From the NCBI GenBank assembly GCA_017480745.1, contig JAFUSA010000020.1:1-58562 (forward strand): a stretch of 58,562 bases of DNA, given 5' to 3'. The DNA is from Alphaproteobacteria bacterium (lineage in GTDB: Bacteria > Pseudomonadota > Alphaproteobacteria > RF32 > CAG-239). Of the stretch, positions 1 through 58,562 are shown in pieces (position 1 is the stretch's first letter; the number at the start of each line of letters is the position of its first letter). The position numbers were made by a program, and so were the translations under genes. The notes beneath the pieces were generated by a model, which saw only the letters and a list, made by a program, of their open reading frames with translations, was not told the origin of the DNA and did not search any database.

Positions 1-3
1 CAT
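1..3 (-). CDS. Start codon of a gene running out of the window
   Basis: Only the start codon (CAT on the plus strand) is in the window. The minus-strand sequence before it is a textbook Shine-Dalgarno, AAAGGAGG, about seven bases upstream, so a real gene very likely begins here and runs left. It lies downstream of pal in the same direction; in many Gram-negatives cpoB/ybgF sits there, but nothing here identifies it. Confidence 0.5.
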
Positions 4-6
4 TTT

Positions 7-75
7 AAAACCTCCTTTATATTATTTTGTTACTCAGTGGTCAGACTGTCTAACTCTTTATATAAAGGAGGTTTT
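7..75 (-). promoter_or_regulatory. 16-bp perfect hairpin that buries the ribosome binding site of the left-hand gene
   Basis: Positions 7-22 and 60-75 are perfect 16-base inverted repeats separated by 37 bases. In the minus-strand mRNA the 5' arm is an exact anti-Shine-Dalgarno and the 3' arm contains the AAAGGAGG site of the gene starting at 3. The loop holds a smaller CAGT/ACTG hairpin. The arrangement predicts translation blocked unless the stem is opened or replaced by another fold. What opens it cannot be seen here. Confidence 0.6.
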
Positions 76-101
76 ATGATGTAAAGCTGTAAGCTTTCCG
101 G

Positions 102-132
102 AACCCCCAGACTATCTGGGGGTTTTCTTTTT
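102..132 (+). terminator. Intrinsic terminator, plus strand
   Basis: The arms CCCCCAGA (104-111) and TCTGGGGG (115-122) form an 8-bp stem with a 3-nt loop, followed by a T-rich run at 123-132. No obvious plus-strand gene precedes it within the window. Confidence 0.75.
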
Positions 133-134
133 AC

Positions 135-170
135 AAAAAAAATGCCGCCCTTACGGAACGGCATTTTTTT
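135..170. terminator. Bidirectional terminator downstream of pal
   Basis: An A-run plus ATGCCG (142-147) pairs with CGGCAT plus a T-run (159-170). It lies 17 bases past the pal stop codon, so it can end pal transcription on the minus strand, and it also works as a terminator on the plus strand. Confidence 0.75.
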
Positions 171-186
171 CTAATCTAATCTCAGA

Positions 187-651
187 TTATTCAGCAGAAC
201 TGATAACAGTTACAGCTCTACGATTTTGAGCCCAAGCAGCTTCGTTGCTACCAAATACGGCCGGTCTTTCTTTACCATAAGAAATGGTAGAAATTCTGTC
301 TTCGGCAATACCCTGAGATACTAAGTATTGTTTAACAGCGTTGGCACGACGTTCACCCAAAGCTAAGTTGTATTCACGAGTACCACGTTCATCGCAGTAA
401 CCTTGAACAATAACGTTTACATCGTCATGATTCTTCAACCATTCAACTTGAGTATCCAAAGCAGCAACAGCTTCAGAAGACAAAGCAGAGCTATCAAAAG
501 CAAAGAATACTGTATCGGTTGAATTTTCGGCAAAGTCACGAGCTAATCTGGATTCGCAGTCAGCTCCGCTGAACAAACCGCCGTCCATACCCAAAGCCGA
601 ACAGCCGGATAATGCCAAAACAGCCACAAACAAACTTAAAAGTTTTTTCAT
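187..651 (-). CDS. pal: Peptidoglycan-associated lipoprotein Pal
   Basis: This outer-membrane lipoprotein is 154 residues long. It has a signal peptide with lipobox LSGC (Cys17) and a C-terminal OmpA-like peptidoglycan-binding domain (about residues 45-150) with the family signatures FAFDSS and GYCDERGTREYN. Pal anchors the outer membrane to peptidoglycan and partners with TolB in the Tol-Pal envelope-constriction machine. The length is normal, and the start is set by GGAGAAAATAAA before the ATG. tolB, usually directly upstream, is not here: accA lies divergently on the other side of a 302-bp gap, so pal appears separated from tolQRAB. Confidence 0.95.
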   Translation of the reverse strand: MKKLLSLFVAVLALSGCSALGMDGGLFSGADCESRLARDFAENSTDTVFFAFDSSALSSEAVAALDTQVEWLKNHDDVNVIVQGYCDERGTREYNLALGERRANAVKQYLVSQGIAEDRISTISYGKERPAVFGSNEAAWAQNRRAVTVISSAE

Positions 652-953
652 TTTATTTTCTCCATATGGTTTTTTACATTTTTTTAATTACAGTGCTAAT
701 CTAAGCAATATTTGTAAATTTTTCAATAACAAATTTAAAAAAATAGCAATAAAGTTGAAAACTGGGGATTATTTTTATGTATTTTAGTTTTAGAAAAGCA
801 CATAAGCCGATAAATTTATTCAAAGATGTCAAAAATCAGCCGTAGAATTGAAAAAAAACTCACAATGATTAACAACATAAAAATAATTGTTAAACATTTT
901 AAAAAAGTGTGTTAAACTATTTTCTGAATAAAATAAATCATAAGGTCTGAAAT
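652..953. other. AT-rich divergent intergenic region
   Basis: These 302 bases between the divergent pal and accA genes are about 75-80 percent A+T. They must hold both promoters. A 7-bp inverted repeat, TTAACAA/TTGTTAA, lies near 870-894, and a possible accA -35 (TTGTTA) follows it. No ORF, RNA hairpin or repeat family is convincing here. Confidence 0.5.
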
Positions 954-1937
954 ATGAGTGAAAACGAAACGGTAATTCTTGATTTTGAAAAAACTATTGT
1001 GGAAATTGAGGAAAAAATAAATCATTTACAATCAATTACCAAAGATAATGACTTAGATGTCGGCAAAGAAATAAAACGTTTGCAAAAACACCTGAAAACG
1101 CATATGGAGAATGTTTATAAACATTTGACTCCGTGGCAAAAGGCGCAAATAGCTCGGCATCCGGCACGTCCGCACTGTTTAAATTATATCAATGGTCTGA
1201 TTGAAGATTTTGTTTTGTTATGTGGAGATCGCTGTTTTGGCGATGATAAAGCCATTGTCGGCGGAATTGGTAATTTTGAAGGTATTCCTGTTGTTGTTAT
1301 CGGACAGGAAAAAGGCAATGACTTGGATTCGCGCATAAAATATAACTTTGGTATGGCGCGGCCGGAAGGATACCGCAAAGCTCAGCGTCTTATGGATATG
1401 GCCGAAAAGTTCAAACTTCCTGTTTTGACTTTTGTAGATACGGCAGGGGCATATCCGGGGGTTGATGCCGAAGAGCGCGGACAAGCCGAAGCCATTGCAT
1501 CGTCTATTGAAAAGTGTCTGCGCGTTAAAACACCGATTATTGCCACAGTTATTGGAGAAGGCGGATCTGGTGGTGCTATTGCTATTGCTGTTGCCGACAG
1601 AGTTTTAATGTTGGAACATTCAATTTATTCCGTTATATCACCGGAAGGATGTGCTTCTATTTTGTGGCGTTCGGCAGAAAAAACCAAAGAAGCCACCGAA
1701 GCCTTACATTTAACAGCACAAGATTTGCGCAAATTAGGAATTATTGATGAGATAGTGCCGGAGCCGCTGGGTGGCGCACATCGAGATTCGCAACAAGCCA
1801 TTGAATTTTTGCGTGTTGCCATAAAACGCAACCTGCAAGAGTTAGTCGGTACAAATTATACAAAGTTAAAAAAAGCGCGCACCAACAAATTTATGAACAT
1901 CGGTTCACAGTTTGTGCAAGCCACAACTATAAAATAA
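954..1937 (+). CDS. accA: Acetyl-CoA carboxylase, carboxyltransferase alpha subunit
   Basis: AccA pairs with AccD to transfer the carboxyl group from biotinylated AccB to acetyl-CoA, giving malonyl-CoA, the first committed step of fatty acid synthesis. At 327 residues it has the usual length (about 315-320). It shows the helical N-terminus (EKTIVEIEEKINHLQ), PWQKAQIARHPARPH, the LCGDRCFGDD segment, and the crotonase-fold oxyanion glycines in GEGGSGGAIAIA. The ATG at 954 is preceded by AAGGTCTGAA. A small ankyrin gene follows 10 bp later, probably co-transcribed. Confidence 0.96.
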   Translation: MSENETVILDFEKTIVEIEEKINHLQSITKDNDLDVGKEIKRLQKHLKTHMENVYKHLTPWQKAQIARHPARPHCLNYINGLIEDFVLLCGDRCFGDDKAIVGGIGNFEGIPVVVIGQEKGNDLDSRIKYNFGMARPEGYRKAQRLMDMAEKFKLPVLTFVDTAGAYPGVDAEERGQAEAIASSIEKCLRVKTPIIATVIGEGGSGGAIAIAVADRVLMLEHSIYSVISPEGCASILWRSAEKTKEATEALHLTAQDLRKLGIIDEIVPEPLGGAHRDSQQAIEFLRVAIKRNLQELVGTNYTKLKKARTNKFMNIGSQFVQATTIK

Positions 1938-1947
1938 AGGAAAAATC

Positions 1948-2658
1948 ATGTTAAAAAATTTATTCATCATTGTTGTATCGCTCGTGGCTATTTTGGTGGG
2001 AGCTGCTTATTATGCTTATACTCAGCGCGATAAAATTGCCGAAAAAGTAGTGGAATACACCATGCAAAGCCTGACCGGAACATCAGTAGCGGTAAACAAT
2101 GAACAAAACGGAGAACAAAATTGGGTAAATGCATTGATTGACGCTGGCTCTAAAACAATGCAAACGGCTCTTGATGAAGCCGTTTCCAAGCAAGGTAATG
2201 AAGCGCCGGCTAAAAATAACAACAATCGTGCTCCGGGGCTTGCTACTATGGCAGAAATGTTTGCCAATGGAACCAACGGACAAAGCGGAGTCGACTTAAA
2301 TCAAATGGCGCAGGCTTTTGTTAATTCGTTAGGGATTGACAGCAAAGAAGTTATTACCGGCAATGATATCAATGCTCATGACACAAAAGGACGCACATTA
2401 TTAATGAATGTTTGTCGAACAGATATTGCGACGGAAGCCTTGGATATGATGTTAAAATATGGAGCGGATATTAATGCCAAAGACAATAACGGACGAACGG
2501 CTTTAATGTATGCTGTGGCATTCAACCAAAATCCGGAAGTTGTCGCCTATCTTTTGAAACACGGTGCAAATGCTAAAATTACCGATTCGCAGGGTAAAAC
2601 CGCTCTTGATTATGCAAAGAAAGAAGAAATAATCGAGTTATTGAAAAAAGCTATGTAG
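1948..2658 (+). CDS. Membrane-anchored ankyrin-repeat protein
   Basis: The protein has 236 residues with an N-terminal hydrophobic segment (about 5-24), so it is anchored in the inner membrane or exported uncleaved. An Asn/Gln-rich linker follows. At least two ankyrin repeats lie in the last third, recognisable from DTKGRTLLMNVCR, KYGADINAKDNNGRTALMYAV and KHGANAKITDSQGKTALDYA. Ankyrin repeats bind other proteins, but the target is unknown. It starts 10 bp after accA with an AAGGAAAAATC site and ends at a terminator, so the two genes form a unit. No enzyme domain is visible. Confidence 0.8.
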   Translation: MLKNLFIIVVSLVAILVGAAYYAYTQRDKIAEKVVEYTMQSLTGTSVAVNNEQNGEQNWVNALIDAGSKTMQTALDEAVSKQGNEAPAKNNNNRAPGLATMAEMFANGTNGQSGVDLNQMAQAFVNSLGIDSKEVITGNDINAHDTKGRTLLMNVCRTDIATEALDMMLKYGADINAKDNNGRTALMYAVAFNQNPEVVAYLLKHGANAKITDSQGKTALDYAKKEEIIELLKKAM

Positions 2659-2699
2659 CGCCTTAAAAATGCAATTTTAATCTTCAAAAGACTTAATCT

Positions 2700-2731
2700 G
2701 CCGACTTATCTGAGTCGGCGATAGTTTTTTG
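2700..2731 (+). terminator. Terminator of accA-ankyrin unit
   Basis: GCCGACT (2700-2706) pairs with AGTCGGC (2713-2719), and a T-run follows near 2725-2730. It ends the operon just before the promoter of pilin 1. Confidence 0.7.
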
Positions 2732-2750
2732 CGAATTTTACAAAAAGTAT

Positions 2751-2778
2751 TTGACTTCCGCATTTTTTATGATATAGT
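2751..2778 (+). promoter_or_regulatory. Sigma-70 promoter of pilin 1 leader
   Basis: TTGACT (2751-2756), a 16-bp spacer, then TATAGT (2773-2778). The same box, spacing and T-rich spacer recur before the other pilin leaders. The predicted start is near 2785. Confidence 0.8.
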
Positions 2779-2784
2779 GAATAA

Positions 2785-2985
2785 AGAACTTCGGTTCGAG
2801 AGTCTTGAAAAGCTCTTACGTAATTCGATACATGAGTGTCGTTGGTTTATGTTGATTTATCTCCGATTTTGGTTGGGGAGCGCTTTGCGGATGTTCAGGA
2901 ACATTGTTCTAAAGGTTAAGCGGGTCATTTAATTACGTATGATTTTTCAACTCTCCCGGCCGCCGTTTGGTGGTCAATTTTTTTT
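2785..2985 (+). ncRNA. Structured pilin leader RNA, type I (copy 1)
   Basis: Hairpin P1 is GAAC-TTCG-GTTC (2786-2797). The loop of P2 (TTGAAAA, 2805-2811) is complementary to TTTTCAA at 2944-2950. ACGTAATT (2818-2825) is complementary to AATTACGT (2931-2938). A hairpin ending in GGTTGGGGAG can swap its partner for CTCTCCCGGCC, just before the terminal stem GGCCGCC/GGTGGTC (2958-2975), which is followed by eight T residues. The prepilin Shine-Dalgarno lies about 25 bases later. The likely role is cis control of the following pilin by attenuation. Confidence 0.85.
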
Positions 2986-3019
2986 AATATGTTAACCTCT
3001 AATTTTAGGAGATAAAATT

Positions 3020-3739
3020 ATGAAAAACTTTGAAATTAAAAATAATGCTTCTCTCACCCCTTGCGGGAGAGAGAAGGTTTACCAGAACAATTTGGTAAAC
3101 CAAAGTGAGGGGTATTTAAATATATATTCTGCACCCATCACCACAGCTTTCTCCCGCAAGGGGCGAGGGAGACAGTCCGGTCGTTCAATGATAGAAATGT
3201 TAGGCGTTCTCGCTATCATCGGTGTTTTATCCGTAGGCGGCATTGCCGGATATAGCAAGGCGATGACTAAATATCGCATAAATAAAACGATAGAGCAAAT
3301 AACCTTAATTGCCGGTAATATCCGCACCTTTTTTGCCCCGCAAAGGAGTTATGCCGGATTAAATTCAGATAATTACACAGGAAAAGCAATTATCAAAAAA
3401 GCCAAACTTGTGCCCGATGAAATGTGGGATGGTAATGCTATTAAAAATGTTTGGGGTGATAAATTTTTTATAATTACTTACTCAGCAAATGCTTTCACGT
3501 TTCAGATTTATGGTATACCGCAAGAAGCCTGTATTGAAATACTTAGTCAAGATTGGTCTGATTTGAAAGTAAACCACATATGTCATTACGGTCCGCCTAA
3601 ATGTGCAAAAACCCCTCTTGATTTTGATACAATATTGTTACTTTGTAATAAAAGTGATGAGAGTGGTAACCTAATAACCTTAGGTTTTGACACTAAAACC
3701 GTAACAGATGCTGATATAGATGCTTCTATGATTGAATAA
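3020..3739 (+). CDS. Type IV prepilin-like protein (pilin 1)
   Basis: The 239-residue protein has an unusually long prepilin leader of 54 residues ending in Gly54. The processing site is GRSMIEMLGV, with the Glu at +5 that prepilin peptidases need, followed by a hydrophobic helix (about 58-78), the KYRINKTIEQITLIAGN helix, and a variable C-terminal domain with EACIEILSQDW. The extra leader residues are encoded by a palindromic repeat (3048-3171). The start is fixed by AGGAGATAAAATT. Role by family: a subunit of a type IV pilus or type II secretion pseudopilus. It is flanked by unrelated genes and has its own promoter and leader. Confidence 0.85.
   Translation: MKNFEIKNNASLTPCGREKVYQNNLVNQSEGYLNIYSAPITTAFSRKGRGRQSGRSMIEMLGVLAIIGVLSVGGIAGYSKAMTKYRINKTIEQITLIAGNIRTFFAPQRSYAGLNSDNYTGKAIIKKAKLVPDEMWDGNAIKNVWGDKFFIITYSANAFTFQIYGIPQEACIEILSQDWSDLKVNHICHYGPPKCAKTPLDFDTILLLCNKSDESGNLITLGFDTKTVTDADIDASMIE
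3048..3171. repeat. Palindromic element inserted in frame in the prepilin leader
   Basis: CCCCTTGCGGGAGA (3057-3070) and its exact reverse complement (3150-3163) enclose a second nested inverted repeat, GGTTTACCA/TGGTAAACC (3076-3084, 3093-3101). The element is read through in frame between the start codon and the conserved GRSM site. A shorter relative with CCCTTGCGGG occurs in the leader of pilin 7. It resembles the in-frame palindromic elements known from Rickettsia in behaviour, not demonstrably in sequence. Confidence 0.65.
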
Positions 3740-3773
3740 CATAAGATATAAATACGCACGCTACGTGATTTGA

Positions 3774-6700
3774 CTATAAATTATTATCGGCTTCATACAT
3801 TTTTTTAGCACTTAAATAGTCAAATTTTCCGGTGCCTAACAGAGGCGGATTTTTCATAAATCTGACCTCTTTCGGCATACATAGTTCACTTATGCCCTGT
3901 GCTTGAAAATATTTGCGAATTGTTGGCAAATCCGCTTCCTCTGCCGAAGTAATTAGCACTAATTTTTCGCCTTTCTTCTCATCTTCCACAGCAATAATTC
4001 CTTGTTTCGCTTGCGGATATAGCTCATCTAAAAGTTGTTCCACTGCTGTTAAAGAAACCATTTCTCCGCCGATTTTGGCAAAACGCTTGGCGCGCCCCAT
4101 AATTTGCAAAAATCCCTCGTTATCAAAGCTTACAATATCGCCGGTATCATACCATTCCGGTCCTTTTTGAACTGTGTGCGGTTCTTGCGGTAAAATATAG
4201 CCGAACATAACGTTATCACCTTTCAAGAGTAAACGTCCCCCCTCTTCCACTCCGGTAACTTTTTCTAATTTATATTGCTGTTGTGGCAACAAACGCCCAA
4301 CTGTATTTTCCTTAAAATACATCGGAGTATTTACTGATATTACCGGCGAAGTTTCGGTTGTTCCGTATCCTTCCAATATACGCACACCAAATTTTTTCAT
4401 CCACAATTGTGCAGTGCGAGATTTTAATTTTTCGCCACCGACTACGGCAAAGCGAACTGGGAAAAAGTCATACGCATGCGCCATACGTCCATATCCGTAT
4501 AAAAAAGTATCTGTTCCCAAAATGGCTGTTGCCTGCAAATCATAGGCAACTTCCGGTATTATACGATAATGCAAAGGAGACGGATAGAAAAACGTTTTAA
4601 CTCCGTGCAAAAGCGGTAACACGGTACCAACCGTCAAACCGAAAGAATGAAACATCGGTAAGGCATTTAATATTACATCACGAGAATTAAACGGCACAGA
4701 AAGCTGAATTTGTAATACATTGGATTGAATATTTTTGTGAGAAAGTAAAACTGCTTTCGGTAATCCTTCCGAACCGGAGGTAAACAAAATAGCCGCCGGC
4801 TCTTCCGGTATAACTTTTACAGGTTCTCGCAACAAATATTTTTTTAACCCTTTCAACTTAGTGCGCCAGCCGATTTTTGCGGCTAATTCTTCCAAATAAA
4901 TAATATTTACACCTTCCATTTGCAAACATTCAACCAAGCGTTCTAACTTGCCTTGTTCTATAAACTTGTGCGCGGTAACAACCTGTTTTAACCCCACTGT
5001 ATTCAAACATGAGGCAAATTGTTTGTTACCTAGTGAAAAATTGAGCATAACCGGTATTTTTCCGGCTGCATGCAAAGCAAAAAAGCTAATAACTCCCGCC
5101 AAACTATTTGGCAACAAAACACCTATTTTTTTATCGTTACGAAAAATCTGTTTGTAAACTGTCCCCAAAACATATGTTTTGAGCAAAAATTGCGCATATT
5201 TAAGCGTTTTTTTAGCAGTATCAACGGCTATCTTATGCTCGCTACCGTAAAGTTTTTCCGCTTTAAGTAATGTGTTGAAAAGCGGTTCATTAATGTTTGT
5301 GGTTTTATATATCATATCCGCCATAATATCGTGCAACTGCAATGATATTTTATAGCGACGCTCACGCGCTGGCAAATTTTCATCGGCTTTTATATTACAC
5401 GCCGGCAATATCGACAATTTAATTTTGGGAAACATCTTTGTTTTAATGATATCTCCTAAATACGAAAATTTGGAATACTGTGCCCCGTCAATACGCAAAG
5501 GTATAATCTTAGCGCCTGATTTTTGCGCCACAACACCGGCCCCCTCATAAACTTTCATCAACGAACCGGTAACGCTTATTCGCCCTTCCGGAAAAATCAT
5601 TACCGTTCTACCCTTGTTTATTACATCTATTAACGAACGAATAGAAAGCGGATTCGCCGGATTAAGCGGATAAAAATCAACCAATCCGCTGAATATTTTA
5701 ACATACCACTTTGCCCCCCAATCGCTGTCTATGGCAAAAGTTATTTTACGCGGCAAATAGGCTGCCACCAAAACACCGTCCAATAAAGACACGTGATTAG
5801 CAATAATCAAAGCTTTTGTGCCTGCCTTGCGTAAATTTGTCAGCCCATCAACTTTAACCCTGAAAAATAAGTTCAAAACCGTGCAAAATATTGAGCGAAT
5901 CAATGCCTCCGGTAACAACCTACAAATATAAAAAGCCACACCGGCGCTGATTATGGCTATATATAAAAATAAATCAGTGATTTGACATCCGCAAGCCGTT
6001 AAAACTGCCGCAAAAACGGATATACATACCATACCGAGCGAATTTATGATATTATTGCCAGCAATAACCGAAGCCACATACTTTGCCGGCGCTTTTTTTT
6101 GCATTAAAGCGTTTAACGGAACAATATATAAACCACCCATAAAAGCAAAAGCAAATAAACTTACCGAAAGTAAAAAACCGCGCGGTTGCACAATAAAATT
6201 TTTTAACGAAACAGGTTCAATGGTTGCCTCATACCCGCTTGAAAGCAAATAAATTATAAACGCGCATACACTTAACCCGATTGCACTCAACGGCACATAA
6301 ACAACCGAAACCTCTCCTTTGAGCAATTTGTTGCAATAAACAGAACCGAAACCAACTCCAACCGAAAATAAAATTAAAAACATCGTAATAATCTGCGGTT
6401 CAGTATTAAATACCTTGCTGCACAGCGGAAAAAGTTCGGTCAAAAAAAATGCCCCCAAAATCCAAAACCAAGTGGCCCCTATAATGGCTCTGAAAACAAT
6501 TTTATGCGAACGAATAAGGCGTAAATTATCCCTTATTTGATAAAAAATATTGTAATTTAATTTTAAATTGGGTTGCACTCCGCCCGTTTGCGGTATTTTG
6601 TAAGCGGAAAAAATGCCGATTGCAGCACACAATAACAGCAATACTAAACTTGCATTTACCGATAGTATAGTGCCGAGCACAGAACCTAAAATAATTGAAA

Positions 6701-7154
6701 TATAAGTGCTACCTTCAACAAAAGCATTGCCGGCCACTAATTCATCCTCTCGCAGCATTTGTGGCAGCAAAGCATATTTTATCGGTCCAAAAAAGGTTGA
6801 TTGCAACCCCATGAGAAACAGCAAAACAATTAAAAGATTTATATTTTGTAAGCTAAACACTATGCCGGCAAGAAACATTAAAGCAAACTCACTTACTTTT
6901 AAAATACGCGTTAAATAAGCTCTATCAAATTTATCAGCCAACATTCCGGCAAAAGCGGAAAACAGAAAATAAGGCAAAATAAAAATACCGGCAATAATAT
7001 TGCTATATATGCCGACAGTTTGCGAATCTGCCGCCATTTTATAGGCAACAAAAGTCATAAGTGCATTTTTAAACAAATTATCGTTTAATGCCCCAAAAAA
7101 CTGTGTAACCAAGAGCGGAACAAATCTCCGCCCTTGCCAAAACTCCTTATTCAT
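3774..7154 (-). CDS. LplT-Aas fusion: lysophospholipid transporter / acyltransferase / acyl-ACP synthetase
   Basis: This 1126-residue protein fuses three activities used in lysophospholipid repair. Residues about 1-405 are an MFS-type transporter of the LplT kind, starting FWQGRRFVPLLVTQFFGALNDNLFKNA. About 430-620 is a PlsC-type acyltransferase with NHVSLLD (HX4D) near 451 and EGRIS near 523. About 690-1126 is an AMP-forming acyl-ACP synthetase with FTSGSEGLPK near 795, YGTTETSPV and YDTGDIV. It should flip lyso-phosphatidylethanolamine inward and reacylate it. In E. coli lplT and aas are separate neighbouring genes. It starts at ATG 7154 with GGGGAATAA and is followed by no gene in its direction. 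Confidence 0.9.
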   Translation of the reverse strand: MNKEFWQGRRFVPLLVTQFFGALNDNLFKNALMTFVAYKMAADSQTVGIYSNIIAGIFILPYFLFSAFAGMLADKFDRAYLTRILKVSEFALMFLAGIVFSLQNINLLIVLLFLMGLQSTFFGPIKYALLPQMLREDELVAGNAFVEGSTYISIILGSVLGTILSVNASLVLLLLCAAIGIFSAYKIPQTGGVQPNLKLNYNIFYQIRDNLRLIRSHKIVFRAIIGATWFWILGAFFLTELFPLCSKVFNTEPQIITMFLILFSVGVGFGSVYCNKLLKGEVSVVYVPLSAIGLSVCAFIIYLLSSGYEATIEPVSLKNFIVQPRGFLLSVSLFAFAFMGGLYIVPLNALMQKKAPAKYVASVIAGNNIINSLGMVCISVFAAVLTACGCQITDLFLYIAIISAGVAFYICRLLPEALIRSIFCTVLNLFFRVKVDGLTNLRKAGTKALIIANHVSLLDGVLVAAYLPRKITFAIDSDWGAKWYVKIFSGLVDFYPLNPANPLSIRSLIDVINKGRTVMIFPEGRISVTGSLMKVYEGAGVVAQKSGAKIIPLRIDGAQYSKFSYLGDIIKTKMFPKIKLSILPACNIKADENLPARERRYKISLQLHDIMADMIYKTTNINEPLFNTLLKAEKLYGSEHKIAVDTAKKTLKYAQFLLKTYVLGTVYKQIFRNDKKIGVLLPNSLAGVISFFALHAAGKIPVMLNFSLGNKQFASCLNTVGLKQVVTAHKFIEQGKLERLVECLQMEGVNIIYLEELAAKIGWRTKLKGLKKYLLREPVKVIPEEPAAILFTSGSEGLPKAVLLSHKNIQSNVLQIQLSVPFNSRDVILNALPMFHSFGLTVGTVLPLLHGVKTFFYPSPLHYRIIPEVAYDLQATAILGTDTFLYGYGRMAHAYDFFPVRFAVVGGEKLKSRTAQLWMKKFGVRILEGYGTTETSPVISVNTPMYFKENTVGRLLPQQQYKLEKVTGVEEGGRLLLKGDNVMFGYILPQEPHTVQKGPEWYDTGDIVSFDNEGFLQIMGRAKRFAKIGGEMVSLTAVEQLLDELYPQAKQGIIAVEDEKKGEKLVLITSAEEADLPTIRKYFQAQGISELCMPKEVRFMKNPPLLGTGKFDYLSAKKMYEADNNL

Positions 7155-7165
7155 TTATTCCCCGC

Positions 7166-10100
7166 TTAAAAATTATAACTCATACCGAACAAAGCGCGAT
7201 AATCATTATCAGCTTTTTGATGTTCCGGATTAACCCTTACATCAAATTCACTACGCAAACTCAAATCATCGGAAATATCTTTGTTGGCATAAACTGCAAA
7301 TTTATATTCACGTCTCTCCGGTTTCAGTCCTGCTTTATATTGCTCACGATAAACCGTATCGGAATAATTATCACGTCCGCGCGGGAAGTTAACTGCAAGT
7401 GAACCTTTATTGATTCTGAGAGGTGAAGAAAGCGTTAACCCCAAGTCAAAGCTTTTATCCCATTGATAATTTGCATCAAAGGCAAAACTGTCGCTAACTA
7501 AATTACTTGTTTTGAGCAGGTTAGAAGCAAACTTTTGAGCTTTTGTATATCCTTGATAGTAGCTACCGGAAAAAGTAAGTTTTTTTGTAGCAAACCACGA
7601 AGCCGTAACTCCACTGTGATATGTTTCGCCGGAAGCAACTGCCAACGCGCCTCTACCATTCATACCCAGCATTGCCTCATCTTCATAAAGCATACCGGCA
7701 GAAAGCCCGAAAGCAAAGTTTTTATCCTTATGCAACTGCAATTCGGAATTTAAGGCGTATGCCTGCTTTTTGAAACTATTTTCGCTAAAATCCTTATCAC
7801 CGTCATACAGAGCGTTGCGACCGCCGACAACTTCTGCTTTCCACGCAATATTTTGATTAAAGTTATAAGTGTTATGCATGCCATATGCCGATGTAAACGA
7901 CATAAACGGATTATTTAGTTCGTGAGATGCGTTGTTACGATTTGTATAACGAGTATTTTCACTCAAATAAAATCCGCTGACATTATTACCATGTTTAAAT
8001 TCAGCATTAATCAAACCGAACTTATTGCCTTTGTTCATTGCTTCGCTATAATCAAAGCGCAGTCCATCTTGCTCAAAATGCTTTATTTTCTGCCGTCTTG
8101 ATATGTTCATCACATCATTTTTCAAGGTTTTATAACTACCGTGAGTAGAAGAGATATAGTTAGCAGTCGGAAAAGCAAACGGGCGATTGTATTTATCAAA
8201 AGCGGTAATAGTTTTAGGCAAAGCTTTGCCAAGTGCCGAAGCATAAGCCGACGGAACCACTAAGTGCATACTGCTCAAACTTATTGTATCTTTCGCACTA
8301 ACGCTGTTACCGGAAAAAGTGCTTACGCCGCTATTTTCAGGTGGAATGTATGTGCTTACGGCATTACCCAAATCCAATAAACCGGCACCGTATGTTGTAT
8401 CGGTATGATCTGAACTGTTATAACCTTGTCCGTTTGTATTGGCAGTAGTGCGTAAAAGTTCAATAATTTGCGAAGCCTTCATATACGGATAAGCATTTTT
8501 CAAAAAGGCAATACTTCCCGTAACAACCGGTGTTGCTTGCGAAGTTCCCGCCATGCCTATATAACCTGTAACCGGATCTCCGGCTGAAAACAATTGCGAA
8601 TAATCACCGCTGCTGAAATAACTCCCGCCCGGAGCTGATATACAATAGCCTGCCGTAACACCGCAACCGTTGGAAAAGCTCGATTTTCTATATGATTTTA
8701 CCGAACCATCATCATTAAACGAAACATCGACAGCCACCACAACCATCATCAACAAATCCTCAAACTCATCCAATAATTTAGTAGCAGAAAGAATATCCGG
8801 CTGAGTTAAAGATGATTCATTACCTTCATTTCCGGCAGCTTTGGTTAAAATCATTCCGTCAATAGCATCATTTTCATAAGTATATTTTTTCATAATATTG
8901 CGCATTGATGGCAACCAGCCGTCTTCTTCAAGCATATCAATATAGTCTTTTTCATTAATTGAAGTTGCTTTAACTGATGGTATTCCCAAACTCAAATTGG
9001 TAACATAAGCGCCATCTTTAATTAAAGCATTAAACGGCTTTTCATAGTTAGACATAAAATCCCAGCGAATAGCATCAATCTTGGTATTAGAAAAAGCGAC
9101 ACCCATCATACCGGAATCCGAACGATTCCAGTTAGCGGCAATAATACCGGCAACGTTTGTTCCGTGCAAAAACTCCTCATGTGTGTCACTATCGTGTCCT
9201 TTTGCCGGACTCGGATCATCTTGCAATTTATCCCAATCATAGTCAGACGAATAATCGCTTGCCCACACTTTATAAGGATTAGATGTTGTTGCACTAACAT
9301 AAGTTGCCTCAATGGCTTTACCATCGCTATCTAAAAGCTGCACTTCCTGATAATAGGCTAATCCATATTGGAACGGATCACCTACTGCTTTCCAACAATT
9401 AGATTTATCTGAACCGTTACATGGACCGTAGTCAAAATTATGTCCGAAAACCTTGCTACTACCGTCGGCATATAAAAACTCTCTGTGATTGGGGTGCACG
9501 CCTGAATCCATAACTCCGACGATTAAATCCTTGCCCTTCAATGTAGTTGCCAAGCTGCCGTCTTCATTAAATCCGTAAAATTTGCTGAAAGCCGACGCTG
9601 CATTAACCGAGCCTAAAAAATTAACCGGACGAATGTATGGAGCAGCATTTTTACTTACTGCACTGCTTGCCTTACTATCAAAAGCTTTTCCTGAATATTC
9701 CACGCTCTCTTCAATATATTTGCTTGTGTATGCGGTAAACGTATCATCAGCATCCACTACCGTAACACCGCCGGAGGTATCTGAACCACCGCCACCTCCG
9801 CCGCTTCCACCGCTTCCACCGGAAGAAAATGCTGCAATTCCAGCAATAGCTCCCACTGCGGCAGCTCCACCCAAGGCATACCACTTCCAATTATCTTTAA
9901 TATTTTGCTTTACTTGTTGCACAGCGCATGAAGCATGAGGATTAGCTCCAAAATGAACCAAAATGTTATATGCGCGTGTATTCTTTTTTATTTTGGCATA
10001 ACACATTGCCGTCATACCGCTGCTATCCGGCGTATCAATATTATATCCCTGATTTATGTATTGGCGGATAAGATGCGTTTTGCCCATCACCGCAGCATTA

Positions 10101-10195
10101 TAAAAAGCATCTTTAATTGACATTGTAGCACTTGCCTGAGCCGTATATGCCCCGCACAACAAAAACAGTGCTACCCCATATTTCAATTTATTCAT
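7166..10195 (-). CDS. Ankyrin-subtilase with C-terminal beta-barrel (autotransporter-like)
   Basis: I chose ATG 10195 (GAGGTGCCAA before it), which gives a 1009-residue protein with a clear signal peptide, MNKLKYGVALFLLCG...AQA. Two ankyrin-like repeats follow (about 25-95), then a hydrophobic segment (WYALGGAAAVGAIAG), a Gly/Ser linker, and an S8 peptidase domain. The catalytic residues are Asp near 228 (VGVMDSGVHPN), His near 343 (HGTNVAGI) and Ser near 549 (GTSQATPV). The last ~270 residues are rich in alternating aromatic strands and end in Phe (MSYNF), as in outer-membrane barrels. It is probably a surface or secreted protease. The internal hydrophobic segment ahead of the protease is unusual. 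Confidence 0.85.
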   Translation of the reverse strand: MNKLKYGVALFLLCGAYTAQASATMSIKDAFYNAAVMGKTHLIRQYINQGYNIDTPDSSGMTAMCYAKIKKNTRAYNILVHFGANPHASCAVQQVKQNIKDNWKWYALGGAAAVGAIAGIAAFSSGGSGGSGGGGGGSDTSGGVTVVDADDTFTAYTSKYIEESVEYSGKAFDSKASSAVSKNAAPYIRPVNFLGSVNAASAFSKFYGFNEDGSLATTLKGKDLIVGVMDSGVHPNHREFLYADGSSKVFGHNFDYGPCNGSDKSNCWKAVGDPFQYGLAYYQEVQLLDSDGKAIEATYVSATTSNPYKVWASDYSSDYDWDKLQDDPSPAKGHDSDTHEEFLHGTNVAGIIAANWNRSDSGMMGVAFSNTKIDAIRWDFMSNYEKPFNALIKDGAYVTNLSLGIPSVKATSINEKDYIDMLEEDGWLPSMRNIMKKYTYENDAIDGMILTKAAGNEGNESSLTQPDILSATKLLDEFEDLLMMVVVAVDVSFNDDGSVKSYRKSSFSNGCGVTAGYCISAPGGSYFSSGDYSQLFSAGDPVTGYIGMAGTSQATPVVTGSIAFLKNAYPYMKASQIIELLRTTANTNGQGYNSSDHTDTTYGAGLLDLGNAVSTYIPPENSGVSTFSGNSVSAKDTISLSSMHLVVPSAYASALGKALPKTITAFDKYNRPFAFPTANYISSTHGSYKTLKNDVMNISRRQKIKHFEQDGLRFDYSEAMNKGNKFGLINAEFKHGNNVSGFYLSENTRYTNRNNASHELNNPFMSFTSAYGMHNTYNFNQNIAWKAEVVGGRNALYDGDKDFSENSFKKQAYALNSELQLHKDKNFAFGLSAGMLYEDEAMLGMNGRGALAVASGETYHSGVTASWFATKKLTFSGSYYQGYTKAQKFASNLLKTSNLVSDSFAFDANYQWDKSFDLGLTLSSPLRINKGSLAVNFPRGRDNYSDTVYREQYKAGLKPERREYKFAVYANKDISDDLSLRSEFDVRVNPEHQKADNDYRALFGMSYNF

Positions 10196-10322
10196 TTGGC
10201 ACCTCACATAAACAATTACTTGCACTCTACACCATAAAGTGTTAATAAATTGATAAAAACCGTAATATAAGGGCAAAACGATATCCATGCTCCGGTTGTT
10301 ACAGATTAAGACTAAAAAATAT

Positions 10323-10350
10323 TTGACTTTTAGATTTTTTATGATATAGT
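10323..10350 (+). promoter_or_regulatory. Promoter of pilin 2 leader
   Basis: TTGACT (10323-10328), 16-bp spacer, TATAGT (10345-10350). Confidence 0.8.
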
Positions 10351-10356
10351 CAAATC

Positions 10357-10527
10357 ACGATGAGGTAACTCGTCTGAGGCCTCCAAGCCTCTTAAATCCC
10401 GTCATATGTGACGTAAAATATTTCCGGCTGTGGCTGGAAGGTAGGTGAATAGGATAGATCTGAATAACCTGCGCTATTGGGATTTGATAGTTTGGAGCTT
10501 CCGGCCGCCTATATCGGGCGGTTGTTT
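10357..10527 (+). ncRNA. Structured pilin leader RNA, type II (copy 2)
   Basis: P1 is GATGAG-GTAA-CTCGTC (10359-10374), a GNRA-capped hairpin. P2 is GAGGC/GCCTC with loop CTCCAA (10381-10386), complementary to TTGGAG (10492-10497). AAATCCC (10394-10400) pairs with GGGATTT (10479-10485). P3 is CGTCA-TATG-TGACG. P4, TTCCGGC/GCTGGAA, has a competing partner, CTTCCGGCC, directly before the terminal CCGCC/GGCGG hairpin (10505-10521) and T-run. Sequence differs widely from type I but every pairing is retained. Confidence 0.85.
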
Positions 10528-10566
10528 TAATGTAATATCAACAATTCAGGTGAAAGGAAGTTTACT

Positions 10567-11388
10567 ATGAGAAACTTAGAAATAAAAAATATAAAAAGTC
10601 ATCCCTCGCTGAGCCTTGCAAAGGCGAATGCGTCAAGGGATCTTCAAATTAATTTTAATCAAGCGGAAGATGCCTTGACGATTCCTACGGAATCGAGGCA
10701 TGACCATAAGTGTGGTTTTGCCACGCAAAGAGGAAGAAGCATGATAGAGATGTTGGGCGTTCTTGCCATCATCGGCGTTTTATCGGTAGGTGGAATTGCA
10801 GGATATTCAAAGGCAATGAGCAAATATCGCATTAACAAAACGATAGAGCAAATAACACTAATTGCCGGTAATGTGCGTGCCTTTTGGGGACCACAGAAGA
10901 ACTATATCGGGGTGCGTTGTTATGGAGATAATTGCAACGCCTCCGGTTGCTATGGGCAATCTTCCAACGATGGCTGTCCGGTAGTTAAAAAAGCCAAAAT
11001 ATTCCCTGATGAAATGATTACCGTAACTGATGGCAAGATTATGTCTATTACCAATCCTTTCGGTGGTGGGGTTTCGTTAGATACAGCATATAAATCTAAA
11101 AGCGGTGATGAGCAGGCGTTTGTTATTGTGTACCAGATCGGAGATAATGTAGAAGCCTGTATTGAACTGTTAAGCCAAGATTGGGCCGAAGCTAAGAATA
11201 TTGTAGTGAATATTTATGACGACAATGAGATTGATTATTACTTTAAATCTCTGCCGATTGCGGTAGATAAAGCCACTGAAAAATGTGCAGAAGTTATAGA
11301 ATCAGGATCAGATTTAACATCTCTATTCTTTTATTTCGATGTAGATCCTAATTCAGAATTCTGGAAAGAGCAGAATTGGGCGGATTGA
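10567..11388 (+). CDS. Type IV prepilin-like protein (pilin 2)
   Basis: The protein has 273 residues. Its 56-residue prepilin leader, the longest in the window, ends at Gly56 before RSMIEMLGV. After the helix come KYRINKTIEQITLIAGN, a cysteine-rich insert (CYGDNCNASGCYG, then NDGCPVV), KKAKIFPDEM and EACIELLSQDW. The Cys insert is shared with pilins 5 and 6, which form a subgroup. The ATG is placed by GAAAGGAAGTTTACT, the Shine-Dalgarno typical of type II leaders. The C-terminal domain contains a late Cys (EKCAEV) that could disulfide-bond with the CIEL cysteine, as in other type IV pilins. Confidence 0.85.
   Translation: MRNLEIKNIKSHPSLSLAKANASRDLQINFNQAEDALTIPTESRHDHKCGFATQRGRSMIEMLGVLAIIGVLSVGGIAGYSKAMSKYRINKTIEQITLIAGNVRAFWGPQKNYIGVRCYGDNCNASGCYGQSSNDGCPVVKKAKIFPDEMITVTDGKIMSITNPFGGGVSLDTAYKSKSGDEQAFVIVYQIGDNVEACIELLSQDWAEAKNIVVNIYDDNEIDYYFKSLPIAVDKATEKCAEVIESGSDLTSLFFYFDVDPNSEFWKEQNWAD
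10668..10706. repeat. Palindromic element inside the pilin 2 leader peptide
   Basis: ATGCCT and AGGCAT flank GATTCC-TAC-GGAATC, forming a palindrome of about 39 bp read in frame between the start codon and GRSM. A second imperfect repeat lies upstream at about 10599-10641. It explains why this leader peptide is so long. Confidence 0.6.
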
Positions 11389-11432
11389 TACTCTTTTTAC
11401 TCTGCCGGCGTTCCTCACAAGCGCCGGCTAAA

Positions 11433-12074
11433 TTATTCATACGCAATGTTTCCAATAACCACGATGATAAACATTATCACAAGCATACCAACTATAAAAT
11501 ACCAATAATGTGCCTGCATTTTATATAGGGTATTGTTGTCAAACTCTTCGGCTTCAACCAGCAGTCCGAGCGAACGTAGGTATTTCAGCATTTTATACAA
11601 CACAGTCAGTGTCTGAACATAATAAATAATTTCTTCGCCGTTTTTGAGATTAATCTTCATTTGTGCATTTACCACATCATAACTTTTCGGAATACGTGGC
11701 AATTTATCCGCGCACATAGCAAAATCAATGCGCGCAATGTCATTAAAACTGATGATTTTACGGTTGTCAAAACGCATTACGCGGATTTTATCATCAATTT
11801 CTAAAACCTCAAAACCTTGCTTATCCCAGCGTTTCAACAAACTGTTATAATATTTGCCATAAAGATATATAAAAACCATAAATCCGCTGAAAACAACCAA
11901 TACAGCTGCATCAATTGAAAAGATCGATTCCCATGATATCGGTGCACCGCAAAACTTAAAAGCAACTATTGAAAACACACATAAAGCAAAACATAACAAC
12001 ATAAACTTTGTTGTGTTATCAGCCAAACCGATAAAAAAATTATATTTGACTTTACCTTTAAATATTTTTTTCAT
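11433..12074 (-). CDS. Unknown membrane protein with a PH-like cytosolic domain
   Basis: The protein has 213 residues with two hydrophobic segments near the N-terminus (about 23-45 and 53-73), a soluble middle (about 80-180), and a C-terminal hydrophobic helix (about 190-211). The middle (KIRVMRFDNRKIISFNDIARIDF, then an NGEEIIYYV strand pair) looks like a bacterial PH-type beta domain; that is a fold guess only. TAAGGAGGCGCT before the ATG is a strong ribosome site. It lies downstream of thrS in the same direction after a stem-loop. I do not recognise the family. Confidence 0.6.
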   Translation of the reverse strand: MKKIFKGKVKYNFFIGLADNTTKFMLLCFALCVFSIVAFKFCGAPISWESIFSIDAAVLVVFSGFMVFIYLYGKYYNSLLKRWDKQGFEVLEIDDKIRVMRFDNRKIISFNDIARIDFAMCADKLPRIPKSYDVVNAQMKINLKNGEEIIYYVQTLTVLYKMLKYLRSLGLLVEAEEFDNNTLYKMQAHYWYFIVGMLVIMFIIVVIGNIAYE

Positions 12075-12091
12075 AGCGCCTCCTTAATTTA

Positions 12092-12119
12092 ATCCCCGCT
12101 TGTTACACCAAGCGGGGAT
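12092..12119 (-). terminator. Stem-loop after thrS
   Basis: ATCCCCGCTTG (12092-12102) pairs with CAAGCGGGGAT (12109-12119), 11 bp with a 6-nt loop, 14 bases past the thrS stop. The U-run is weak, so read-through into the next gene is possible. Confidence 0.55.
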
Positions 12120-12132
12120 ATTACAGCAATTT

Positions 12133-14064
12133 TTATTCAAAGCGATGCGGCATTTCAGCGTCTGTTTGCATTTTAGCAACAAACTCTTCAAGTTGCATAA
12201 CCTCTTGCTTTTCGCTACCCAAACGACGAATCGTAACCGTGCGGTTTTCTTTTTCCTTAGCGCCGACAACCACAATTACCGGAACTTTGGCCAGCGAATG
12301 TTCACGCACCTTATAATTGATTTTTTCATTGCGCAAATCGGTTTCTACCTTCAAACCTGCTTTATCCAACGCAGCAGCAACTTCTTCGGCATATTCGTCA
12401 AATTCGCTAACAATCGGCGCAACAACCGCTTGCAACGGAGAAAGCCACAACGGCAATTTTCCGGCGTGATTTTCAATCAAAATACCTAAAAAGCGTTCAA
12501 TGGAACCAAACAATGCGCGGTGTAACATAACCGGACGATGCTTTTCACCATCTTCGCCGATATAAGAAATATCAAAACGTTCAGGCAAATTCATATCCAC
12601 CTGAATAGTGCCACATTGCCACTCACGTCCGATGGCATCTTTCAAAATAAATTCCAATTTAGGACCATAGAAAGCTCCTTCACCCGGATTTATTTCATAG
12701 GCGTAGCCATGCTTTTTCAAAGCGTTAGCAAGAGAGTTTTCGCATAAATCCCAAATTTCATCAGAGCCGATACGATAAATGCTGTCCGGACGCGTAGAAA
12801 GATAAATCTTAATATTTTCAAAGCCAAAGTCTTTATAAATATCAAAAATTAACTTCATTGTGTTGATGCATTCCTCCTCCATTTGTTCCGGAGTGCAGAA
12901 AATATGCGCATCATCTTGCGTAAATTCGCGCACACGCATCAACCCCATCAAGGAACCGGACGCTTCATAACGGTTAACCTTGCCAAATTCGGCTAAGCGG
13001 AGCGGCAAGTCACGATATGATTTAATGCCCTGCTTATAAACCAACAAACTACCAGGGCAGTTCATCGGCTTAACGCAAAACATACGATTATCTTCCGTTT
13101 GTCCGGAATAGTTATGCGCGCCGTATTTATCCCAGTGTCCGGAAGTTTCCCACAAAACACGATCCATAATGCGCGGTGTTTCAATTTCAATATAGCCGTT
13201 ATGCTCTTGACGATTGCGCATATACTCAATTAACTTGCGATATACACGGAAACCTTTGTCATGCCAAAAAACGGCTCCCGGAGCATATTCCGGCTCAAAA
13301 TGGAACAAATCCATTTCTTTACCAAGCTTGCGGTGATCGCGTTTAGCGGCTTCTTCCAACATGGTTAAATAAGCATCCAAATCTTTTTTATTAGCCCATG
13401 CAGTCGCATATAAACGTTGTAACATTTCATTTTTAGCATCACCGCGCCAATATGCGCCGGCAACTTTGGTAATTTTGAAAGCATCTCCAACCTTAGATGT
13501 TGACGGAACATGCGGACCGCGACATAAATCGGTATAATTACCTTGACGATACAAGGAAATAATTTCCCCTTCCGGTAAGTCTTCAATAATTTCAACCTTA
13601 TAATGTTCACCTTTTGCTTTAAAAAACTCAATAGCTTCTTCACGCGGCATAACAATTCGTTCAATTTTTTCATCACGTTTTACAATCTCGTGCATTTTGG
13701 CTTCAATTTTAGCAAAGTCATCGGTTGTAAACGGTTCTTTGCGAGCAAAGTCATAATAAAAACCGTTTTCAATAGCCGGACCGATGGTTACCTGCGTATC
13801 AGGCCATAACTCCTGCACGGCTTCTGCCATAATGTGAGAACAAGAGTGACGCAAAATGTGTAAACCGTCCTTATCTTTGGCGGTAATAATAGTGACTGTG
13901 GAATCGGTGGTAATGGGAGCGGTTAAATCTTGCAATTTGTCATTAACGGAAACAGCCAAAGCAGCTTTTCCCAAACTCAAACTTATTTTGTTGGCAATTT
14001 CCAAGCCGGAAACGCCGTCTTTTTCCTCTAAAATACTGCCGTCAGGCAATTTAATTTTCACCAT
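12133..14064 (-). CDS. thrS: Threonyl-tRNA synthetase
   Basis: ThrS charges tRNA-Thr with threonine and edits mis-charged serine. At 643 residues it is full length. In order there is an N-terminal TGS domain (IKLPDGSILEEKDGVSG), the editing domain with HSCSHIMAEAV and the YCDF-like zone (CRGPHVPST), the class II catalytic core (RMFCVKPMNCPGSLL, RVREFTQDDAHIFC, GEGAFYGPKLEF) and the C-terminal anticodon-binding domain (VVAPIVSEFDEYAEEVAAAL). A glycosyltransferase gene lies 22 bp upstream in the same direction, so the two may be co-transcribed. No T-box or other leader is evident. Confidence 0.97.
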   Translation of the reverse strand: MVKIKLPDGSILEEKDGVSGLEIANKISLSLGKAALAVSVNDKLQDLTAPITTDSTVTIITAKDKDGLHILRHSCSHIMAEAVQELWPDTQVTIGPAIENGFYYDFARKEPFTTDDFAKIEAKMHEIVKRDEKIERIVMPREEAIEFFKAKGEHYKVEIIEDLPEGEIISLYRQGNYTDLCRGPHVPSTSKVGDAFKITKVAGAYWRGDAKNEMLQRLYATAWANKKDLDAYLTMLEEAAKRDHRKLGKEMDLFHFEPEYAPGAVFWHDKGFRVYRKLIEYMRNRQEHNGYIEIETPRIMDRVLWETSGHWDKYGAHNYSGQTEDNRMFCVKPMNCPGSLLVYKQGIKSYRDLPLRLAEFGKVNRYEASGSLMGLMRVREFTQDDAHIFCTPEQMEEECINTMKLIFDIYKDFGFENIKIYLSTRPDSIYRIGSDEIWDLCENSLANALKKHGYAYEINPGEGAFYGPKLEFILKDAIGREWQCGTIQVDMNLPERFDISYIGEDGEKHRPVMLHRALFGSIERFLGILIENHAGKLPLWLSPLQAVVAPIVSEFDEYAEEVAAALDKAGLKVETDLRNEKINYKVREHSLAKVPVIVVVGAKEKENRTVTIRRLGSEKQEVMQLEEFVAKMQTDAEMPHRFE

Positions 14065-14086
14065 TTTTTTTACCTTTTCACTATTA

Positions 14087-15247
14087 TTAATTTGATTCTT
14101 GATTTACAACTTCGTCATAAACCTCAATAGTTTTATTACACATTATTTGTTTTGTAAAGTGTTCTTTTACATTTTTTATTGCCGACATACCGATTCGTTC
14201 TCTTTCGGCAGTAGAAAGATGTAAAGCCCACTTTATTGCTTCGGCCAACGCCTCGGCATTTCCGCTTTCAAACAGTTTGCCGGTTACTCCGTCAATAACT
14301 GTTTCCTTAGAACCGCCAATATTCGATGCCACAACAATTCTTCCCATTGCCTGCCCCTCAATAGCAATTCGCCCGAACGCTTCCGGCTCAATAGAAGTTG
14401 AAAGCACCACGTCGGAAACCATCATCGCCGCCGGAATATCCGTAACATGGCGAATAAAGGCAAAGCGCTCCGTCATACCGTATTTTTCTATCATATTATG
14501 TAATTCGTCGGAATACTTTACTCTACCCTGATCATCACCAACCAAAACACAGAAAAAATCTTCATCTTTAATTTTATTCAGCGCCTCAATAAGCAGCTTC
14601 TGCCCTTTCCAGTTAGTCAAGCGACCGATAAGTGTTATCAGCGGCTTATCTTCGGGTATATGATTTTCTTCCAAATATTTAATCATTCGTTCGGCAGAAG
14701 TTGTTTCCACATTAAAATTATCCATATTCACACAACGCGCCACATAGCGAATTTTTGCTTCATCTGTTCCATAATTTTTGATGATATGCTCTTTAATATG
14801 ATGAGATATGGCAATAACTCGTTCGCCGTAAGTCATAATCTTGTTATAAAACTTTTTAATCCCCCACGGACCTAAACCATAAGTGCCGTGAAAAGTGGTA
14901 ACAAAATGCACACCGCAACGTTTAGCTGCCCAATACGCGCTCCATGCCGGTGCACGTGAACGAGCATGCACAACATTGATACCATATTTTTTGATTATTT
15001 TGGAAAGCCGCCACGAATTAAGATACATTTTGAAAATATTTTTGGTTTTCAAAGGCAAAGTAAAATGTTCCACCTTTAAGCGCTCCAAATTATATTCCAT
15101 ACGCCCACCGGCGGAGGCAACATAATTTTTTATGCCACGTTTTTGCAATTCAGAGGCAATCTCGGTGGTGCCTAATTCAACACCACCTTGATTGAGTTCC
15201 GGTAAAACTTGTAATACAACCGGTTCTGTTTTTTCCTTTTCTGCCAT
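14087..15247 (-). CDS. GT4-family glycosyltransferase
   Basis: This cytosolic or membrane-associated transferase of 386 residues uses a nucleotide sugar. Its N-terminal Rossmann domain begins VLQVLPELNQGGVELGT, typical of enzymes making LPS core or capsule sugars. The C-terminal domain has LIGRLTNWKGQ (phosphate-binding loop) and the family EX7E motif in EPEAFGRIAIE. The length is typical. It stands alone rather than in a polysaccharide cluster, so the acceptor is unknown. The ATG at 15247 follows GAGGGAATT, and thrS lies directly downstream. Confidence 0.88.
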   Translation of the reverse strand: MAEKEKTEPVVLQVLPELNQGGVELGTTEIASELQKRGIKNYVASAGGRMEYNLERLKVEHFTLPLKTKNIFKMYLNSWRLSKIIKKYGINVVHARSRAPAWSAYWAAKRCGVHFVTTFHGTYGLGPWGIKKFYNKIMTYGERVIAISHHIKEHIIKNYGTDEAKIRYVARCVNMDNFNVETTSAERMIKYLEENHIPEDKPLITLIGRLTNWKGQKLLIEALNKIKDEDFFCVLVGDDQGRVKYSDELHNMIEKYGMTERFAFIRHVTDIPAAMMVSDVVLSTSIEPEAFGRIAIEGQAMGRIVVASNIGGSKETVIDGVTGKLFESGNAEALAEAIKWALHLSTAERERIGMSAIKNVKEHFTKQIMCNKTIEVYDEVVNQESN

Positions 15248-15356
15248 AATTCCCTCAAATTAACACACAAATTGAGGTTATTTTAAACATTTTACAAAAT
15301 TTTTCAAAAAGTTACGTATATTTATGCACAGCAGGAAATATTATGACACAAATATA

Positions 15357-16016
15357 CTAACATGAACTTGTAAAACATCTAATATTAGCAACATCTAAAT
15401 ATAACTCAAAAATGATGCTACCCCCGGCAAGATTCATTGACTTAATTCTACTCACAAAAGAAGAACATTCACTAACAGCTCTATCGACACTAACAGGGGC
15501 AGTTACGAGTATCCGATAGGGCCCAGAGGCAATCACACCTCGAATACCAGCATCAGTCCAATCTTGACTCAAGAATTCTATACACACTCCTTCGTCAAAC
15601 GGTATGCCATAACTAATAGTAAACGCCTGCTTGTCCCCTTGAATGGACTTACTAGCCGTATTTAACTGAACACCATAACCAAACACACTAGCAAATCCTG
15701 TATTATTTGTATTCCACATTTCTTCAGGTATTAGTTTAGCTTTACGTAAAATGGTGTTATCATTAATTCCTTCATAATTTCTTTGCGGAGCAAAAAATGT
15801 CCTTACATTACCAGCAATTAAAGTTATTTGCTCAACAGCTTTGTTTATTTTATATTTCATCATGGCTTTGCTGTAACCGGCGATTCCACCAACCGATAAA
15901 ACACCGATGATAGCAAGAACTCCCAACATCTCAATCATTGAACGTCCGCTCTGCACGCTTTTCGTCATTGCGAGCGCAGCGTGGCAATCATTATTTTTTA
16001 TTTCTAAGTTTCTCAT
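15357..16016 (-). CDS. Type IV prepilin-like protein (pilin 3)
   Basis: The protein has 219 residues. A 24-residue leader, part of which (DCHAALAMT) is encoded by a palindromic repeat, ends at Gly24 before RSMIEMLGV. KYKINKAVEQITLIAGNVRTFFAPQRNY follows, then KAKLIPEEMW and GVCIEFLSQDWTDAG. Compared with its relatives it ends in extra cysteines (ECSSF, RCFTSSC). The start is fixed by GAAAGGAAGTTTACT. It lies downstream of its type II leader and points toward the glycosyltransferase start. Confidence 0.85.
   Translation of the reverse strand: MRNLEIKNNDCHAALAMTKSVQSGRSMIEMLGVLAIIGVLSVGGIAGYSKAMMKYKINKAVEQITLIAGNVRTFFAPQRNYEGINDNTILRKAKLIPEEMWNTNNTGFASVFGYGVQLNTASKSIQGDKQAFTISYGIPFDEGVCIEFLSQDWTDAGIRGVIASGPYRILVTAPVSVDRAVSECSSFVSRIKSMNLAGGSIIFELYLDVANIRCFTSSC
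15964..15989. repeat. Short palindromic repeat inside the pilin 3 leader peptide
   Basis: A 26-bp element running GTCATTGCGAGC...GTGGCAATC, with its ends (GTCATTGC / GCAATC) nearly self-complementary. This is the shape of a widespread REP-like element in proteobacterial genomes. A variant recurs at the same place in pilin 9 (41069-41097). It is translated in frame. Confidence 0.65.
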
Positions 16017-16050
16017 AGTAAACTTCCTTTCACTTAACTAAATCACTAAT

Positions 16051-16226
16051 AAAAACTATACCGCCCGATAAGGCGGCCGGAAGTTCGAAACTACCTAATA
16101 GAATAGTGTTGCATATTAACATAAAGTTTCTATTTTGCAACCTTCCGACCATAGTCGGAAAAATTTTACGTCTTGTTTGACGCTATTAGAGAGGTTTCGA
16201 CACCCCAGATAAGTTACCTCATCTTG
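16051..16226 (-). ncRNA. Structured pilin leader RNA, type II (copy 3)
   Basis: In minus-strand sense, P1 is GATGAG-GTAA-CTTATC. P2 loop TCGAAA (16195-16200) pairs with TTTCGA (16085-16090). CTAATAG (16183-16189) pairs with CTATTAG (16095-16101). GTTGCA pairs with TGCAAC in the central stem. P4 TTCCGAC/GTCGGAA competes with CTTCCGGCC. The terminal CCGCC/GGGCGG hairpin is followed by TATAGTTTTT. The loop-tail pair TCGAAA/TTTCGA differs from copies 2 and 5 at matched positions, a compensatory change. Confidence 0.85.
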
Positions 16227-16231
16227 TTATC

Positions 16232-16259
16232 ACTGTATCACAAAAAATCTAAAAGTCAA
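16232..16259 (-). promoter_or_regulatory. Promoter of pilin 3 leader
   Basis: Minus strand: TTGACT (16259-16254), 16-bp spacer, TACAGT (16237-16232). Confidence 0.8.
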
Positions 16260-16335
16260 ACTGTTTTTGTAAAATCTGCAAAAAAAATCGCCGGCGCTTA
16301 TAAAATAACGTCGGCGAAATATTGTTGATACGCGT

Positions 16336-18795
<2,460 letters not shown>

Positions 18796-18916
18796 TCAAT
18801 CAAAATATGCAAAAATATAGCGCAACGGCTCCGATTTACCAAGCTCAAAATCAAAGTTATGAACGGAAAAATAAGCTCCGTCATAAACCTTGATTTTGAG
18901 TTTTGGCGGGTATAAA

Positions 18917-19552
18917 CTAATTTTGCAACAAAGTTTTTGTGCTTTCTACACCGGAGGAATATATTGATGAAGAAATGTCTATATCAAAATGAAAGTACAT
19001 TTCCATACCACCGTTATAATAAACCAAATCACAAGCTTTAATGGCTTGATCAGGTGATAAAGGAGGTAAAGCATACAATAGTCCTCGATAGTTGGAAGAA
19101 GAAGGGGCGATAATTTTAACACCTGCATTGGTCCAATCTTGTGTTAAAAGCTCGAAACATGTATCATAGTCAACATATGTAAACGATATTTTAAAAGCCT
19201 GATTATCGCCGGTCGATGATTTCTCCGAACTATCGAGCTTTACTTCATTTCCCCAAACATCTTTAATATCATCACCATCCCACATTTCATCGGGCACAAG
19301 CTTGGCTTTTTTGATTATTGCTTTACCTGTTTCAGTGTATGTATTTAATCCGTCATAACTTCTTTGCGGAGCAAAAAAGGCTCTGATATTTCCGGCAATA
19401 AGTGTTATTTGTTCAATGGTTTTGTTAAGACGATATTGCCGCATTGCCTTAGAATAACCCGCAATACCGCCAACAGATAAAACACCGATTATGGCAAGCA
19501 CACCAAGCATCTCTATCATTGAACGTCCTGTTTGATTATTAAAATCTTTCAT
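18917..19552 (-). CDS. Type IV prepilin-like protein (pilin 4)
   Basis: I start this at ATG 19552 (MKDFNNQTG), placed by GAGGAGATAAATTT. The longer frame upstream only translates the end of the leader RNA. This gives 211 residues with a short 9-residue leader, GRSMIEMLGV, QYRLNKTIEQITLIAGNIRAFFAPQRSYDGL, KKAKLVPDEMWD, TCFELLTQDWTNAG (Phe replaces Ile in the CIEL motif) and a late Cys (KACDL). It has no palindromic insertion and represents the compact form of the family. Confidence 0.85.
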   Translation of the reverse strand: MKDFNNQTGRSMIEMLGVLAIIGVLSVGGIAGYSKAMRQYRLNKTIEQITLIAGNIRAFFAPQRSYDGLNTYTETGKAIIKKAKLVPDEMWDGDDIKDVWGNEVKLDSSEKSSTGDNQAFKISFTYVDYDTCFELLTQDWTNAGVKIIAPSSSNYRGLLYALPPLSPDQAIKACDLVYYNGGMEMYFHFDIDISSSIYSSGVESTKTLLQN

Positions 19553-19584
19553 AAATTTATCTCCTCTGTTAAAGTTGAATATTG

Positions 19585-19786
19585 AAAAAAAATTGACCAC
19601 CAAACGGCGGTCGGGAGAGCTCAAAAATCATAACATCACAATGACCTCCGTAACCTTTAAGCAAACGCTCTGAACATCCGCTACGGACTCCCCAACCCAA
19701 GTCGGAGATATTTTTTAATTATGTAAAGATGCATAAATTGCACCTATGATGTTAAGAGCTTTTGAGAGCTCCGAACCGAAGTTCTG
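19585..19786 (-). ncRNA. Structured pilin leader RNA, type I (copy 4)
   Basis: In minus-strand sense, P1 is GAAC-TTCG-GTTC. P2 is GAGCT/AGCTC with CTCAAAA (19760-19766) paired to TTTTGAG (19620-19626). TAACATCA (19747-19754) pairs with TGATGTTA (19631-19638). An inner stem TCCGTA/TACGGA encloses AGC-GTTT-GCT. GGTTGGGGAG can pair with its own 5' arm or with CTCTCCCGACC. The terminal GACCGCC/GGTGGTC stem is followed by AATTTTTTTT, a strong intrinsic terminator. Confidence 0.85.
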
Positions 19787-19791
19787 ATTGT

Positions 19792-19819
19792 ATAATAGCA
19801 TAAAAAAATCAAAAGTCAA
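19792..19819 (-). promoter_or_regulatory. Promoter of pilin 4 leader
   Basis: Minus strand: TTGACT (19819-19814), 16-bp spacer, TATTAT (19797-19792). Confidence 0.7.
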
Positions 19820-19850
19820 ATAAAAAAAGTAGTCGGCTATACGATTTTCT

Positions 19851-20903
19851 TCATTCTTCATTATCCGGTAGCAAAATATCTATAACTGATAAAATCGAAT
19901 TTAACTGTTCAAAGCATTCCTCTGCTTTTTGATAATTTGAAGAAAAAAACGGCGCTAATTCAAACCAATTTTTTTGTGAACGAATTATTATTAATAATTT
20001 ATTTTCAAAAAAACTAAAATTAAGATTATTACTTCTAAATGACTTACAAGTTTGTATCATTTGCTCCATAAATGCCGGAGTTAAAATATAGCGTGCTTCC
20101 ACCTGATTAGTAGTTTCAATTTTCCATCTTTTGGAAAAGTCAATTGATTCCGTTTTTGCTTTACTACTTTTTTGCGGTGTTTTACGATCTACACAATAAA
20201 AGTAAATTCCCGCACTCCATGATAATAAAAACATTGGAACGGTTTCAATATTAAAATACATTATTACCAAACTGCAACAAACCAACAGCACCATCAATAG
20301 CAATAAATAAAACCCTCCATCATGTTTGGAGGAATATACCACTGTTTGTCCCTCAAATTTCTTATTAAAGTTTACAAGTACACACAAACTGGTTCTGAAT
20401 ATAAGTCTTTCCTCTGCTATGTGTAGCACAGTGCTTTTATATTTTCCTTTGAAACAATCATCAAAAATATAATTGCGAAATTCCGGCATAACAAATAATG
20501 AAGATTTTTCTATAATTTCACGAGAAATCGGGTAATTTCCATATTTAAATTTTCCAAAAAAATTTATAAATTTCGGAATAAGCAGGCTCTTAACCTTACG
20601 CTTGTATTGTTTTGTTTCGCCTAAGATAAACGAATATACTACAAAACATATAATTTGTGGTATGGCAAAAATAAAAAATGGGTATATCTTTGAACTTAAT
20701 TGCATTTCAATTATGTCATAAAAAAGCAAGCTCAAAACAATACCATCCAACATAAGCAATACTGAAAGCAATAAAATATACTCAATTAACTTTTTTCTGT
20801 TAGGAAGCAATTCAGCATAAAGAGGGGCCAGTTTTTTATCATAGTATTTTTTAAAGCTTTGCTGACTGTGATCTTTATATCCTTTCACCTTTGCCATAAA
20901 CAT
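19851..20903 (-). CDS. DUF3137-like membrane protein
   Basis: I place the start at ATG 20903 (MFMAKVKGYKD) because AGGAATAAAG precedes it and it follows the response-regulator stop by 13 bp, giving 350 residues. The longer frame overlaps that gene. Two hydrophobic segments lie in the first third, and the middle has DDCFKGKYKSTVLHIAEERLIF then NKKFEGQTVVY, which matches the DUF3137 pattern (a short motif, then an F-x-G-T-V strand). Two further hydrophobic segments (LLLLMVLLVCCSLVIMYF, MFLLSWSAGIYFY) follow. The function is unknown. It probably belongs to an operon with rpe and the response regulator. Confidence 0.7.
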   Translation of the reverse strand: MFMAKVKGYKDHSQQSFKKYYDKKLAPLYAELLPNRKKLIEYILLLSVLLMLDGIVLSLLFYDIIEMQLSSKIYPFFIFAIPQIICFVVYSFILGETKQYKRKVKSLLIPKFINFFGKFKYGNYPISREIIEKSSLFVMPEFRNYIFDDCFKGKYKSTVLHIAEERLIFRTSLCVLVNFNKKFEGQTVVYSSKHDGGFYLLLLMVLLVCCSLVIMYFNIETVPMFLLSWSAGIYFYCVDRKTPQKSSKAKTESIDFSKRWKIETTNQVEARYILTPAFMEQMIQTCKSFRSNNLNFSFFENKLLIIIRSQKNWFELAPFFSSNYQKAEECFEQLNSILSVIDILLPDNEE

Positions 20904-20916
20904 CTTTATTCCTAAA

Positions 20917-21624
20917 TTACTGTGCGAGACTTTCTTTATCATCAATAGAATAACCGGTGGAACGGATGGTGCGAATATAATCCGGCCCATAATCGTTCAA
21001 AGCTTTGCGCAATCTGCGAATATGCACATCTATTGTGCGCGGTTCCACATAGACATTGTTTCCCCATACTTCTTTTAATAAGTCTTCGCGCGAAAATACC
21101 TGCCGCGGATTAGAAATCAGCAGTTTTAATATACGAAACTCTGTCGGTCCGATTTGCACATAAACATCGTTGCGAAAAACTTTTTTCTCCACCATATTAA
21201 TGCGAATATCCATAAATGAATATTCTTTTTTAATTGGCGCGGTTGTAGTGCTCACACGGCGCAAATTTGTTTTTATGCGTGCCAATAATTCCGGCACTGA
21301 AAATGGCTTTGTAACATAGTCATCGGCTCCGGCGGAAAGTCCGTTAACCTTATCTTCCTCCTGCCCTTTTGCCGTCAACATAATAATCGGAATATTTTTT
21401 AATTCCGGATTATTGCGAATAAGCTTACACAATTCCAAACCTGAAATTTCCGGTAGCATCCAATCCAACAAAATCAACGCTGGCAAATGTTTCTCCACCG
21501 CCGAAAGAACACGATTACCATGCGCCACGCAAACCGTTTTGTAGCCGGCTTTTTCCAAATTATATTTCAGTAACACTGAAATTGCCTGTTCGTCTTCCAC
21601 AATCATAATCGTTGTCATTTTCAT
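20917..21624 (-). CDS. phoB: OmpR/PhoB-family response regulator
   Basis: The protein has 235 residues. The receiver domain (about 4-120) has acidic pocket Glu10/Asp11, phospho-acceptor Asp54 (LLDWMLPE) and the switch Lys in VTKPF. A winged-helix DNA-binding domain (about 135-230) ends with VDVHIRRLRKALND...IRTIRSTGYSID. The spacing and WMLPEISGLEL motif are those of PhoB, the phosphate-starvation activator. No PhoR kinase, Pst genes or PhoU are adjacent, so the assignment to phosphate control is by similarity. The start codon overlaps the rpe stop (ATGA). Confidence 0.8.
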   Translation of the reverse strand: MKMTTIMIVEDEQAISVLLKYNLEKAGYKTVCVAHGNRVLSAVEKHLPALILLDWMLPEISGLELCKLIRNNPELKNIPIIMLTAKGQEEDKVNGLSAGADDYVTKPFSVPELLARIKTNLRRVSTTTAPIKKEYSFMDIRINMVEKKVFRNDVYVQIGPTEFRILKLLISNPRQVFSREDLLKEVWGNNVYVEPRTIDVHIRRLRKALNDYGPDYIRTIRSTGYSIDDKESLAQ

Positions 21625-22268
21625 TCTCCTGATTCATGTAATTGTTTAATAATTTCCGCCGGATCAGGCGCCTTAAAAACAGCGCTTCCGGCCACTAAAA
21701 CATCGGCTCCGTTTGCCACACACAATGGCGCGGTTTTTAAATTTATGCCACCGTCAACTTCTATGCAAATATCTCTTTCGCCAACCATATCAGTTACCGA
21801 CTTTATTTTGCTCAACTGTTCAAACATAAAACTCTGTCCGCCAAACCCCGGTTCAACCGTCATAATCAAAATATTGTCAATATCATCCAAAAACGGTTCC
21901 AAAACTTGTTCAGATGTCTGTGGTTTCAAGGAAACACCAACTTTTATATTACGTTTATGCAAATAATTTATTACCGCACGCAAATCACTGCATGCCTCAT
22001 AGTGCACCGTTACTAAATCGGCTCCGCAACTTTCAAACATTGGCAAAAAATTCAAAGGTTCTTCCACCATTAAATGCACATCAAAAAACATTTTACTATA
22101 TGGTCGCAACTGCCGAACCACATCGGCACCATAGCTCAAATTGGGCACAAAATGCCCGTCCATAATATCAAAATGCAACCACTCGGCACCGGCTTTTTCC
22201 ACCAGCGAAACCTGTTCCTGCAATCGGCAAAAATCTGCCGCCAACAAACTGGGAGCAACTACTACCAT
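21621..22268 (-). CDS. rpe: Ribulose-phosphate 3-epimerase
   Basis: Rpe interconverts ribulose-5-phosphate and xylulose-5-phosphate in the pentose phosphate pathway. ATG 22268 (MVVVAPSLLAAD) is supported by AAGGAGAAAGAT, giving 215 residues, the usual length. The TIM-barrel signatures are visible: PSLLAADF, HFDIMDGHFVPN with the metal-binding His and Asp, MTVEPGFGGQSF, and EVDGGI, whose Asp is catalytic. The stop overlaps the phoB start by four bases, so the two are translationally coupled. Confidence 0.96.
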   Translation of the reverse strand: MVVVAPSLLAADFCRLQEQVSLVEKAGAEWLHFDIMDGHFVPNLSYGADVVRQLRPYSKMFFDVHLMVEEPLNFLPMFESCGADLVTVHYEACSDLRAVINYLHKRNIKVGVSLKPQTSEQVLEPFLDDIDNILIMTVEPGFGGQSFMFEQLSKIKSVTDMVGERDICIEVDGGINLKTAPLCVANGADVLVAGSAVFKAPDPAEIIKQLHESGE

Positions 22269-22381
22269 ATCTTTCTCCTTAGAGCAATTATATATCATGA
22301 ATCTTAAATAGTTGTAAATATTGATTTTGCCGATTCAGTAATTATTTTTAAGCGTGTGATTAATTTTATGGAGAAAAAATC

Positions 22382-22897
22382 ATGGGAGAGATGGCTAAAA
22401 AAATAGTCAAATTAGATGTTGAAAATCTGATAACTACTTTAAATGAAGCTTTTGCCGAAGAATGGTTGGCTTATTATCAGTATTGGCTGGCGGCAAAAAT
22501 TGCTTATGGTTTGGAGCGCCTAAAAATAGAGGAAGAATTTAATGAACACGCCAAAGAGGAATTACGCCATGCCGATTGGGTGGCTGAGCGCATAATCCAA
22601 TTAGGCGGAACACCACTGTTAAGTCCTAATCTTTGGAATGAAAAAGCGCGTTGTAAATATATTACGCCGGAAAAATTTGATGTTGTATCACTATTGCATG
22701 ATAATTTGGAAGCCGAACGATGTGCTATTACACGATATGAAGAAATTTGTGCCCAAACTGACGGCTTGGATTATGAAACTTTTCGGATGTCTGAACGTAT
22801 TCTGCAAGAGGAAATTGAGCACGAACAAGAATTGGAAGACTTTTTAGCCGATATAGAAGATTCTGCCAAATGCTTAAAGCAATATTGCCGAATATAA
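22382..22897 (+). CDS. Ferritin-like di-iron protein (Dps/bacterioferritin type)
   Basis: This four-helix bundle protein has 171 residues and is cytosolic. Candidate ferroxidase ligands are spaced as in ferritin-like proteins: EEWLAYYQY (helix 1), EELRHADW (helix 2, ExxH), EAERCAITRYEE (helix 3) and EEIEHEQEL (helix 4, ExxH). It resembles the short bacterioferritin/DPSL proteins that store iron or remove peroxide. GGAGAAAAAATC sets the ATG at 22382. It is monocistronic and ends at a long stem-loop. No haem-ligand Met could be assigned. Confidence 0.85.
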   Translation: MGEMAKKIVKLDVENLITTLNEAFAEEWLAYYQYWLAAKIAYGLERLKIEEEFNEHAKEELRHADWVAERIIQLGGTPLLSPNLWNEKARCKYITPEKFDVVSLLHDNLEAERCAITRYEEICAQTDGLDYETFRMSERILQEEIEHEQELEDFLADIEDSAKCLKQYCRI

Positions 22898-22924
22898 CTA
22901 AATCTGCCTTTTTTGAATAAATAT

Positions 22925-22959
22925 ACTCCCCGATTTGTAATAGTGACAAATCGGGGAGT
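22925..22959 (+). terminator. Stem-loop after the ferritin-like gene
   Basis: ACTCCCCGATTTG (22925-22937) pairs exactly with CAAATCGGGGAGT (22947-22959). The U-run is weak. Confidence 0.6.
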
Positions 22960-23001
22960 ACATATTCTTGGCCAGAAGATACACATTTTTTCAAAAAGAG
23001 T

Positions 23002-23029
23002 TTGACTTTTTATTTTTTTGTGTTACAAT
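23002..23029 (+). promoter_or_regulatory. Promoter of pilin 5 leader
   Basis: TTGACT (23002-23007), 16-bp spacer, TACAAT (23024-23029). The stretch before and through the -10 is nearly the same as that before the leaderless pilin at 45354. Confidence 0.8.
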
Positions 23030-23035
23030 ATGGTT

Positions 23036-23212
23036 ATGATGAGGTAACTTATCTGAGGTCTGAAAACCTCTTTATAACCTGCCTGTTTGGGCATAAAATG
23101 TTTCCGGCTTGGGCTGGAAGGTTGTGGAATAAGCATGTGGCAAATACGCAACACTATTCGGTTATAAATAGTTTTCAGCTTCCGGCCGCCTCAACGGGGC
23201 GGTGTTGTTTTT
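23036..23212 (+). ncRNA. Structured pilin leader RNA, type II (copy 5)
   Basis: P1 is GATGAG-GTAA-CTTATC. P2 is GAGGT/ACCTC with CTGAAAA (23060-23066) paired to TTTTCAG (23172-23178). TTATAACC (23072-23079) pairs with GGTTATAA (23160-23167). P3 TGCC/GGCA replaces the CGTC/GACG of the other type II copies, a full compensatory swap. P4 TTCCGGC/GCTGGAA competes with CTTCCGGCC. The terminal CCGCC/GGCGG hairpin (23186-23202) is followed by TTGTTTTT. Confidence 0.85.
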
Positions 23213-23246
23213 ATTAGTGATTTAATTAGATGAAAGGAAGTTTACT

Positions 23247-24101
23247 ATGAAAAACTTTGATACAAAAAATATAAAATCCGGACGTTCACTTCTTCCGATA
23301 TGTGAGGTAGATGCGCCGTTGTTTTTGAGCACCGTGTACACAGACAGTACACCAGCGAAAAACAGACAATCAGATGCGCCGCAATACGGAAGAAGCATGA
23401 TTGAGATGTTGGGCGTTCTTGCTATCATCGGTGTTTTGTCTGTCGGCGGAATCGCCGGATACAGCAAAGCTATGACCAAATACAGAATAAACAAAACCAT
23501 CGAGCAAATAACCCTCATTGCCGGTAATATTCACACTTTCTTCGGACAGCAACAAAATTATCAAGAAATATATTGCGGCGGAAGCTGCAACGGTGATGGC
23601 TGTCAAGCATATAGTGGTATTGGCAACAACGGCAATTTCACCTATTCTTTCAATGGCTGTCCGATAATTAAAAAAGCCAAAATATTTTCGGATGAAATGC
23701 TTACCGTAACTGATGGTAAGATTATGAGTATTACCAATGCGTTTGGCGGTAATGTTTATATTTATTCGATATCTAAAGCCATTGGTGGTGATCAACATGC
23801 ATTTGCTATTAGCTATAACATAGGGGATAATATGGAAGCATGTATAGAACTCTTAACACAAGATTGGATGGCTACAAATGCCAAGGCTTTACGCTTGGAT
23901 ACCGCAGGATCAACGGTGGAAGATATCCATTTAAAATTACCTTTAACCATTGATGATGCCGCAGAAAAATGTGCAACCGCTATGCAAATATCTAAATCCC
24001 ATGGAAAAGATGATGTTTCACTTGAACTATTTTTTGATATAGATCTGAACGGCAAGTACTGGAATCCCAGACCATTTGAAATCTTTAATTGGCAAAACTA
24101 A
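23247..24101 (+). CDS. Type IV prepilin-like protein (pilin 5)
   Basis: This is the longest pilin of the set, at 284 residues. Its 48-residue leader ends at Gly48 before RSMIEMLGV and shares the DNA segment CGTTCACTTCTTCCG with the leader of pilin 9. The mature part has the Cys-rich insert of the pilin 2/5/6 subgroup (YCGGSCNGDGC, NGCPII), KKAKIFSDEM, VTDGKIMSITNAFGGN, EACIELLTQDW and a late Cys (EKCATA). The start is set by GAAAGGAAGTTTACT. It converges on the secretin-containing operon, separated by a bidirectional terminator. Confidence 0.85.
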   Translation: MKNFDTKNIKSGRSLLPICEVDAPLFLSTVYTDSTPAKNRQSDAPQYGRSMIEMLGVLAIIGVLSVGGIAGYSKAMTKYRINKTIEQITLIAGNIHTFFGQQQNYQEIYCGGSCNGDGCQAYSGIGNNGNFTYSFNGCPIIKKAKIFSDEMLTVTDGKIMSITNAFGGNVYIYSISKAIGGDQHAFAISYNIGDNMEACIELLTQDWMATNAKALRLDTAGSTVEDIHLKLPLTIDDAAEKCATAMQISKSHGKDDVSLELFFDIDLNGKYWNPRPFEIFNWQN

Positions 24102-24108
24102 TCACTCA

Positions 24109-24132
24109 AAAGCCTCTCGGTGGAGAGGCTTT
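24109..24132. terminator. Bidirectional terminator between convergent genes
   Basis: AAAGCCTCTC (24109-24118) pairs with GAGAGGCTTT (24123-24132). Confidence 0.75.
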
Positions 24133-24136
24133 AACT

Positions 24137-24922
24137 TTAATACGAAAGCGGCGGAATATTGATTTGTGCAATATACCCCGGCTTGATTCGTGTGCTGGCA
24201 TAGTGCATATTTCCGGTTTCTATCAAATAACGTTCACGTTCAGTCCATTTAGCGGCGGTAGCATAAAAATCGCGTGCCGTTACTTCAATATTTTTCGGAT
24301 TCATAATATAGAGCACACAACCTTGACGTTTTTCTACCAAGCCGCAACGATTGCGTCCGGGTGGAACATCTTGATTAAGCACAATGCCATCCAAACCAGT
24401 GCCACTGCTATTGCCTTTGGATGCCGCAAACAAATAAGATGAAACAGCGCCGATTAAAGCAGCCAATATCATCAACATCATAACTGTTTTGTTTTTCATA
24501 ACATCAGAAATTGTTTCCGGCTCACGAGAAATCAACTCATCATCATCCGCAATCTTAATATTTTCCGCTCCATTACGACTGTTATAATAATTATCTGTCG
24601 GAGTGTTTGGATTATATGTGCTGACTTGCTGCTGAGATGCCACCGAACTTTGTTCCCAATTAGATTGCGGAGCAGATACCGGTTGTGGGGCAGCCGGTTG
24701 AGACATAGCCGTCGGTTGTTGGGCAACAGCCGGTTGAGCTTGAGTAAAACTCCCTTGTTGAGGAGCACTTTGTTGCTGCGAAGTTTGCTGCATCTGAGCA
24801 AAGTTTACTTTGGTAGGAGTACCAAACGAAACCGGACGCGGAGTGGCTCCTTGTTGTATCGGACGTTTGATTTTTCTTAACTTACGCGGGGCGCCTTGTC
24901 CTTGCATGGGAATATTTTGCAT
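24137..24922 (-). CDS. Gln/Pro-rich membrane protein of the secretin operon
   Basis: The start is ATG 24922 (MQNIPMQGQGAPRK), because GGAGGATAAG sits directly before it. An in-frame GTG four codons earlier lies inside that site. The protein has 261 residues. A long N-terminal region is rich in Gln, Pro and Ala, with the basic stretch RKLRKIKRP at its start. One transmembrane helix follows (VMMLMILAALIGAVSSYLFAA), then a C-terminal domain with two Cys (RNRCGLVEKRQGCVLYIMNP). The topology (long cytosolic arm, one helix, small periplasmic domain) would suit an inner-membrane assembly component. No family was recognised. It is the last gene of a four-gene operon. Confidence 0.65.
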   Translation of the reverse strand: MQNIPMQGQGAPRKLRKIKRPIQQGATPRPVSFGTPTKVNFAQMQQTSQQQSAPQQGSFTQAQPAVAQQPTAMSQPAAPQPVSAPQSNWEQSSVASQQQVSTYNPNTPTDNYYNSRNGAENIKIADDDELISREPETISDVMKNKTVMMLMILAALIGAVSSYLFAASKGNSSGTGLDGIVLNQDVPPGRNRCGLVEKRQGCVLYIMNPKNIEVTARDFYATAAKWTERERYLIETGNMHYASTRIKPGYIAQINIPPLSY

Positions 24923-24933
24923 CTTATCCTCCA

Positions 24934-26229
24934 CTAAATTTTATTTTTCAAATTTTCATTGGTGCGCAAAGTTCTGATTAAACGCGGAACCATAAATATT
25001 ATTGTCTCCGATTTAGGTGAACTTATGCCAAACAACTGATTAGGCAAACCGATAATCATAAAGTTTTCGCCCAATTTATTACGGATATTAAAGCTGGTAA
25101 CCTGTCCGTTTGTTTCCTCCAAAGTTACATCTGTAAATATTTCGTGCCCTTTTTGAACCGCTGCTTTGGCTAAAATAGACATACCATAAGAATCCGTGTT
25201 TGGCTTGCTGCATTTACCTATATCAAAACGCGCCAACCACAAGTTAGGTACCACAAATTTGCCTTCGGAAACAGTTTCTATACGTGCTTGTTGCCCGACA
25301 AACTGTTGTAATTTTTCCAAAGATATTTCATTAGTTGTGGTCAAAACCCTGCCGATTACACCGGTTTGTGCCGTAGTAATTGTGCCAAAATCAAACGCTT
25401 TCAACAATTCTTTCCACTCTATATCTTTACTCTGATCATTCGGATACAAGCGGAAAATACTCACATCGTAAGCAACCAAAGTCGGGCTGCCTTCAAAGAA
25501 CTTTATCAATTCCATCATTTTATCGCGTGTTTCAACATCAGCATCAAATGTTATTGAATAATCTGCCCAGTTGGTAACAATATCGGTAATACCGGCACCA
25601 CGAATAACGTCCATTAAACCCAAAATTATCGGACGAACTTGTGGAGTATAAAGAGTCATATTAACTCGACGGCTCAAAGTCAAAATCTTATCTTTTGCAT
25701 TATAGGTATAATAAATACCAGCCGAATCCGCAATCATTTTAATAACTTCCGAAAACTCTCCTTTTAAATCTTCGGCAGAAATACTGGTATATGGTCCGTC
25801 GGCAGAAGAAACTCTTATTCCGGCTTCTTTTGTTAATTTTGCCAAGGCCTGTTCCGCCGGCATCATATCAAATGTATAGCCCGTAACTTCAAAACGAGGC
25901 AAAGGATCATTTTGCCCGTTGCGCTCTAACTTAAACGCAGAGTTAACATAAGGCAAGGTCAAGACCATTTGTTGCATATCCCAATTTACATTGCAACGTA
26001 ACGGAGTTTCCAAATCAAGTGCATTGGCGCCCTCGGTTGTGCGAATCATATATGGATCTTGCGGATCTTTAAAACTCATCTCGCCTTGCGAATAATCGTT
26101 ATATGGCATAATTTGTTGCTCTTGCGGTAAACTTGTTTGAACATTATCATTTTGTTGCAAACACGCAGTTAAACCCAATGACAGAGCGGAAATAAAACTG
26201 CTTATTTTTATGATCGAACCTGTTTTCAT
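24934..26229 (-). CDS. Secretin-like lipoprotein (type IVb pilus PilN / type II GspD-like)
   Basis: ATG 26229 (MKTGSIIKISS) follows AAAGGTTACGCGT and gives 431 residues with a lipobox LTAC. The middle resembles secretin N-domains: GYTFDMMPAEQALAKLTKEAGIRVS (N0-like), and MTLYTPQVRPIILGLMDVIRGAG...YSITFDADVETRDKMMELIKF (N1-like). The end resembles a secretin gate, finishing in IIFMVPRLIRTL, close to the usual Phe/Ile-x-x-Pro-x-Ile/Leu pattern. It is shorter than most secretins (500 residues or more). It could form the outer-membrane pore for the many prepilins in this region; that link is an inference. Confidence 0.65.
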   Translation of the reverse strand: MKTGSIIKISSFISALSLGLTACLQQNDNVQTSLPQEQQIMPYNDYSQGEMSFKDPQDPYMIRTTEGANALDLETPLRCNVNWDMQQMVLTLPYVNSAFKLERNGQNDPLPRFEVTGYTFDMMPAEQALAKLTKEAGIRVSSADGPYTSISAEDLKGEFSEVIKMIADSAGIYYTYNAKDKILTLSRRVNMTLYTPQVRPIILGLMDVIRGAGITDIVTNWADYSITFDADVETRDKMMELIKFFEGSPTLVAYDVSIFRLYPNDQSKDIEWKELLKAFDFGTITTAQTGVIGRVLTTTNEISLEKLQQFVGQQARIETVSEGKFVVPNLWLARFDIGKCSKPNTDSYGMSILAKAAVQKGHEIFTDVTLEETNGQVTSFNIRNKLGENFMIIGLPNQLFGISSPKSETIIFMVPRLIRTLRTNENLKNKI

Positions 26230-26245
26230 ACGCGTAACCTTTTTT

Positions 26246-26749
26246 TTAAGACTGTGGCTTAGTGTCAATAAAATCATCTTTGGCTTCAACATTGTTTTCA
26301 GCCATTAACTTACTCATTAATTCATCAATATTCATTCCGGCACCGGCGGTCGGATCTACCGATTTATCAAAATTACTCATAACCTCATTCATTTTTTTGG
26401 CCTCATTCGGATCGGCTTTTAACATTTCAGGAGATTGATTGTTAGTCAACTCTTCCTGATAGAGAGAAAGATTTTTCTTCAACGCTGGAATACCACCGGC
26501 GATGCGCTTTTCCACATAAGGGTGTAACTCCTGATGTTCTATTATATATTCGCCGGTTTCGCAAATTTCCTCCAACACATCTAAAATATACGGATAAAAT
26601 TCGTATTCTTCCATGGCAATATTACCTTTACGCACGCAACGCGCAGCAATCCGCGAAATTGTGCGATCGTAATAATCAATCAACACAATATAGTTATCAA
26701 CATACCAGAGAGAATCTTTCGTAACCGTTGGATTTATTGCATCACTCAT
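26246..26749 (-). CDS. Unknown cytosolic protein of the secretin operon
   Basis: The protein has 167 residues and no signal peptide or membrane segment. It is predicted helical, with acidic and charged stretches, and opens MSDAINPTVTKDSLWYVDNYIVLIDYYDRT. AAAAAGGAACAGGCG sets the ATG. It sits 15 bp after the gene upstream, and its stop lies 17 bp before the start of the secretin-like lipoprotein, so the genes are surely co-transcribed. No family was recognised. Confidence 0.65.
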   Translation of the reverse strand: MSDAINPTVTKDSLWYVDNYIVLIDYYDRTISRIAARCVRKGNIAMEEYEFYPYILDVLEEICETGEYIIEHQELHPYVEKRIAGGIPALKKNLSLYQEELTNNQSPEMLKADPNEAKKMNEVMSNFDKSVDPTAGAGMNIDELMSKLMAENNVEAKDDFIDTKPQS

Positions 26750-26764
26750 CGCCTGTTCCTTTTT

Positions 26765-27871
26765 CTATTTACCTATCGGGTTTCCGTTTTCATCAACATA
26801 CTCCCAGCCGTCGTCAGGAATCGGATTTCCGTTTTCATCAACATACTCCCAACCGTCGTCAGAAATCGGGTTTCCGTTTTCATCAACATATTCCCAGCCG
26901 TCGTCAGAAATCGGGTTTCCGTTTTCATCAACATATTCCCAACCACTGTCTTGCGGTGTTTGATAATTTGCATTTTGTATTTGCGGAGCGGAATATTTAC
27001 CTTGCGGAGCTCCATCATTTAAGTTAAGAGATACTGGATTCACCTCATCCAAAGAAACCTGTTCATCTGCATGCATAGCGTTGCGAATTTGATCCATTGC
27101 ATTACCATACCCCTTAGGCGCATTCAAAGTTTCACTTTGTAATATGTTAGAAAGATCTATATCCACTGTTTCAGCTGTTCGCAAATCGCTATTTTGCCCC
27201 CCTGTTTCAGTCGCTCGCAATTTACTGTTTTGTCCCACAATATCAACCGTTTTAGGATTATTAGGGCTTATATGTTGCATCGCGGGATTTTCTGTTGGGA
27301 CCTCTTGCAAAGTTATCGGCTGTTGCGGAACAATAGTTTGCACCTGCGGATTAGGATTACTCATAGCCCGAAATCTGTTCAGCGCATCCATAACTCCGTC
27401 AGTTGTCGGATTACGTATCATATTGTTTTCGCGCAAAGCAATAGCCAAAGAATTAGCCAATTCCTTAGCAAATTCAGCGCTCAGACTGGTAACAGACTTT
27501 TTAGATTCTTCTGAATCCTCTTCTTCCTCGTCTTCATCATTATTTTTTTCATCAATAATTCGAGTACTTTTCTTCTTGGCAAATTTTTTATTTCCCTTTT
27601 CCAGTCCTCTCGCTTCCGCAACTTCATCTATATGTTCCAAAAGAATTCGTCCTCCCGGCAATTCTCCGACAATTTCTTTTATTTTTATCGGCATATCCAA
27701 AAGCGACTGATCAAATTCATTTTTCTTTTGATCATTAAAAATGTGTATTTGATGAAAAATATTCAAATAACGCTGCGCAACCAAAAGAGGGCTTTCCTCA
27801 TTTTGTCCGCCGGAATATTCAACATCCATATTCAGCTCTTCATTACCTTCGGAAGCTTCATCGGTTGCCAT
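26765..27871 (-). CDS. Acidic repeat-bearing protein, first gene of the secretin operon
   Basis: The protein has 368 residues, is soluble and very acidic, with a charged low-complexity run near 100-125 (NDEDEEEEDSEESKKS). Its C-terminus is four tandem 15-residue repeats of the form GWEYVDENGNPI. No enzyme motif or signal peptide is visible. As first gene of the operon it could be a regulator, adaptor or assembly factor for the secretin-like complex; I cannot assign it. The start lies downstream of an 11-bp inverted repeat. Confidence 0.65.
   Translation of the reverse strand: MATDEASEGNEELNMDVEYSGGQNEESPLLVAQRYLNIFHQIHIFNDQKKNEFDQSLLDMPIKIKEIVGELPGGRILLEHIDEVAEARGLEKGNKKFAKKKSTRIIDEKNNDEDEEEEDSEESKKSVTSLSAEFAKELANSLAIALRENNMIRNPTTDGVMDALNRFRAMSNPNPQVQTIVPQQPITLQEVPTENPAMQHISPNNPKTVDIVGQNSKLRATETGGQNSDLRTAETVDIDLSNILQSETLNAPKGYGNAMDQIRNAMHADEQVSLDEVNPVSLNLNDGAPQGKYSAPQIQNANYQTPQDSGWEYVDENGNPISDDGWEYVDENGNPISDDGWEYVDENGNPIPDDGWEYVDENGNPIGK
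26775..26950. repeat. Four 45-bp coding tandem repeats
   Basis: Four nearly identical 45-bp units encode DDGWEYVDENGNPIS-type repeats at the C-terminus of the acidic protein. The copies differ by only a few bases, so they are recent or homogenised, and copy number probably varies between strains. Confidence 0.85.
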
Positions 27872-27896
27872 TATTAAACTCCTCAGTTTACAAACC

Positions 27897-27926
27897 TATA
27901 CTCTCTAAGATAATATAGAGAGTATA
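27897..27926. promoter_or_regulatory. 11-bp inverted repeat between the repressor gene and the secretin operon
   Basis: TATACTCTCTA (27897-27907) and TAGAGAGTATA (27916-27926) are perfect inverted repeats with an 8-bp spacer. It lies just past the end of the XRE regulator gene and about 25 bp upstream of the secretin operon, so it may be a terminator for the former or an operator for the latter. Confidence 0.5.
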
Positions 27927-27962
27927 AATATCTGGTTAATTTTATCAATAAAAATAACAAAT

Positions 27963-28937
27963 TTAAAGATTAATAAATGCTATTTTATGAAGCTTGGTCA
28001 AATCACTGTTGGAGAAATTAATCCGTTCGTCCGGATTCCAGCGTAACCCGTATAATTGACCGTTTTCATCCTCTCTAACGCTTAGCAACATCGCCTCATC
28101 TTCCTTAATGTAAAACAAAGCGACATCTCCGGCACTGACAATTTCCTGAGGATCAACAAACAGCACTGCACGATTTGAAAGCAAAGACCCCAGGCGTCTT
28201 GTACACAAATTAACAGCATAAATACGATGTTTTTCCTGCAAGTTTAGCGGGCAAGTAATTTCTTTTAGGCCATCATTGCGATTAATTACAATATTACCGT
28301 CAGAATTACCAACACCATAGACCGGAACCATCACGCCATCGCCATCGGAAACATACGATTCCATCATACCGGAATAACGGGCATTATTAAGCAACTTATA
28401 GCGAGTATCATTATGTTCTATAATATCTTCCAACATTCCGCCTTCATTCAATTTTTGAATTTCGGCTTTCAAAGCTTCTGTTGTGAAAGAAAGTGCTTTA
28501 GCTATGTTTTTGTATTCTTTATCAGATACTTCACGTTGTCCCATTTCTATACGGTGATACACCGAAAGAGTCATATCGGCATTTTCGGCAACTTCAATCA
28601 ATGTCAACCCTTTTTCATTTCGAATACGACGTAAACCGGCGCCCAAAGTTTTTAACCCTGCACTTTGGTTAATTTTCGTGCGTCGCTCTTGCTCTCTTTT
28701 CCAAGCCTGAACGACTTCCTGCTGAGAATTATGTTCATTTACATACAAATCCTGCAAACTACAATCCAAAAGTTCAGCAACCTGAATCAGCTGTTCCTGA
28801 TTTAACCGTCGATAACCTTTTTCTATTTTAGAAATTGCTGATAAGCTAACACCCAAATGGTCTGCCAACTCCTGCATAGGCATACCATGCAGTCTTCTAT
28901 GCATTCTAATTTGGTTAGGGAAAATAATTTCTTCCAT
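27963..28937 (-). CDS. XRE-family regulator with two helix-turn-helix domains
   Basis: The protein has 324 residues. The first HTH_3 domain (about 8-65) has MPMQELADHLGVSLSAISKIEKGYR. The second (about 100-155) has LTLIEVAENADMTLSVYHRIEMGQR. The C-terminal half has a LexA/S24-like outline: GDGVMVPVYG, then RRLGSLLSNRAVLFVDPQEIVSAGDVALFYIKEDEAMLLSVRE, but I could not fix a catalytic Ser-Lys pair. Such proteins are repressors, often of mobile or surface functions. It lies upstream of the secretin operon in the same direction and is a candidate regulator of it. Confidence 0.8.
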   Translation of the reverse strand: MEEIIFPNQIRMHRRLHGMPMQELADHLGVSLSAISKIEKGYRRLNQEQLIQVAELLDCSLQDLYVNEHNSQQEVVQAWKREQERRTKINQSAGLKTLGAGLRRIRNEKGLTLIEVAENADMTLSVYHRIEMGQREVSDKEYKNIAKALSFTTEALKAEIQKLNEGGMLEDIIEHNDTRYKLLNNARYSGMMESYVSDGDGVMVPVYGVGNSDGNIVINRNDGLKEITCPLNLQEKHRIYAVNLCTRRLGSLLSNRAVLFVDPQEIVSAGDVALFYIKEDEAMLLSVREDENGQLYGLRWNPDERINFSNSDLTKLHKIAFINL

Positions 28938-29133
28938 ATTTTGCCTCTATAACAACATAATACAAACTATTGTTCATTGTAGTTATAAAAAAATAAAATG
29001 CAAGACAAAATTTTTCTTTATATACACGTTTGTTTATGTTTTCTGCTATTTTCAGCCATACTTTCACACACACACTCCTTTAATTTGCCGAATTGATGAT
29101 TACATTTTCCGAAAAATGAAAGGATACAAAAAA

Positions 29134-29760
29134 ATGTTGTCAGCTGAAAATAATCATATCTTTATATATCAAGGTTTGCACTCGCAAACATTTCCCATGC
29201 CCAAAAACAACAATATGTATAATTTTTTCAGCACCGATAACGTTTATAAGTTCATGCAATATACCCGCGAAATTACTCCGCGTGTTATGGTCTTCAACCT
29301 TGGTGATGATAATGACTTATCACCGAATGAAATCAATGACTTAAAGCAAAACATAGACTCGCAAAAATACCCTATCATTGTAACAAAAACACACAACCGA
29401 AAGTTTAAACTAAATCCGCAAATTGCCCACTACATCCAGTTGCCTTTACAAATGCGCGAACTGCATGATATTATAGAAAGTTACACAATCGGATTGAAAC
29501 AGCACCATGTGTTATTGTTAGAACGCTATGCAGAACAGCCGTCCGATTTTCAGCAACGACTCACAGCAAGCGGATATAGTGTTTTTAGCGTGCATAATTT
29601 GGATGCCGCCGACATCTATTTGCGAAACAATCATCCTCAGATAGTATGTGTTGAATATAATCTGCCGTTTATTAACGCAAAACAATGGCTTAATCACGAG
29701 CGTGTTTTTTATGTTGACAGAAAACAGGATATAAGTGAAATCCGCCGATTTTTGATTTAG
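29134..29760 (+). CDS. Unknown protein with two degenerate receiver-like halves
   Basis: I prefer ATG 29134 because GAAAGGA lies nine bases before it. The earlier ATG at 29116 has no ribosome site. The protein has 208 residues and is cytosolic. Each half looks like a worn CheY-type fold: ITPRVMVFNL...YPIIVTKT...YIQLPLQMRELHDII, then HHVLLLERYAEQPSDFQQRLTASGYSVFSVHNLDAADIYLRNNHPQIVCVEYNLPF. The phosphorylation pocket is not conserved, so if it is a receiver it is a pseudo-receiver acting by protein contact. It is divergent from the XRE gene. Confidence 0.55.
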   Translation: MLSAENNHIFIYQGLHSQTFPMPKNNNMYNFFSTDNVYKFMQYTREITPRVMVFNLGDDNDLSPNEINDLKQNIDSQKYPIIVTKTHNRKFKLNPQIAHYIQLPLQMRELHDIIESYTIGLKQHHVLLLERYAEQPSDFQQRLTASGYSVFSVHNLDAADIYLRNNHPQIVCVEYNLPFINAKQWLNHERVFYVDRKQDISEIRRFLI

Positions 29761-29776
29761 AGATAATCAAACTTAT

Positions 29777-29797
29777 AAAAATCCGCGGATTTTCTTA
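29777..29797 (+). terminator. Short terminator
   Basis: The palindrome AAAATCCGCGGATTTT (29777-29792) is followed by CTTATTTTT. Confidence 0.55.
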
Positions 29798-29855
29798 TTT
29801 TTGATTGCCATTAGAAAATCAAAAATGTTATCAGCAGATATTTTTTATCTAACCT

Positions 29856-29884
29856 CTTGCGTTTGCGCACAAAAAATCCCATAT
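29856..29884 (+). promoter_or_regulatory. Possible heat-shock (sigma-32) promoter of htpG
   Basis: CTTG (29856-29859) and CCCATAT (29878-29884) are separated by 18 bases. This fits the CTTG / C-rich -10 pattern described for RpoH promoters, and it lies about 30 bases before the htpG start. Confidence 0.45.
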
Positions 29885-29915
29885 AAATAGCAGTTGTTAT
29901 TGAAAGGATAATCTT

Positions 29916-31763
29916 ATGAGTAAACAAAAATTCAAAACCGAAGTCAGCAAATTGCTGGATATTGTGATTAATTCTCTTTACTCGGAAAAATATATTTTTC
30001 TGCGCGAATTGATTTCCAATGCCAGCGATGCCTGCGACAAGTTGCGTTATTATGCTTTAACTAATCCGGGAATCGCCAAAGACAACGGCGAGTTCAAAAT
30101 AGTTATCACCCCGAATGCCGAAGAAAACACCTTGACTATCAGTGATAACGGTATCGGCATGAATAAAGATGATTTAATCAATCACTTAGGAACTATTGCC
30201 AAATCAGGCACGGCTGATTTTGTGCGTAATGCCAAAGATAACGGTTCAGTTGTTGATTTAATCGGCAAGTTCGGTGTTGGTTTTTATTCCGCTTTTATGG
30301 TGGCAGAAAAAGTGGAAGTTACCACTAAGCGTGCCGGCGAAACACAAGCATATAAATGGGTTTCTAACGGTGTTAGCGGTTTTGAAATTACCGAAGCCGA
30401 ACGCGAAAAATTCGGCACGGATATTAAGCTTTATCTGAAAGAAGATGCCAAAGATTACACTGACACCATTTATTTACGCCATATTATTCGCACCTATTCC
30501 GACCATATTAACTACCCTATTGTGTTGGATTTAGGTAAAGCCGGAGAAGAAAATGTTAACACCGGATCAGCTTTGTGGACCAAAAATAAAGCCGAAATTA
30601 CCGACGACCAATATAATGAATTTTATCATCATATTTCACGTAATTTCGATACTCCGTGGATGCGCCTACACTTCAAAGCCGAGGGAAGCATTGAATACAC
30701 CGGATTGCTTTACATTCCGTCAGAAGCGCCTTATGATTTGTTTCAGCCGGATCGTCAACAAAGTTTGAAATTATATGTTAACCGTGTGTTTATTTCCGAC
30801 AAGGTTGATGATTTGATGCCGGCTTATTTGCGTTTCGTTAAAGGTATTATTGATAGTGCCGATTTGCCGCTGAATATTTCACGCGAAATGTTGCAGCAAA
30901 ATGCCTTGATTGCCAAAATTAAAAACGGTACAGTCGGGCGAATTTTGAAAGAACTTAAAAAGCGCTCCGAAGACTATGATGATTATATGAAGTTTTGGAA
31001 AACGTTCGGTATTGCTTTCAAAGAGGGTATCTACGAAGACGTCAATAATCGTGAAGAAGTGGCCTCGTTATCCCGTTTTTATTCTACCCGCGACAATGAT
31101 CGTTTAACTTCGCTTGATGAATATATTTCACATGTTCAAGAAGGGCAGACAAATATTTATTACATTACCGGCGATGATGTACCGACTTTACGTAACAATC
31201 CGCAATTGGAAGCTTTTAAAGCCAAAGATATTGAGGTTTTACTCTTGGTTGATCCGATTGATGAATTTTGGGTTCAGGTTTTGAATAACTACAAAGGCTA
31301 TCCGATTAAGCATGTTTCGCAAGCCGATATTGATTTGAAAATCAATCGCGACAGCACCAAAGCCGACGAAAAATCGTTAAAAAAATTGACTGATTTTATG
31401 GCGGAAATGTTCAAAGATGAGGTCAGCAAAGTGGAGCCGACGGAAAAGTTAACCAACAGCCCGGTTAGCTTAACGGTGGAAAACGGCCAAATGAGCATTC
31501 ACTTAGAGCGTTTAATGCGTAATCATCAACAACAAACAACGTTCGCCAGTTCGCGCATTTTAGAAATTAACCCGTATCACCCGTTAATTATTAAGTTAGC
31601 GGAAAGTGTTAACGATAAAGAGCAAAAACAAACCGTGGAAGAAGTTTGCCGCCTATTGCTTGACCAAGCCAAAATTGCCGAGGGCGAAGCAATCAACGAT
31701 AGCTCATTTTTTAGTGAAAAATTAAGCGACTATATTCTGCGCGGTTGGCAAAAAAGCGCGTAA
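29916..31763 (+). CDS. htpG: Hsp90-family chaperone HtpG
   Basis: HtpG is an ATP-dependent cytosolic chaperone working with the DnaK system. At 615 residues it is full length. The N-terminal GHKL ATPase has YSEKYIFLRELISNASDACDKLRY, ISDNGIGMN and GKFGVGFYSAFMVAEKV. The middle domain has GLLYIPSEAPYDLF, LYVNRVFISD and SREMLQQN. The C-terminal dimerisation domain ends near 615. GAAAGGATAATCTT sets the ATG. Apparently monocistronic, with a terminator 20-60 bases after the stop. Confidence 0.97.
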   Translation: MSKQKFKTEVSKLLDIVINSLYSEKYIFLRELISNASDACDKLRYYALTNPGIAKDNGEFKIVITPNAEENTLTISDNGIGMNKDDLINHLGTIAKSGTADFVRNAKDNGSVVDLIGKFGVGFYSAFMVAEKVEVTTKRAGETQAYKWVSNGVSGFEITEAEREKFGTDIKLYLKEDAKDYTDTIYLRHIIRTYSDHINYPIVLDLGKAGEENVNTGSALWTKNKAEITDDQYNEFYHHISRNFDTPWMRLHFKAEGSIEYTGLLYIPSEAPYDLFQPDRQQSLKLYVNRVFISDKVDDLMPAYLRFVKGIIDSADLPLNISREMLQQNALIAKIKNGTVGRILKELKKRSEDYDDYMKFWKTFGIAFKEGIYEDVNNREEVASLSRFYSTRDNDRLTSLDEYISHVQEGQTNIYYITGDDVPTLRNNPQLEAFKAKDIEVLLLVDPIDEFWVQVLNNYKGYPIKHVSQADIDLKINRDSTKADEKSLKKLTDFMAEMFKDEVSKVEPTEKLTNSPVSLTVENGQMSIHLERLMRNHQQQTTFASSRILEINPYHPLIIKLAESVNDKEQKQTVEEVCRLLLDQAKIAEGEAINDSSFFSEKLSDYILRGWQKSA

Positions 31764-31781
31764 GTATATTTGCACAACTTT

Positions 31782-31821
31782 TATCCGCCGATAAAGTTTT
31801 ATGTAGTTTTTTCGGCGGATA
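31782..31821 (+). terminator. Stem-loop after htpG
   Basis: TATCCGCCGA (31782-31791) pairs with TCGGCGGATA (31812-31821), and ATTTATTTG follows. It also lies past the convergent pilin 6 stop. Confidence 0.6.
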
Positions 31822-31845
31822 TTTATTTGTCTGACATCATTTAAT

Positions 31846-32514
31846 TTACATATTAAAATATATATCTACGGAAGGACCATCTTCTACGTAAAGGTTCGAA
31901 CACTCGGTAACCGCATCTTCTATAGGTACTTGTGTAGAAAAACAATTATCAGCAGTGCTCATATGGTGTGCGCAGACTTTGCTGGCATTTGCATTGCTCC
32001 AATCATATGTTAAAAGTTCGATACAGGCTTCTGTTTCTTTCCTTACACCATAAGAAATACGAAACGCCTGATAATCACCGCTTTTGGATTTATTTTCTGC
32101 AAATAACGAAACCCCACCACCAAAAGGATTGGCAATAGACATAATCTTGCCATCAGTTACGGTAATCATTTCATCTGGGAATATTTTGCCTTTTTTAACT
32201 ATCGGACAGCCATTGGCAGTATTGGTTGGCTTGCCGTGTGCATCAACGCCGGAATGTCCATAGCAACCGGAGGCATCGCAAGTGCCATCATCATAACCAT
32301 AACAACCCACTCCGATATAATTCTTCTGCGGTCCCCAGAAAGCACGCACATTACCGGCAATTAAAGTTATTTGCTCAATGGCTTTGTTCACCCGATATTT
32401 ATGCATCGCCTTTGAATATCCGGCGATACCGCCAACAGAAAGCACGCCGATGATGGCTAATACGCCGAGCATTTCTATCATTGAACGACCGGATTCTGCA
32501 TTGTATGTTTTCAT
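31846..32514 (-). CDS. Type IV prepilin-like protein (pilin 6)
   Basis: The protein has 222 residues with a short leader, MKTYNAESG, before RSMIEMLGV. It belongs to the Cys-rich subgroup with pilins 2 and 5 (CDASGCYGHSG, NGCPIVKKGKIFPDEM, VTDGKIMSIANPFGGG). The motif is EACIELLTYDW, with Tyr replacing the usual Gln. The C-terminal part has several more Cys (VCAHH, NCFST, ECSNL). GGAGATTTAAAA precedes the ATG, slightly different from the AGGAGATAAAATT of other type I members. Confidence 0.85.
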   Translation of the reverse strand: MKTYNAESGRSMIEMLGVLAIIGVLSVGGIAGYSKAMHKYRVNKAIEQITLIAGNVRAFWGPQKNYIGVGCYGYDDGTCDASGCYGHSGVDAHGKPTNTANGCPIVKKGKIFPDEMITVTDGKIMSIANPFGGGVSLFAENKSKSGDYQAFRISYGVRKETEACIELLTYDWSNANASKVCAHHMSTADNCFSTQVPIEDAVTECSNLYVEDGPSVDIYFNM

Positions 32515-32550
32515 TTTTAAATCTCCTTCTTGAGAAAAATTGATATTAAT

Positions 32551-32750
32551 AACAAATCAACCGCCAAACGGCGGTCAGGGAGTTAACAAATCATACATAT
32601 TTAAGTGATCCGCCCAACCTTTAGACATAAGTCCTGAACATTCGCAGAGCGCTCCCCAACCCATGTCGGAGATATTTACCATAACTTTAACGATGTTTAG
32701 AAAAACACCGCAATTAGCAAGAGCTTGTTAAGGCCCCGAACCGAAGTTCT
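32551..32750 (-). ncRNA. Structured pilin leader RNA, type I (copy 6)
   Basis: In minus-strand sense, P1 is GAAC-TTCG-GTTC and P2 is GGGGC/GCTCT. The loop TTAACAA (32725-32731) pairs exactly with TTGTTAA (32583-32589). The inner stem CGCTC/GGGCG encloses GGAC-TTAT-GTCT. GGTTGGGGAG can pair with CTCCCTGACC. The terminal ACCGCC/GGCGGT hairpin has only a weak T-run. The second long-range pairing seen in the other eight copies is not evident here. Confidence 0.8.
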
Positions 32751-32756
32751 AATTTC

Positions 32757-32784
32757 ACTATACCATAAAAAAAGCAAAAGTCAA
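32757..32784 (-). promoter_or_regulatory. Promoter of pilin 6 leader
   Basis: Minus strand: TTGACT (32784-32779), 16-bp spacer, TATAGT (32762-32757). Confidence 0.8.
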
Positions 32785-32811
32785 ATATTTTTTACAAAAT
32801 TCATAAAAACT

Positions 32812-32837
32812 ACCGCCGGCCCTAACAAGCCGGCGGT
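32812..32837 (-). terminator. Terminator of pgk
   Basis: ACCGCCGGC and GCCGGCGGT form a 9-bp stem with an 8-nt loop. On the minus strand it is followed by AGTTTTTATG. Confidence 0.75.
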
Positions 32838-32856
32838 TTTGTGAAACATAATATAA

Positions 32857-34065
32857 TTATTTTTTCATTACAGCAACGCCAGGAAGCTCCTTGCCTTCCA
32901 TCCATTCAAGGAATGCGCCTCCGGCAGTTGAAATGTAAGTAAACTTATTTTCAACTCCGGCGTTTGCCAAAGCGGAAACAGTGTCACCACCGCCGGCAAC
33001 CGTAGTTAATTTTCCGGCTACCGTTAGATCTGCGGCATGCTTAGCCACTTTGTTGGTTGCGTCATCAAACGGCTTTAATTCAAACGCACCCAATGGTCCG
33101 TTCCAAACCAAAGTTTTGCAACCATCCATAGCCGCATTTATTTTTGCCACACTTTTGGCTCCTACATCAAGTAAAGAACCATCAGCCGGCACATTATTGA
33201 TATCGTATGTAGCATGCTCTGCATTAGCGGCAAATTCCTTAGCCCAAACCAGATCGTCCGGCAAAATAACTTCACAGTTGTTGGCCTTAGCAGTAGCTAA
33301 AATTTCTTTCGCCGTATCCAACATATCCATTTGCACCAGCGAATTTTGTTCATTGATGGCATCAACACCCAAAACTTTCAGGAACGTATGTGCCATACCT
33401 CCGGAAATTACCAATTTATCTACTTTTTTCACTAAATTGTTCAATAAATCTAATTTAGTTGAAACTTTTGAACCACCGACAACAGCCATTAACGGACGTT
33501 CCGGATTATTCAAACCTTTACTCAAAGCTTCAACCTCTTCGGCCATCAACAAACCCATGGCAGACGGCAATAATTGAGGTGCTGCAACCATTGAAGCATG
33601 CGCACGATGTGCGGTTGAAAAGGCATCGGAAACATAAGCATCAGCATATTTTACCAATTCTTTTGCCCAATCGGCATTACCCTTCTTTTCTTCATCATAA
33701 AAGCGCAGATTTTCCAACAGCAAAACTTCATCATCTTTCATTGATGCAACAGCATTTTTAACATCTTCACCAATACAATCGCCCACAAATACAACTTTTT
33801 TACCTAAAGCTTTTTCCAACTCCGGAGCAACATGCGAAAGCGAATTTTTCATATCGCCCTTACCTTCCGGACGTCCGAAGTGAGATATTACTACAACTTT
33901 GGCGCCTTTGTTCATCAAAGTTTTGATGGTCGGTACAGTGCGATCAATACGCGCAGTGTTAGTAACCTTAAAGTTTTCATCCATAGGAACATTTAAATCG
34001 GCGCGCAACATAACTATTTTGCCGTTCAAATCGCCCAAATCTTCAATAGTTTTATATTCTTGCAT
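32857..34065 (-). CDS. pgk: Phosphoglycerate kinase
   Basis: Pgk transfers phosphate from 1,3-bisphosphoglycerate to ADP in glycolysis. At 402 residues it has a typical bacterial length. Visible motifs are MLRADLNVP near the N-terminus, SHFGRPEG, AHRAHASMV, the hinge GGSKVSTKLDLL, and the nucleotide loop GGGDTVSAL near the end. It follows gap in the same direction after a 68-bp gap with a stem-loop, so the two glycolytic genes form a gap-pgk unit with possible partial read-through. Confidence 0.97.
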   Translation of the reverse strand: MQEYKTIEDLGDLNGKIVMLRADLNVPMDENFKVTNTARIDRTVPTIKTLMNKGAKVVVISHFGRPEGKGDMKNSLSHVAPELEKALGKKVVFVGDCIGEDVKNAVASMKDDEVLLLENLRFYDEEKKGNADWAKELVKYADAYVSDAFSTAHRAHASMVAAPQLLPSAMGLLMAEEVEALSKGLNNPERPLMAVVGGSKVSTKLDLLNNLVKKVDKLVISGGMAHTFLKVLGVDAINEQNSLVQMDMLDTAKEILATAKANNCEVILPDDLVWAKEFAANAEHATYDINNVPADGSLLDVGAKSVAKINAAMDGCKTLVWNGPLGAFELKPFDDATNKVAKHAADLTVAGKLTTVAGGGDTVSALANAGVENKFTYISTAGGAFLEWMEGKELPGVAVMKK

Positions 34066-34091
34066 TTTCTTTCCCTAATTCATTACAAAAC

Positions 34092-34117
34092 CCCCACCGG
34101 TTAAACGCACGGTGGGG
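34092..34117 (-). terminator. Intercistronic stem-loop between gap and pgk
   Basis: CCCCACCG (34092-34099) pairs with CGGTGGGG (34110-34117). On the minus strand GTTTTG follows. It may attenuate pgk relative to gap or protect the gap mRNA end. Confidence 0.55.
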
Positions 34118-34133
34118 ATTTTGCAGTTTAATA

Positions 34134-35207
<1,074 letters not shown>

Positions 35208-35302
35208 CTAATTTATCATTAAAGATAAAAATTTCAAGTAAAAATTTTCATCTTGTGGTAAAAATGTTATTTTATCATCATAAATTAAAAATTATTATAT
35301 AG

Positions 35303-35341
35303 ACATAACCGCTTATAAAGCCATTTCATAAGCGGTTATGT
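35303..35341. terminator. Stem-loop after pilin 7
   Basis: ACATAACCGCTTAT (35303-35316) and ATAAGCGGTTATGT (35328-35341) form a perfect 14-bp stem past the pilin 7 stop. Confidence 0.6.
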
Positions 35342-35357
35342 TTGTGGCTAACGAATT

Positions 35358-36035
35358 TTAATGAAAAGCCCAGCCAATATAATTGTTATCCGCAGATACA
35401 CAATATGCCGTAGCTTTTTCAAAAGGCATTGTGGTATCACAGGCAATGTATCCATTTGTACCATTATATCCTCTTCTTCCTTCGCTACTTGTACAATTAT
35501 TATACGTAAATTGATGAAGAGTATTCAGAGCATCACCTATTTCAACATTAATTTCTACAAAATAAGGATTCGCACTACTCCAGTCTTTTGTTACCAGTTC
35601 AATACATGCTTCTTGCGAAATACCTGATAAATATATAAAATATTGAGATGTAAAATTTGATTGAGCGTATACAGAAAATGAGCCACCAAAAGCGTTTTCC
35701 ATAGCCGTTTTATTCTCATTCCACATTTCATCTGGAATGAGCTTAGCTTTTTTCATTACCGAGATATTTAAATCTTTATATCTGCCATTATTACCTGTTC
35801 CGTCAGGCTGATTAGCAAAAAATGTTCGCACATTACCGGCGATGAGAGTTATCTGCTCTATTGTTTTGTTGATGCGATATTTCATTATCGCTTTTGAATA
35901 TCCGGCAATTCCGCCAACCGATAAAACACCGATAATTGCTAATACTCCTAACATTTCTATCATAGAGCGTCCGGACTGGCTCTCTTTCCCGCAAGGGTTG
36001 AGAGAATTATTATTTTTTATTTCAAAGTTTATCAT
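35358..36035 (-). CDS. Type IV prepilin-like protein (pilin 7), leader RNA truncated
   Basis: The protein has 225 residues. Its 22-residue leader contains a short palindromic element (SLNPCGKES) and ends at Gly22 before RSMIEMLGV. KYRINKTIEQITLIAGNVRTFF, KKAKLIPDEMW and EACIELVTKDWSSAN follow, and the C-terminal part has further Cys (NNCTS, IACDT, AYCVS). The coding region looks intact, but most of the upstream leader RNA and the normal -10 are gone. It may be expressed constitutively, weakly, or not at all. Confidence 0.8.
   Translation of the reverse strand: MINFEIKNNNSLNPCGKESQSGRSMIEMLGVLAIIGVLSVGGIAGYSKAIMKYRINKTIEQITLIAGNVRTFFANQPDGTGNNGRYKDLNISVMKKAKLIPDEMWNENKTAMENAFGGSFSVYAQSNFTSQYFIYLSGISQEACIELVTKDWSSANPYFVEINVEIGDALNTLHQFTYNNCTSSEGRRGYNGTNGYIACDTTMPFEKATAYCVSADNNYIGWAFH
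35980..36005. repeat. Palindromic element in the pilin 7 leader peptide
   Basis: CTCTCTTTCCCGCAAGGGTTGAGAG is an imperfect palindrome related to the CCCCTTGCGGGAGA arms found in pilin 1. It is read in frame between the start codon and GRSM. Confidence 0.55.
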
Positions 36036-36070
36036 AACTTTATCTCCTAAATCATAGAGTTAACATACTA

Positions 36071-36122
36071 AAAAATTAACCGCCAAACGGCGGCAGGGGA
36101 GTTAGAAAATCATAATGTCAAA
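36071..36122 (-). promoter_or_regulatory. Remnant of a type I pilin leader (deleted)
   Basis: On the minus strand TTGACA (36122-36117) runs almost directly into TTATGATTTTCTAACTCCCC, the 3' segment of a type I leader, then the CCGCC/GGCGG terminal hairpin (36080-36093). About 170-200 bases (the -10, P1, P2, P4 and both upstream pairing strands) are missing. The terminator-like hairpin remains without its partners. Confidence 0.7.
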
Positions 36123-36174
36123 TAAAAAATATAAAAATATTTGCACAAAAATCATTTTTTTGACAAAATATTCT

Positions 36175-36203
36175 TGACAAAATAGAAGTTATGTATTACA
36201 GTG
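36175..36203 (+). promoter_or_regulatory. Promoter of the membrane protein gene at 36246
   Basis: TTGACA (36175-36180), 17-bp spacer, TACAGT (36198-36203): a near-consensus sigma-70 promoter. A second TTGACA lies 14 bases upstream. Confidence 0.65.
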
Positions 36204-36245
36204 GGCTCAGTTAATTTTCTAATTGTGTAATTTAATTTTATTCTT

Positions 36246-36749
36246 ATGGAAACTTTTATTTTATCTCGAGTTTTGTTGGGTGCGTTGTGCCTGCTTAACG
36301 CTTTTCTGTGCTACTGCGGATTTTCCGGTTCAGTAAAAAAGCACATTAACCGCTTCGGATACTTCCTGTTCTATGCGTTCGAGTTCATTGCGGTAACGGC
36401 TTACATTGTTTATGACAACATGCAAAGCCCTCCGATTGACGGTTGGTACGTAGCCTTTTGTGGTTATCTGTTGGTCTATGTTTTGATGCTTATGGCATGG
36501 GGAGCTTTATACAGTAACACGGTGCTTGATGTAGACAAAACCTATGACATGTATGTAGAGCCATATACCACTGCTCATTTTATGGGAAATGATTTTATCA
36601 TAGGGTATGTTATGGAGCACAAAATCAAGTGGAATGTTTGGCTACCGTGGAAGGAGTTTGAAGCACTTAACATATCTCAAAACACTGTTATTTCGGTAAA
36701 ATTCAAAGAGGTGCTGAAAGGCAGTAATATCGTTGTAACGATTGCATAG
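36246..36749 (+). CDS. Unknown integral membrane protein
   Basis: The protein has 167 residues with three hydrophobic helices (about 5-25, 36-58 and 66-92), then a soluble C-terminal domain of about 70 residues (FMGNDFIIGYVMEHKIKWNVWLPWKEFEALN). The start has no recognisable Shine-Dalgarno and lies about 36 bases after the predicted transcription start, so translation may be weak or leader-dependent. It shares the intergenic region with pilin 7. No family was recognised. A strong terminator follows. Confidence 0.65.
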   Translation: METFILSRVLLGALCLLNAFLCYCGFSGSVKKHINRFGYFLFYAFEFIAVTAYIVYDNMQSPPIDGWYVAFCGYLLVYVLMLMAWGALYSNTVLDVDKTYDMYVEPYTTAHFMGNDFIIGYVMEHKIKWNVWLPWKEFEALNISQNTVISVKFKEVLKGSNIVVTIA

Positions 36750-36761
36750 CTCTTGCTTACA

Positions 36762-36800
36762 AAAAAATCTGCTTAGTCTAATGACTACGCAGATTTTTTT
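36762..36800 (+). terminator. Terminator of the 36246 gene
   Basis: AAAAAATCTGC (36762-36772) and GCAGATTTTTTT (36789-36800) form the outer stem, extended inside by AGTC/GACT. Confidence 0.8.
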
Positions 36801-36829
36801 ATATGAACAGATATTTTTGCAAAAAAAGT

Positions 36830-36857
36830 TTGACTTTTAGATTTTTTATGGTATAGT
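36830..36857 (+). promoter_or_regulatory. Promoter of pilin 8 leader
   Basis: TTGACT (36830-36835), 16-bp spacer, TATAGT (36852-36857). Confidence 0.8.
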
Positions 36858-36863
36858 TAAAGC

Positions 36864-37059
36864 AGAACTTCGGTTCGGGGCCTTAGAAAGCTCTTAAGAT
36901 TTGCGGTGCATTGCATCGTTAGTTAGATATTGATTCATCTCCGACATGGGTTGGGGAGACTGCAGTGGATGTTCAGAGCTAATGCTTAAAGATTGCGGTG
37001 ATCATTTCAAATCTTATGATTTTCTAACTCCCCTGCCGCCGTTTGGCGGTTATATTTTT
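36864..37059 (+). ncRNA. Structured pilin leader RNA, type I (copy 8)
   Basis: P1 is GAAC-TTCG-GTTC. P2 loop TTAGAAA (36883-36889) pairs with TTTCTAA (37021-37027). TAAGATTTG (36895-36903) pairs with CAAATCTTA (37008-37016), and this second strand sits in the loop of a hairpin ATCAT/ATGAT, which makes a pseudoknot. The inner stem ACTGCA/TTGCGGT encloses AGC-TAAT-GCT. GGTTGGGGAG can pair with CTCCCC. The terminal CCGCC/GGCGG hairpin (37036-37049) is followed by TATATTTTT. This is the clearest single example of the fold. Confidence 0.88.
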
Positions 37060-37091
37060 AATATACAACTATTCGCAAAGGAGATAAAATT

Positions 37092-37724
37092 ATGAAAAAC
37101 TCAAATAATCAAAATGGTCGCTCAATGATAGAGATGCTCGGTGTGCTTGCTATAATCGGTGTTTTATCGGTTGGTGGTATTGCCGGATATTCAAAAGCAA
37201 TGATGAAGTATCGCATAAATAAAACCATTGAGCAAATAACTTTAATTGCCGGTAATATGCGGACATTCTTCGCTTCACAACCGGCAGATACAAGGTATAG
37301 TGGATTGTTAGAGACTGTTGATAATCATGACAGCCTAAATATTATAAGAAAAGCACATTTGGTGCCGGATGAAATGTTTAATCCTGAAGGAGAAAGTGCT
37401 TGCGACGGGCACTGCATGGTCTATATTACAAACGCGTTTGGCGGACCGGTAAGATTTCAATCGTCTTGTGGTATTGATCTGGATGAAACCGGCCATTGCA
37501 AAAATTCATCAGAAGCCATAGAAATATCTTTTCAAGGCATTCCTCAAGAGGCCTGCATTGATATTGCCTCACAAGATTGGAGCAATTTAAATCCGGAACT
37601 TATCTATATCAATACTGGTCTGGGAACCGTTGTAAATTCCGGTTTAAGAATTAAAAGTGTAGATGATGCGATTACAAATTGTAGCAGTGCATCCGATAAC
37701 ACTATAAATTTTCTGATAAAATAA
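37092..37724 (+). CDS. Type IV prepilin-like protein (pilin 8)
   Basis: The protein has 210 residues with a 9-residue leader, MKNSNNQNG, before RSMIEMLGV. KYRINKTIEQITLIAGNMRTFFASQ follows, then RKAHLVPDEMF, an extra Cys pair (SACDGHCMVY), QEACIDIASQDW (Asp replaces Glu in CIEL) and a late Cys (TNCSSAS). The start is set by AAAGGAGATAAAATT. It converges on ackA, separated by a GC-rich hairpin. Confidence 0.85.
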   Translation: MKNSNNQNGRSMIEMLGVLAIIGVLSVGGIAGYSKAMMKYRINKTIEQITLIAGNMRTFFASQPADTRYSGLLETVDNHDSLNIIRKAHLVPDEMFNPEGESACDGHCMVYITNAFGGPVRFQSSCGIDLDETGHCKNSSEAIEISFQGIPQEACIDIASQDWSNLNPELIYINTGLGTVVNSGLRIKSVDDAITNCSSASDNTINFLIK

Positions 37725-37746
37725 CATTTATTCATTTAAAATTTCG

Positions 37747-37768
37747 GGCGCTGCAAAAAAGCAGCGCC
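37747..37768. terminator. Hairpin between pilin 8 and ackA
   Basis: GGCGCTGC (37747-37754) pairs with GCAGCGCC (37761-37768) around an A6 loop, between convergent genes. Confidence 0.6.
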
Positions 37769-37794
37769 TTACAAATAACAATCGTTTTTTATCG

Positions 37795-38979
37795 TTAAAT
37801 ACCGGCAATACGCAAAGTATCACGAGCAATCATAACTTCTTCATCAGTCGGAATAATATAAACTTTAACTTTTGAATCCGGTGTGGAAATCATAATGGTT
37901 TCGCCACGAACACGGTTATTTACCTTATCTACGGTAATGCCTAAATAAGATAATCTTTCGAGCAACATCTCGCGCAACAACCATCCGTTTTCGCCCACTC
38001 CGGCAGTAAATACAATCGCATCAACACCGCCCAAAACGGCAATATATCCGCCGATTATTTTCAACAAAGAGTGAATATAGCAGTTGTTTGCCAAAATGCA
38101 ATCTTCGTTGCCTTCTAATACGCCATTTTCAATATCACGGTTGTCAGAATGTCCGCCCAAAGCCAACATACCGCTTTTTTTGTTCATCAAATCATTAACT
38201 TCATCAATGCTCAAACCGTCTTTTTTCATAATATAAAGCGGAATATACGGATCAATATCACCACAACGAGTTCCCATAATGGTTCCGGCCAACGGAGTAA
38301 AGCCCATAGATGTATCAACACACTTACCGTTTTCCACTGCCGAAATTGAAGCCCCGTTACCCAAGTGGCACGTAATAATTTTGCCTTGTTTGCCGATTAA
38401 TTTAGCGCATTCTTCTGCCACATATTTATGAGATGTTCCGTGAAAACCGTAACGGCGAATTTTGTTGCGGGTATATTGATCTTTCGGCAAAGCATATAAA
38501 TACGCTTCCGGTTTCATCGTTTGATGAAAAGATGTATCAAAAACAACAACTTGCGGAATATTCGGTAAAACTTCTTTAATAGCTTTCAAACCCAAAACAT
38601 GCGCCGGATTATGCAGTGGAGCCAAGTCAGACAAACCGGCAATTTGATCAATAACCTCATCTGTAACAAGCACTGATTCTTTAAAAATATCTCCTCCCTG
38701 AACAATACGATGACCTACGGCGTTTAACTCATCCATAGATTTAATGGCTCCATTCAAAAGCAGAGCAAACACTTCCTTAATGGCTTCTGAGTGTGTTGGC
38801 ATATAAACATCATGTTTTTGCTTCGGCTCATCATGGTATTGAATTTTAATAAAGGAGTTTTGTTCACCAATACGCTCGGCAATACCTTTGGAAATCACAT
38901 TATAATTTTCACCCTCTATATCATAAAGTTGGAATTTTAACGATGAGGAACCGCAGTTAATAACTAAAATCTTTTTCAT
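37795..38979 (-). CDS. ackA: Acetate kinase
   Basis: AckA converts acetyl phosphate plus ADP to acetate and ATP, the ATP-yielding end of mixed-acid fermentation. ATG 38979 (MKKILVINCGSSSLKFQL) gives 394 residues, the family norm. The longer upstream frame runs into pta. Motifs are NCGSSSLKF, GHRIVQGG, FDTSFHQTM, GFHGTSHKYV and CHLGNGASI. AAGGAAAG lies upstream of the ATG. It follows pta by 14 bp, so pta-ackA is one transcription unit. Confidence 0.97.
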   Translation of the reverse strand: MKKILVINCGSSSLKFQLYDIEGENYNVISKGIAERIGEQNSFIKIQYHDEPKQKHDVYMPTHSEAIKEVFALLLNGAIKSMDELNAVGHRIVQGGDIFKESVLVTDEVIDQIAGLSDLAPLHNPAHVLGLKAIKEVLPNIPQVVVFDTSFHQTMKPEAYLYALPKDQYTRNKIRRYGFHGTSHKYVAEECAKLIGKQGKIITCHLGNGASISAVENGKCVDTSMGFTPLAGTIMGTRCGDIDPYIPLYIMKKDGLSIDEVNDLMNKKSGMLALGGHSDNRDIENGVLEGNEDCILANNCYIHSLLKIIGGYIAVLGGVDAIVFTAGVGENGWLLREMLLERLSYLGITVDKVNNRVRGETIMISTPDSKVKVYIIPTDEEVMIARDTLRIAGI

Positions 38980-38993
38980 TTTCTTTACTTTCC

Positions 38994-39998
38994 TTATTTG
39001 GTTGCTTGTAAACAGGTTATAGCAATAGCGCCGACAACATCTTCGGCAAAACATCCGCGTGATAAGTCATTCACCGGAGCATTCAGGCCTTGCAAAATAG
39101 GTCCGTAAGCCTCGCATCCGCCCAAGCGTTGCAACATTTTATAACAAATATTTCCAGCCTCTAAATTAGGGAAGATAAGCACGCGTGCTTTACCGGCAAC
39201 TTCGCTGTTTGGGGCTTTTTTGGCGGCAACAACGGAATCCAAGGCAGCATCTGCTTGCAATTCACCGTCTAATTTAATGCCAAGATTTTTATATTCATCA
39301 CTTTGCAAGGCTTCTTTGGCCAAAGCTGTTGCCCGTTTAACTTTTTCCACTTCATCCCCCTTACCGGAACCTTTGGTGGAAAATGATAACATTGCAACAT
39401 TAGGCTCAATACCGAATTGTATGGCTGTTTCTGCCGCATCTAAGGCAATATCGCAAAGTTCTTTATCCGTAGGGTTGATAATAATTCCGCAATCAGAGAA
39501 AATATACGGCTTGTTATCCGACAGCATAATGAAAAATGACGAAGCGCTATGCCCCTTTTTAGCAGATTTAATGATTTGCAAAGCCGGACGCACAGTATCT
39601 GCGGTAGAATGATTGGCACCGGAAACCATACCGTCGGCATGACCTGATTTAATCATTAAAGTTCCAAAATAATTGTAATTGAGAGCCAATTTTTCCGCAT
39701 CTTCGTGAGTTAAGCCTTTCTCTTTGCGTAATTCATACAAAAGTTCGGTATATTCGCCCAAGCGCGGAGACTTTTCCGGCTCAATAAACTCTATGCCGTC
39801 AGTATTCCAATTATTTTTAGCAAAAAATGCTGTCATTTCTGCCACCTTACCTAAAATAATAATTTTAGCGGCTTTTTCTTCGGCAATAATATGCGCAGCA
39901 GTCAACACGCGCTCGTCTTCGCCCTCAGGCAAAACGATTGTTTTTAAATTCTGTTTGGTTTTTTGTAGCAAACTTTTGATGTAATTACTTTTAATCAT
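38994..39998 (-). CDS. pta: Phosphate acetyltransferase (short form)
   Basis: Pta interconverts acetyl-CoA and acetyl phosphate. At 334 residues it is the compact form with only the catalytic PTA_PTB domain, not the 700-residue enteric form. Motifs include VLPEGEDERVLTAA at the N-terminus, DGMVSGANHSTADTVRPALQ, FSTKGSGKGDEVEKV and ARVLIFPNLEAGNICYKMLQ. It is the first gene of pta-ackA. The upstream gap holds nothing obvious besides the terminator of the 40164 gene. Confidence 0.96.
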   Translation of the reverse strand: MIKSNYIKSLLQKTKQNLKTIVLPEGEDERVLTAAHIIAEEKAAKIIILGKVAEMTAFFAKNNWNTDGIEFIEPEKSPRLGEYTELLYELRKEKGLTHEDAEKLALNYNYFGTLMIKSGHADGMVSGANHSTADTVRPALQIIKSAKKGHSASSFFIMLSDNKPYIFSDCGIIINPTDKELCDIALDAAETAIQFGIEPNVAMLSFSTKGSGKGDEVEKVKRATALAKEALQSDEYKNLGIKLDGELQADAALDSVVAAKKAPNSEVAGKARVLIFPNLEAGNICYKMLQRLGGCEAYGPILQGLNAPVNDLSRGCFAEDVVGAIAITCLQATK

Positions 39999-40116
39999 GT
40001 ACTTTCAGTCCTTTATAAATTGCAATTTTGAAACCTATCTATAATAAACATATTTAAAAGTCCACAAAAATTTTGAATATACACAACATGAAAATACCAT
40101 TTTTACAAAAAAAATA

Positions 40117-40146
40117 CTACCGGTGGCACAAAACAGCCTCCGGTAG
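40117..40146 (-). terminator. Terminator of the 40164 gene
   Basis: CTACCGGTGGC pairs with GCCTCCGGTAG with one mismatch. On the minus strand it is followed by TATTTTTTTTG. Confidence 0.75.
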
Positions 40147-40163
40147 CATGAATTGACGGTAAA

Positions 40164-40679
40164 TTATTTTTTCTGTTCTTTTTTCAAATCATTTTCCGGC
40201 AACTTTTTAATTTTTATCTTTTTAGCTACAATTTTGCATATTTCAACCTCATCCTCAGGAGTCAACAAGCCGTAAAGCGGAATTGAAAACGGAGTAAAAT
40301 CACAATTATGTTTCTGCAAAAAATTGTATTGATAATCAATATTTTCCTTTGGCACCAAAACCAGTATTTTGCGATGTTTAAAGCAACAATAAACCATGCG
40401 TTCCTCTGCCGAAGCAATATCTTTCCATTTCAGAGGCTTGCAATGATCTATGGTTATGTTTTCATCGGTTATAACCGCCATTTTGTGCTTAAATAAATAT
40501 TTATAAGCCCACACTGCAACCGAAAACAAAAATACTGCCAACAGAATTATTGTCTGCGGCCAACACAAAAGGCACGGACATGTATATAGACAATGCCCCA
40601 ACACAATAAAAAGCACCACATTAAGAACAAACCAACCGTTCAACCAGTTAAAATTATAATAAAAAACTTTTTCTTTCAT
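40164..40679 (-). CDS. Unknown two-helix membrane protein
   Basis: The protein has 171 residues with two N-terminal hydrophobic helices (about 13-35 and 42-64), the first carrying a CLYTCPCLLC cluster. A cytosolic domain follows with ITDENITIDHCKPLKWKDIASAEERMV, resembling STM3941-type PH-like proteins in layout, and a Lys-rich tail. The layout is similar to the protein at 11433-12074 (membrane helices plus a PH-like domain), but they are not obvious paralogs. The function is unknown. It is divergent from pilin 9. Confidence 0.6.
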   Translation of the reverse strand: MKEKVFYYNFNWLNGWFVLNVVLFIVLGHCLYTCPCLLCWPQTIILLAVFLFSVAVWAYKYLFKHKMAVITDENITIDHCKPLKWKDIASAEERMVYCCFKHRKILVLVPKENIDYQYNFLQKHNCDFTPFSIPLYGLLTPEDEVEICKIVAKKIKIKKLPENDLKKEQKK

Positions 40680-40773
40680 AGCATTTTCCTCATAAATAGC
40701 CGATTCTGTTTTTAATATACAATTTAGAGTTAACTCTAAGTCAATATCTTTTTGATGATTTTATAAAAAATAT

Positions 40774-40801
40774 TTGACTTTCAAATTCTTTGTGGTAATA
40801 T
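40774..40801 (+). promoter_or_regulatory. Promoter of pilin 9 leader
   Basis: TTGACT (40774-40779), 16-bp spacer, TAATAT (40796-40801). The -10 is weaker than in other copies. Confidence 0.7.
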
Positions 40802-40807
40802 AGAAAT

Positions 40808-41010
40808 AGAACTTCGGTTCGGAGCTCTGACAGGCTCTTGTCCTATGCGGTACTGAAAATAGTATCGTTAAATTGTATAAAATATTCCTGATTTATGGTC
40901 GGGAAGTCTGTGATAGATGTTCAGGGTGGTCAGCCTAAAAATCACGGAAATCATATTATAGGACATGATTTGTCAGCTCTCCCGACCGCTGTTTAGCGGT
41001 CAAATTTTTT
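40808..41010 (+). ncRNA. Structured pilin leader RNA, type I (copy 9)
   Basis: P1 is GAAC-TTCG-GTTC (40809-40820). P2 loop CTGACA (40827-40832) pairs with TGTCAG (40971-40976). TGTCCTAT (40839-40846) pairs with ATAGGACA (40958-40965). The inner stem TCTGTGAT/ATCACGGA has 8 bp. GGTCGGGA pairs either with its 5' arm TTCCTGAT or perfectly with TCCCGACC. The terminal stem GACCGCT/AGCGGTC (40984-41001) carries a compensated base change relative to copies 1 and 4 and is followed by AAATTTTTT. Confidence 0.87.
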
Positions 41011-41041
41011 AATAAACAACTTTAACAGAGGAGATAAAATT

Positions 41042-41794
41042 ATGATAAACTTAGATACAAAAAATATAGATTTCCACGCTGCGCTCGCAGTTGTGACAGA
41101 AAATGCGCAGAGCACTCGTTCACTTCTTCCGGAGAGTGGGGCAGATGTGTCACAATACGGAAGAAGCATGATTGAGATGCTTGGTGTGCTTGCCATAATT
41201 GGCGTTTTATCTGTCGGCGGTATTGCCGGATATTCAAAAGCTATGATGAAATATAAGATAAATAAAACTATTGAACAGATAACTCTGATTGCCGGAAATA
41301 TAAGGGCATTTTTTGCCCCGCAGAGAAGTTATGAAAATTTATCCCTTAATCCTGAATGTCTCGATAGAAATGATAACATGTTTAACGGATATGTATTAAT
41401 AAAAAAAGCGAAACTTGTCCCTGAAGAAATGATTATTGATGAAGAAGGCTTTGATGGTCAAATAGGTTCTTTACAGGGAGAATTTAGCGATTTTAGTTTA
41501 GAGAGAGAGAATAAATCTGCCGAAAATGATTATAAAGCTTTTTCAATCGGTCTTAACGTGCCTGAAGAAGCCTGTATTGAACTTTTGAGTCAAGATTGGA
41601 CGAATGCCGGAGTTAATTTATTTTATCTAGATGGAGGACCTTCTTATGCAAAGTATTTTATTCCGCCAATTGATGTTGCAACAGTTGTTGAAGAATGTTC
41701 AACAGCATTTAGTAATGGGTATGGTTTGTCGCTTGTTTTTTACTTTGACGTAGATATTAAAAGCAATTATTGGTCATCAATGTTAAACCCATAA
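41042..41794 (+). CDS. Type IV prepilin-like protein (pilin 9)
   Basis: The protein has 250 residues. Its 40-residue leader contains two repeat-derived stretches (DFHAALAVV and TRSLLPESG) and ends at Gly40 before RSMIEMLGV. KYKINKTIEQITLIAGNIRAFFAPQRSYENL follows, then KKAKLVPEEM, EEACIELLSQDWTNAG and a late Cys (EECSTA). The ATG is placed by GAGGAGATAAAATT. It lies just upstream of ruvA in the same direction but has its own promoter. Confidence 0.85.
   Translation: MINLDTKNIDFHAALAVVTENAQSTRSLLPESGADVSQYGRSMIEMLGVLAIIGVLSVGGIAGYSKAMMKYKINKTIEQITLIAGNIRAFFAPQRSYENLSLNPECLDRNDNMFNGYVLIKKAKLVPEEMIIDEEGFDGQIGSLQGEFSDFSLERENKSAENDYKAFSIGLNVPEEACIELLSQDWTNAGVNLFYLDGGPSYAKYFIPPIDVATVVEECSTAFSNGYGLSLVFYFDVDIKSNYWSSMLNP
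41069..41165. repeat. Palindromic repeats in the pilin 9 leader peptide
   Basis: 41069-41097 is a variant of the 26-bp element in pilin 3 (shared core CCACGCTGCGCTCGCA). 41116-41130 (CGTTCACTTCTTCCG) is identical to 23283-23297 in pilin 5. CTTCTTCCG (41122-41130) is complementary to CGGAAGAAG (41157-41165), the codons leading into the conserved GRS site, so a hairpin spans the insertion boundary. Confidence 0.65.
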
Positions 41795-41871
41795 ACCCCT
41801 TGCGTAAAAATCACAAAACGCTTGCAAGTAGTAATAATCTCGTGTAACTTAACTGCAACAAAGGATAAGAA

Positions 41872-42513
41872 ATGATTGCTAAATTACGCGGGATTATTGA
41901 TACTGTGGGCGATGATTATTGTATAATCGACGTAAACGGAGTCGGTTATATAGTATCAGCGTCGGCCAAAACTCTAAGTAAGTTATCGGTTGGTCAAGAA
42001 TCAACACTCTTAACAATTATGACTGTGCGTGAAGATGATATTTCATTGTTTGGATTCGCCGACGCATGGGAAAAAGAATGGTTTAATACACTGACTAAGG
42101 TACAGGGTGTGGGAGCAAAAGTCTGCCTCAGCATATTATCGGTTTTAACCCCAATGCAAATTTCGCAGGCCTTGGGCGCACAAGATAAAACTTCGTTTTG
42201 CCGTGCTTCCGGAGTAGGTCCTAAGTTAGCAGCACGTATTGTTACCGAGCTTAAAGACAAGGTTGTTACAATTCCGGTTAATTCAAACAATCCAGAAGTT
42301 TTAAACGAATCTCCTTCGGTTTCTGCCGCTTCATCAAAGGTTAACGTTGATTATTCTAAAAGCGAAGATGTTATTTCGGCATTGGTTAATTTGGGTTATC
42401 AACGTTTGGAAGCATATCGTGCCGCCACTAATGTTATTTCCGCAAATCCGGATGCAAATGTGTCAAACTTAATTCGTTTAGCTCTCAAAGAATTTGCCAA
42501 TAAGGAATTTTAG
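41872..42513 (+). CDS. ruvA: Holliday junction branch-migration protein RuvA
   Basis: RuvA binds four-way DNA junctions and loads the RuvB motor. It has 213 residues. The N-terminal OB domain is [28 protein letters not shown]. The helix-hairpin-helix region has [16 protein letters not shown] and [20 protein letters not shown] linker and a C-terminal RuvB-contact domain follow ([19 protein letters not shown]). AAGGATAAGAA precedes the ATG. ruvB follows two bases later. ruvC, often first in the cluster, is absent. Confidence 0.96.
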
Positions 42514-42515
42514 CC

Positions 42516-43580
42516 ATGAAAAATGATGAAAGAATTGTCAGCCCGCAGTCTCAACCGGAAGATGAACAAGTTGGCAACAATCCGGTAAGTTTACGCCCTA
42601 ATTCGCTTAATGATTTTGTCGGTCAACGTGAAGTTTGCGAAAATTTGAAAGTTTTCATCACTGCGGCAAAACAGCGAGGTGAGGCGTTGGACCATGTTTT
42701 GTTATTTGGTCCCCCGGGGCTTGGTAAAACAACACTTTCTTCCATTGTGGCAAAGGAATTGGGGGTTGGTTTTCACGCCACTTCGGCGCCAATGATTTCA
42801 AAATCCGGCGATTTGGCGGCTATTTTAACTAATTTAGAGCGTAACGATGTATTGTTTATTGATGAAATTCACCGCTTAAATCCGGCAATTGAAGAAGTTT
42901 TATATTCAGCGATGGAAGATTTTCAATTAGATATCATTATCGGTGAAGGTCCCTCAGCGCGCTCGGTGCGCATAGATTTACAGCCGTTTACGTTGGTTGG
43001 TGCAACCACACGTTCCGGTCTGCTTTCAACTCCGTTGCGTGAGCGTTTCGGAATTCCGCTTCGTCTGGATTTTTATTCGCATGAAGATTTGCAAAAAATT
43101 GTTCAACGTGGCGCCCGATTGCTCAATATAGAGATATCGGAAGACGGAGCGTTGGAAATTGCCAAACGTTCGCGTGGCACACCACGTATTGCCGGCAGAT
43201 TATTACGCCGTGTACGAGATTTCGGTGCCGTTGCTGCAAAGAAAGTTATCGATTCGCAGATTTCCGATATGGCTTTGAAGCGTTTGGATGTGGATGATTT
43301 CGGATTAGATAACTTCGACCGTCGTTATTTAAATTGCATTGTTAAAAACTATGGTGGCGGACCGGTGGGTGCCGACACTTTGGCAGCAGCTCTTTCAGAA
43401 GAACGAGATACCATCGAAGAAGTTGTTGAGCCGTTTTTGCTTAAATTAGGTTTTTTGCAACGCACACCACGCGGGCGCATAATTTCGCAACTTGGCTATA
43501 AATATTTGGGTATTCGTATGCCGACAAAACAACCGAAACAATATGACTTGCTTGATGAGGGAGAAAATGATGAATTTTGA
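42516..43580 (+). CDS. ruvB: Holliday junction helicase RuvB
   Basis: RuvB is the hexameric AAA+ motor for branch migration. It has 354 residues. Walker A is [10 protein letters not shown], Walker B is LFIDEIHRL, sensor 1 is GATTRSG, and the arginine finger region is [14 protein letters not shown]. The C-terminal winged helix contains [10 protein letters not shown]. The N-terminus carries [14 protein letters not shown]. It is translationally close to ruvA, and its last codons overlap the ybgC start. Confidence 0.97.
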
Positions 43581-44016
43581 TGTTTTGCCGGCAGAAGGCA
43601 AGGTTTGTAACGATGTTTTTGCCTATCCGGTGCGAGTTTATTATGAGGATACCGACGCTGGTGGTATTGTTTATTATGCCAACTATCTGAAATTTGCCGA
43701 ACGGGCAAGGAGTGAATTTTTGCGCTTGATCGGAGTTGATCAACAGCGTGATTTAAGCGAGAATCAGAGCGGATTCGTTGTGCGTTCATGCAACATAGAA
43801 TATTTATCATCGGCAGTTTTGAATGATAACTTGGTAATAACTTGTAAAATAATGGAATTAGGCGCTGCTTCGGCGATTATTGCGCAAGAGATTTATCGTG
43901 GCGACGAACTTTTGTGCACAGTAGAGGTGAAAGTGGTTTATCTGAATATCTCCACACATCGCCCTACCCGTATCAGCAAAGAAAACATTGAAAAAATGCA
44001 GAAGTTTTTTAATTAA
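43567..44016 (+). CDS. ybgC: YbgC-family acyl-CoA thioesterase
   Basis: This hot-dog-fold thioesterase hydrolyses short acyl-CoA or acyl-ACP at the inner face of the membrane. The start is ATG 43567 or 43570, both just after GAGGGAG and overlapping the ruvB end, giving about 149 residues. The signature [25 protein letters not shown] contains the catalytic Asp. It continues with EFLRLIGV and [14 protein letters not shown]. ruvAB-ybgC precedes tolQRAB in many proteobacteria, but here no tol genes follow. Confidence 0.92.
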
Positions 44017-44108
44017 TCAAACTAAGCAAACAAAGTGCGTTTATTCTTCGGTAAATTGCTGGTAATGGAAGTTCTGTTATTTAAAACAGTTTTTTTACAA
44101 AAAAAATA

Positions 44109-44141
44109 ACACTGCCTATTCCCTTAAAGAATTGGCAGTGT
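44109..44141 (-). terminator. Terminator of the 44163 gene
   Basis: ACACTGCC (44109-44116) pairs with GGCAGTGT (44134-44141). On the minus strand it is followed by TATTTTTTTTG. Confidence 0.75.
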
Positions 44142-44162
44142 CTTACTTGTTTAATCTTTCAG

Positions 44163-44660
44163 CTACTCAATGGCATAAATGTCTTTTACTTGCCATTTAT
44201 ATTCCCCACTGCTTGGCGCCAAAACATAAATTACGGTGCCTTGACATAAACCAAACCAACTACCGTTACACGTACTTTCAGTATATATTTCGGTTGTGTT
44301 GTTCAACAAAACTTTTTTATCTGTAAAGCGAAAATTCATTTCTGTCGGACGCTCAACACTCGGATCTTTCATAAATATAAACGATGGCAACTCTAATTTT
44401 TTGCAAATTGCTAAATCTGGGTTCAAAGTACATTTAACAGTCCATTCAACCGCACAAAGTTGCTCATTACTTTCCGAACATTCTTCTTTAACATTTTCTG
44501 CCGCCAAATTATAAACTGTTTCCGGCAGGGTTTCTTTTACCTCTTGCGGCTGAGCTGTTTGTTCATTGCTAACCGTTGCCGGTTTAGATTTTTGCAACAA
44601 AGAAAAGCTAAAGCCGACAATAGCCAATAAAGCAATAACTACAACAATTTTTTTCCACAT
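44163..44660 (-). CDS. Unknown membrane-anchored envelope protein
   Basis: The protein has 165 residues with one N-terminal transmembrane helix (about 4-22) and a periplasmic domain with six Cys that could form disulfides (KEECSES, QLCAVEW, VKCTL, AICKK, STCNGS, GLCQG). The cysteines and signal anchor suggest export. GGGAGATAAGTT sets the ATG. It follows the outer-membrane barrel gene by 11 bp and is probably co-transcribed with it. No family was recognised. Confidence 0.65.
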   Translation of the reverse strand: MWKKIVVVIALLAIVGFSFSLLQKSKPATVSNEQTAQPQEVKETLPETVYNLAAENVKEECSESNEQLCAVEWTVKCTLNPDLAICKKLELPSFIFMKDPSVERPTEMNFRFTDKKVLLNNTTEIYTESTCNGSWFGLCQGTVIYVLAPSSGEYKWQVKDIYAIE

Positions 44661-44671
44661 AACTTATCTCC

Positions 44672-45226
44672 CTAAAAATGATATTCAACTCCGGCACTGT
44701 ATTCCATATTATGATCATAGCCGGTCAAATGGTCAAAATTAACATGGCGCACAACAAAGCGTGTTTGCCAATTTTTGTTAAAAATATACTTAAATCCGCC
44801 ACCAAAACGATAACCGTAACCATGTTCGTTATAATGTTTGGCCGGAACCGATTTTGTATTATACACATATTCTCCGATTCCGGTTGTGGCCAACAAAGAA
44901 AAATTTTTCTCACAACCAAGTGGCAAATAAGCAATCAAATCTAACCCGTAAGCACGATATGATGTTTTAATATTTTCACCGTTAGGCCGGCGTTTATTCG
45001 ATTCGCTCTGTCCAAAAAATACTTCCGTGCCGAAATATTTACTATAATCCGAACCTATGCGCACCACGGCGGCATTATGATATGGCTCAAAACCTTTGGC
45101 ATTAGTTCGACTATAAACGTAGTCTGCTCCAACATACGGAGAATAATGGTAACTGTCTGCCACAGCCATTTTAACAAATCCGCCAACCATAATCGCACTT
45201 GTTAAAAAAAATGTAATCTTTTTCAT
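44672..45226 (-). CDS. Small outer-membrane beta-barrel protein
   Basis: The protein has 184 residues with a signal peptide (MKKITFFLTSAIMVGGFVKMAVA) and a predicted 8-strand barrel of the opacity/OmpA type: YVGADYVYSR, AAVVRIGSDYSKYFGTEVFFGQ, YRAYGLDLIAYLP, ATTGIGEYVY, YRFGGGFKYIF, QTRFVVRHV and EYSAGVEYHF. It ends in Phe, the signal for barrel assembly by BamA. It may be a surface adhesin-like protein or a structural porin-like protein. It is divergent from pilin 10. Confidence 0.75.
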   Translation of the reverse strand: MKKITFFLTSAIMVGGFVKMAVADSYHYSPYVGADYVYSRTNAKGFEPYHNAAVVRIGSDYSKYFGTEVFFGQSESNKRRPNGENIKTSYRAYGLDLIAYLPLGCEKNFSLLATTGIGEYVYNTKSVPAKHYNEHGYGYRFGGGFKYIFNKNWQTRFVVRHVNFDHLTGYDHNMEYSAGVEYHF

Positions 45227-45301
45227 TTAACATTCCCTTTTGTAATTATACCCCCTATTATAATACAAAGATAAAAAAAATAAAGTATTTTATAAAAGTT
45301 A

Positions 45302-45330
45302 TTGAGAATCTTATTTTTTTGTGTTACAAT
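45302..45330 (+). promoter_or_regulatory. Promoter of leaderless pilin 10
   Basis: TTGAGA (45302-45307), 17-bp spacer, TACAAT (45325-45330). The -10 and preceding T-run match the pilin 5 promoter almost base for base, but the Shine-Dalgarno follows within about 20 bases. Confidence 0.7.
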
Positions 45331-45353
45331 ACCGCAAAACGAAAGGAAGCTAC

Positions 45354-45947
45354 ATGTATAATACAAATGAAAAAGGGCGTTCCATGGTGGAAATGATTGG
45401 CTATATGGCTGTTGTGATAGCCGTTGTAATGTCAGTTGGACACATTGTTTCAAGCGCATTTGAGGAACACAAATACAGTCAAGCCACTATTCAATTAAGC
45501 GAACTTGCCGGAGCCATAACCAAAGCTTCTGCCATAGATCCCGATTATTCAGAAGTTATCGATAAAATCACGCCAACAATAACCGATGAAGGAAGAAGAA
45601 TCTTACCATCATCTTTTTCCATTAACGATAACACCATCACCCACGCTTTCGGCGGTGAAGTAAAATTAGGGCTTGGTGAAGGCGAAGAAAATAATGTATT
45701 TTACATTGAATACGACGGACTGGATCGCAAACCATGTATCGAATTGGCTATGAAAGACTGGACCAAAAACACTGTTATCAACCTCAAAGCCATTATCATC
45801 AATCAAGAAAATCAATGGTATTGGCCATCTTACTTTGTTGAAGGTGCAAATGAGCTGCCTGTTACCCGTGATGCAGTTGCCGGTGTTGATGACGATGGTC
45901 AATGCAACAAAGAAAGCGAAAACACAATTCGTTGGCTATTCTATTAA
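45354..45947 (+). CDS. Divergent type IV prepilin-like protein (pilin 10), no leader RNA
   Basis: The start ATG 45354 (MYNTNEKG) follows GAAAGGAAGCTAC, giving 197 residues. The processing site is GRSMVEMIGY with Glu at +5, but the helix differs from the others (MAVVIAVVMSVGHIVSSAF). The family motif is kept as KPCIELAMKDWTKN. A late Cys (GQCNKES) could pair with it. It has the family promoter and Shine-Dalgarno but none of the 170-200 nt structured leader. It may be a minor, constitutive or differently timed pilin. Confidence 0.8.
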   Translation: MYNTNEKGRSMVEMIGYMAVVIAVVMSVGHIVSSAFEEHKYSQATIQLSELAGAITKASAIDPDYSEVIDKITPTITDEGRRILPSSFSINDNTITHAFGGEVKLGLGEGEENNVFYIEYDGLDRKPCIELAMKDWTKNTVINLKAIIINQENQWYWPSYFVEGANELPVTRDAVAGVDDDGQCNKESENTIRWLFY

Positions 45948-46038
45948 GAATATGTGGTTAATTTGCATTAATTGTTGAAATCGTAGATAATTGTTGGTAT
46001 TTGTTACAGAAACATAATTTTATTTAAGGAGATGTGAT

Positions 46039-46470
46039 ATGACAGCGTCTATTGTTTTGCCACCGGATTATAAGCCTTCGGCAGATGAAGAGTATATGAA
46101 TGAAATGCAGTTGGAATATTTTCGTCAGAAATTGGAAAATTGGAAAAAGTCTCTTGTTACGCAATCCACTTCAACTTTGGACGAGTTACGGCAAGGCGGT
46201 TTAAATCAGCCGGACGATATTGATCGCGCATCTTTAGAAACCGATAAATCGTTGGATTTGCGCACAAAAGACAGAATTCGCAAGTTAATTTCAAAAATTG
46301 ATGAAGCTTTAGACAGAATAGAAGACGGCACATACGGGTATTGTGAAGAGACCGGTGAGCCTATCGGAATTGAACGTTTAGAAGCACGTCCGGTGGCTAC
46401 TCTTTCCATTGAGGCACAAGAGCGTCACGAGCGTATGGAAAAAACTTTTGATGATGATAATGACGCCTAA
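46039..46470 (+). CDS. dksA: DksA-type RNA polymerase-binding regulator
   Basis: DksA binds in the RNA polymerase secondary channel and, with ppGpp, controls rRNA and biosynthetic promoters. It has 143 residues. The N-terminal coiled coil has MNEMQLEYFRQKLENWKKSL. The tip Asp pair is probably in the DDIDRAS segment. The C-terminal zinc-finger fold has YGYCEETGEPIGIERLEARP, with only one of the four usual Cys, as in many alphaproteobacterial DksA proteins. AAGGAGATGTGAT sets the ATG. It leads the dksA-maf-rng-yacG run. Confidence 0.93.
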   Translation: MTASIVLPPDYKPSADEEYMNEMQLEYFRQKLENWKKSLVTQSTSTLDELRQGGLNQPDDIDRASLETDKSLDLRTKDRIRKLISKIDEALDRIEDGTYGYCEETGEPIGIERLEARPVATLSIEAQERHERMEKTFDDDNDA

Positions 46471-46472
46471 AA

Positions 46473-47045
46473 ATGCAGAATAAAGATTTTATTTTGGCAT
46501 CATCTTCGCCTCAACGGATTGCCTTGTTGAGGCAGGTTGGTTTTGAGCCTAAGGAAATTGTGCCTGCCGATATTGATGAAAGCACACTCCGCCATGAAAG
46601 ACCTCTTCCGTATGTAAAAAGAATGGCTTTGAATAAAGCTCTGTGTGTTGCAAAAAAACGCCAAGGAGAAAACGTTTTAGCCTGCGATACGATTGTTACA
46701 GTCGGACTTCGTATTGTCCACAAGGCAAAAAATGTTGACGAACAACGCCGTTATTTGAATATGATGTCTGGTCGTTCGCACAAAGTTATAAGCTCGGTTT
46801 GTTTAATAAATAAGGAAGGCCATGTGTCTCAACGCACAGTCATTAGCAGAATATCCATGAAAGTTTTCAGTCCGGAAGAATTGGATGAATATTTGGCAAG
46901 CGGAGAGTGGCAAGGTGTTTGCGGATATAAAATAGAAGGCAGAATGGCCGGTTACATTACTCGTTTGGTAGGTTCTTATTCCGGTGTTGTGGGGTTGCCA
47001 CTAAATGAAACATTAAATTTGTTAAAAGGAGAAGGTATAAAATGA
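46473..47045 (+). CDS. maf: Maf-family nucleoside triphosphate pyrophosphatase
   Basis: Maf hydrolyses non-canonical or methylated NTPs to monophosphates. The protein has 190 residues. The N-terminal signature is ILASSSPQRIALLRQVGFEP. CDTIVTVGLRIV and SGRSHKVISSVCLI are the family core, and YKIEGRMAGYITRLVGSYSGVVGLPL closes it. It begins two bases after dksA and overlaps rng by four bases, so it is translationally coupled on both sides. Confidence 0.93.
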   Translation: MQNKDFILASSSPQRIALLRQVGFEPKEIVPADIDESTLRHERPLPYVKRMALNKALCVAKKRQGENVLACDTIVTVGLRIVHKAKNVDEQRRYLNMMSGRSHKVISSVCLINKEGHVSQRTVISRISMKVFSPEELDEYLASGEWQGVCGYKIEGRMAGYITRLVGSYSGVVGLPLNETLNLLKGEGIK

Positions 47046-48205
47046 AAGCGCAGAAAATAGTTTATGACAGAAACGACGAGGCATTCGGTATTGCCATATT
47101 TGATGATAAAGGATTGATGGAAATAGATATCTTTGATCGGACACGAGCCTTGGAAGGTAATGTTTATTTGGGACGTATTGTCAAAAAAATCAAACTTGCC
47201 GATGATAAGTTCGGTTTTATGGTTAATATTGGCGATGGCGTTGAAGCCTTCTTAAATTCTTATGAACCTGCTCTTAAAGAAGCAAATATGAACGAGGGAC
47301 AAAGTGTTGTTGTGCAGGTTGCTCAGGAAAAAAGAGCCGAAAAAGGGGCAAAAGTTGTGCGTAACATTCAATTGGTCGGCACCTATTTGGTTTATTGCCC
47401 ATTTAAATATGATGTTGAAGCCTCTCGCAAGATTGAAGATGCCGAAAAAGTGGCTAAATATATTAAGACAGTCAGGGAAAATTCCGTTGGTCAAGAAGGG
47501 TGGATTCTCCGTACTTTGGCTGCCGAGGCAAATGAAGAGGATATTGTGGCAGAAATGAAGGTATTGCGTGAAACCTATGATAATATTCGCAAAAAAGCGC
47601 GCACTTTGCAAGCTCCGGCCTTGCTGTTTAATAAAGAAAATCCGCTGATGGAATATATCAGACGTTACCGCGATACTTTGCAAGAAGTTGTGGTTGATAC
47701 CCCTAATCTGAAATCCGAAGTTGAAACAATTTTTGACGGCAATATAGTGTTGCAAAAAGACAGTTTTGAAGAATATGGCGTGGAAGATGCCATTATTGAC
47801 GCGTTAAACTGCTCGGTAAGGCTCAAAAACGGCGGACGATTGCAAATTGAAGAAACACGTGCTTTTGTTGCTATTGATGTAGACAGTTCCGGCATTAGAA
47901 ACACCGGAGAGATTGATAATTTGAATATTGAGGCAGCCAAAGAAATAGCCAGACAGATTCGCCTGCGTAATTTGGCAGGAAAAATTATAATCGATTTTGC
48001 CGGTTCTTCCGAATATCGCTTTATGAAACGAATTATTGATTGCTTGGAAGAAGAGTTAGCGGACGATGCTTGTCATAGCCGTGTTTTGGGTTTAAGCCGA
48101 GCCGGCAATATTGAGATTATTCGTCAACGCCGCCGTCCGAGCCTGCGAGATATATACACGGTAGAATGCCCAACATGCAACGGAACAGGAAGAGTTGAAC
48201 CGTGA
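47042..48205 (+). CDS. rng: Ribonuclease E/G family endoribonuclease, compact
   Basis: This endoribonuclease for rRNA processing and mRNA decay has 387 residues. That is shorter than RNase G (about 490) and lacks the long RNase E scaffold tail. The S1 domain is near the N-terminus (NVYLGRIVKKIKLADDKFGFMVNIGDGVEAF). The catalytic Asp residues lie in VAIDVDSSG and IIIDFAGSSE. A zinc-link CPTCNGTG lies at the very C-terminus. In alphaproteobacteria this compact form commonly sits between maf and yacG, exactly as here. It overlaps both neighbours. Confidence 0.92.
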   Translation: MKAQKIVYDRNDEAFGIAIFDDKGLMEIDIFDRTRALEGNVYLGRIVKKIKLADDKFGFMVNIGDGVEAFLNSYEPALKEANMNEGQSVVVQVAQEKRAEKGAKVVRNIQLVGTYLVYCPFKYDVEASRKIEDAEKVAKYIKTVRENSVGQEGWILRTLAAEANEEDIVAEMKVLRETYDNIRKKARTLQAPALLFNKENPLMEYIRRYRDTLQEVVVDTPNLKSEVETIFDGNIVLQKDSFEEYGVEDAIIDALNCSVRLKNGGRLQIEETRAFVAIDVDSSGIRNTGEIDNLNIEAAKEIARQIRLRNLAGKIIIDFAGSSEYRFMKRIIDCLEEELADDACHSRVLGLSRAGNIEIIRQRRRPSLRDIYTVECPTCNGTGRVEP

Positions 48206-48414
48206 GTGAAGTGGTTAAACTGCATAAATGCCCGATCTGTGGCACACAATTTACAAGCAAAGAGTATATTCCCTTTTGTTCAAAACGGTGTGCCGATGTA
48301 GATTTGGGTCGTTGGTTTAACGGGGCATACACAGTAGAATCTCAAGATTTGGACGATACGGAAATTGAAGAGTTGAACAAGGCTTTAACAAATGCAGATA
48401 AATCAGCAGAATAA
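48202..48414 (+). CDS. yacG: DNA gyrase inhibitor YacG
   Basis: This is a 70-residue zinc protein. The four ligands are visible as CPICGTQF and FCSKRCADVDLGRWF. In E. coli YacG binds the GyrB C-terminal domain and inhibits gyrase. The start is GTG 48202, overlapping the rng stop (GTGA). An AT-rich, Glu-rich tail completes it. Its end overlaps the next gene by 23 bases in another frame. Confidence 0.93.
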   Translation: MSEVVKLHKCPICGTQFTSKEYIPFCSKRCADVDLGRWFNGAYTVESQDLDDTEIEELNKALTNADKSAE

Positions 48415-49522
48415 CCTGAACATAAACCTAAAAAACGATGTTTTAGACATAACTTTATCCGGAGATGCTTTGGGCTGCAATGTTGAACAAAATCTGCAAA
48501 ATCTAATTTCGGCCACAAAAACGACACATGTCAAGTCTTTAACCATTCAGGCGAAGAATCTTAAAAATTGGGATTCCTCGCTTTTGGCCTTTTTGTATGA
48601 GGTAATTTCGCTAACTAAAAAACAAAACATAAGTTATGATATAAATAACTTGCCGCAAAATTTGCAAGATTTGCTGAACTTAGCTTTATCCGTAGATCGC
48701 AAACCTACACGAGGCAATGCTGAAAAGTATAATTTTTTAGGAAGAATCGGCCAAAAAACCATAAACTTATGGCATAAAATTACTTCGGCACTTGATTTTA
48801 TGGGCGACGTATGCGAAGCAATCGGCCGTTTTTGCGTTTTCAAATCAATTATGCGCAAAGTTGATTTTTGGGCCGCATTGGAAGATTGCGGACCCAAAGC
48901 ATTAGGAATTGTTTCATTGATAAGCTTTTTGGTTGGTCTTATTTTAGCATTCGTCGGAGCTGTTCAGTTAGAAACATTTGGCGCCCAAATTTATATTGCC
49001 AGTTTGGTAACAATCGGAATGTGTCGAATAATGGGAGCCATTATGGTGGGCATTATTATGGCCGGTCGCACCGGCTCTTCCTACGCAGCCACAATAGGCA
49101 CCATGCAGGTAAATGAAGAATTAGATGCACTGCAAACCATGGGGTTATCACACATAGATTTTTTGGTTTTGCCTCGTTTGCTGGCTTTGCTGATTGCCAT
49201 GCCGATATTAACAATGTTGGCCGACTTTATGGGAATGGTCGGTGGGGCCTTTGTCGGAGTGATTATAATGGGTTTGCCCAATGTTGAATATTGGAAATAT
49301 GCATTTGAAGCGTTTAGTTTAGATAATTTTTTGGTGGGCATTTTTCACGGATTCTGTTTCGGTTTTATTATTGCCCTATGCGGATGTTACAGCGGTTTAA
49401 CTTGCGGACGCAACGCCGACAGCGTTGGTGTAGCCACTACTCGAAGCGTTGTTAATGCTATTGTTTGGATGATTGTGGCAACCGGAATTATTACCATAAT
49501 TTTTCAGGAGTTGGGCATATGA
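48392..49522 (+). CDS. mlaE: Lipid ABC transporter permease MlaE with fused STAS domain
   Basis: The protein has 376 residues. About 1-100 is a STAS-type domain (LDITLSGDALG, SLTIQAKNLKNWDSSLLAFLYEV), the role played by separate MlaB in E. coli. About 125-376 is the MlaE permease with VGLILAFVGAVQLETFGAQIYIASLV and GRTGSSYAATIGTMQVNEELDAL, plus a helical end with CYSGLTCGRNADSVGVATTRSVVNA. The system moves phospholipids between the membranes to keep the outer leaflet asymmetric. ATG 48392 lies inside the yacG end. Confidence 0.92.
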   Translation: MQINQQNNLNINLKNDVLDITLSGDALGCNVEQNLQNLISATKTTHVKSLTIQAKNLKNWDSSLLAFLYEVISLTKKQNISYDINNLPQNLQDLLNLALSVDRKPTRGNAEKYNFLGRIGQKTINLWHKITSALDFMGDVCEAIGRFCVFKSIMRKVDFWAALEDCGPKALGIVSLISFLVGLILAFVGAVQLETFGAQIYIASLVTIGMCRIMGAIMVGIIMAGRTGSSYAATIGTMQVNEELDALQTMGLSHIDFLVLPRLLALLIAMPILTMLADFMGMVGGAFVGVIIMGLPNVEYWKYAFEAFSLDNFLVGIFHGFCFGFIIALCGCYSGLTCGRNADSVGVATTRSVVNAIVWMIVATGIITIIFQELGI

Positions 49523-50274
49523 GCAAAGAAGCAATTATAGATGTTCATAGCTTAACTGTCGGATACGGTGATTATGTTTTGTTAAAAGACGCGTCTTATC
49601 AAATTAACAAAGGTGATATTTTCATTATTATGGGAGGTAGCGGTTGCGGTAAAAGTAGCATGCTGCGGGTATTAACAGGCTTAGTACCTCCCCTTGCCGG
49701 CAATGTGGTAATAAACGGCGTGGATATTACCACCGCAGACGAAAGTCAAATACAAGCAATACGCAAAAAGTCAGGTATTCTATATCAGAGCGGAGCACTG
49801 TTCAGTTCTATGACTTTGGCTGAAAACATTGCTTTGCCACTACAACAATATTCTGATTATTCTCCGCAAAGCATACGTGAATTAGCGCACTTAAAGTTAG
49901 CTTTGGTGGGTTTAGCCGGTTTTGACGATTTTTATCCGTCGGAAATAAGCGGAGGAATGAAGAAACGCGCCGGCTTAGCGCGGGCGTTAGCGCTTGATCC
50001 GGATATAGTTTATTTTGACGAACCGTCTGCCGGACTTGATCCGATAAGTTCACGAAATTTAGATGATTTGATTATAGAATTAAATCGTAGTTTGGGCACA
50101 ACAATTGTGGTGGTAACGCATGAACTTGCCTCTATTTTTGCCATTGGAAACAACTCCATTTTTTTGGATGCGGAAAGTAAAACAATTTTAGCGCGTGGCA
50201 ACCCGAATGATTTAGTAAAAAATCCACCAAATAAAGAAGTATATAAGTTTTTAACACGAGGAGGAGAAAAATAA
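49519..50274 (+). CDS. mlaF: Lipid ABC transporter ATPase MlaF
   Basis: ATG 49519 overlaps the mlaE stop (ATGA), giving 251 residues. The protein is the cytosolic ATPase of the Mla complex. Walker A is GGSGCGKSSM, the signature motif is SGGMKKRAGLARALALD, Walker B is IVYFDEPSAGLDP, and the H-loop is VVVTHELAS. QSGALFSSMTLAENIALPL is typical of the MlaF subfamily. It is coupled to mlaE and followed by mlaD. Confidence 0.95.
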   Translation: MSKEAIIDVHSLTVGYGDYVLLKDASYQINKGDIFIIMGGSGCGKSSMLRVLTGLVPPLAGNVVINGVDITTADESQIQAIRKKSGILYQSGALFSSMTLAENIALPLQQYSDYSPQSIRELAHLKLALVGLAGFDDFYPSEISGGMKKRAGLARALALDPDIVYFDEPSAGLDPISSRNLDDLIIELNRSLGTTIVVVTHELASIFAIGNNSIFLDAESKTILARGNPNDLVKNPPNKEVYKFLTRGGEK

Positions 50275-50275
50275 G

Positions 50276-51049
50276 ATGCAAAAGAAAAAAACATACGAAT
50301 TAACCGGTTTGTTTGTGATTTTGGGTATAATTTGCTTCTGCGGAATAATCATGCACTATGTCGGCAAAAAATTTGCCGCTGACAGCTCCAATTTAGTTGT
50401 TATGTATTTTGAAGAATCCATTAGTGGTTTGACAGTCGGTTCACCTGTTGTATTTAGAGGAGTTGAAGTCGGGAAAGTGGTAAAAATACGTTTGGTATCT
50501 GATTTAAAAGAGGGAACTTTTAAAACTCCGGTTTATGTTTCTTTCAATCAAATTAGAGCTTTACAAGCAGCACAAGATAACGAGGACGGACGTGAAATGT
50601 TAAACAACTTAATTAACAAAGGGTTGCGCGCCCAGCTCATGACTGCTAACTATTTAACCGGACAATTAATGATTGAATTGCAGATGGATCCTAACTCCAA
50701 AGCTGTTTTACGCGGCACGGGACGATATCCGGAAATTCCAACAACCGCTTCCCCGTTAGAAACAATTTCCAAAGATTTGCAAGAACTTCCGTTGCAAGAA
50801 ATCATTGCCCGTATGGGAAACGTTTTGAATAACTTGGATGAAAATTTGCCGCAAATTCTGGAAAACATCAATAACATTACAACCAAAATTGATCATGTGA
50901 TGGATAAAAAGAATAGCGAAACAACAAAAACTTTAAATAATTTTAACAATACTTTGGAAGAAATTTCCAAAGCAAGTCGTTCAATTAAAAATTTAACGGA
51001 TTATCTTGAACGTCATCCGGAGGCAATTATTCAAGGCAAGGAGAAGTAA
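50276..51049 (+). CDS. mlaD: MlaD/MCE-family substrate-binding protein
   Basis: The protein has 257 residues with one N-terminal transmembrane helix (about 10-32) and an MCE domain (about 38-150) with YFEESISGLTVGSPVVFRGVEVGKVVKI, which carries the lipid through a periplasmic ring. A helical coiled-coil end follows (NVLNNLDENLPQILENINNITTKI). GAGGAGGAGAAAAATAAG precedes the ATG. It is longer than E. coli MlaD (about 180), closer to the PqiB/YrbD-like alphaproteobacterial form. Confidence 0.92.
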   Translation: MQKKKTYELTGLFVILGIICFCGIIMHYVGKKFAADSSNLVVMYFEESISGLTVGSPVVFRGVEVGKVVKIRLVSDLKEGTFKTPVYVSFNQIRALQAAQDNEDGREMLNNLINKGLRAQLMTANYLTGQLMIELQMDPNSKAVLRGTGRYPEIPTTASPLETISKDLQELPLQEIIARMGNVLNNLDENLPQILENINNITTKIDHVMDKKNSETTKTLNNFNNTLEEISKASRSIKNLTDYLERHPEAIIQGKEK

Positions 51050-51050
51050 A

Positions 51051-51617
51051 ATGAAAAAAACAGCAATAATCGGACTTTTTATTTTATTAAGCGCTTGCAG
51101 CTGGCGCTCGCCTAATGCCGAATTTTACGTTATGAACAGTCAAGGTTTGTCTGAAATATCGGCTCGCAAATTAAATATTGCCGTTGCGCGCGTAAAAGTG
51201 CCTGATATGTTAGATAGAGCGCAGATGGTTGTATATGATAAGGACAGCGATAAAGTTAATATTTTGGAATTTAACCGCTGGGTAGAAGTTTTACCTGATA
51301 TATTGCAAAGCACTATAACCAACGACTTAATCGCCTATCTGCCAAATGCATATATTAAAAACACCTATTTTGATTCTACACAAATGCAATATAGTGTAAA
51401 TGTTGAAATTAACCGTATTGCGGCATACAAGGGAGATAAAGTTATTTTATCTGCTTGGTGGAACATTACCAATGCCGGCGGATATGTTTTGAGGCGTGAA
51501 CAAGTATCTTATGAAATTAAAGTAAAAGGCGATTCAATTTCAGACTTGGTAGAAGCACAAAGCGAGGCTGTTCACCAGCTGTCCAAAGCAATTGCCGAAC
51601 AGCTGGCAAAGATGTAA
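51051..51617 (+). CDS. ABC-type transport auxiliary lipoprotein (PqiC/DUF330-like)
   Basis: ATG 51051 (MKKTAIIGLFILLSACSW), two bases after mlaD and just past its GGAGAAG site, gives 188 residues. The lipobox is LSAC (Cys16). The mature domain, ARKLNIAVARVKVPDMLDRAQMVVYD...RWVEVLPDILQSTITNDLIAYLP, matches the PqiC/ABC auxiliary lipoprotein fold, which docks the periplasmic part of MCE transporters to the outer membrane. It is the last gene of the dksA-to-mla run. Confidence 0.88.
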   Translation: MKKTAIIGLFILLSACSWRSPNAEFYVMNSQGLSEISARKLNIAVARVKVPDMLDRAQMVVYDKDSDKVNILEFNRWVEVLPDILQSTITNDLIAYLPNAYIKNTYFDSTQMQYSVNVEINRIAAYKGDKVILSAWWNITNAGGYVLRREQVSYEIKVKGDSISDLVEAQSEAVHQLSKAIAEQLAKM

Positions 51618-51651
51618 GAGAAAAAGTTATATTGAACTTTTTCTTTTTACA

Positions 51652-51687
51652 AAAATCTCCATAGCTTATGACTATGGAGATTTTTTG
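51652..51687. terminator. Bidirectional terminator after the mla operon
   Basis: AAAAATCTCCATAG (51652-51665) pairs with CTATGGAGATTTTTT (51673-51687). Confidence 0.85.
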
Positions 51688-51697
51688 ATAGATTTTT

Positions 51698-52564
51698 TCA
51701 AATAGCCGATAACTGCTTTTTCCACTCATTGATTTTGAGATACAAGTCATCTTCAATTTCCTTGCGGCTGAATTTGAGAGCCCAAAACATTTTGACAAAC
51801 TGAACCGGAGCGGATAGCGGTAAACGCGATACACATATCGGAAATTCACTTTTCAGATACAAACCGGCTTTGGCAACGTATTTTGGAATAGCTTGCCCCA
51901 GCGGAGCCATAAACTTTCCCTCATATTTGCCATTAACAAAGTGATCATACAATGCAGCGGCCTCTGAAAGCAAGGGCAACCCGTTAGCCAACCCTTTACC
52001 GTTATAGAGCTGCAACATATCTTCCAACGTTTCGCCCGGCACAAAGTAATAAGCGTTAAGATGAGACGTTCCAGGAAACTGCTTTGTTGAAAAAGCAACC
52101 GTTCTCTCAATTTTCTTTGATATTCTTTGCGTCAAACAAAAAATGATCGGCTCTTGATCACCGTTAAGGTAATCGGCAATTTCTTTGATGTTAGCCCCTG
52201 TATTGGTTCCGCCATCTAAAATTTTGGTCGGAAAATCACCAAAACTACGAATAACCATTGATAACTTTTCACCCTCGGTCATAATCAGTCCGCTGTCAGA
52301 TCGATTCAGATACTTGGAAAGCATACCGGAACCGCCACAGCAAAGCAACCTTGGAGACTTACCAAACTTGCGTCTGGCCTTTTTCATGATTATGGCCGCA
52401 TAAAAAGCCGACACCACATCATCACCAATCGCTACCACATACTTTGGCTCAAAGAGCAACTCTCCGTTTGTGTCCAAACAGTTTGTTTTTTGCGCGAAAA
52501 ACTCAAAAACTACACCTGCTTGTAACCAGCAATAGGCTGATAAATCTACACCATTCATAAGCAT
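51698..52564 (-). CDS. DUF218 / YdcF-like protein
   Basis: The protein has 288 residues and is mainly soluble. The central part has the layout of DUF218 proteins: YVVAIGDDVVSAFYAAIIMKKARRKFG, then LLCCGGSGML, a Glu-rich segment, and ILDGGTNTGANIKEIADYL, which parallels the NT-x-EN motif. DUF218 proteins such as SanA and YdcF are linked to envelope maintenance or small-molecule binding, but the function is unsettled. No strong Shine-Dalgarno precedes ATG 52564, and an ATG two codons later is possible. It stands alone. Confidence 0.65.
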   Translation of the reverse strand: MLMNGVDLSAYCWLQAGVVFEFFAQKTNCLDTNGELLFEPKYVVAIGDDVVSAFYAAIIMKKARRKFGKSPRLLCCGGSGMLSKYLNRSDSGLIMTEGEKLSMVIRSFGDFPTKILDGGTNTGANIKEIADYLNGDQEPIIFCLTQRISKKIERTVAFSTKQFPGTSHLNAYYFVPGETLEDMLQLYNGKGLANGLPLLSEAAALYDHFVNGKYEGKFMAPLGQAIPKYVAKAGLYLKSEFPICVSRLPLSAPVQFVKMFWALKFSRKEIEDDLYLKINEWKKQLSAI

Positions 52565-52748
52565 AAAAATTATTAAATTATATAAACAAGTGGTAGTTTC
52601 ATATATTATCTTTTATTTTTTGTCAATAGTTACATTAAAAAAATCACCCGAAAAACATTCATCTATAAAATTTACTAAAAAAATTGTTATTTTCTTAAAC
52701 AAATATCTTTACATTACCCAAAATATGGTGTAACATTACACCTGTCTT

Positions 52749-52824
<76 letters not shown>

Positions 52825-52828
52825 ATAT

Positions 52829-52854
52829 AAAGCCTTGTTTTTCAAGGCTTTTTT
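52829..52854 (+). terminator. Terminator of tRNA-Ala
   Basis: AAAGCCTTG (52829-52837) pairs with CAAGGCTTTTTT (52843-52854). Confidence 0.8.
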
Positions 52855-52941
52855 GTTTTAAATACTCTATCAATTACAATTTAAATAAAGTGATGGAAAA
52901 TGACTAATAAGTTAAGAATGAGAATTATTTTATAATCATTT

Positions 52942-53871
52942 TCACACCAAACTTAATTGTTTAAAAATCGGAACATCTGTGCGAATTTCCATATATCGGC
53001 ATAAAAATTGTTGGCAATTTTTTTTCAACATATTGTGATTTTGCATAAAATATTCTTTATAAGCTTCTCTAAAACTTACTACCGAACTGTCAAAAACGGT
53101 TTTTTGCGCTTCATATTGCGCGGCATAAACCCCATCAGAAGGAGCTAATTCTTCGATTCGATCAAAAATATTGATGCAGTATATCTGATGTTTGTGCGAT
53201 AACGCAGCAATTTTTTTGAACTTATCATTGTCAAATCCGTAAAAATCGCTTAAAATGAATATTGTTCCTTTACCTTTATTGCTATATTCCAACAAATTAA
53301 GCGCCTTACTTAAATCTCCGCGGTGTTGATTTTGCAAAACTTTTGCCGAATAATCGGATATTTTCTTAAATATCGCCATTAAATTGCGCATATTATTTTG
53401 CGGCTTAAAATAAATTGTATTTTGCCCGTCATAAAGCAATAAACCAAATCTGTCTTTATTTTTTATCGTCATCCAACCGATCAGTGCCGCCATTTTACAC
53501 GCAGTAACAGATTTTAGCTCGTTACGTGTGCCGAAAACCATAGATGATGATAAATCTAACACCACAACAATTTCGCGATCTTTTTCTTCATTAAAAACTT
53601 TGGTATATGGTTCTGATTTTCGTGCTGTAACACGCCAATCAATATCGCGAATATCATCTCCGAAATTATAGGCTCGCACTTCTTCCAATTCCATTCCACG
53701 CCCTTTAAATACCGATTTTACATCTCCGGCTCTATTTGAAGTAAATTGATTTTGTTTCAGTGCCAAATAGGGTAAATATTGCTGCATAGAAATTAACTCA
53801 TCAACACTCACACTCAGCCCCTTTTGTGCCACAAATGTATTATCGCTTTTATTAGAGGAAAACAGGCGCAT
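52942..53871 (-). CDS. DUF58-domain protein (MoxR partner)
   Basis: ATG 53871 (MRLFSSNKSDN), with AAAAAGGAGAAAATA before it, gives 309 residues. The N-terminal part has the DUF58 signature FKGRGMELEEVRAYNFGDDIRDIDWRVTARKSEPYTKVF. A von Willebrand A-like domain with VVVLDLSSSM (MIDAS-like DxSxS) follows. Such proteins work with MoxR AAA+ ATPases in assembly or maturation of envelope or surface proteins. It lies 13 bp after the moxR gene, and the usual third gene (a membrane vWA protein) is missing. Confidence 0.88.
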   Translation of the reverse strand: MRLFSSNKSDNTFVAQKGLSVSVDELISMQQYLPYLALKQNQFTSNRAGDVKSVFKGRGMELEEVRAYNFGDDIRDIDWRVTARKSEPYTKVFNEEKDREIVVVLDLSSSMVFGTRNELKSVTACKMAALIGWMTIKNKDRFGLLLYDGQNTIYFKPQNNMRNLMAIFKKISDYSAKVLQNQHRGDLSKALNLLEYSNKGKGTIFILSDFYGFDNDKFKKIAALSHKHQIYCINIFDRIEELAPSDGVYAAQYEAQKTVFDSSVVSFREAYKEYFMQNHNMLKKNCQQFLCRYMEIRTDVPIFKQLSLV

Positions 53872-53884
53872 TATTTTCTCCTTT

Positions 53885-54859
53885 TTATGGCAAAGGAACA
53901 ACTTTTAACAGTTTGGCTATAACTTCATCACTGGTAAATCCGCCGGCCTGTGCTTCAAAACTCAAAATAATACGATGACGCAAAACATCATAAACCAAAG
54001 CGTGAATATCTTCGGGCAACACAAAATCTCGTCCGGCCAACCAAGCATGTATTTTAGCGCATCTGTCCAAAGCAATTGTAGCACGCGGACTGGCTCCGAA
54101 AGCTATTGTATTTTTTAAACTTTCGTCATATTTTTCCGGATGACGCGTAGCCATAACTAACTGCACCAAATATTCTTCAACGGAATCACTAACATGCGTT
54201 TGAAAGGCTTCTTTGCGCGCTTGCATAATATCGGCGATTTGTAGTGTACATCCACCGTTTTGCAAATTATTGAAACCGGCATTTTCTGTTTCTTGCCGCA
54301 CAAGATGCAATATTTTATGCTCGGTTGCCGCTTCCGGTTGATCTATTTTAACATATAGCAAAAAACGATCAAGTTGCGCTTCCGGCAAATTATACGTTCC
54401 CTCGTGTTCAATCGGGTTTTGAGTAGCCATTACCATAAATAAATCAGGCAACTTATATTGTTTGCCACCAACACTTACCTGACGTTCGGCCATGGCTTCT
54501 AACAAAGCAGACTGCACTTTTGCCGGAGCGCGGTTAATTTCATCTGCCAAAACTAAATTAGCAAATACCGGACCATTGCGAAACTCAAATTGTCCGGTTG
54601 ACGCAACATATATTTCACTTCCGGTAATATCCGACGGCAATAAATCAGGTGTAAATTGAATACGATTATAATCAGCGGCAATACACTCAGAAAGTGTTTT
54701 AATAGCTTTTGTTTTAGCCAAACCCGGAGCACCTTCAACCAATATATGACCATCTGCCAGCAAGGTTATGAGCAATTTTTTGACTAAATCTTCCTGCCCC
54801 AAAATATGTTGTTGCATATATTGTTTAAGCTCAACAATTTTTTCTCTGCATTCCGCCAT
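53885..54859 (-). CDS. MoxR-family AAA+ ATPase
   Basis: This chaperone-like AAA+ ATPase is cytosolic and 324 residues long. Walker A is EGAPGLAKTKAI, Walker B is LVLADEINRAP, and sensor 1 lies in VMATQNPIEHEGTYNLPEAQLDRFLLYV. The C-terminal lid has ATIALDRCAKIHAWLAGRDFVLPEDIHALVYDVLRHR. The family acts with DUF58/vWA proteins encoded next door, as here. The start follows AAAGGTTGAAACA. Confidence 0.93.
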   Translation of the reverse strand: MAECREKIVELKQYMQQHILGQEDLVKKLLITLLADGHILVEGAPGLAKTKAIKTLSECIAADYNRIQFTPDLLPSDITGSEIYVASTGQFEFRNGPVFANLVLADEINRAPAKVQSALLEAMAERQVSVGGKQYKLPDLFMVMATQNPIEHEGTYNLPEAQLDRFLLYVKIDQPEAATEHKILHLVRQETENAGFNNLQNGGCTLQIADIMQARKEAFQTHVSDSVEEYLVQLVMATRHPEKYDESLKNTIAFGASPRATIALDRCAKIHAWLAGRDFVLPEDIHALVYDVLRHRIILSFEAQAGGFTSDEVIAKLLKVVPLP

Positions 54860-54982
54860 TGTTTCAACCTTTCAAAAAACTTGTTTGTAAAATATTTTAG
54901 CACTTTTATTTACTTGCTTATCACTATATTTTTATATAGGTTTTAAAAAGATAAAAAACAAGCAATTTTAAGAAGTTTATAC

Positions 54983-57397
54983 ATGGATGAGGATATTTTT
55001 GATTTAGATGACAGTTCATCGGCTCCGGTTTTGTATAATAACATTAGCGCGTTGAAACCAAAACAAGCATGGCTTGATGAACTCAATCCGGAACAAAGAC
55101 AGGCTGTTGAAGAAACCGAAGGCCCTTTATTAGTACTTTCAGGCGCCGGAACCGGAAAAACAAAGGTATTGACTACTCGCTTGGCATATATTTTACAAAA
55201 TATGCAGGCTAATCCTTGGAATTGCTTAGTAGTAACTTTTACTAATCGCGCCGCAAACGAAATGAAAGAACGTGTGCAAAATCTTATCGGCGACATGGTT
55301 AACAGTGTGTGGCTTGGCACTTTTCATGGGATTTGTGTTAAGATTTTGCGTGCTCATGCCGATATGGTCGGACTTACTTCCAACTTTACCATTTTGAGTG
55401 AAGACGACCAAAAGCGTCTGATTAAACAAATTATGGAAGCCGATGGAATTGACGAAAAAAAATACACTCCGCAAAGTTTGGTAGAAAAAATCTCGCGCCT
55501 TAAAGATAAAGGAATAAGCATTGAAAAAGCAACTATGGAATATAAAAGCAATGTGTTGCTTGAAATTTATAAAAAATATCAACTGCGTTTGCACGAGTTA
55601 AATTGCGTTGATTTCGGGGATATTTTGCTTTATACACTCAATATTTTAAGCTCCGATAAAGAGGTTTTGGAAAGTTATCAAAAAAAATTCAAATACATTA
55701 TGGTGGACGAATATCAAGATACTAATGTTACGCAATATCTGCTCTTGCGACTTTTATCACAACAAAGCCGTAATTTATGTTGTGTGGGTGATGATGACCA
55801 ATCCATATATTCGTGGCGCGGAGCAGAAATTGAAAATATTATGCGCTTTCAAAAAGATTTTCCGGACGCTAAAATTATTCGTTTAGAGCGCAACTATCGT
55901 TCAACCGCGAATATTTTACGTGCGGCTTCTTCTTTAATTACGCATAATTCCACTCGCTTAGGCAAAACTCTTAAAGTGGCAGAAAACAGTCCGGCTATGC
56001 AATGCGAAAATGAAAAAATAAAAATGTTACGTATGGCCAGCGGTTCGGAAGAAGCGCAATGGGTTGCGGATGAAATAAAAAAGTTGTGTCGCAACGGTTA
56101 TACTTATTCCGATATAGCAATTTTGGTACGTACTGCGGCGCAAACTCGTGCTTTTGAAGAAAAGTTTGTCAGTGATTCCGTGCCTTATCAAGTTATCGGG
56201 GGACCTAAATTCTATGAGCGTGCGGAAATTCGCGATATTTTGGCCTATTTTCGGGTAATTGTGCAACCGAGTGATGATTTAGCCTTTGAACGTATTATCA
56301 ACAAGCCTGCGCGTGGTATCGGCGCTAAAACCATTGAAAAATTACAGCAAACGGCTCGTGAAAAACAAATTTCTATGTTTAATGCTGTGGATTATTTATT
56401 GCAACAAGGTGGATTAACCTCAAAAGCGCGGAGTAATTTAGCCGATTTAAGCGCCAAATTCAATGAATGGCGGCGAATGATTAACGCGGTTGAACCGGCC
56501 GACTTAGCCGAGCAGGTAATGGAGGAATCCGGTTATTTGGAAATGCTGAAAAATGATACTTCCAATGAGGCAGAAGGACGGCTGGAAAACTTAAACGAAC
56601 TCCGTGATGTTTTACGCAAAGATAAAGAACTTTATCCCTCGCTGAGCGAATTTTTAGAGCATGTAAGTTTGGTAATGGAAAATGATAGTGCGATTGATAA
56701 CAACAAGGTTATGCTCATAACCTTGCATTCTGCCAAAGGTTTGGAGTTTAGCGTAGTATTTCTCCCCGGCTGGGAAGAAGGTTTGTTTCCGCACAAGAAG
56801 AGCTTGGATGAAAAAAGTAGCGGTGCCTTGGAAGAAGAGCGGCGATTAGCCTATGTGGCGATTACGCGGGCTAAGCAAAAACTTTATATCTCGACCGCGT
56901 ATAGCCGCTATATGCACGGCGAATATCAAAACAATCCCCCTTCCCGCTTTTTGAACGAGATTCCAAGCGACTGCGTGCGGATAATCAATCAGACCGCATC
57001 TTATGGTAGCGGGAGTTATGGTTCGTATGGTGGCAATTATGGCGGATATTCTGCCGGATATTCTTCCGGCTATAAAAATTACGGCAAAAAATCTTATGGC
57101 GGGTATCAGGGATACGGGCAATATAAGCGTAAACCGGCATTTTCCACCAAGCCAAGCTATCAAGCCTACCACGAAGACGAAGAAGAGCATGATTACAGCT
57201 ACGAAAGTTATGAAGATGATGCTTCTTATGATTCCTATGCCGCCACTACCCCTAGCGCCAAATATATCGGCATTCGCGTTTATCATCAGACTTTTGGTTA
57301 TGGGCGAATTACCGCCGTTTCCGGACAGATGTGCACGGTAGAGTTTGAAAAGTACGGCGCAAAAAAGGTTTTAGGTTCTTTCCTGCGCCGTGCGTAA
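54983..57397 (+). CDS. uvrD: UvrD/PcrA-type DNA helicase with Tyr/Gly-rich tail
   Basis: This SF1A 3'-5' helicase for repair and restart has 804 residues. Motifs in order are LNPEQRQAVEETEGPLLVLSGAGTGKTKVL (Q motif and Walker A), TFTNRAANEMKERV, VDEYQDTNVTQY, GDDDQSIYSWRGAEIENI, LERNYRSTANIL, TLHSAKGLEFSVVFLPGWEEGLFPH and AYVAITRAKQKLYIS. From about 672 to 750 it carries a low-complexity region rich in Tyr, Gly and Ser, then Asp/Glu/Tyr, before a final tudor-like UvrD C-terminal domain (GIRVYHQTFGYGRI). The tail is unusual for this family. Confidence 0.93.
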   Translation: MDEDIFDLDDSSSAPVLYNNISALKPKQAWLDELNPEQRQAVEETEGPLLVLSGAGTGKTKVLTTRLAYILQNMQANPWNCLVVTFTNRAANEMKERVQNLIGDMVNSVWLGTFHGICVKILRAHADMVGLTSNFTILSEDDQKRLIKQIMEADGIDEKKYTPQSLVEKISRLKDKGISIEKATMEYKSNVLLEIYKKYQLRLHELNCVDFGDILLYTLNILSSDKEVLESYQKKFKYIMVDEYQDTNVTQYLLLRLLSQQSRNLCCVGDDDQSIYSWRGAEIENIMRFQKDFPDAKIIRLERNYRSTANILRAASSLITHNSTRLGKTLKVAENSPAMQCENEKIKMLRMASGSEEAQWVADEIKKLCRNGYTYSDIAILVRTAAQTRAFEEKFVSDSVPYQVIGGPKFYERAEIRDILAYFRVIVQPSDDLAFERIINKPARGIGAKTIEKLQQTAREKQISMFNAVDYLLQQGGLTSKARSNLADLSAKFNEWRRMINAVEPADLAEQVMEESGYLEMLKNDTSNEAEGRLENLNELRDVLRKDKELYPSLSEFLEHVSLVMENDSAIDNNKVMLITLHSAKGLEFSVVFLPGWEEGLFPHKKSLDEKSSGALEEERRLAYVAITRAKQKLYISTAYSRYMHGEYQNNPPSRFLNEIPSDCVRIINQTASYGSGSYGSYGGNYGGYSAGYSSGYKNYGKKSYGGYQGYGQYKRKPAFSTKPSYQAYHEDEEEHDYSYESYEDDASYDSYAATTPSAKYIGIRVYHQTFGYGRITAVSGQMCTVEFEKYGAKKVLGSFLRRA

Positions 57398-57421
57398 AGT
57401 GGTTACTAAAAATTTAAATAA

Positions 57422-58084
57422 TTATTTACACACTCCTGCGAAGTAGCCGTTTCTAGCAGTAACGCATTCATCATCTACATCAAATAACATAGACAAAACT
57501 TTATAGATAGAATCAGATCTAACGGGATTACAAAGCTTAATTGCATCATCAATGTTAATAGGTGTTTTTCCCACAGGGTTCCCGCTCATCCTATTGCTAG
57601 TGGCGTCAGCTTCAAAAACAACTATTCCTTTTACTCCGGCAATTGTCCAATCATAGCTCAATAGCTCAATACATACTTCTTGCATCTCAATCGGAATTCT
57701 GTAGCTAATTATAAATGCCTGCGCATCACCAGATTTGGCTTTAGTTGCGTTACTTAATCCAACCTTAGCTCCGAAAGCATTTTCCATAGCAGTTTTATCT
57801 TCGTTCCACATTTCATCAGGTACTAATTTGGCTTTTTGGATTATTGCTTTACCTTCATCAGTCCCAGATGATAATCCCTTATAATTCTTCTGCGGTCCCC
57901 AGAAAGCACGCACATTACCGGCGATGAGAGTTATTTGCTCAATGGTTTTGTTAATCCGATATTTCATCATTGCTTTGCTATATCCGGCGATACCGCCAAC
58001 ACTCAAAACGCCGATTATAGCCAGCACGCCCAACATTTCTATCATTGAACGACCATTTTGATTTTTTATTTTTAAGTTTATCAT
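57422..58084 (-). CDS. Type IV prepilin-like protein (pilin 11)
   Basis: The protein has 220 residues with an 11-residue leader, MINLKIKNQNG, before RSMIEMLGV. KYRINKTIEQITLIAGNVRAFWGPQKNYKGL follows, then QKAKLVPDEMWNEDKTAMENAFG (shared with pilin 7) and QEVCIELLSYDWTIAG. Late Cys residues are KLCNPV, DECVTA and GVCK. GAAAGGAAGTTTACT places the start. It converges on the uvrD end and is preceded by a type II leader. Confidence 0.85.
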   Translation of the reverse strand: MINLKIKNQNGRSMIEMLGVLAIIGVLSVGGIAGYSKAMMKYRINKTIEQITLIAGNVRAFWGPQKNYKGLSSGTDEGKAIIQKAKLVPDEMWNEDKTAMENAFGAKVGLSNATKAKSGDAQAFIISYRIPIEMQEVCIELLSYDWTIAGVKGIVVFEADATSNRMSGNPVGKTPINIDDAIKLCNPVRSDSIYKVLSMLFDVDDECVTARNGYFAGVCK

Positions 58085-58123
58085 AGTAAACTTCCTTTCA
58101 TCTGAATTGTTGTTATTACATTA

Positions 58124-58293
58124 AAATAACCGCCCGATAAAGGCGGCCGGAAGTTCCAAACTACTGCAATTAATAGTGTCGCATATTCAACTTATAGTTT
58201 TATTTTGCGACCTTCCGACCATGGCCGGAAATTTTTACGTCTTTAAGACGAATTGCAAGAGGTTTGGACACCTCAGACAAGTTACCTCATCTT
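58124..58293 (-). ncRNA. Structured pilin leader RNA, type II (copy 11)
   Basis: In minus-strand sense, P1 is GATGAG-GTAA-CTTGTC. P2 is GAGGT/ACCTC with TCCAAA (58263-58268) paired to TTTGGA (58155-58160). TGCAATT (58251-58257) pairs with AATTGCA (58165-58171). P3 is CGTC/GACG. The central stem GTCGCA/TGCGAC is a compensated form of GTTGCA/TGCAAC in copy 3. P4 TTCCGGC/GTCGGAA competes with CTTCCGGCC. The terminal CCGCC/GGCGG hairpin is followed by TTATTTT. Confidence 0.85.
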
Positions 58294-58299
58294 GAATTC

Positions 58300-58327
58300 A
58301 CTATATCACAAAAAATGCAAAAGTCAA
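58300..58327 (-). promoter_or_regulatory. Promoter of pilin 11 leader
   Basis: Minus strand: TTGACT (58327-58322), 16-bp spacer, TATAGT (58305-58300). Confidence 0.8.
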
Positions 58328-58422
58328 ATAAATTTTAGAAAATGCGAGAAAATATTTGCCGTTAATGTTTGCGGCGCGCAAGAACTACACTAAAAAACTA
58401 CACAAAAGTGCACTATATACCA

Positions 58423-58470
58423 TAACCTCCCTTGCGGGCTCTACATAGTAGATATAAGCAAGGGAGGTTA
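58423..58470 (-). terminator. Stem-loop after tuf
   Basis: TAACCTCCCTTGC (58423-58435) and GCAAGGGAGGTTA (58458-58470) form a perfect 13-bp stem 33 bases past the tuf stop. The U-run is poor. The CCCTTGCGGG core also recalls the palindromic element seen in pilin 1. Confidence 0.5.
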
Positions 58471-58502
58471 TTAACTTTATTCGCTAAGCGCGATTTCTAA
58501 AA

Positions 58503-58562
58503 TTATTTCAAAATCTTAGAAACAACACCCGCACCAACAGTGTGACCACCTTCACGAATAGC
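58503..58562 (-). CDS. tuf: C-terminal end of elongation factor Tu
   Basis: The last 19 codons and the TAA stop are in the window. The peptide AIREGGHTVGAGVVSKILK is the near-invariant C-terminus of EF-Tu, the GTPase that delivers aminoacyl-tRNA to the ribosome. The rest lies to the right of the window. His replaces the commoner Arg in REGGRTVG. Confidence 0.93.
   Translation of the reverse strand, partial: AIREGGHTVGAGVVSKILK

Follow-up and report, generated by a model that had tools for sequence, protein, structure and literature searches.

The window analysed here, the whole stretch of 58,562 nt, carries nine leaders of about 180-210 nt each, lying between promoter-like sequence and nine type IV pilin genes. 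Judged by sequence and predicted pairing, these leaders are C4/Xcc1-like in layout and probably kin of sRNA-Xcc1, to be filed in neither family. We consider it somewhat probable that an RNA of C4/Xcc1 type has here become an attenuator private to each gene, which would set transcription past a terminator-like hairpin before the pilin. Nearly every leader carries two long-range complementarities with letters of its own, namely, pk1 (P2 loop with tail) and pk2 (strand after P2 with P5 loop). Positions of the leaders and the anatomy of one of them are given in Table 1.

Table 1. Leader copies in the window and parts of the leader and pilin gene at 36830-37724
Feature	Position	Strand	Basis
Leader copy, type A	2784..2990	+	covariance model
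Leader copy, type B	10356..10536	+	covariance model
Leader copy, type B	16046..16226	-	covariance model; sub-threshold sRNA-Xcc1 match, 34.7 bits
Leader copy, type A	19580..19786	-	covariance model
Leader copy, type B	23035..23217	+	covariance model
Leader copy, type A, pk2 broken	32544..32751	-	covariance model and pairing count
Tenth pilin: what is left of its type A leader (tail and P6 with the 3' strand of P5)	36063..36176	-	covariance model search
Leader copy, type A	36863..37066	+	covariance model
Leader copy, type A	40807..41016	+	covariance model
Leader copy, type B	58115..58294	-	covariance model; sub-threshold sRNA-Xcc1 match, 34.0 bits
Promoter-like TTGACT-16-TATAGT, conserved upstream of leaders	36830..36857	+	sequence; TTGAC in 76/80 copies
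P1 hairpin GAAC-UUCG-GUUC	36865..36876	+	100% paired in A6 (type A)
P2 hairpin	36878..36893	+	pairing counts
P2 loop TTAGAAA, b1-like strand of pk1	36883..36889	+	pairing counts
Strand after P2, TAAGATTTG, a1-like 5' strand of pk2	36895..36903	+	pairing counts
P2b hairpin, at the position of the T-run hairpin of many Xcc1/C4 loci	36903..36919	+	position compared by eye
P3 hairpin	36939..36958	+	cells paired 96.9% (A), 99.1% (B)
P3 3' strand, common to P3 and alternative helix AT	36949..36958	+	pairing counts
P4 stem with conserved internal loop and apical hairpin	36960..36998	+	two-sided changes in 7/7 outer pairs, A6 (type A)
P5 hairpin; loop CAAATCTTA (37008-37016), a'-like 3' strand of pk2	37001..37020	+	pairing counts
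Tail TTTCTAA, b'-like 3' strand of pk1	37021..37027	+	pairing counts
AT strand CTCCCCTGCC; can pair with P3 3' strand and extends into P6 base	37028..37037	+	cells paired 98.6% (A), 99.7% (B); duplex energies
P6 terminator-like hairpin GCCGCC-GTTT-GGCGGT and T-rich run	37035..37059	+	T-run count, 80/80 copies
Pilin Shine-Dalgarno region AAAGGAGA	37077..37084	+	sequence
Type IV pilin gene (PilS/Bundlin)	37092..37724	+	Pfam

Two leader subtypes can be defined, type A having a P1 with UUCG loop and type B a P1 with GTAA loop. Two covariance models, one constructed from 13 copies of type B and the other from 16 of type A, recover all nine window leaders, four of them on the minus strand, at the places where the first-pass annotation had put nine copies; these nine also helped build the models. 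In the 1.6-Mb genome to which the window belongs, the type B model finds at least 71 and the type A model at least 64 non-overlapping leaders, that is, at least 135; both lists were limited by the number of candidates scored, and the total is a floor because the window copy 40807-41016 is absent from the model-found list. We examined 80 leaders of this genome closely, 44 of type B and 36 of type A (37 less L007, which is cut by a contig end). A pilin reading frame follows directly in 79 of the 80, its start lying no more than 147 nt past the leader end (median, 27 nt); the sole leader without one is L008. TTGAC is found no more than 45 nt upstream of the leader in 76 copies. Pfam names eight of the nine window pilins, some below the cut-off, and 41042-41794 was recognized by the pilin motif only. 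A search with one window pilin, in which 150 of 193 candidates were scored, produced at least 168 matches in the same genome; the 150 matches listed correspond to 149 places, so that there are at least 149 separate pilin places in 1.6 Mb. Such a pilin repertoire is unusually large.

The window also contains a tenth pilin (35361-36035, minus strand). A deletion in its leader starts just past a -35-like TTGACAT and reaches the 3' side of P5. The tail, the terminator-like hairpin and the ribosome site are all that survives of this leader region.

Both long-range pairings had been proposed from the nine window copies, pk1 in all of them and pk2 in eight, and the counts agree: pk1 has 6-7 contiguous Watson-Crick pairs in 9/9, while pk2 has 7-9 pairs in 8/9 and only three in 32544-32751. 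When strands from different window copies are combined, pk2 never reaches seven pairs and pk1 reaches six in 4.2% of combinations. Among the 80 examined leaders, at least six contiguous Watson-Crick pairs are present in pk1 of 78 (range 6-7) and in pk2 of 76 (range 6-10 in these 76), with at least seven in pk2 of 74. Mismatched leaders of the same type reach six pairs in 5.7-6.9% (pk1) and 2.1-3.0% (pk2) of cases, and seven pairs of pk2 in 0.4% (type A) and 1.0% (type B). In permutation tests (10,000 per subtype), the highest mean was 4.75, compared to observed means of 6.1-8.3. For type A, fixed-column alignments display two-sided changes in 15 of 16 pk pairs, and for type B in 11 of 12; in type A 175 cells have a two-sided pk change versus 22-32 when the partners are slid by 1-3 columns. 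Because the alignments were fitted to a structure without pseudoknots, these pair counts are not favoured by the alignment fit. Only 69.8% of cells are paired for type B pk2 in fixed columns, which is low because pk2 length varies, so that a search copy by copy judges the pairing more fairly. G.U pairs are far commoner than A.C pairs (177 vs 6 and 176 vs 7), and the pairing constraint therefore acts on the RNA of the leader strand. The earlier claim that selection maintains an RNA structure, both long-range pairings included, has strong support.

Four of the examined leaders have a broken pairing: pk2 in 32544-32751 and L008, and both pk1 and pk2 in L068 and L085. All of these except L008 still precede a pilin. 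Leaders with broken private pairing are possibly chimeras of two leaders. In L008, the a1/b1 side fits the 3' half of L104 (8 and 7 nt) more closely than it fits the 3' half of L008 itself (3 in pk2); for L068, L085 and 32544-32751 no chimera partner was found among the 80 examined copies.

The letters of the private pairings differ greatly from copy to copy. There are 75 distinct pk2 strings in the 80 leaders, and identity between copies is 38% (type B) and 45% (type A) in pk2, compared to about 74% outside the pairings. Avoidance between pk2 strings does not exceed the random level, the diversity being that of random draws from the same columns, and such random-level diversity does not prove selection for copy-specific recognition. 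Six groups of close duplicates, 88-98% identical elsewhere, share an a1-like strand, and in four (58115/L063/L064, L066/L070, L067/L083 and L074/L095) pk1 has been re-lettered and fully compensated; it is unchanged in L078/L086 and in L008/L104, where L008 has the broken pk2. For example, 58115 has TCCAAA, L063 TCGTAA and L064 TCAGAA, each with the exact complement, in leaders 91-95% identical elsewhere. In C4 RNA the variable a' sets specificity, and a few a' letters separate that of phage P1 from that of P7, as described in passages of PMC5320573. Re-lettering of pk1 in duplicates, taken together with the specificity of C4 a', therefore favours copy-specific recognition over a merely structural role.

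At the 3' end of the leader two helices, P3 and AT, are mutually exclusive, since they use the same bases of the P3 3' strand, yet both are kept: the proportion of paired cells in types B and A is 99.1% and 96.9% for P3, and 99.7% and 98.6% for AT. Two-sided changes are few, comprising two pairs per subtype in P3, and one (type B) or two pairs (type A) in AT; in type A, AT partners slid by +1 or +3 columns outscore the true pairing on covariation. Conservation of both as competing helices is thus suggestive, but is not proof. The terminal hairpin of the first-pass annotation is present, and its nature, left unspecified there, is that of an intrinsic-terminator-like hairpin: the P6-type hairpin has at least five T in the following 9 nt in 80/80 copies, versus 0/80 in a control slightly further on, and mean energies are -11.4 and -9.8 kcal/mol. 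In those copies that were inspected by eye, the last two to four bases of the AT strand also belong to the base of this hairpin. Since AT shares a strand with P3 and overlaps the hairpin base, a three-step choice between P3, AT and terminator is possible.

The first-pass annotation had recognized no known non-coding RNA in the leaders. This holds insofar as no Rfam family reaches its gathering cut-off, but does not take into account signals of kinship to sRNA-Xcc1 and the layout of C4. The nearest family is sRNA-Xcc1 (RF02221), which matches the sense strand of type B leaders (best 34.7 bits vs cut-off 53). In the own genome, the Xcc1 model has 35 matches at E<=1 (best 1.6e-4 per genome). Of these, 31 coincide with leaders found by the covariance models, three more precede a pilin match by a short distance, and the last is C26:60122. 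Of 14 control genomes, 2 have matches at E<=1, none over the cut-off. Among 18 loci of relatives in other families, the highest leader score with the Xcc1 model is 41.6 bits, below the cut-off of 53. In the reverse direction, model R1, which was made from nothing but pilin leaders, detects two of 30 genuine Xcc1 loci in the correct position and orientation (L026, 2.2e-6; L032, 1.7e-4), both matches spanning the full length. The sub-threshold similarity between leaders and Xcc1 exceeds what chance would give and is reciprocal, though in the reverse direction for these two loci only. R1 found none of four C4 loci, and the C4 model (RF01695) has no match in the own genome at E<=1. Plain membership in either family was therefore rejected, all Xcc1 scores being sub-threshold and C4 matches in the own genome being nil. 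No riboswitch model matches the window up to E 1, in line with the earlier statement that no known riboswitch was recognized, and a known riboswitch was rejected as a candidate.

To our reading of the loci L025-L054, sRNA-Xcc1 itself looks like a C4-type antisense RNA, the guide targets of which are often repeated near the starts of antirepressor-type or SymE genes. The Xcc1 model matches 69 of 398 genomes of a phylum sample, in 39 of them over the cut-off. In 30 Xcc1 loci the upstream DNA contains a match of at least 7 nt to a' in 18 and to b' in 26 (9.8% and 10.2% for mismatched loci). Within 75 nt past the core, such a match exists for a' in 15 and for b' in 13 (6.0% and 6.3% for mismatched loci); at the next gene, half of the loci or more lack a match of this length to one of the guides. 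According to Pfam, the next genes of nine Xcc1 loci encode Bro-N (two), KilA-N, P22_AR_N, Phage_pRha (two) and SymE toxin (two), and one has no name. The Xcc1 consensus had no match in plasmids. For C4, Rfam c4-a1b1 (RF03163) lies upstream over the cut-off in L055 and L056 and below it in L058, and was not found in L057. Rfam files the two families apart, C4 in clan CL00128 and Xcc1 in none. Passages of PMC2996969 describe sRNA-Xcc1 as a stable RNA of about 88 nt with RACE ends in Xanthomonas, and a passage of PMC12189769 includes both Xcc1 and C4 among the Rfam matches of Xylella genomes. The literature passages on Xcc1 and C4 that were consulted draw no link between the two, and the titles and abstract openings of papers found in literature searches describe no pilin leaders of such kind.

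The pilin leaders and sRNA-Xcc1 have in common the AT-closed domain, P4 with an AAUA-type internal loop, P5 loop and tail, as well as, in many Xcc1 loci, upstream strands complementary to the tail and P5 loop. The leaders differ in having P3 and a terminator-like hairpin with T-run, in lacking a private target copy at the next gene, and in heading a pilin, whereas Xcc1 heads an antirepressor or SymE. With C4 of phages P1 and P7 they share the order of elements, an a1/b1 hairpin followed by a linker and a stem-closed domain that presents a' in a loop and b' in the tail; in both, the upstream a1/b1 strands are complementary to that loop and tail. Unlike C4, they have no private a2/b2, do not serve phage immunity and control no phage antirepressor (79/80 precede pilins). 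C4 RNA is processed by RNase P at a GGW site (described in part of PMC5320573). The GGT with which the P3 3' strand of the leaders starts, in 15 of 16 type A copies read by eye and in 25 of 44 type B copies (GGC in the other 19), is at the place expected for a C4-like GGW site and is perhaps a putative RNase P site. In phage P4, CI RNA, an antisense RNA processed from a leader, pairs with upstream seqA, leading to early termination of transcription (passages of PMC4825925); the pilin leaders, which are compared with it by description alone, resemble this system and are without a seqC-like private second site. Acinetobacter baumannii has C4-like Group 1 sRNAs, many C4-type RNAs per genome with variable a', for which transcripts of phages or other transcripts of the bacterium are discussed as possible targets (passages of PMC5320573), whereas the leaders number at least 135 and 79 of the 80 examined head a pilin.

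The description of the leaders as a pilin leader class proved too narrow, as relatives carry them before outer-membrane barrels and other genes. R1 matches all 22 sampled genomes of the genus (own included), 25 of 38 relatives and, in a class-wide sample of 240 genomes, at least 22, again with the own genome included and with no more than 11 candidates scored per genome. Leaders precede an outer-membrane barrel in L123 and L225 (Pfam) and a prepilin-like gene in L240 (Pfam, just below the cut-off) and in L142 and L227 (by eye). A short form (139 nt in L154 and 159 nt in L150) is found before a small gene, helix-turn-helix-like in L154 with a score below the cut-off. Other leaders of relatives lie before genes judged by eye to be lipoprotein-like or secreted. 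Pfam at E<=0.01 named nothing among the next genes of L129, L132, L139, L142 and L230, and hence the calls "lipoprotein-like", "secreted" and some of the "pilin" calls were made by eye. By RuvA, the nearest named relatives are for the most part Alphaproteobacteria assemblies from rumen and gut (up to 80% identity). In 80 named RuvA loci R1 matched two and model R2 none; L154 and L150 lie in two named assemblies.

In the attenuator mechanism that we favour, AT formation would weaken the terminator base and permit read-through, and P3 formation would leave the terminator intact and stop transcription. The AT-closed domain RNA might be released from earlier transcripts, perhaps by RNase P as for C4, and its a'/b' would pair with a1/b1 of transcripts of its own gene, tipping the choice between P3, AT and terminator as P4 CI RNA does with seqA. 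Alternatively, the same molecule may act in cis. The private sequences would keep at least 135 co-resident leaders from silencing each other, like phage immunity groups. Processing, action in trans and regulation by the leaders are what we infer, and our view of the folding order and of the ON state is guesswork. A further-reaching version, which we regard as tentative and rather doubtful as a whole, is that a domesticated phage-immunity RNA provides cell-wide addressing, with at least 135 self-recognising orthogonal switches, one per surface pilin and each an immunity group by itself, re-lettered soon after duplication, so that a huge repertoire could be kept silent and its members released singly. 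If true, these proposals would connect sRNA-Xcc1, an orphan in Rfam, with the C4 immunity RNAs of phages, would mean that this architecture moved from phage immunity to control of bacterial surface proteins, and would provide a natural set of more than 100 RNA regulators, each with its own address, within a single cell whose genome has at least 149 pilin places. The attenuator idea is directly testable in vitro with single templates.

Attenuation could also be achieved by sensing, if the P4 internal loop bound a common ligand or protein and pk1 and pk2 merely held the fold in cis while their letters drifted. The letters of this loop occupy invariant columns in type A as well as in type B, a terminator-like hairpin with a competing helix is present, many surface genes are headed by leaders, and pk2 diversity equals random, all of which speak for a riboswitch or protein-sensing attenuator. 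We nevertheless regard it as unlikely, because a change of pk1 on both strands in 4/6 duplicate groups is odd for a merely structural helix, matching strands are found in Xcc1/C4 loci, C4 being a tested antisense RNA (passages of PMC5320573), and no riboswitch family matches. Translational antisense as in C4, where the domain would cover the ribosome site and silence the pilin, appears quite improbable. It draws on a shared partial complement between the 24 nt before the start and the leader 3' region in leaders of other genomes (mean 5.94 vs 5.04 mismatched, 0 of 10,000 permutations as high; 36 of 39 leaders, three without an ATG reading frame nearby having been dropped), and on GGAAGTT before the start of type B pilins facing AACTTCC in the leader. 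Yet a shared complement could not be copy-specific, some of the start-site matches are not at a Shine-Dalgarno, and a private a2/b2 copy near the pilin start is absent, matched and mismatched copies being equal at 90, 250 and 800 nt. Such a private target of C4 type at the pilin ribosome site was rejected, as the guides fit the start region of their own pilin no better than those of others.

It is very improbable that the repeated leader mainly serves recombination of pilin cassettes for antigenic variation, with its folds acting as DNA. At least 135 related blocks lie before variable pilins, L008 fits L104 better than itself, L068 and L085 are doubly broken as in chimeras, and one leader has been deleted at 36063-36176, as recombination would have it; the excess of G.U over A.C, the retained promoter-like sequence and terminator-like hairpin, and the unrelated genes behind leaders in relatives argue against a role as DNA.

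Apart from the leaders, positions 14-124 of the window (minus strand) match the Hfq-binding RNA STnc490 with 65.1 bits, the cut-off being 56.
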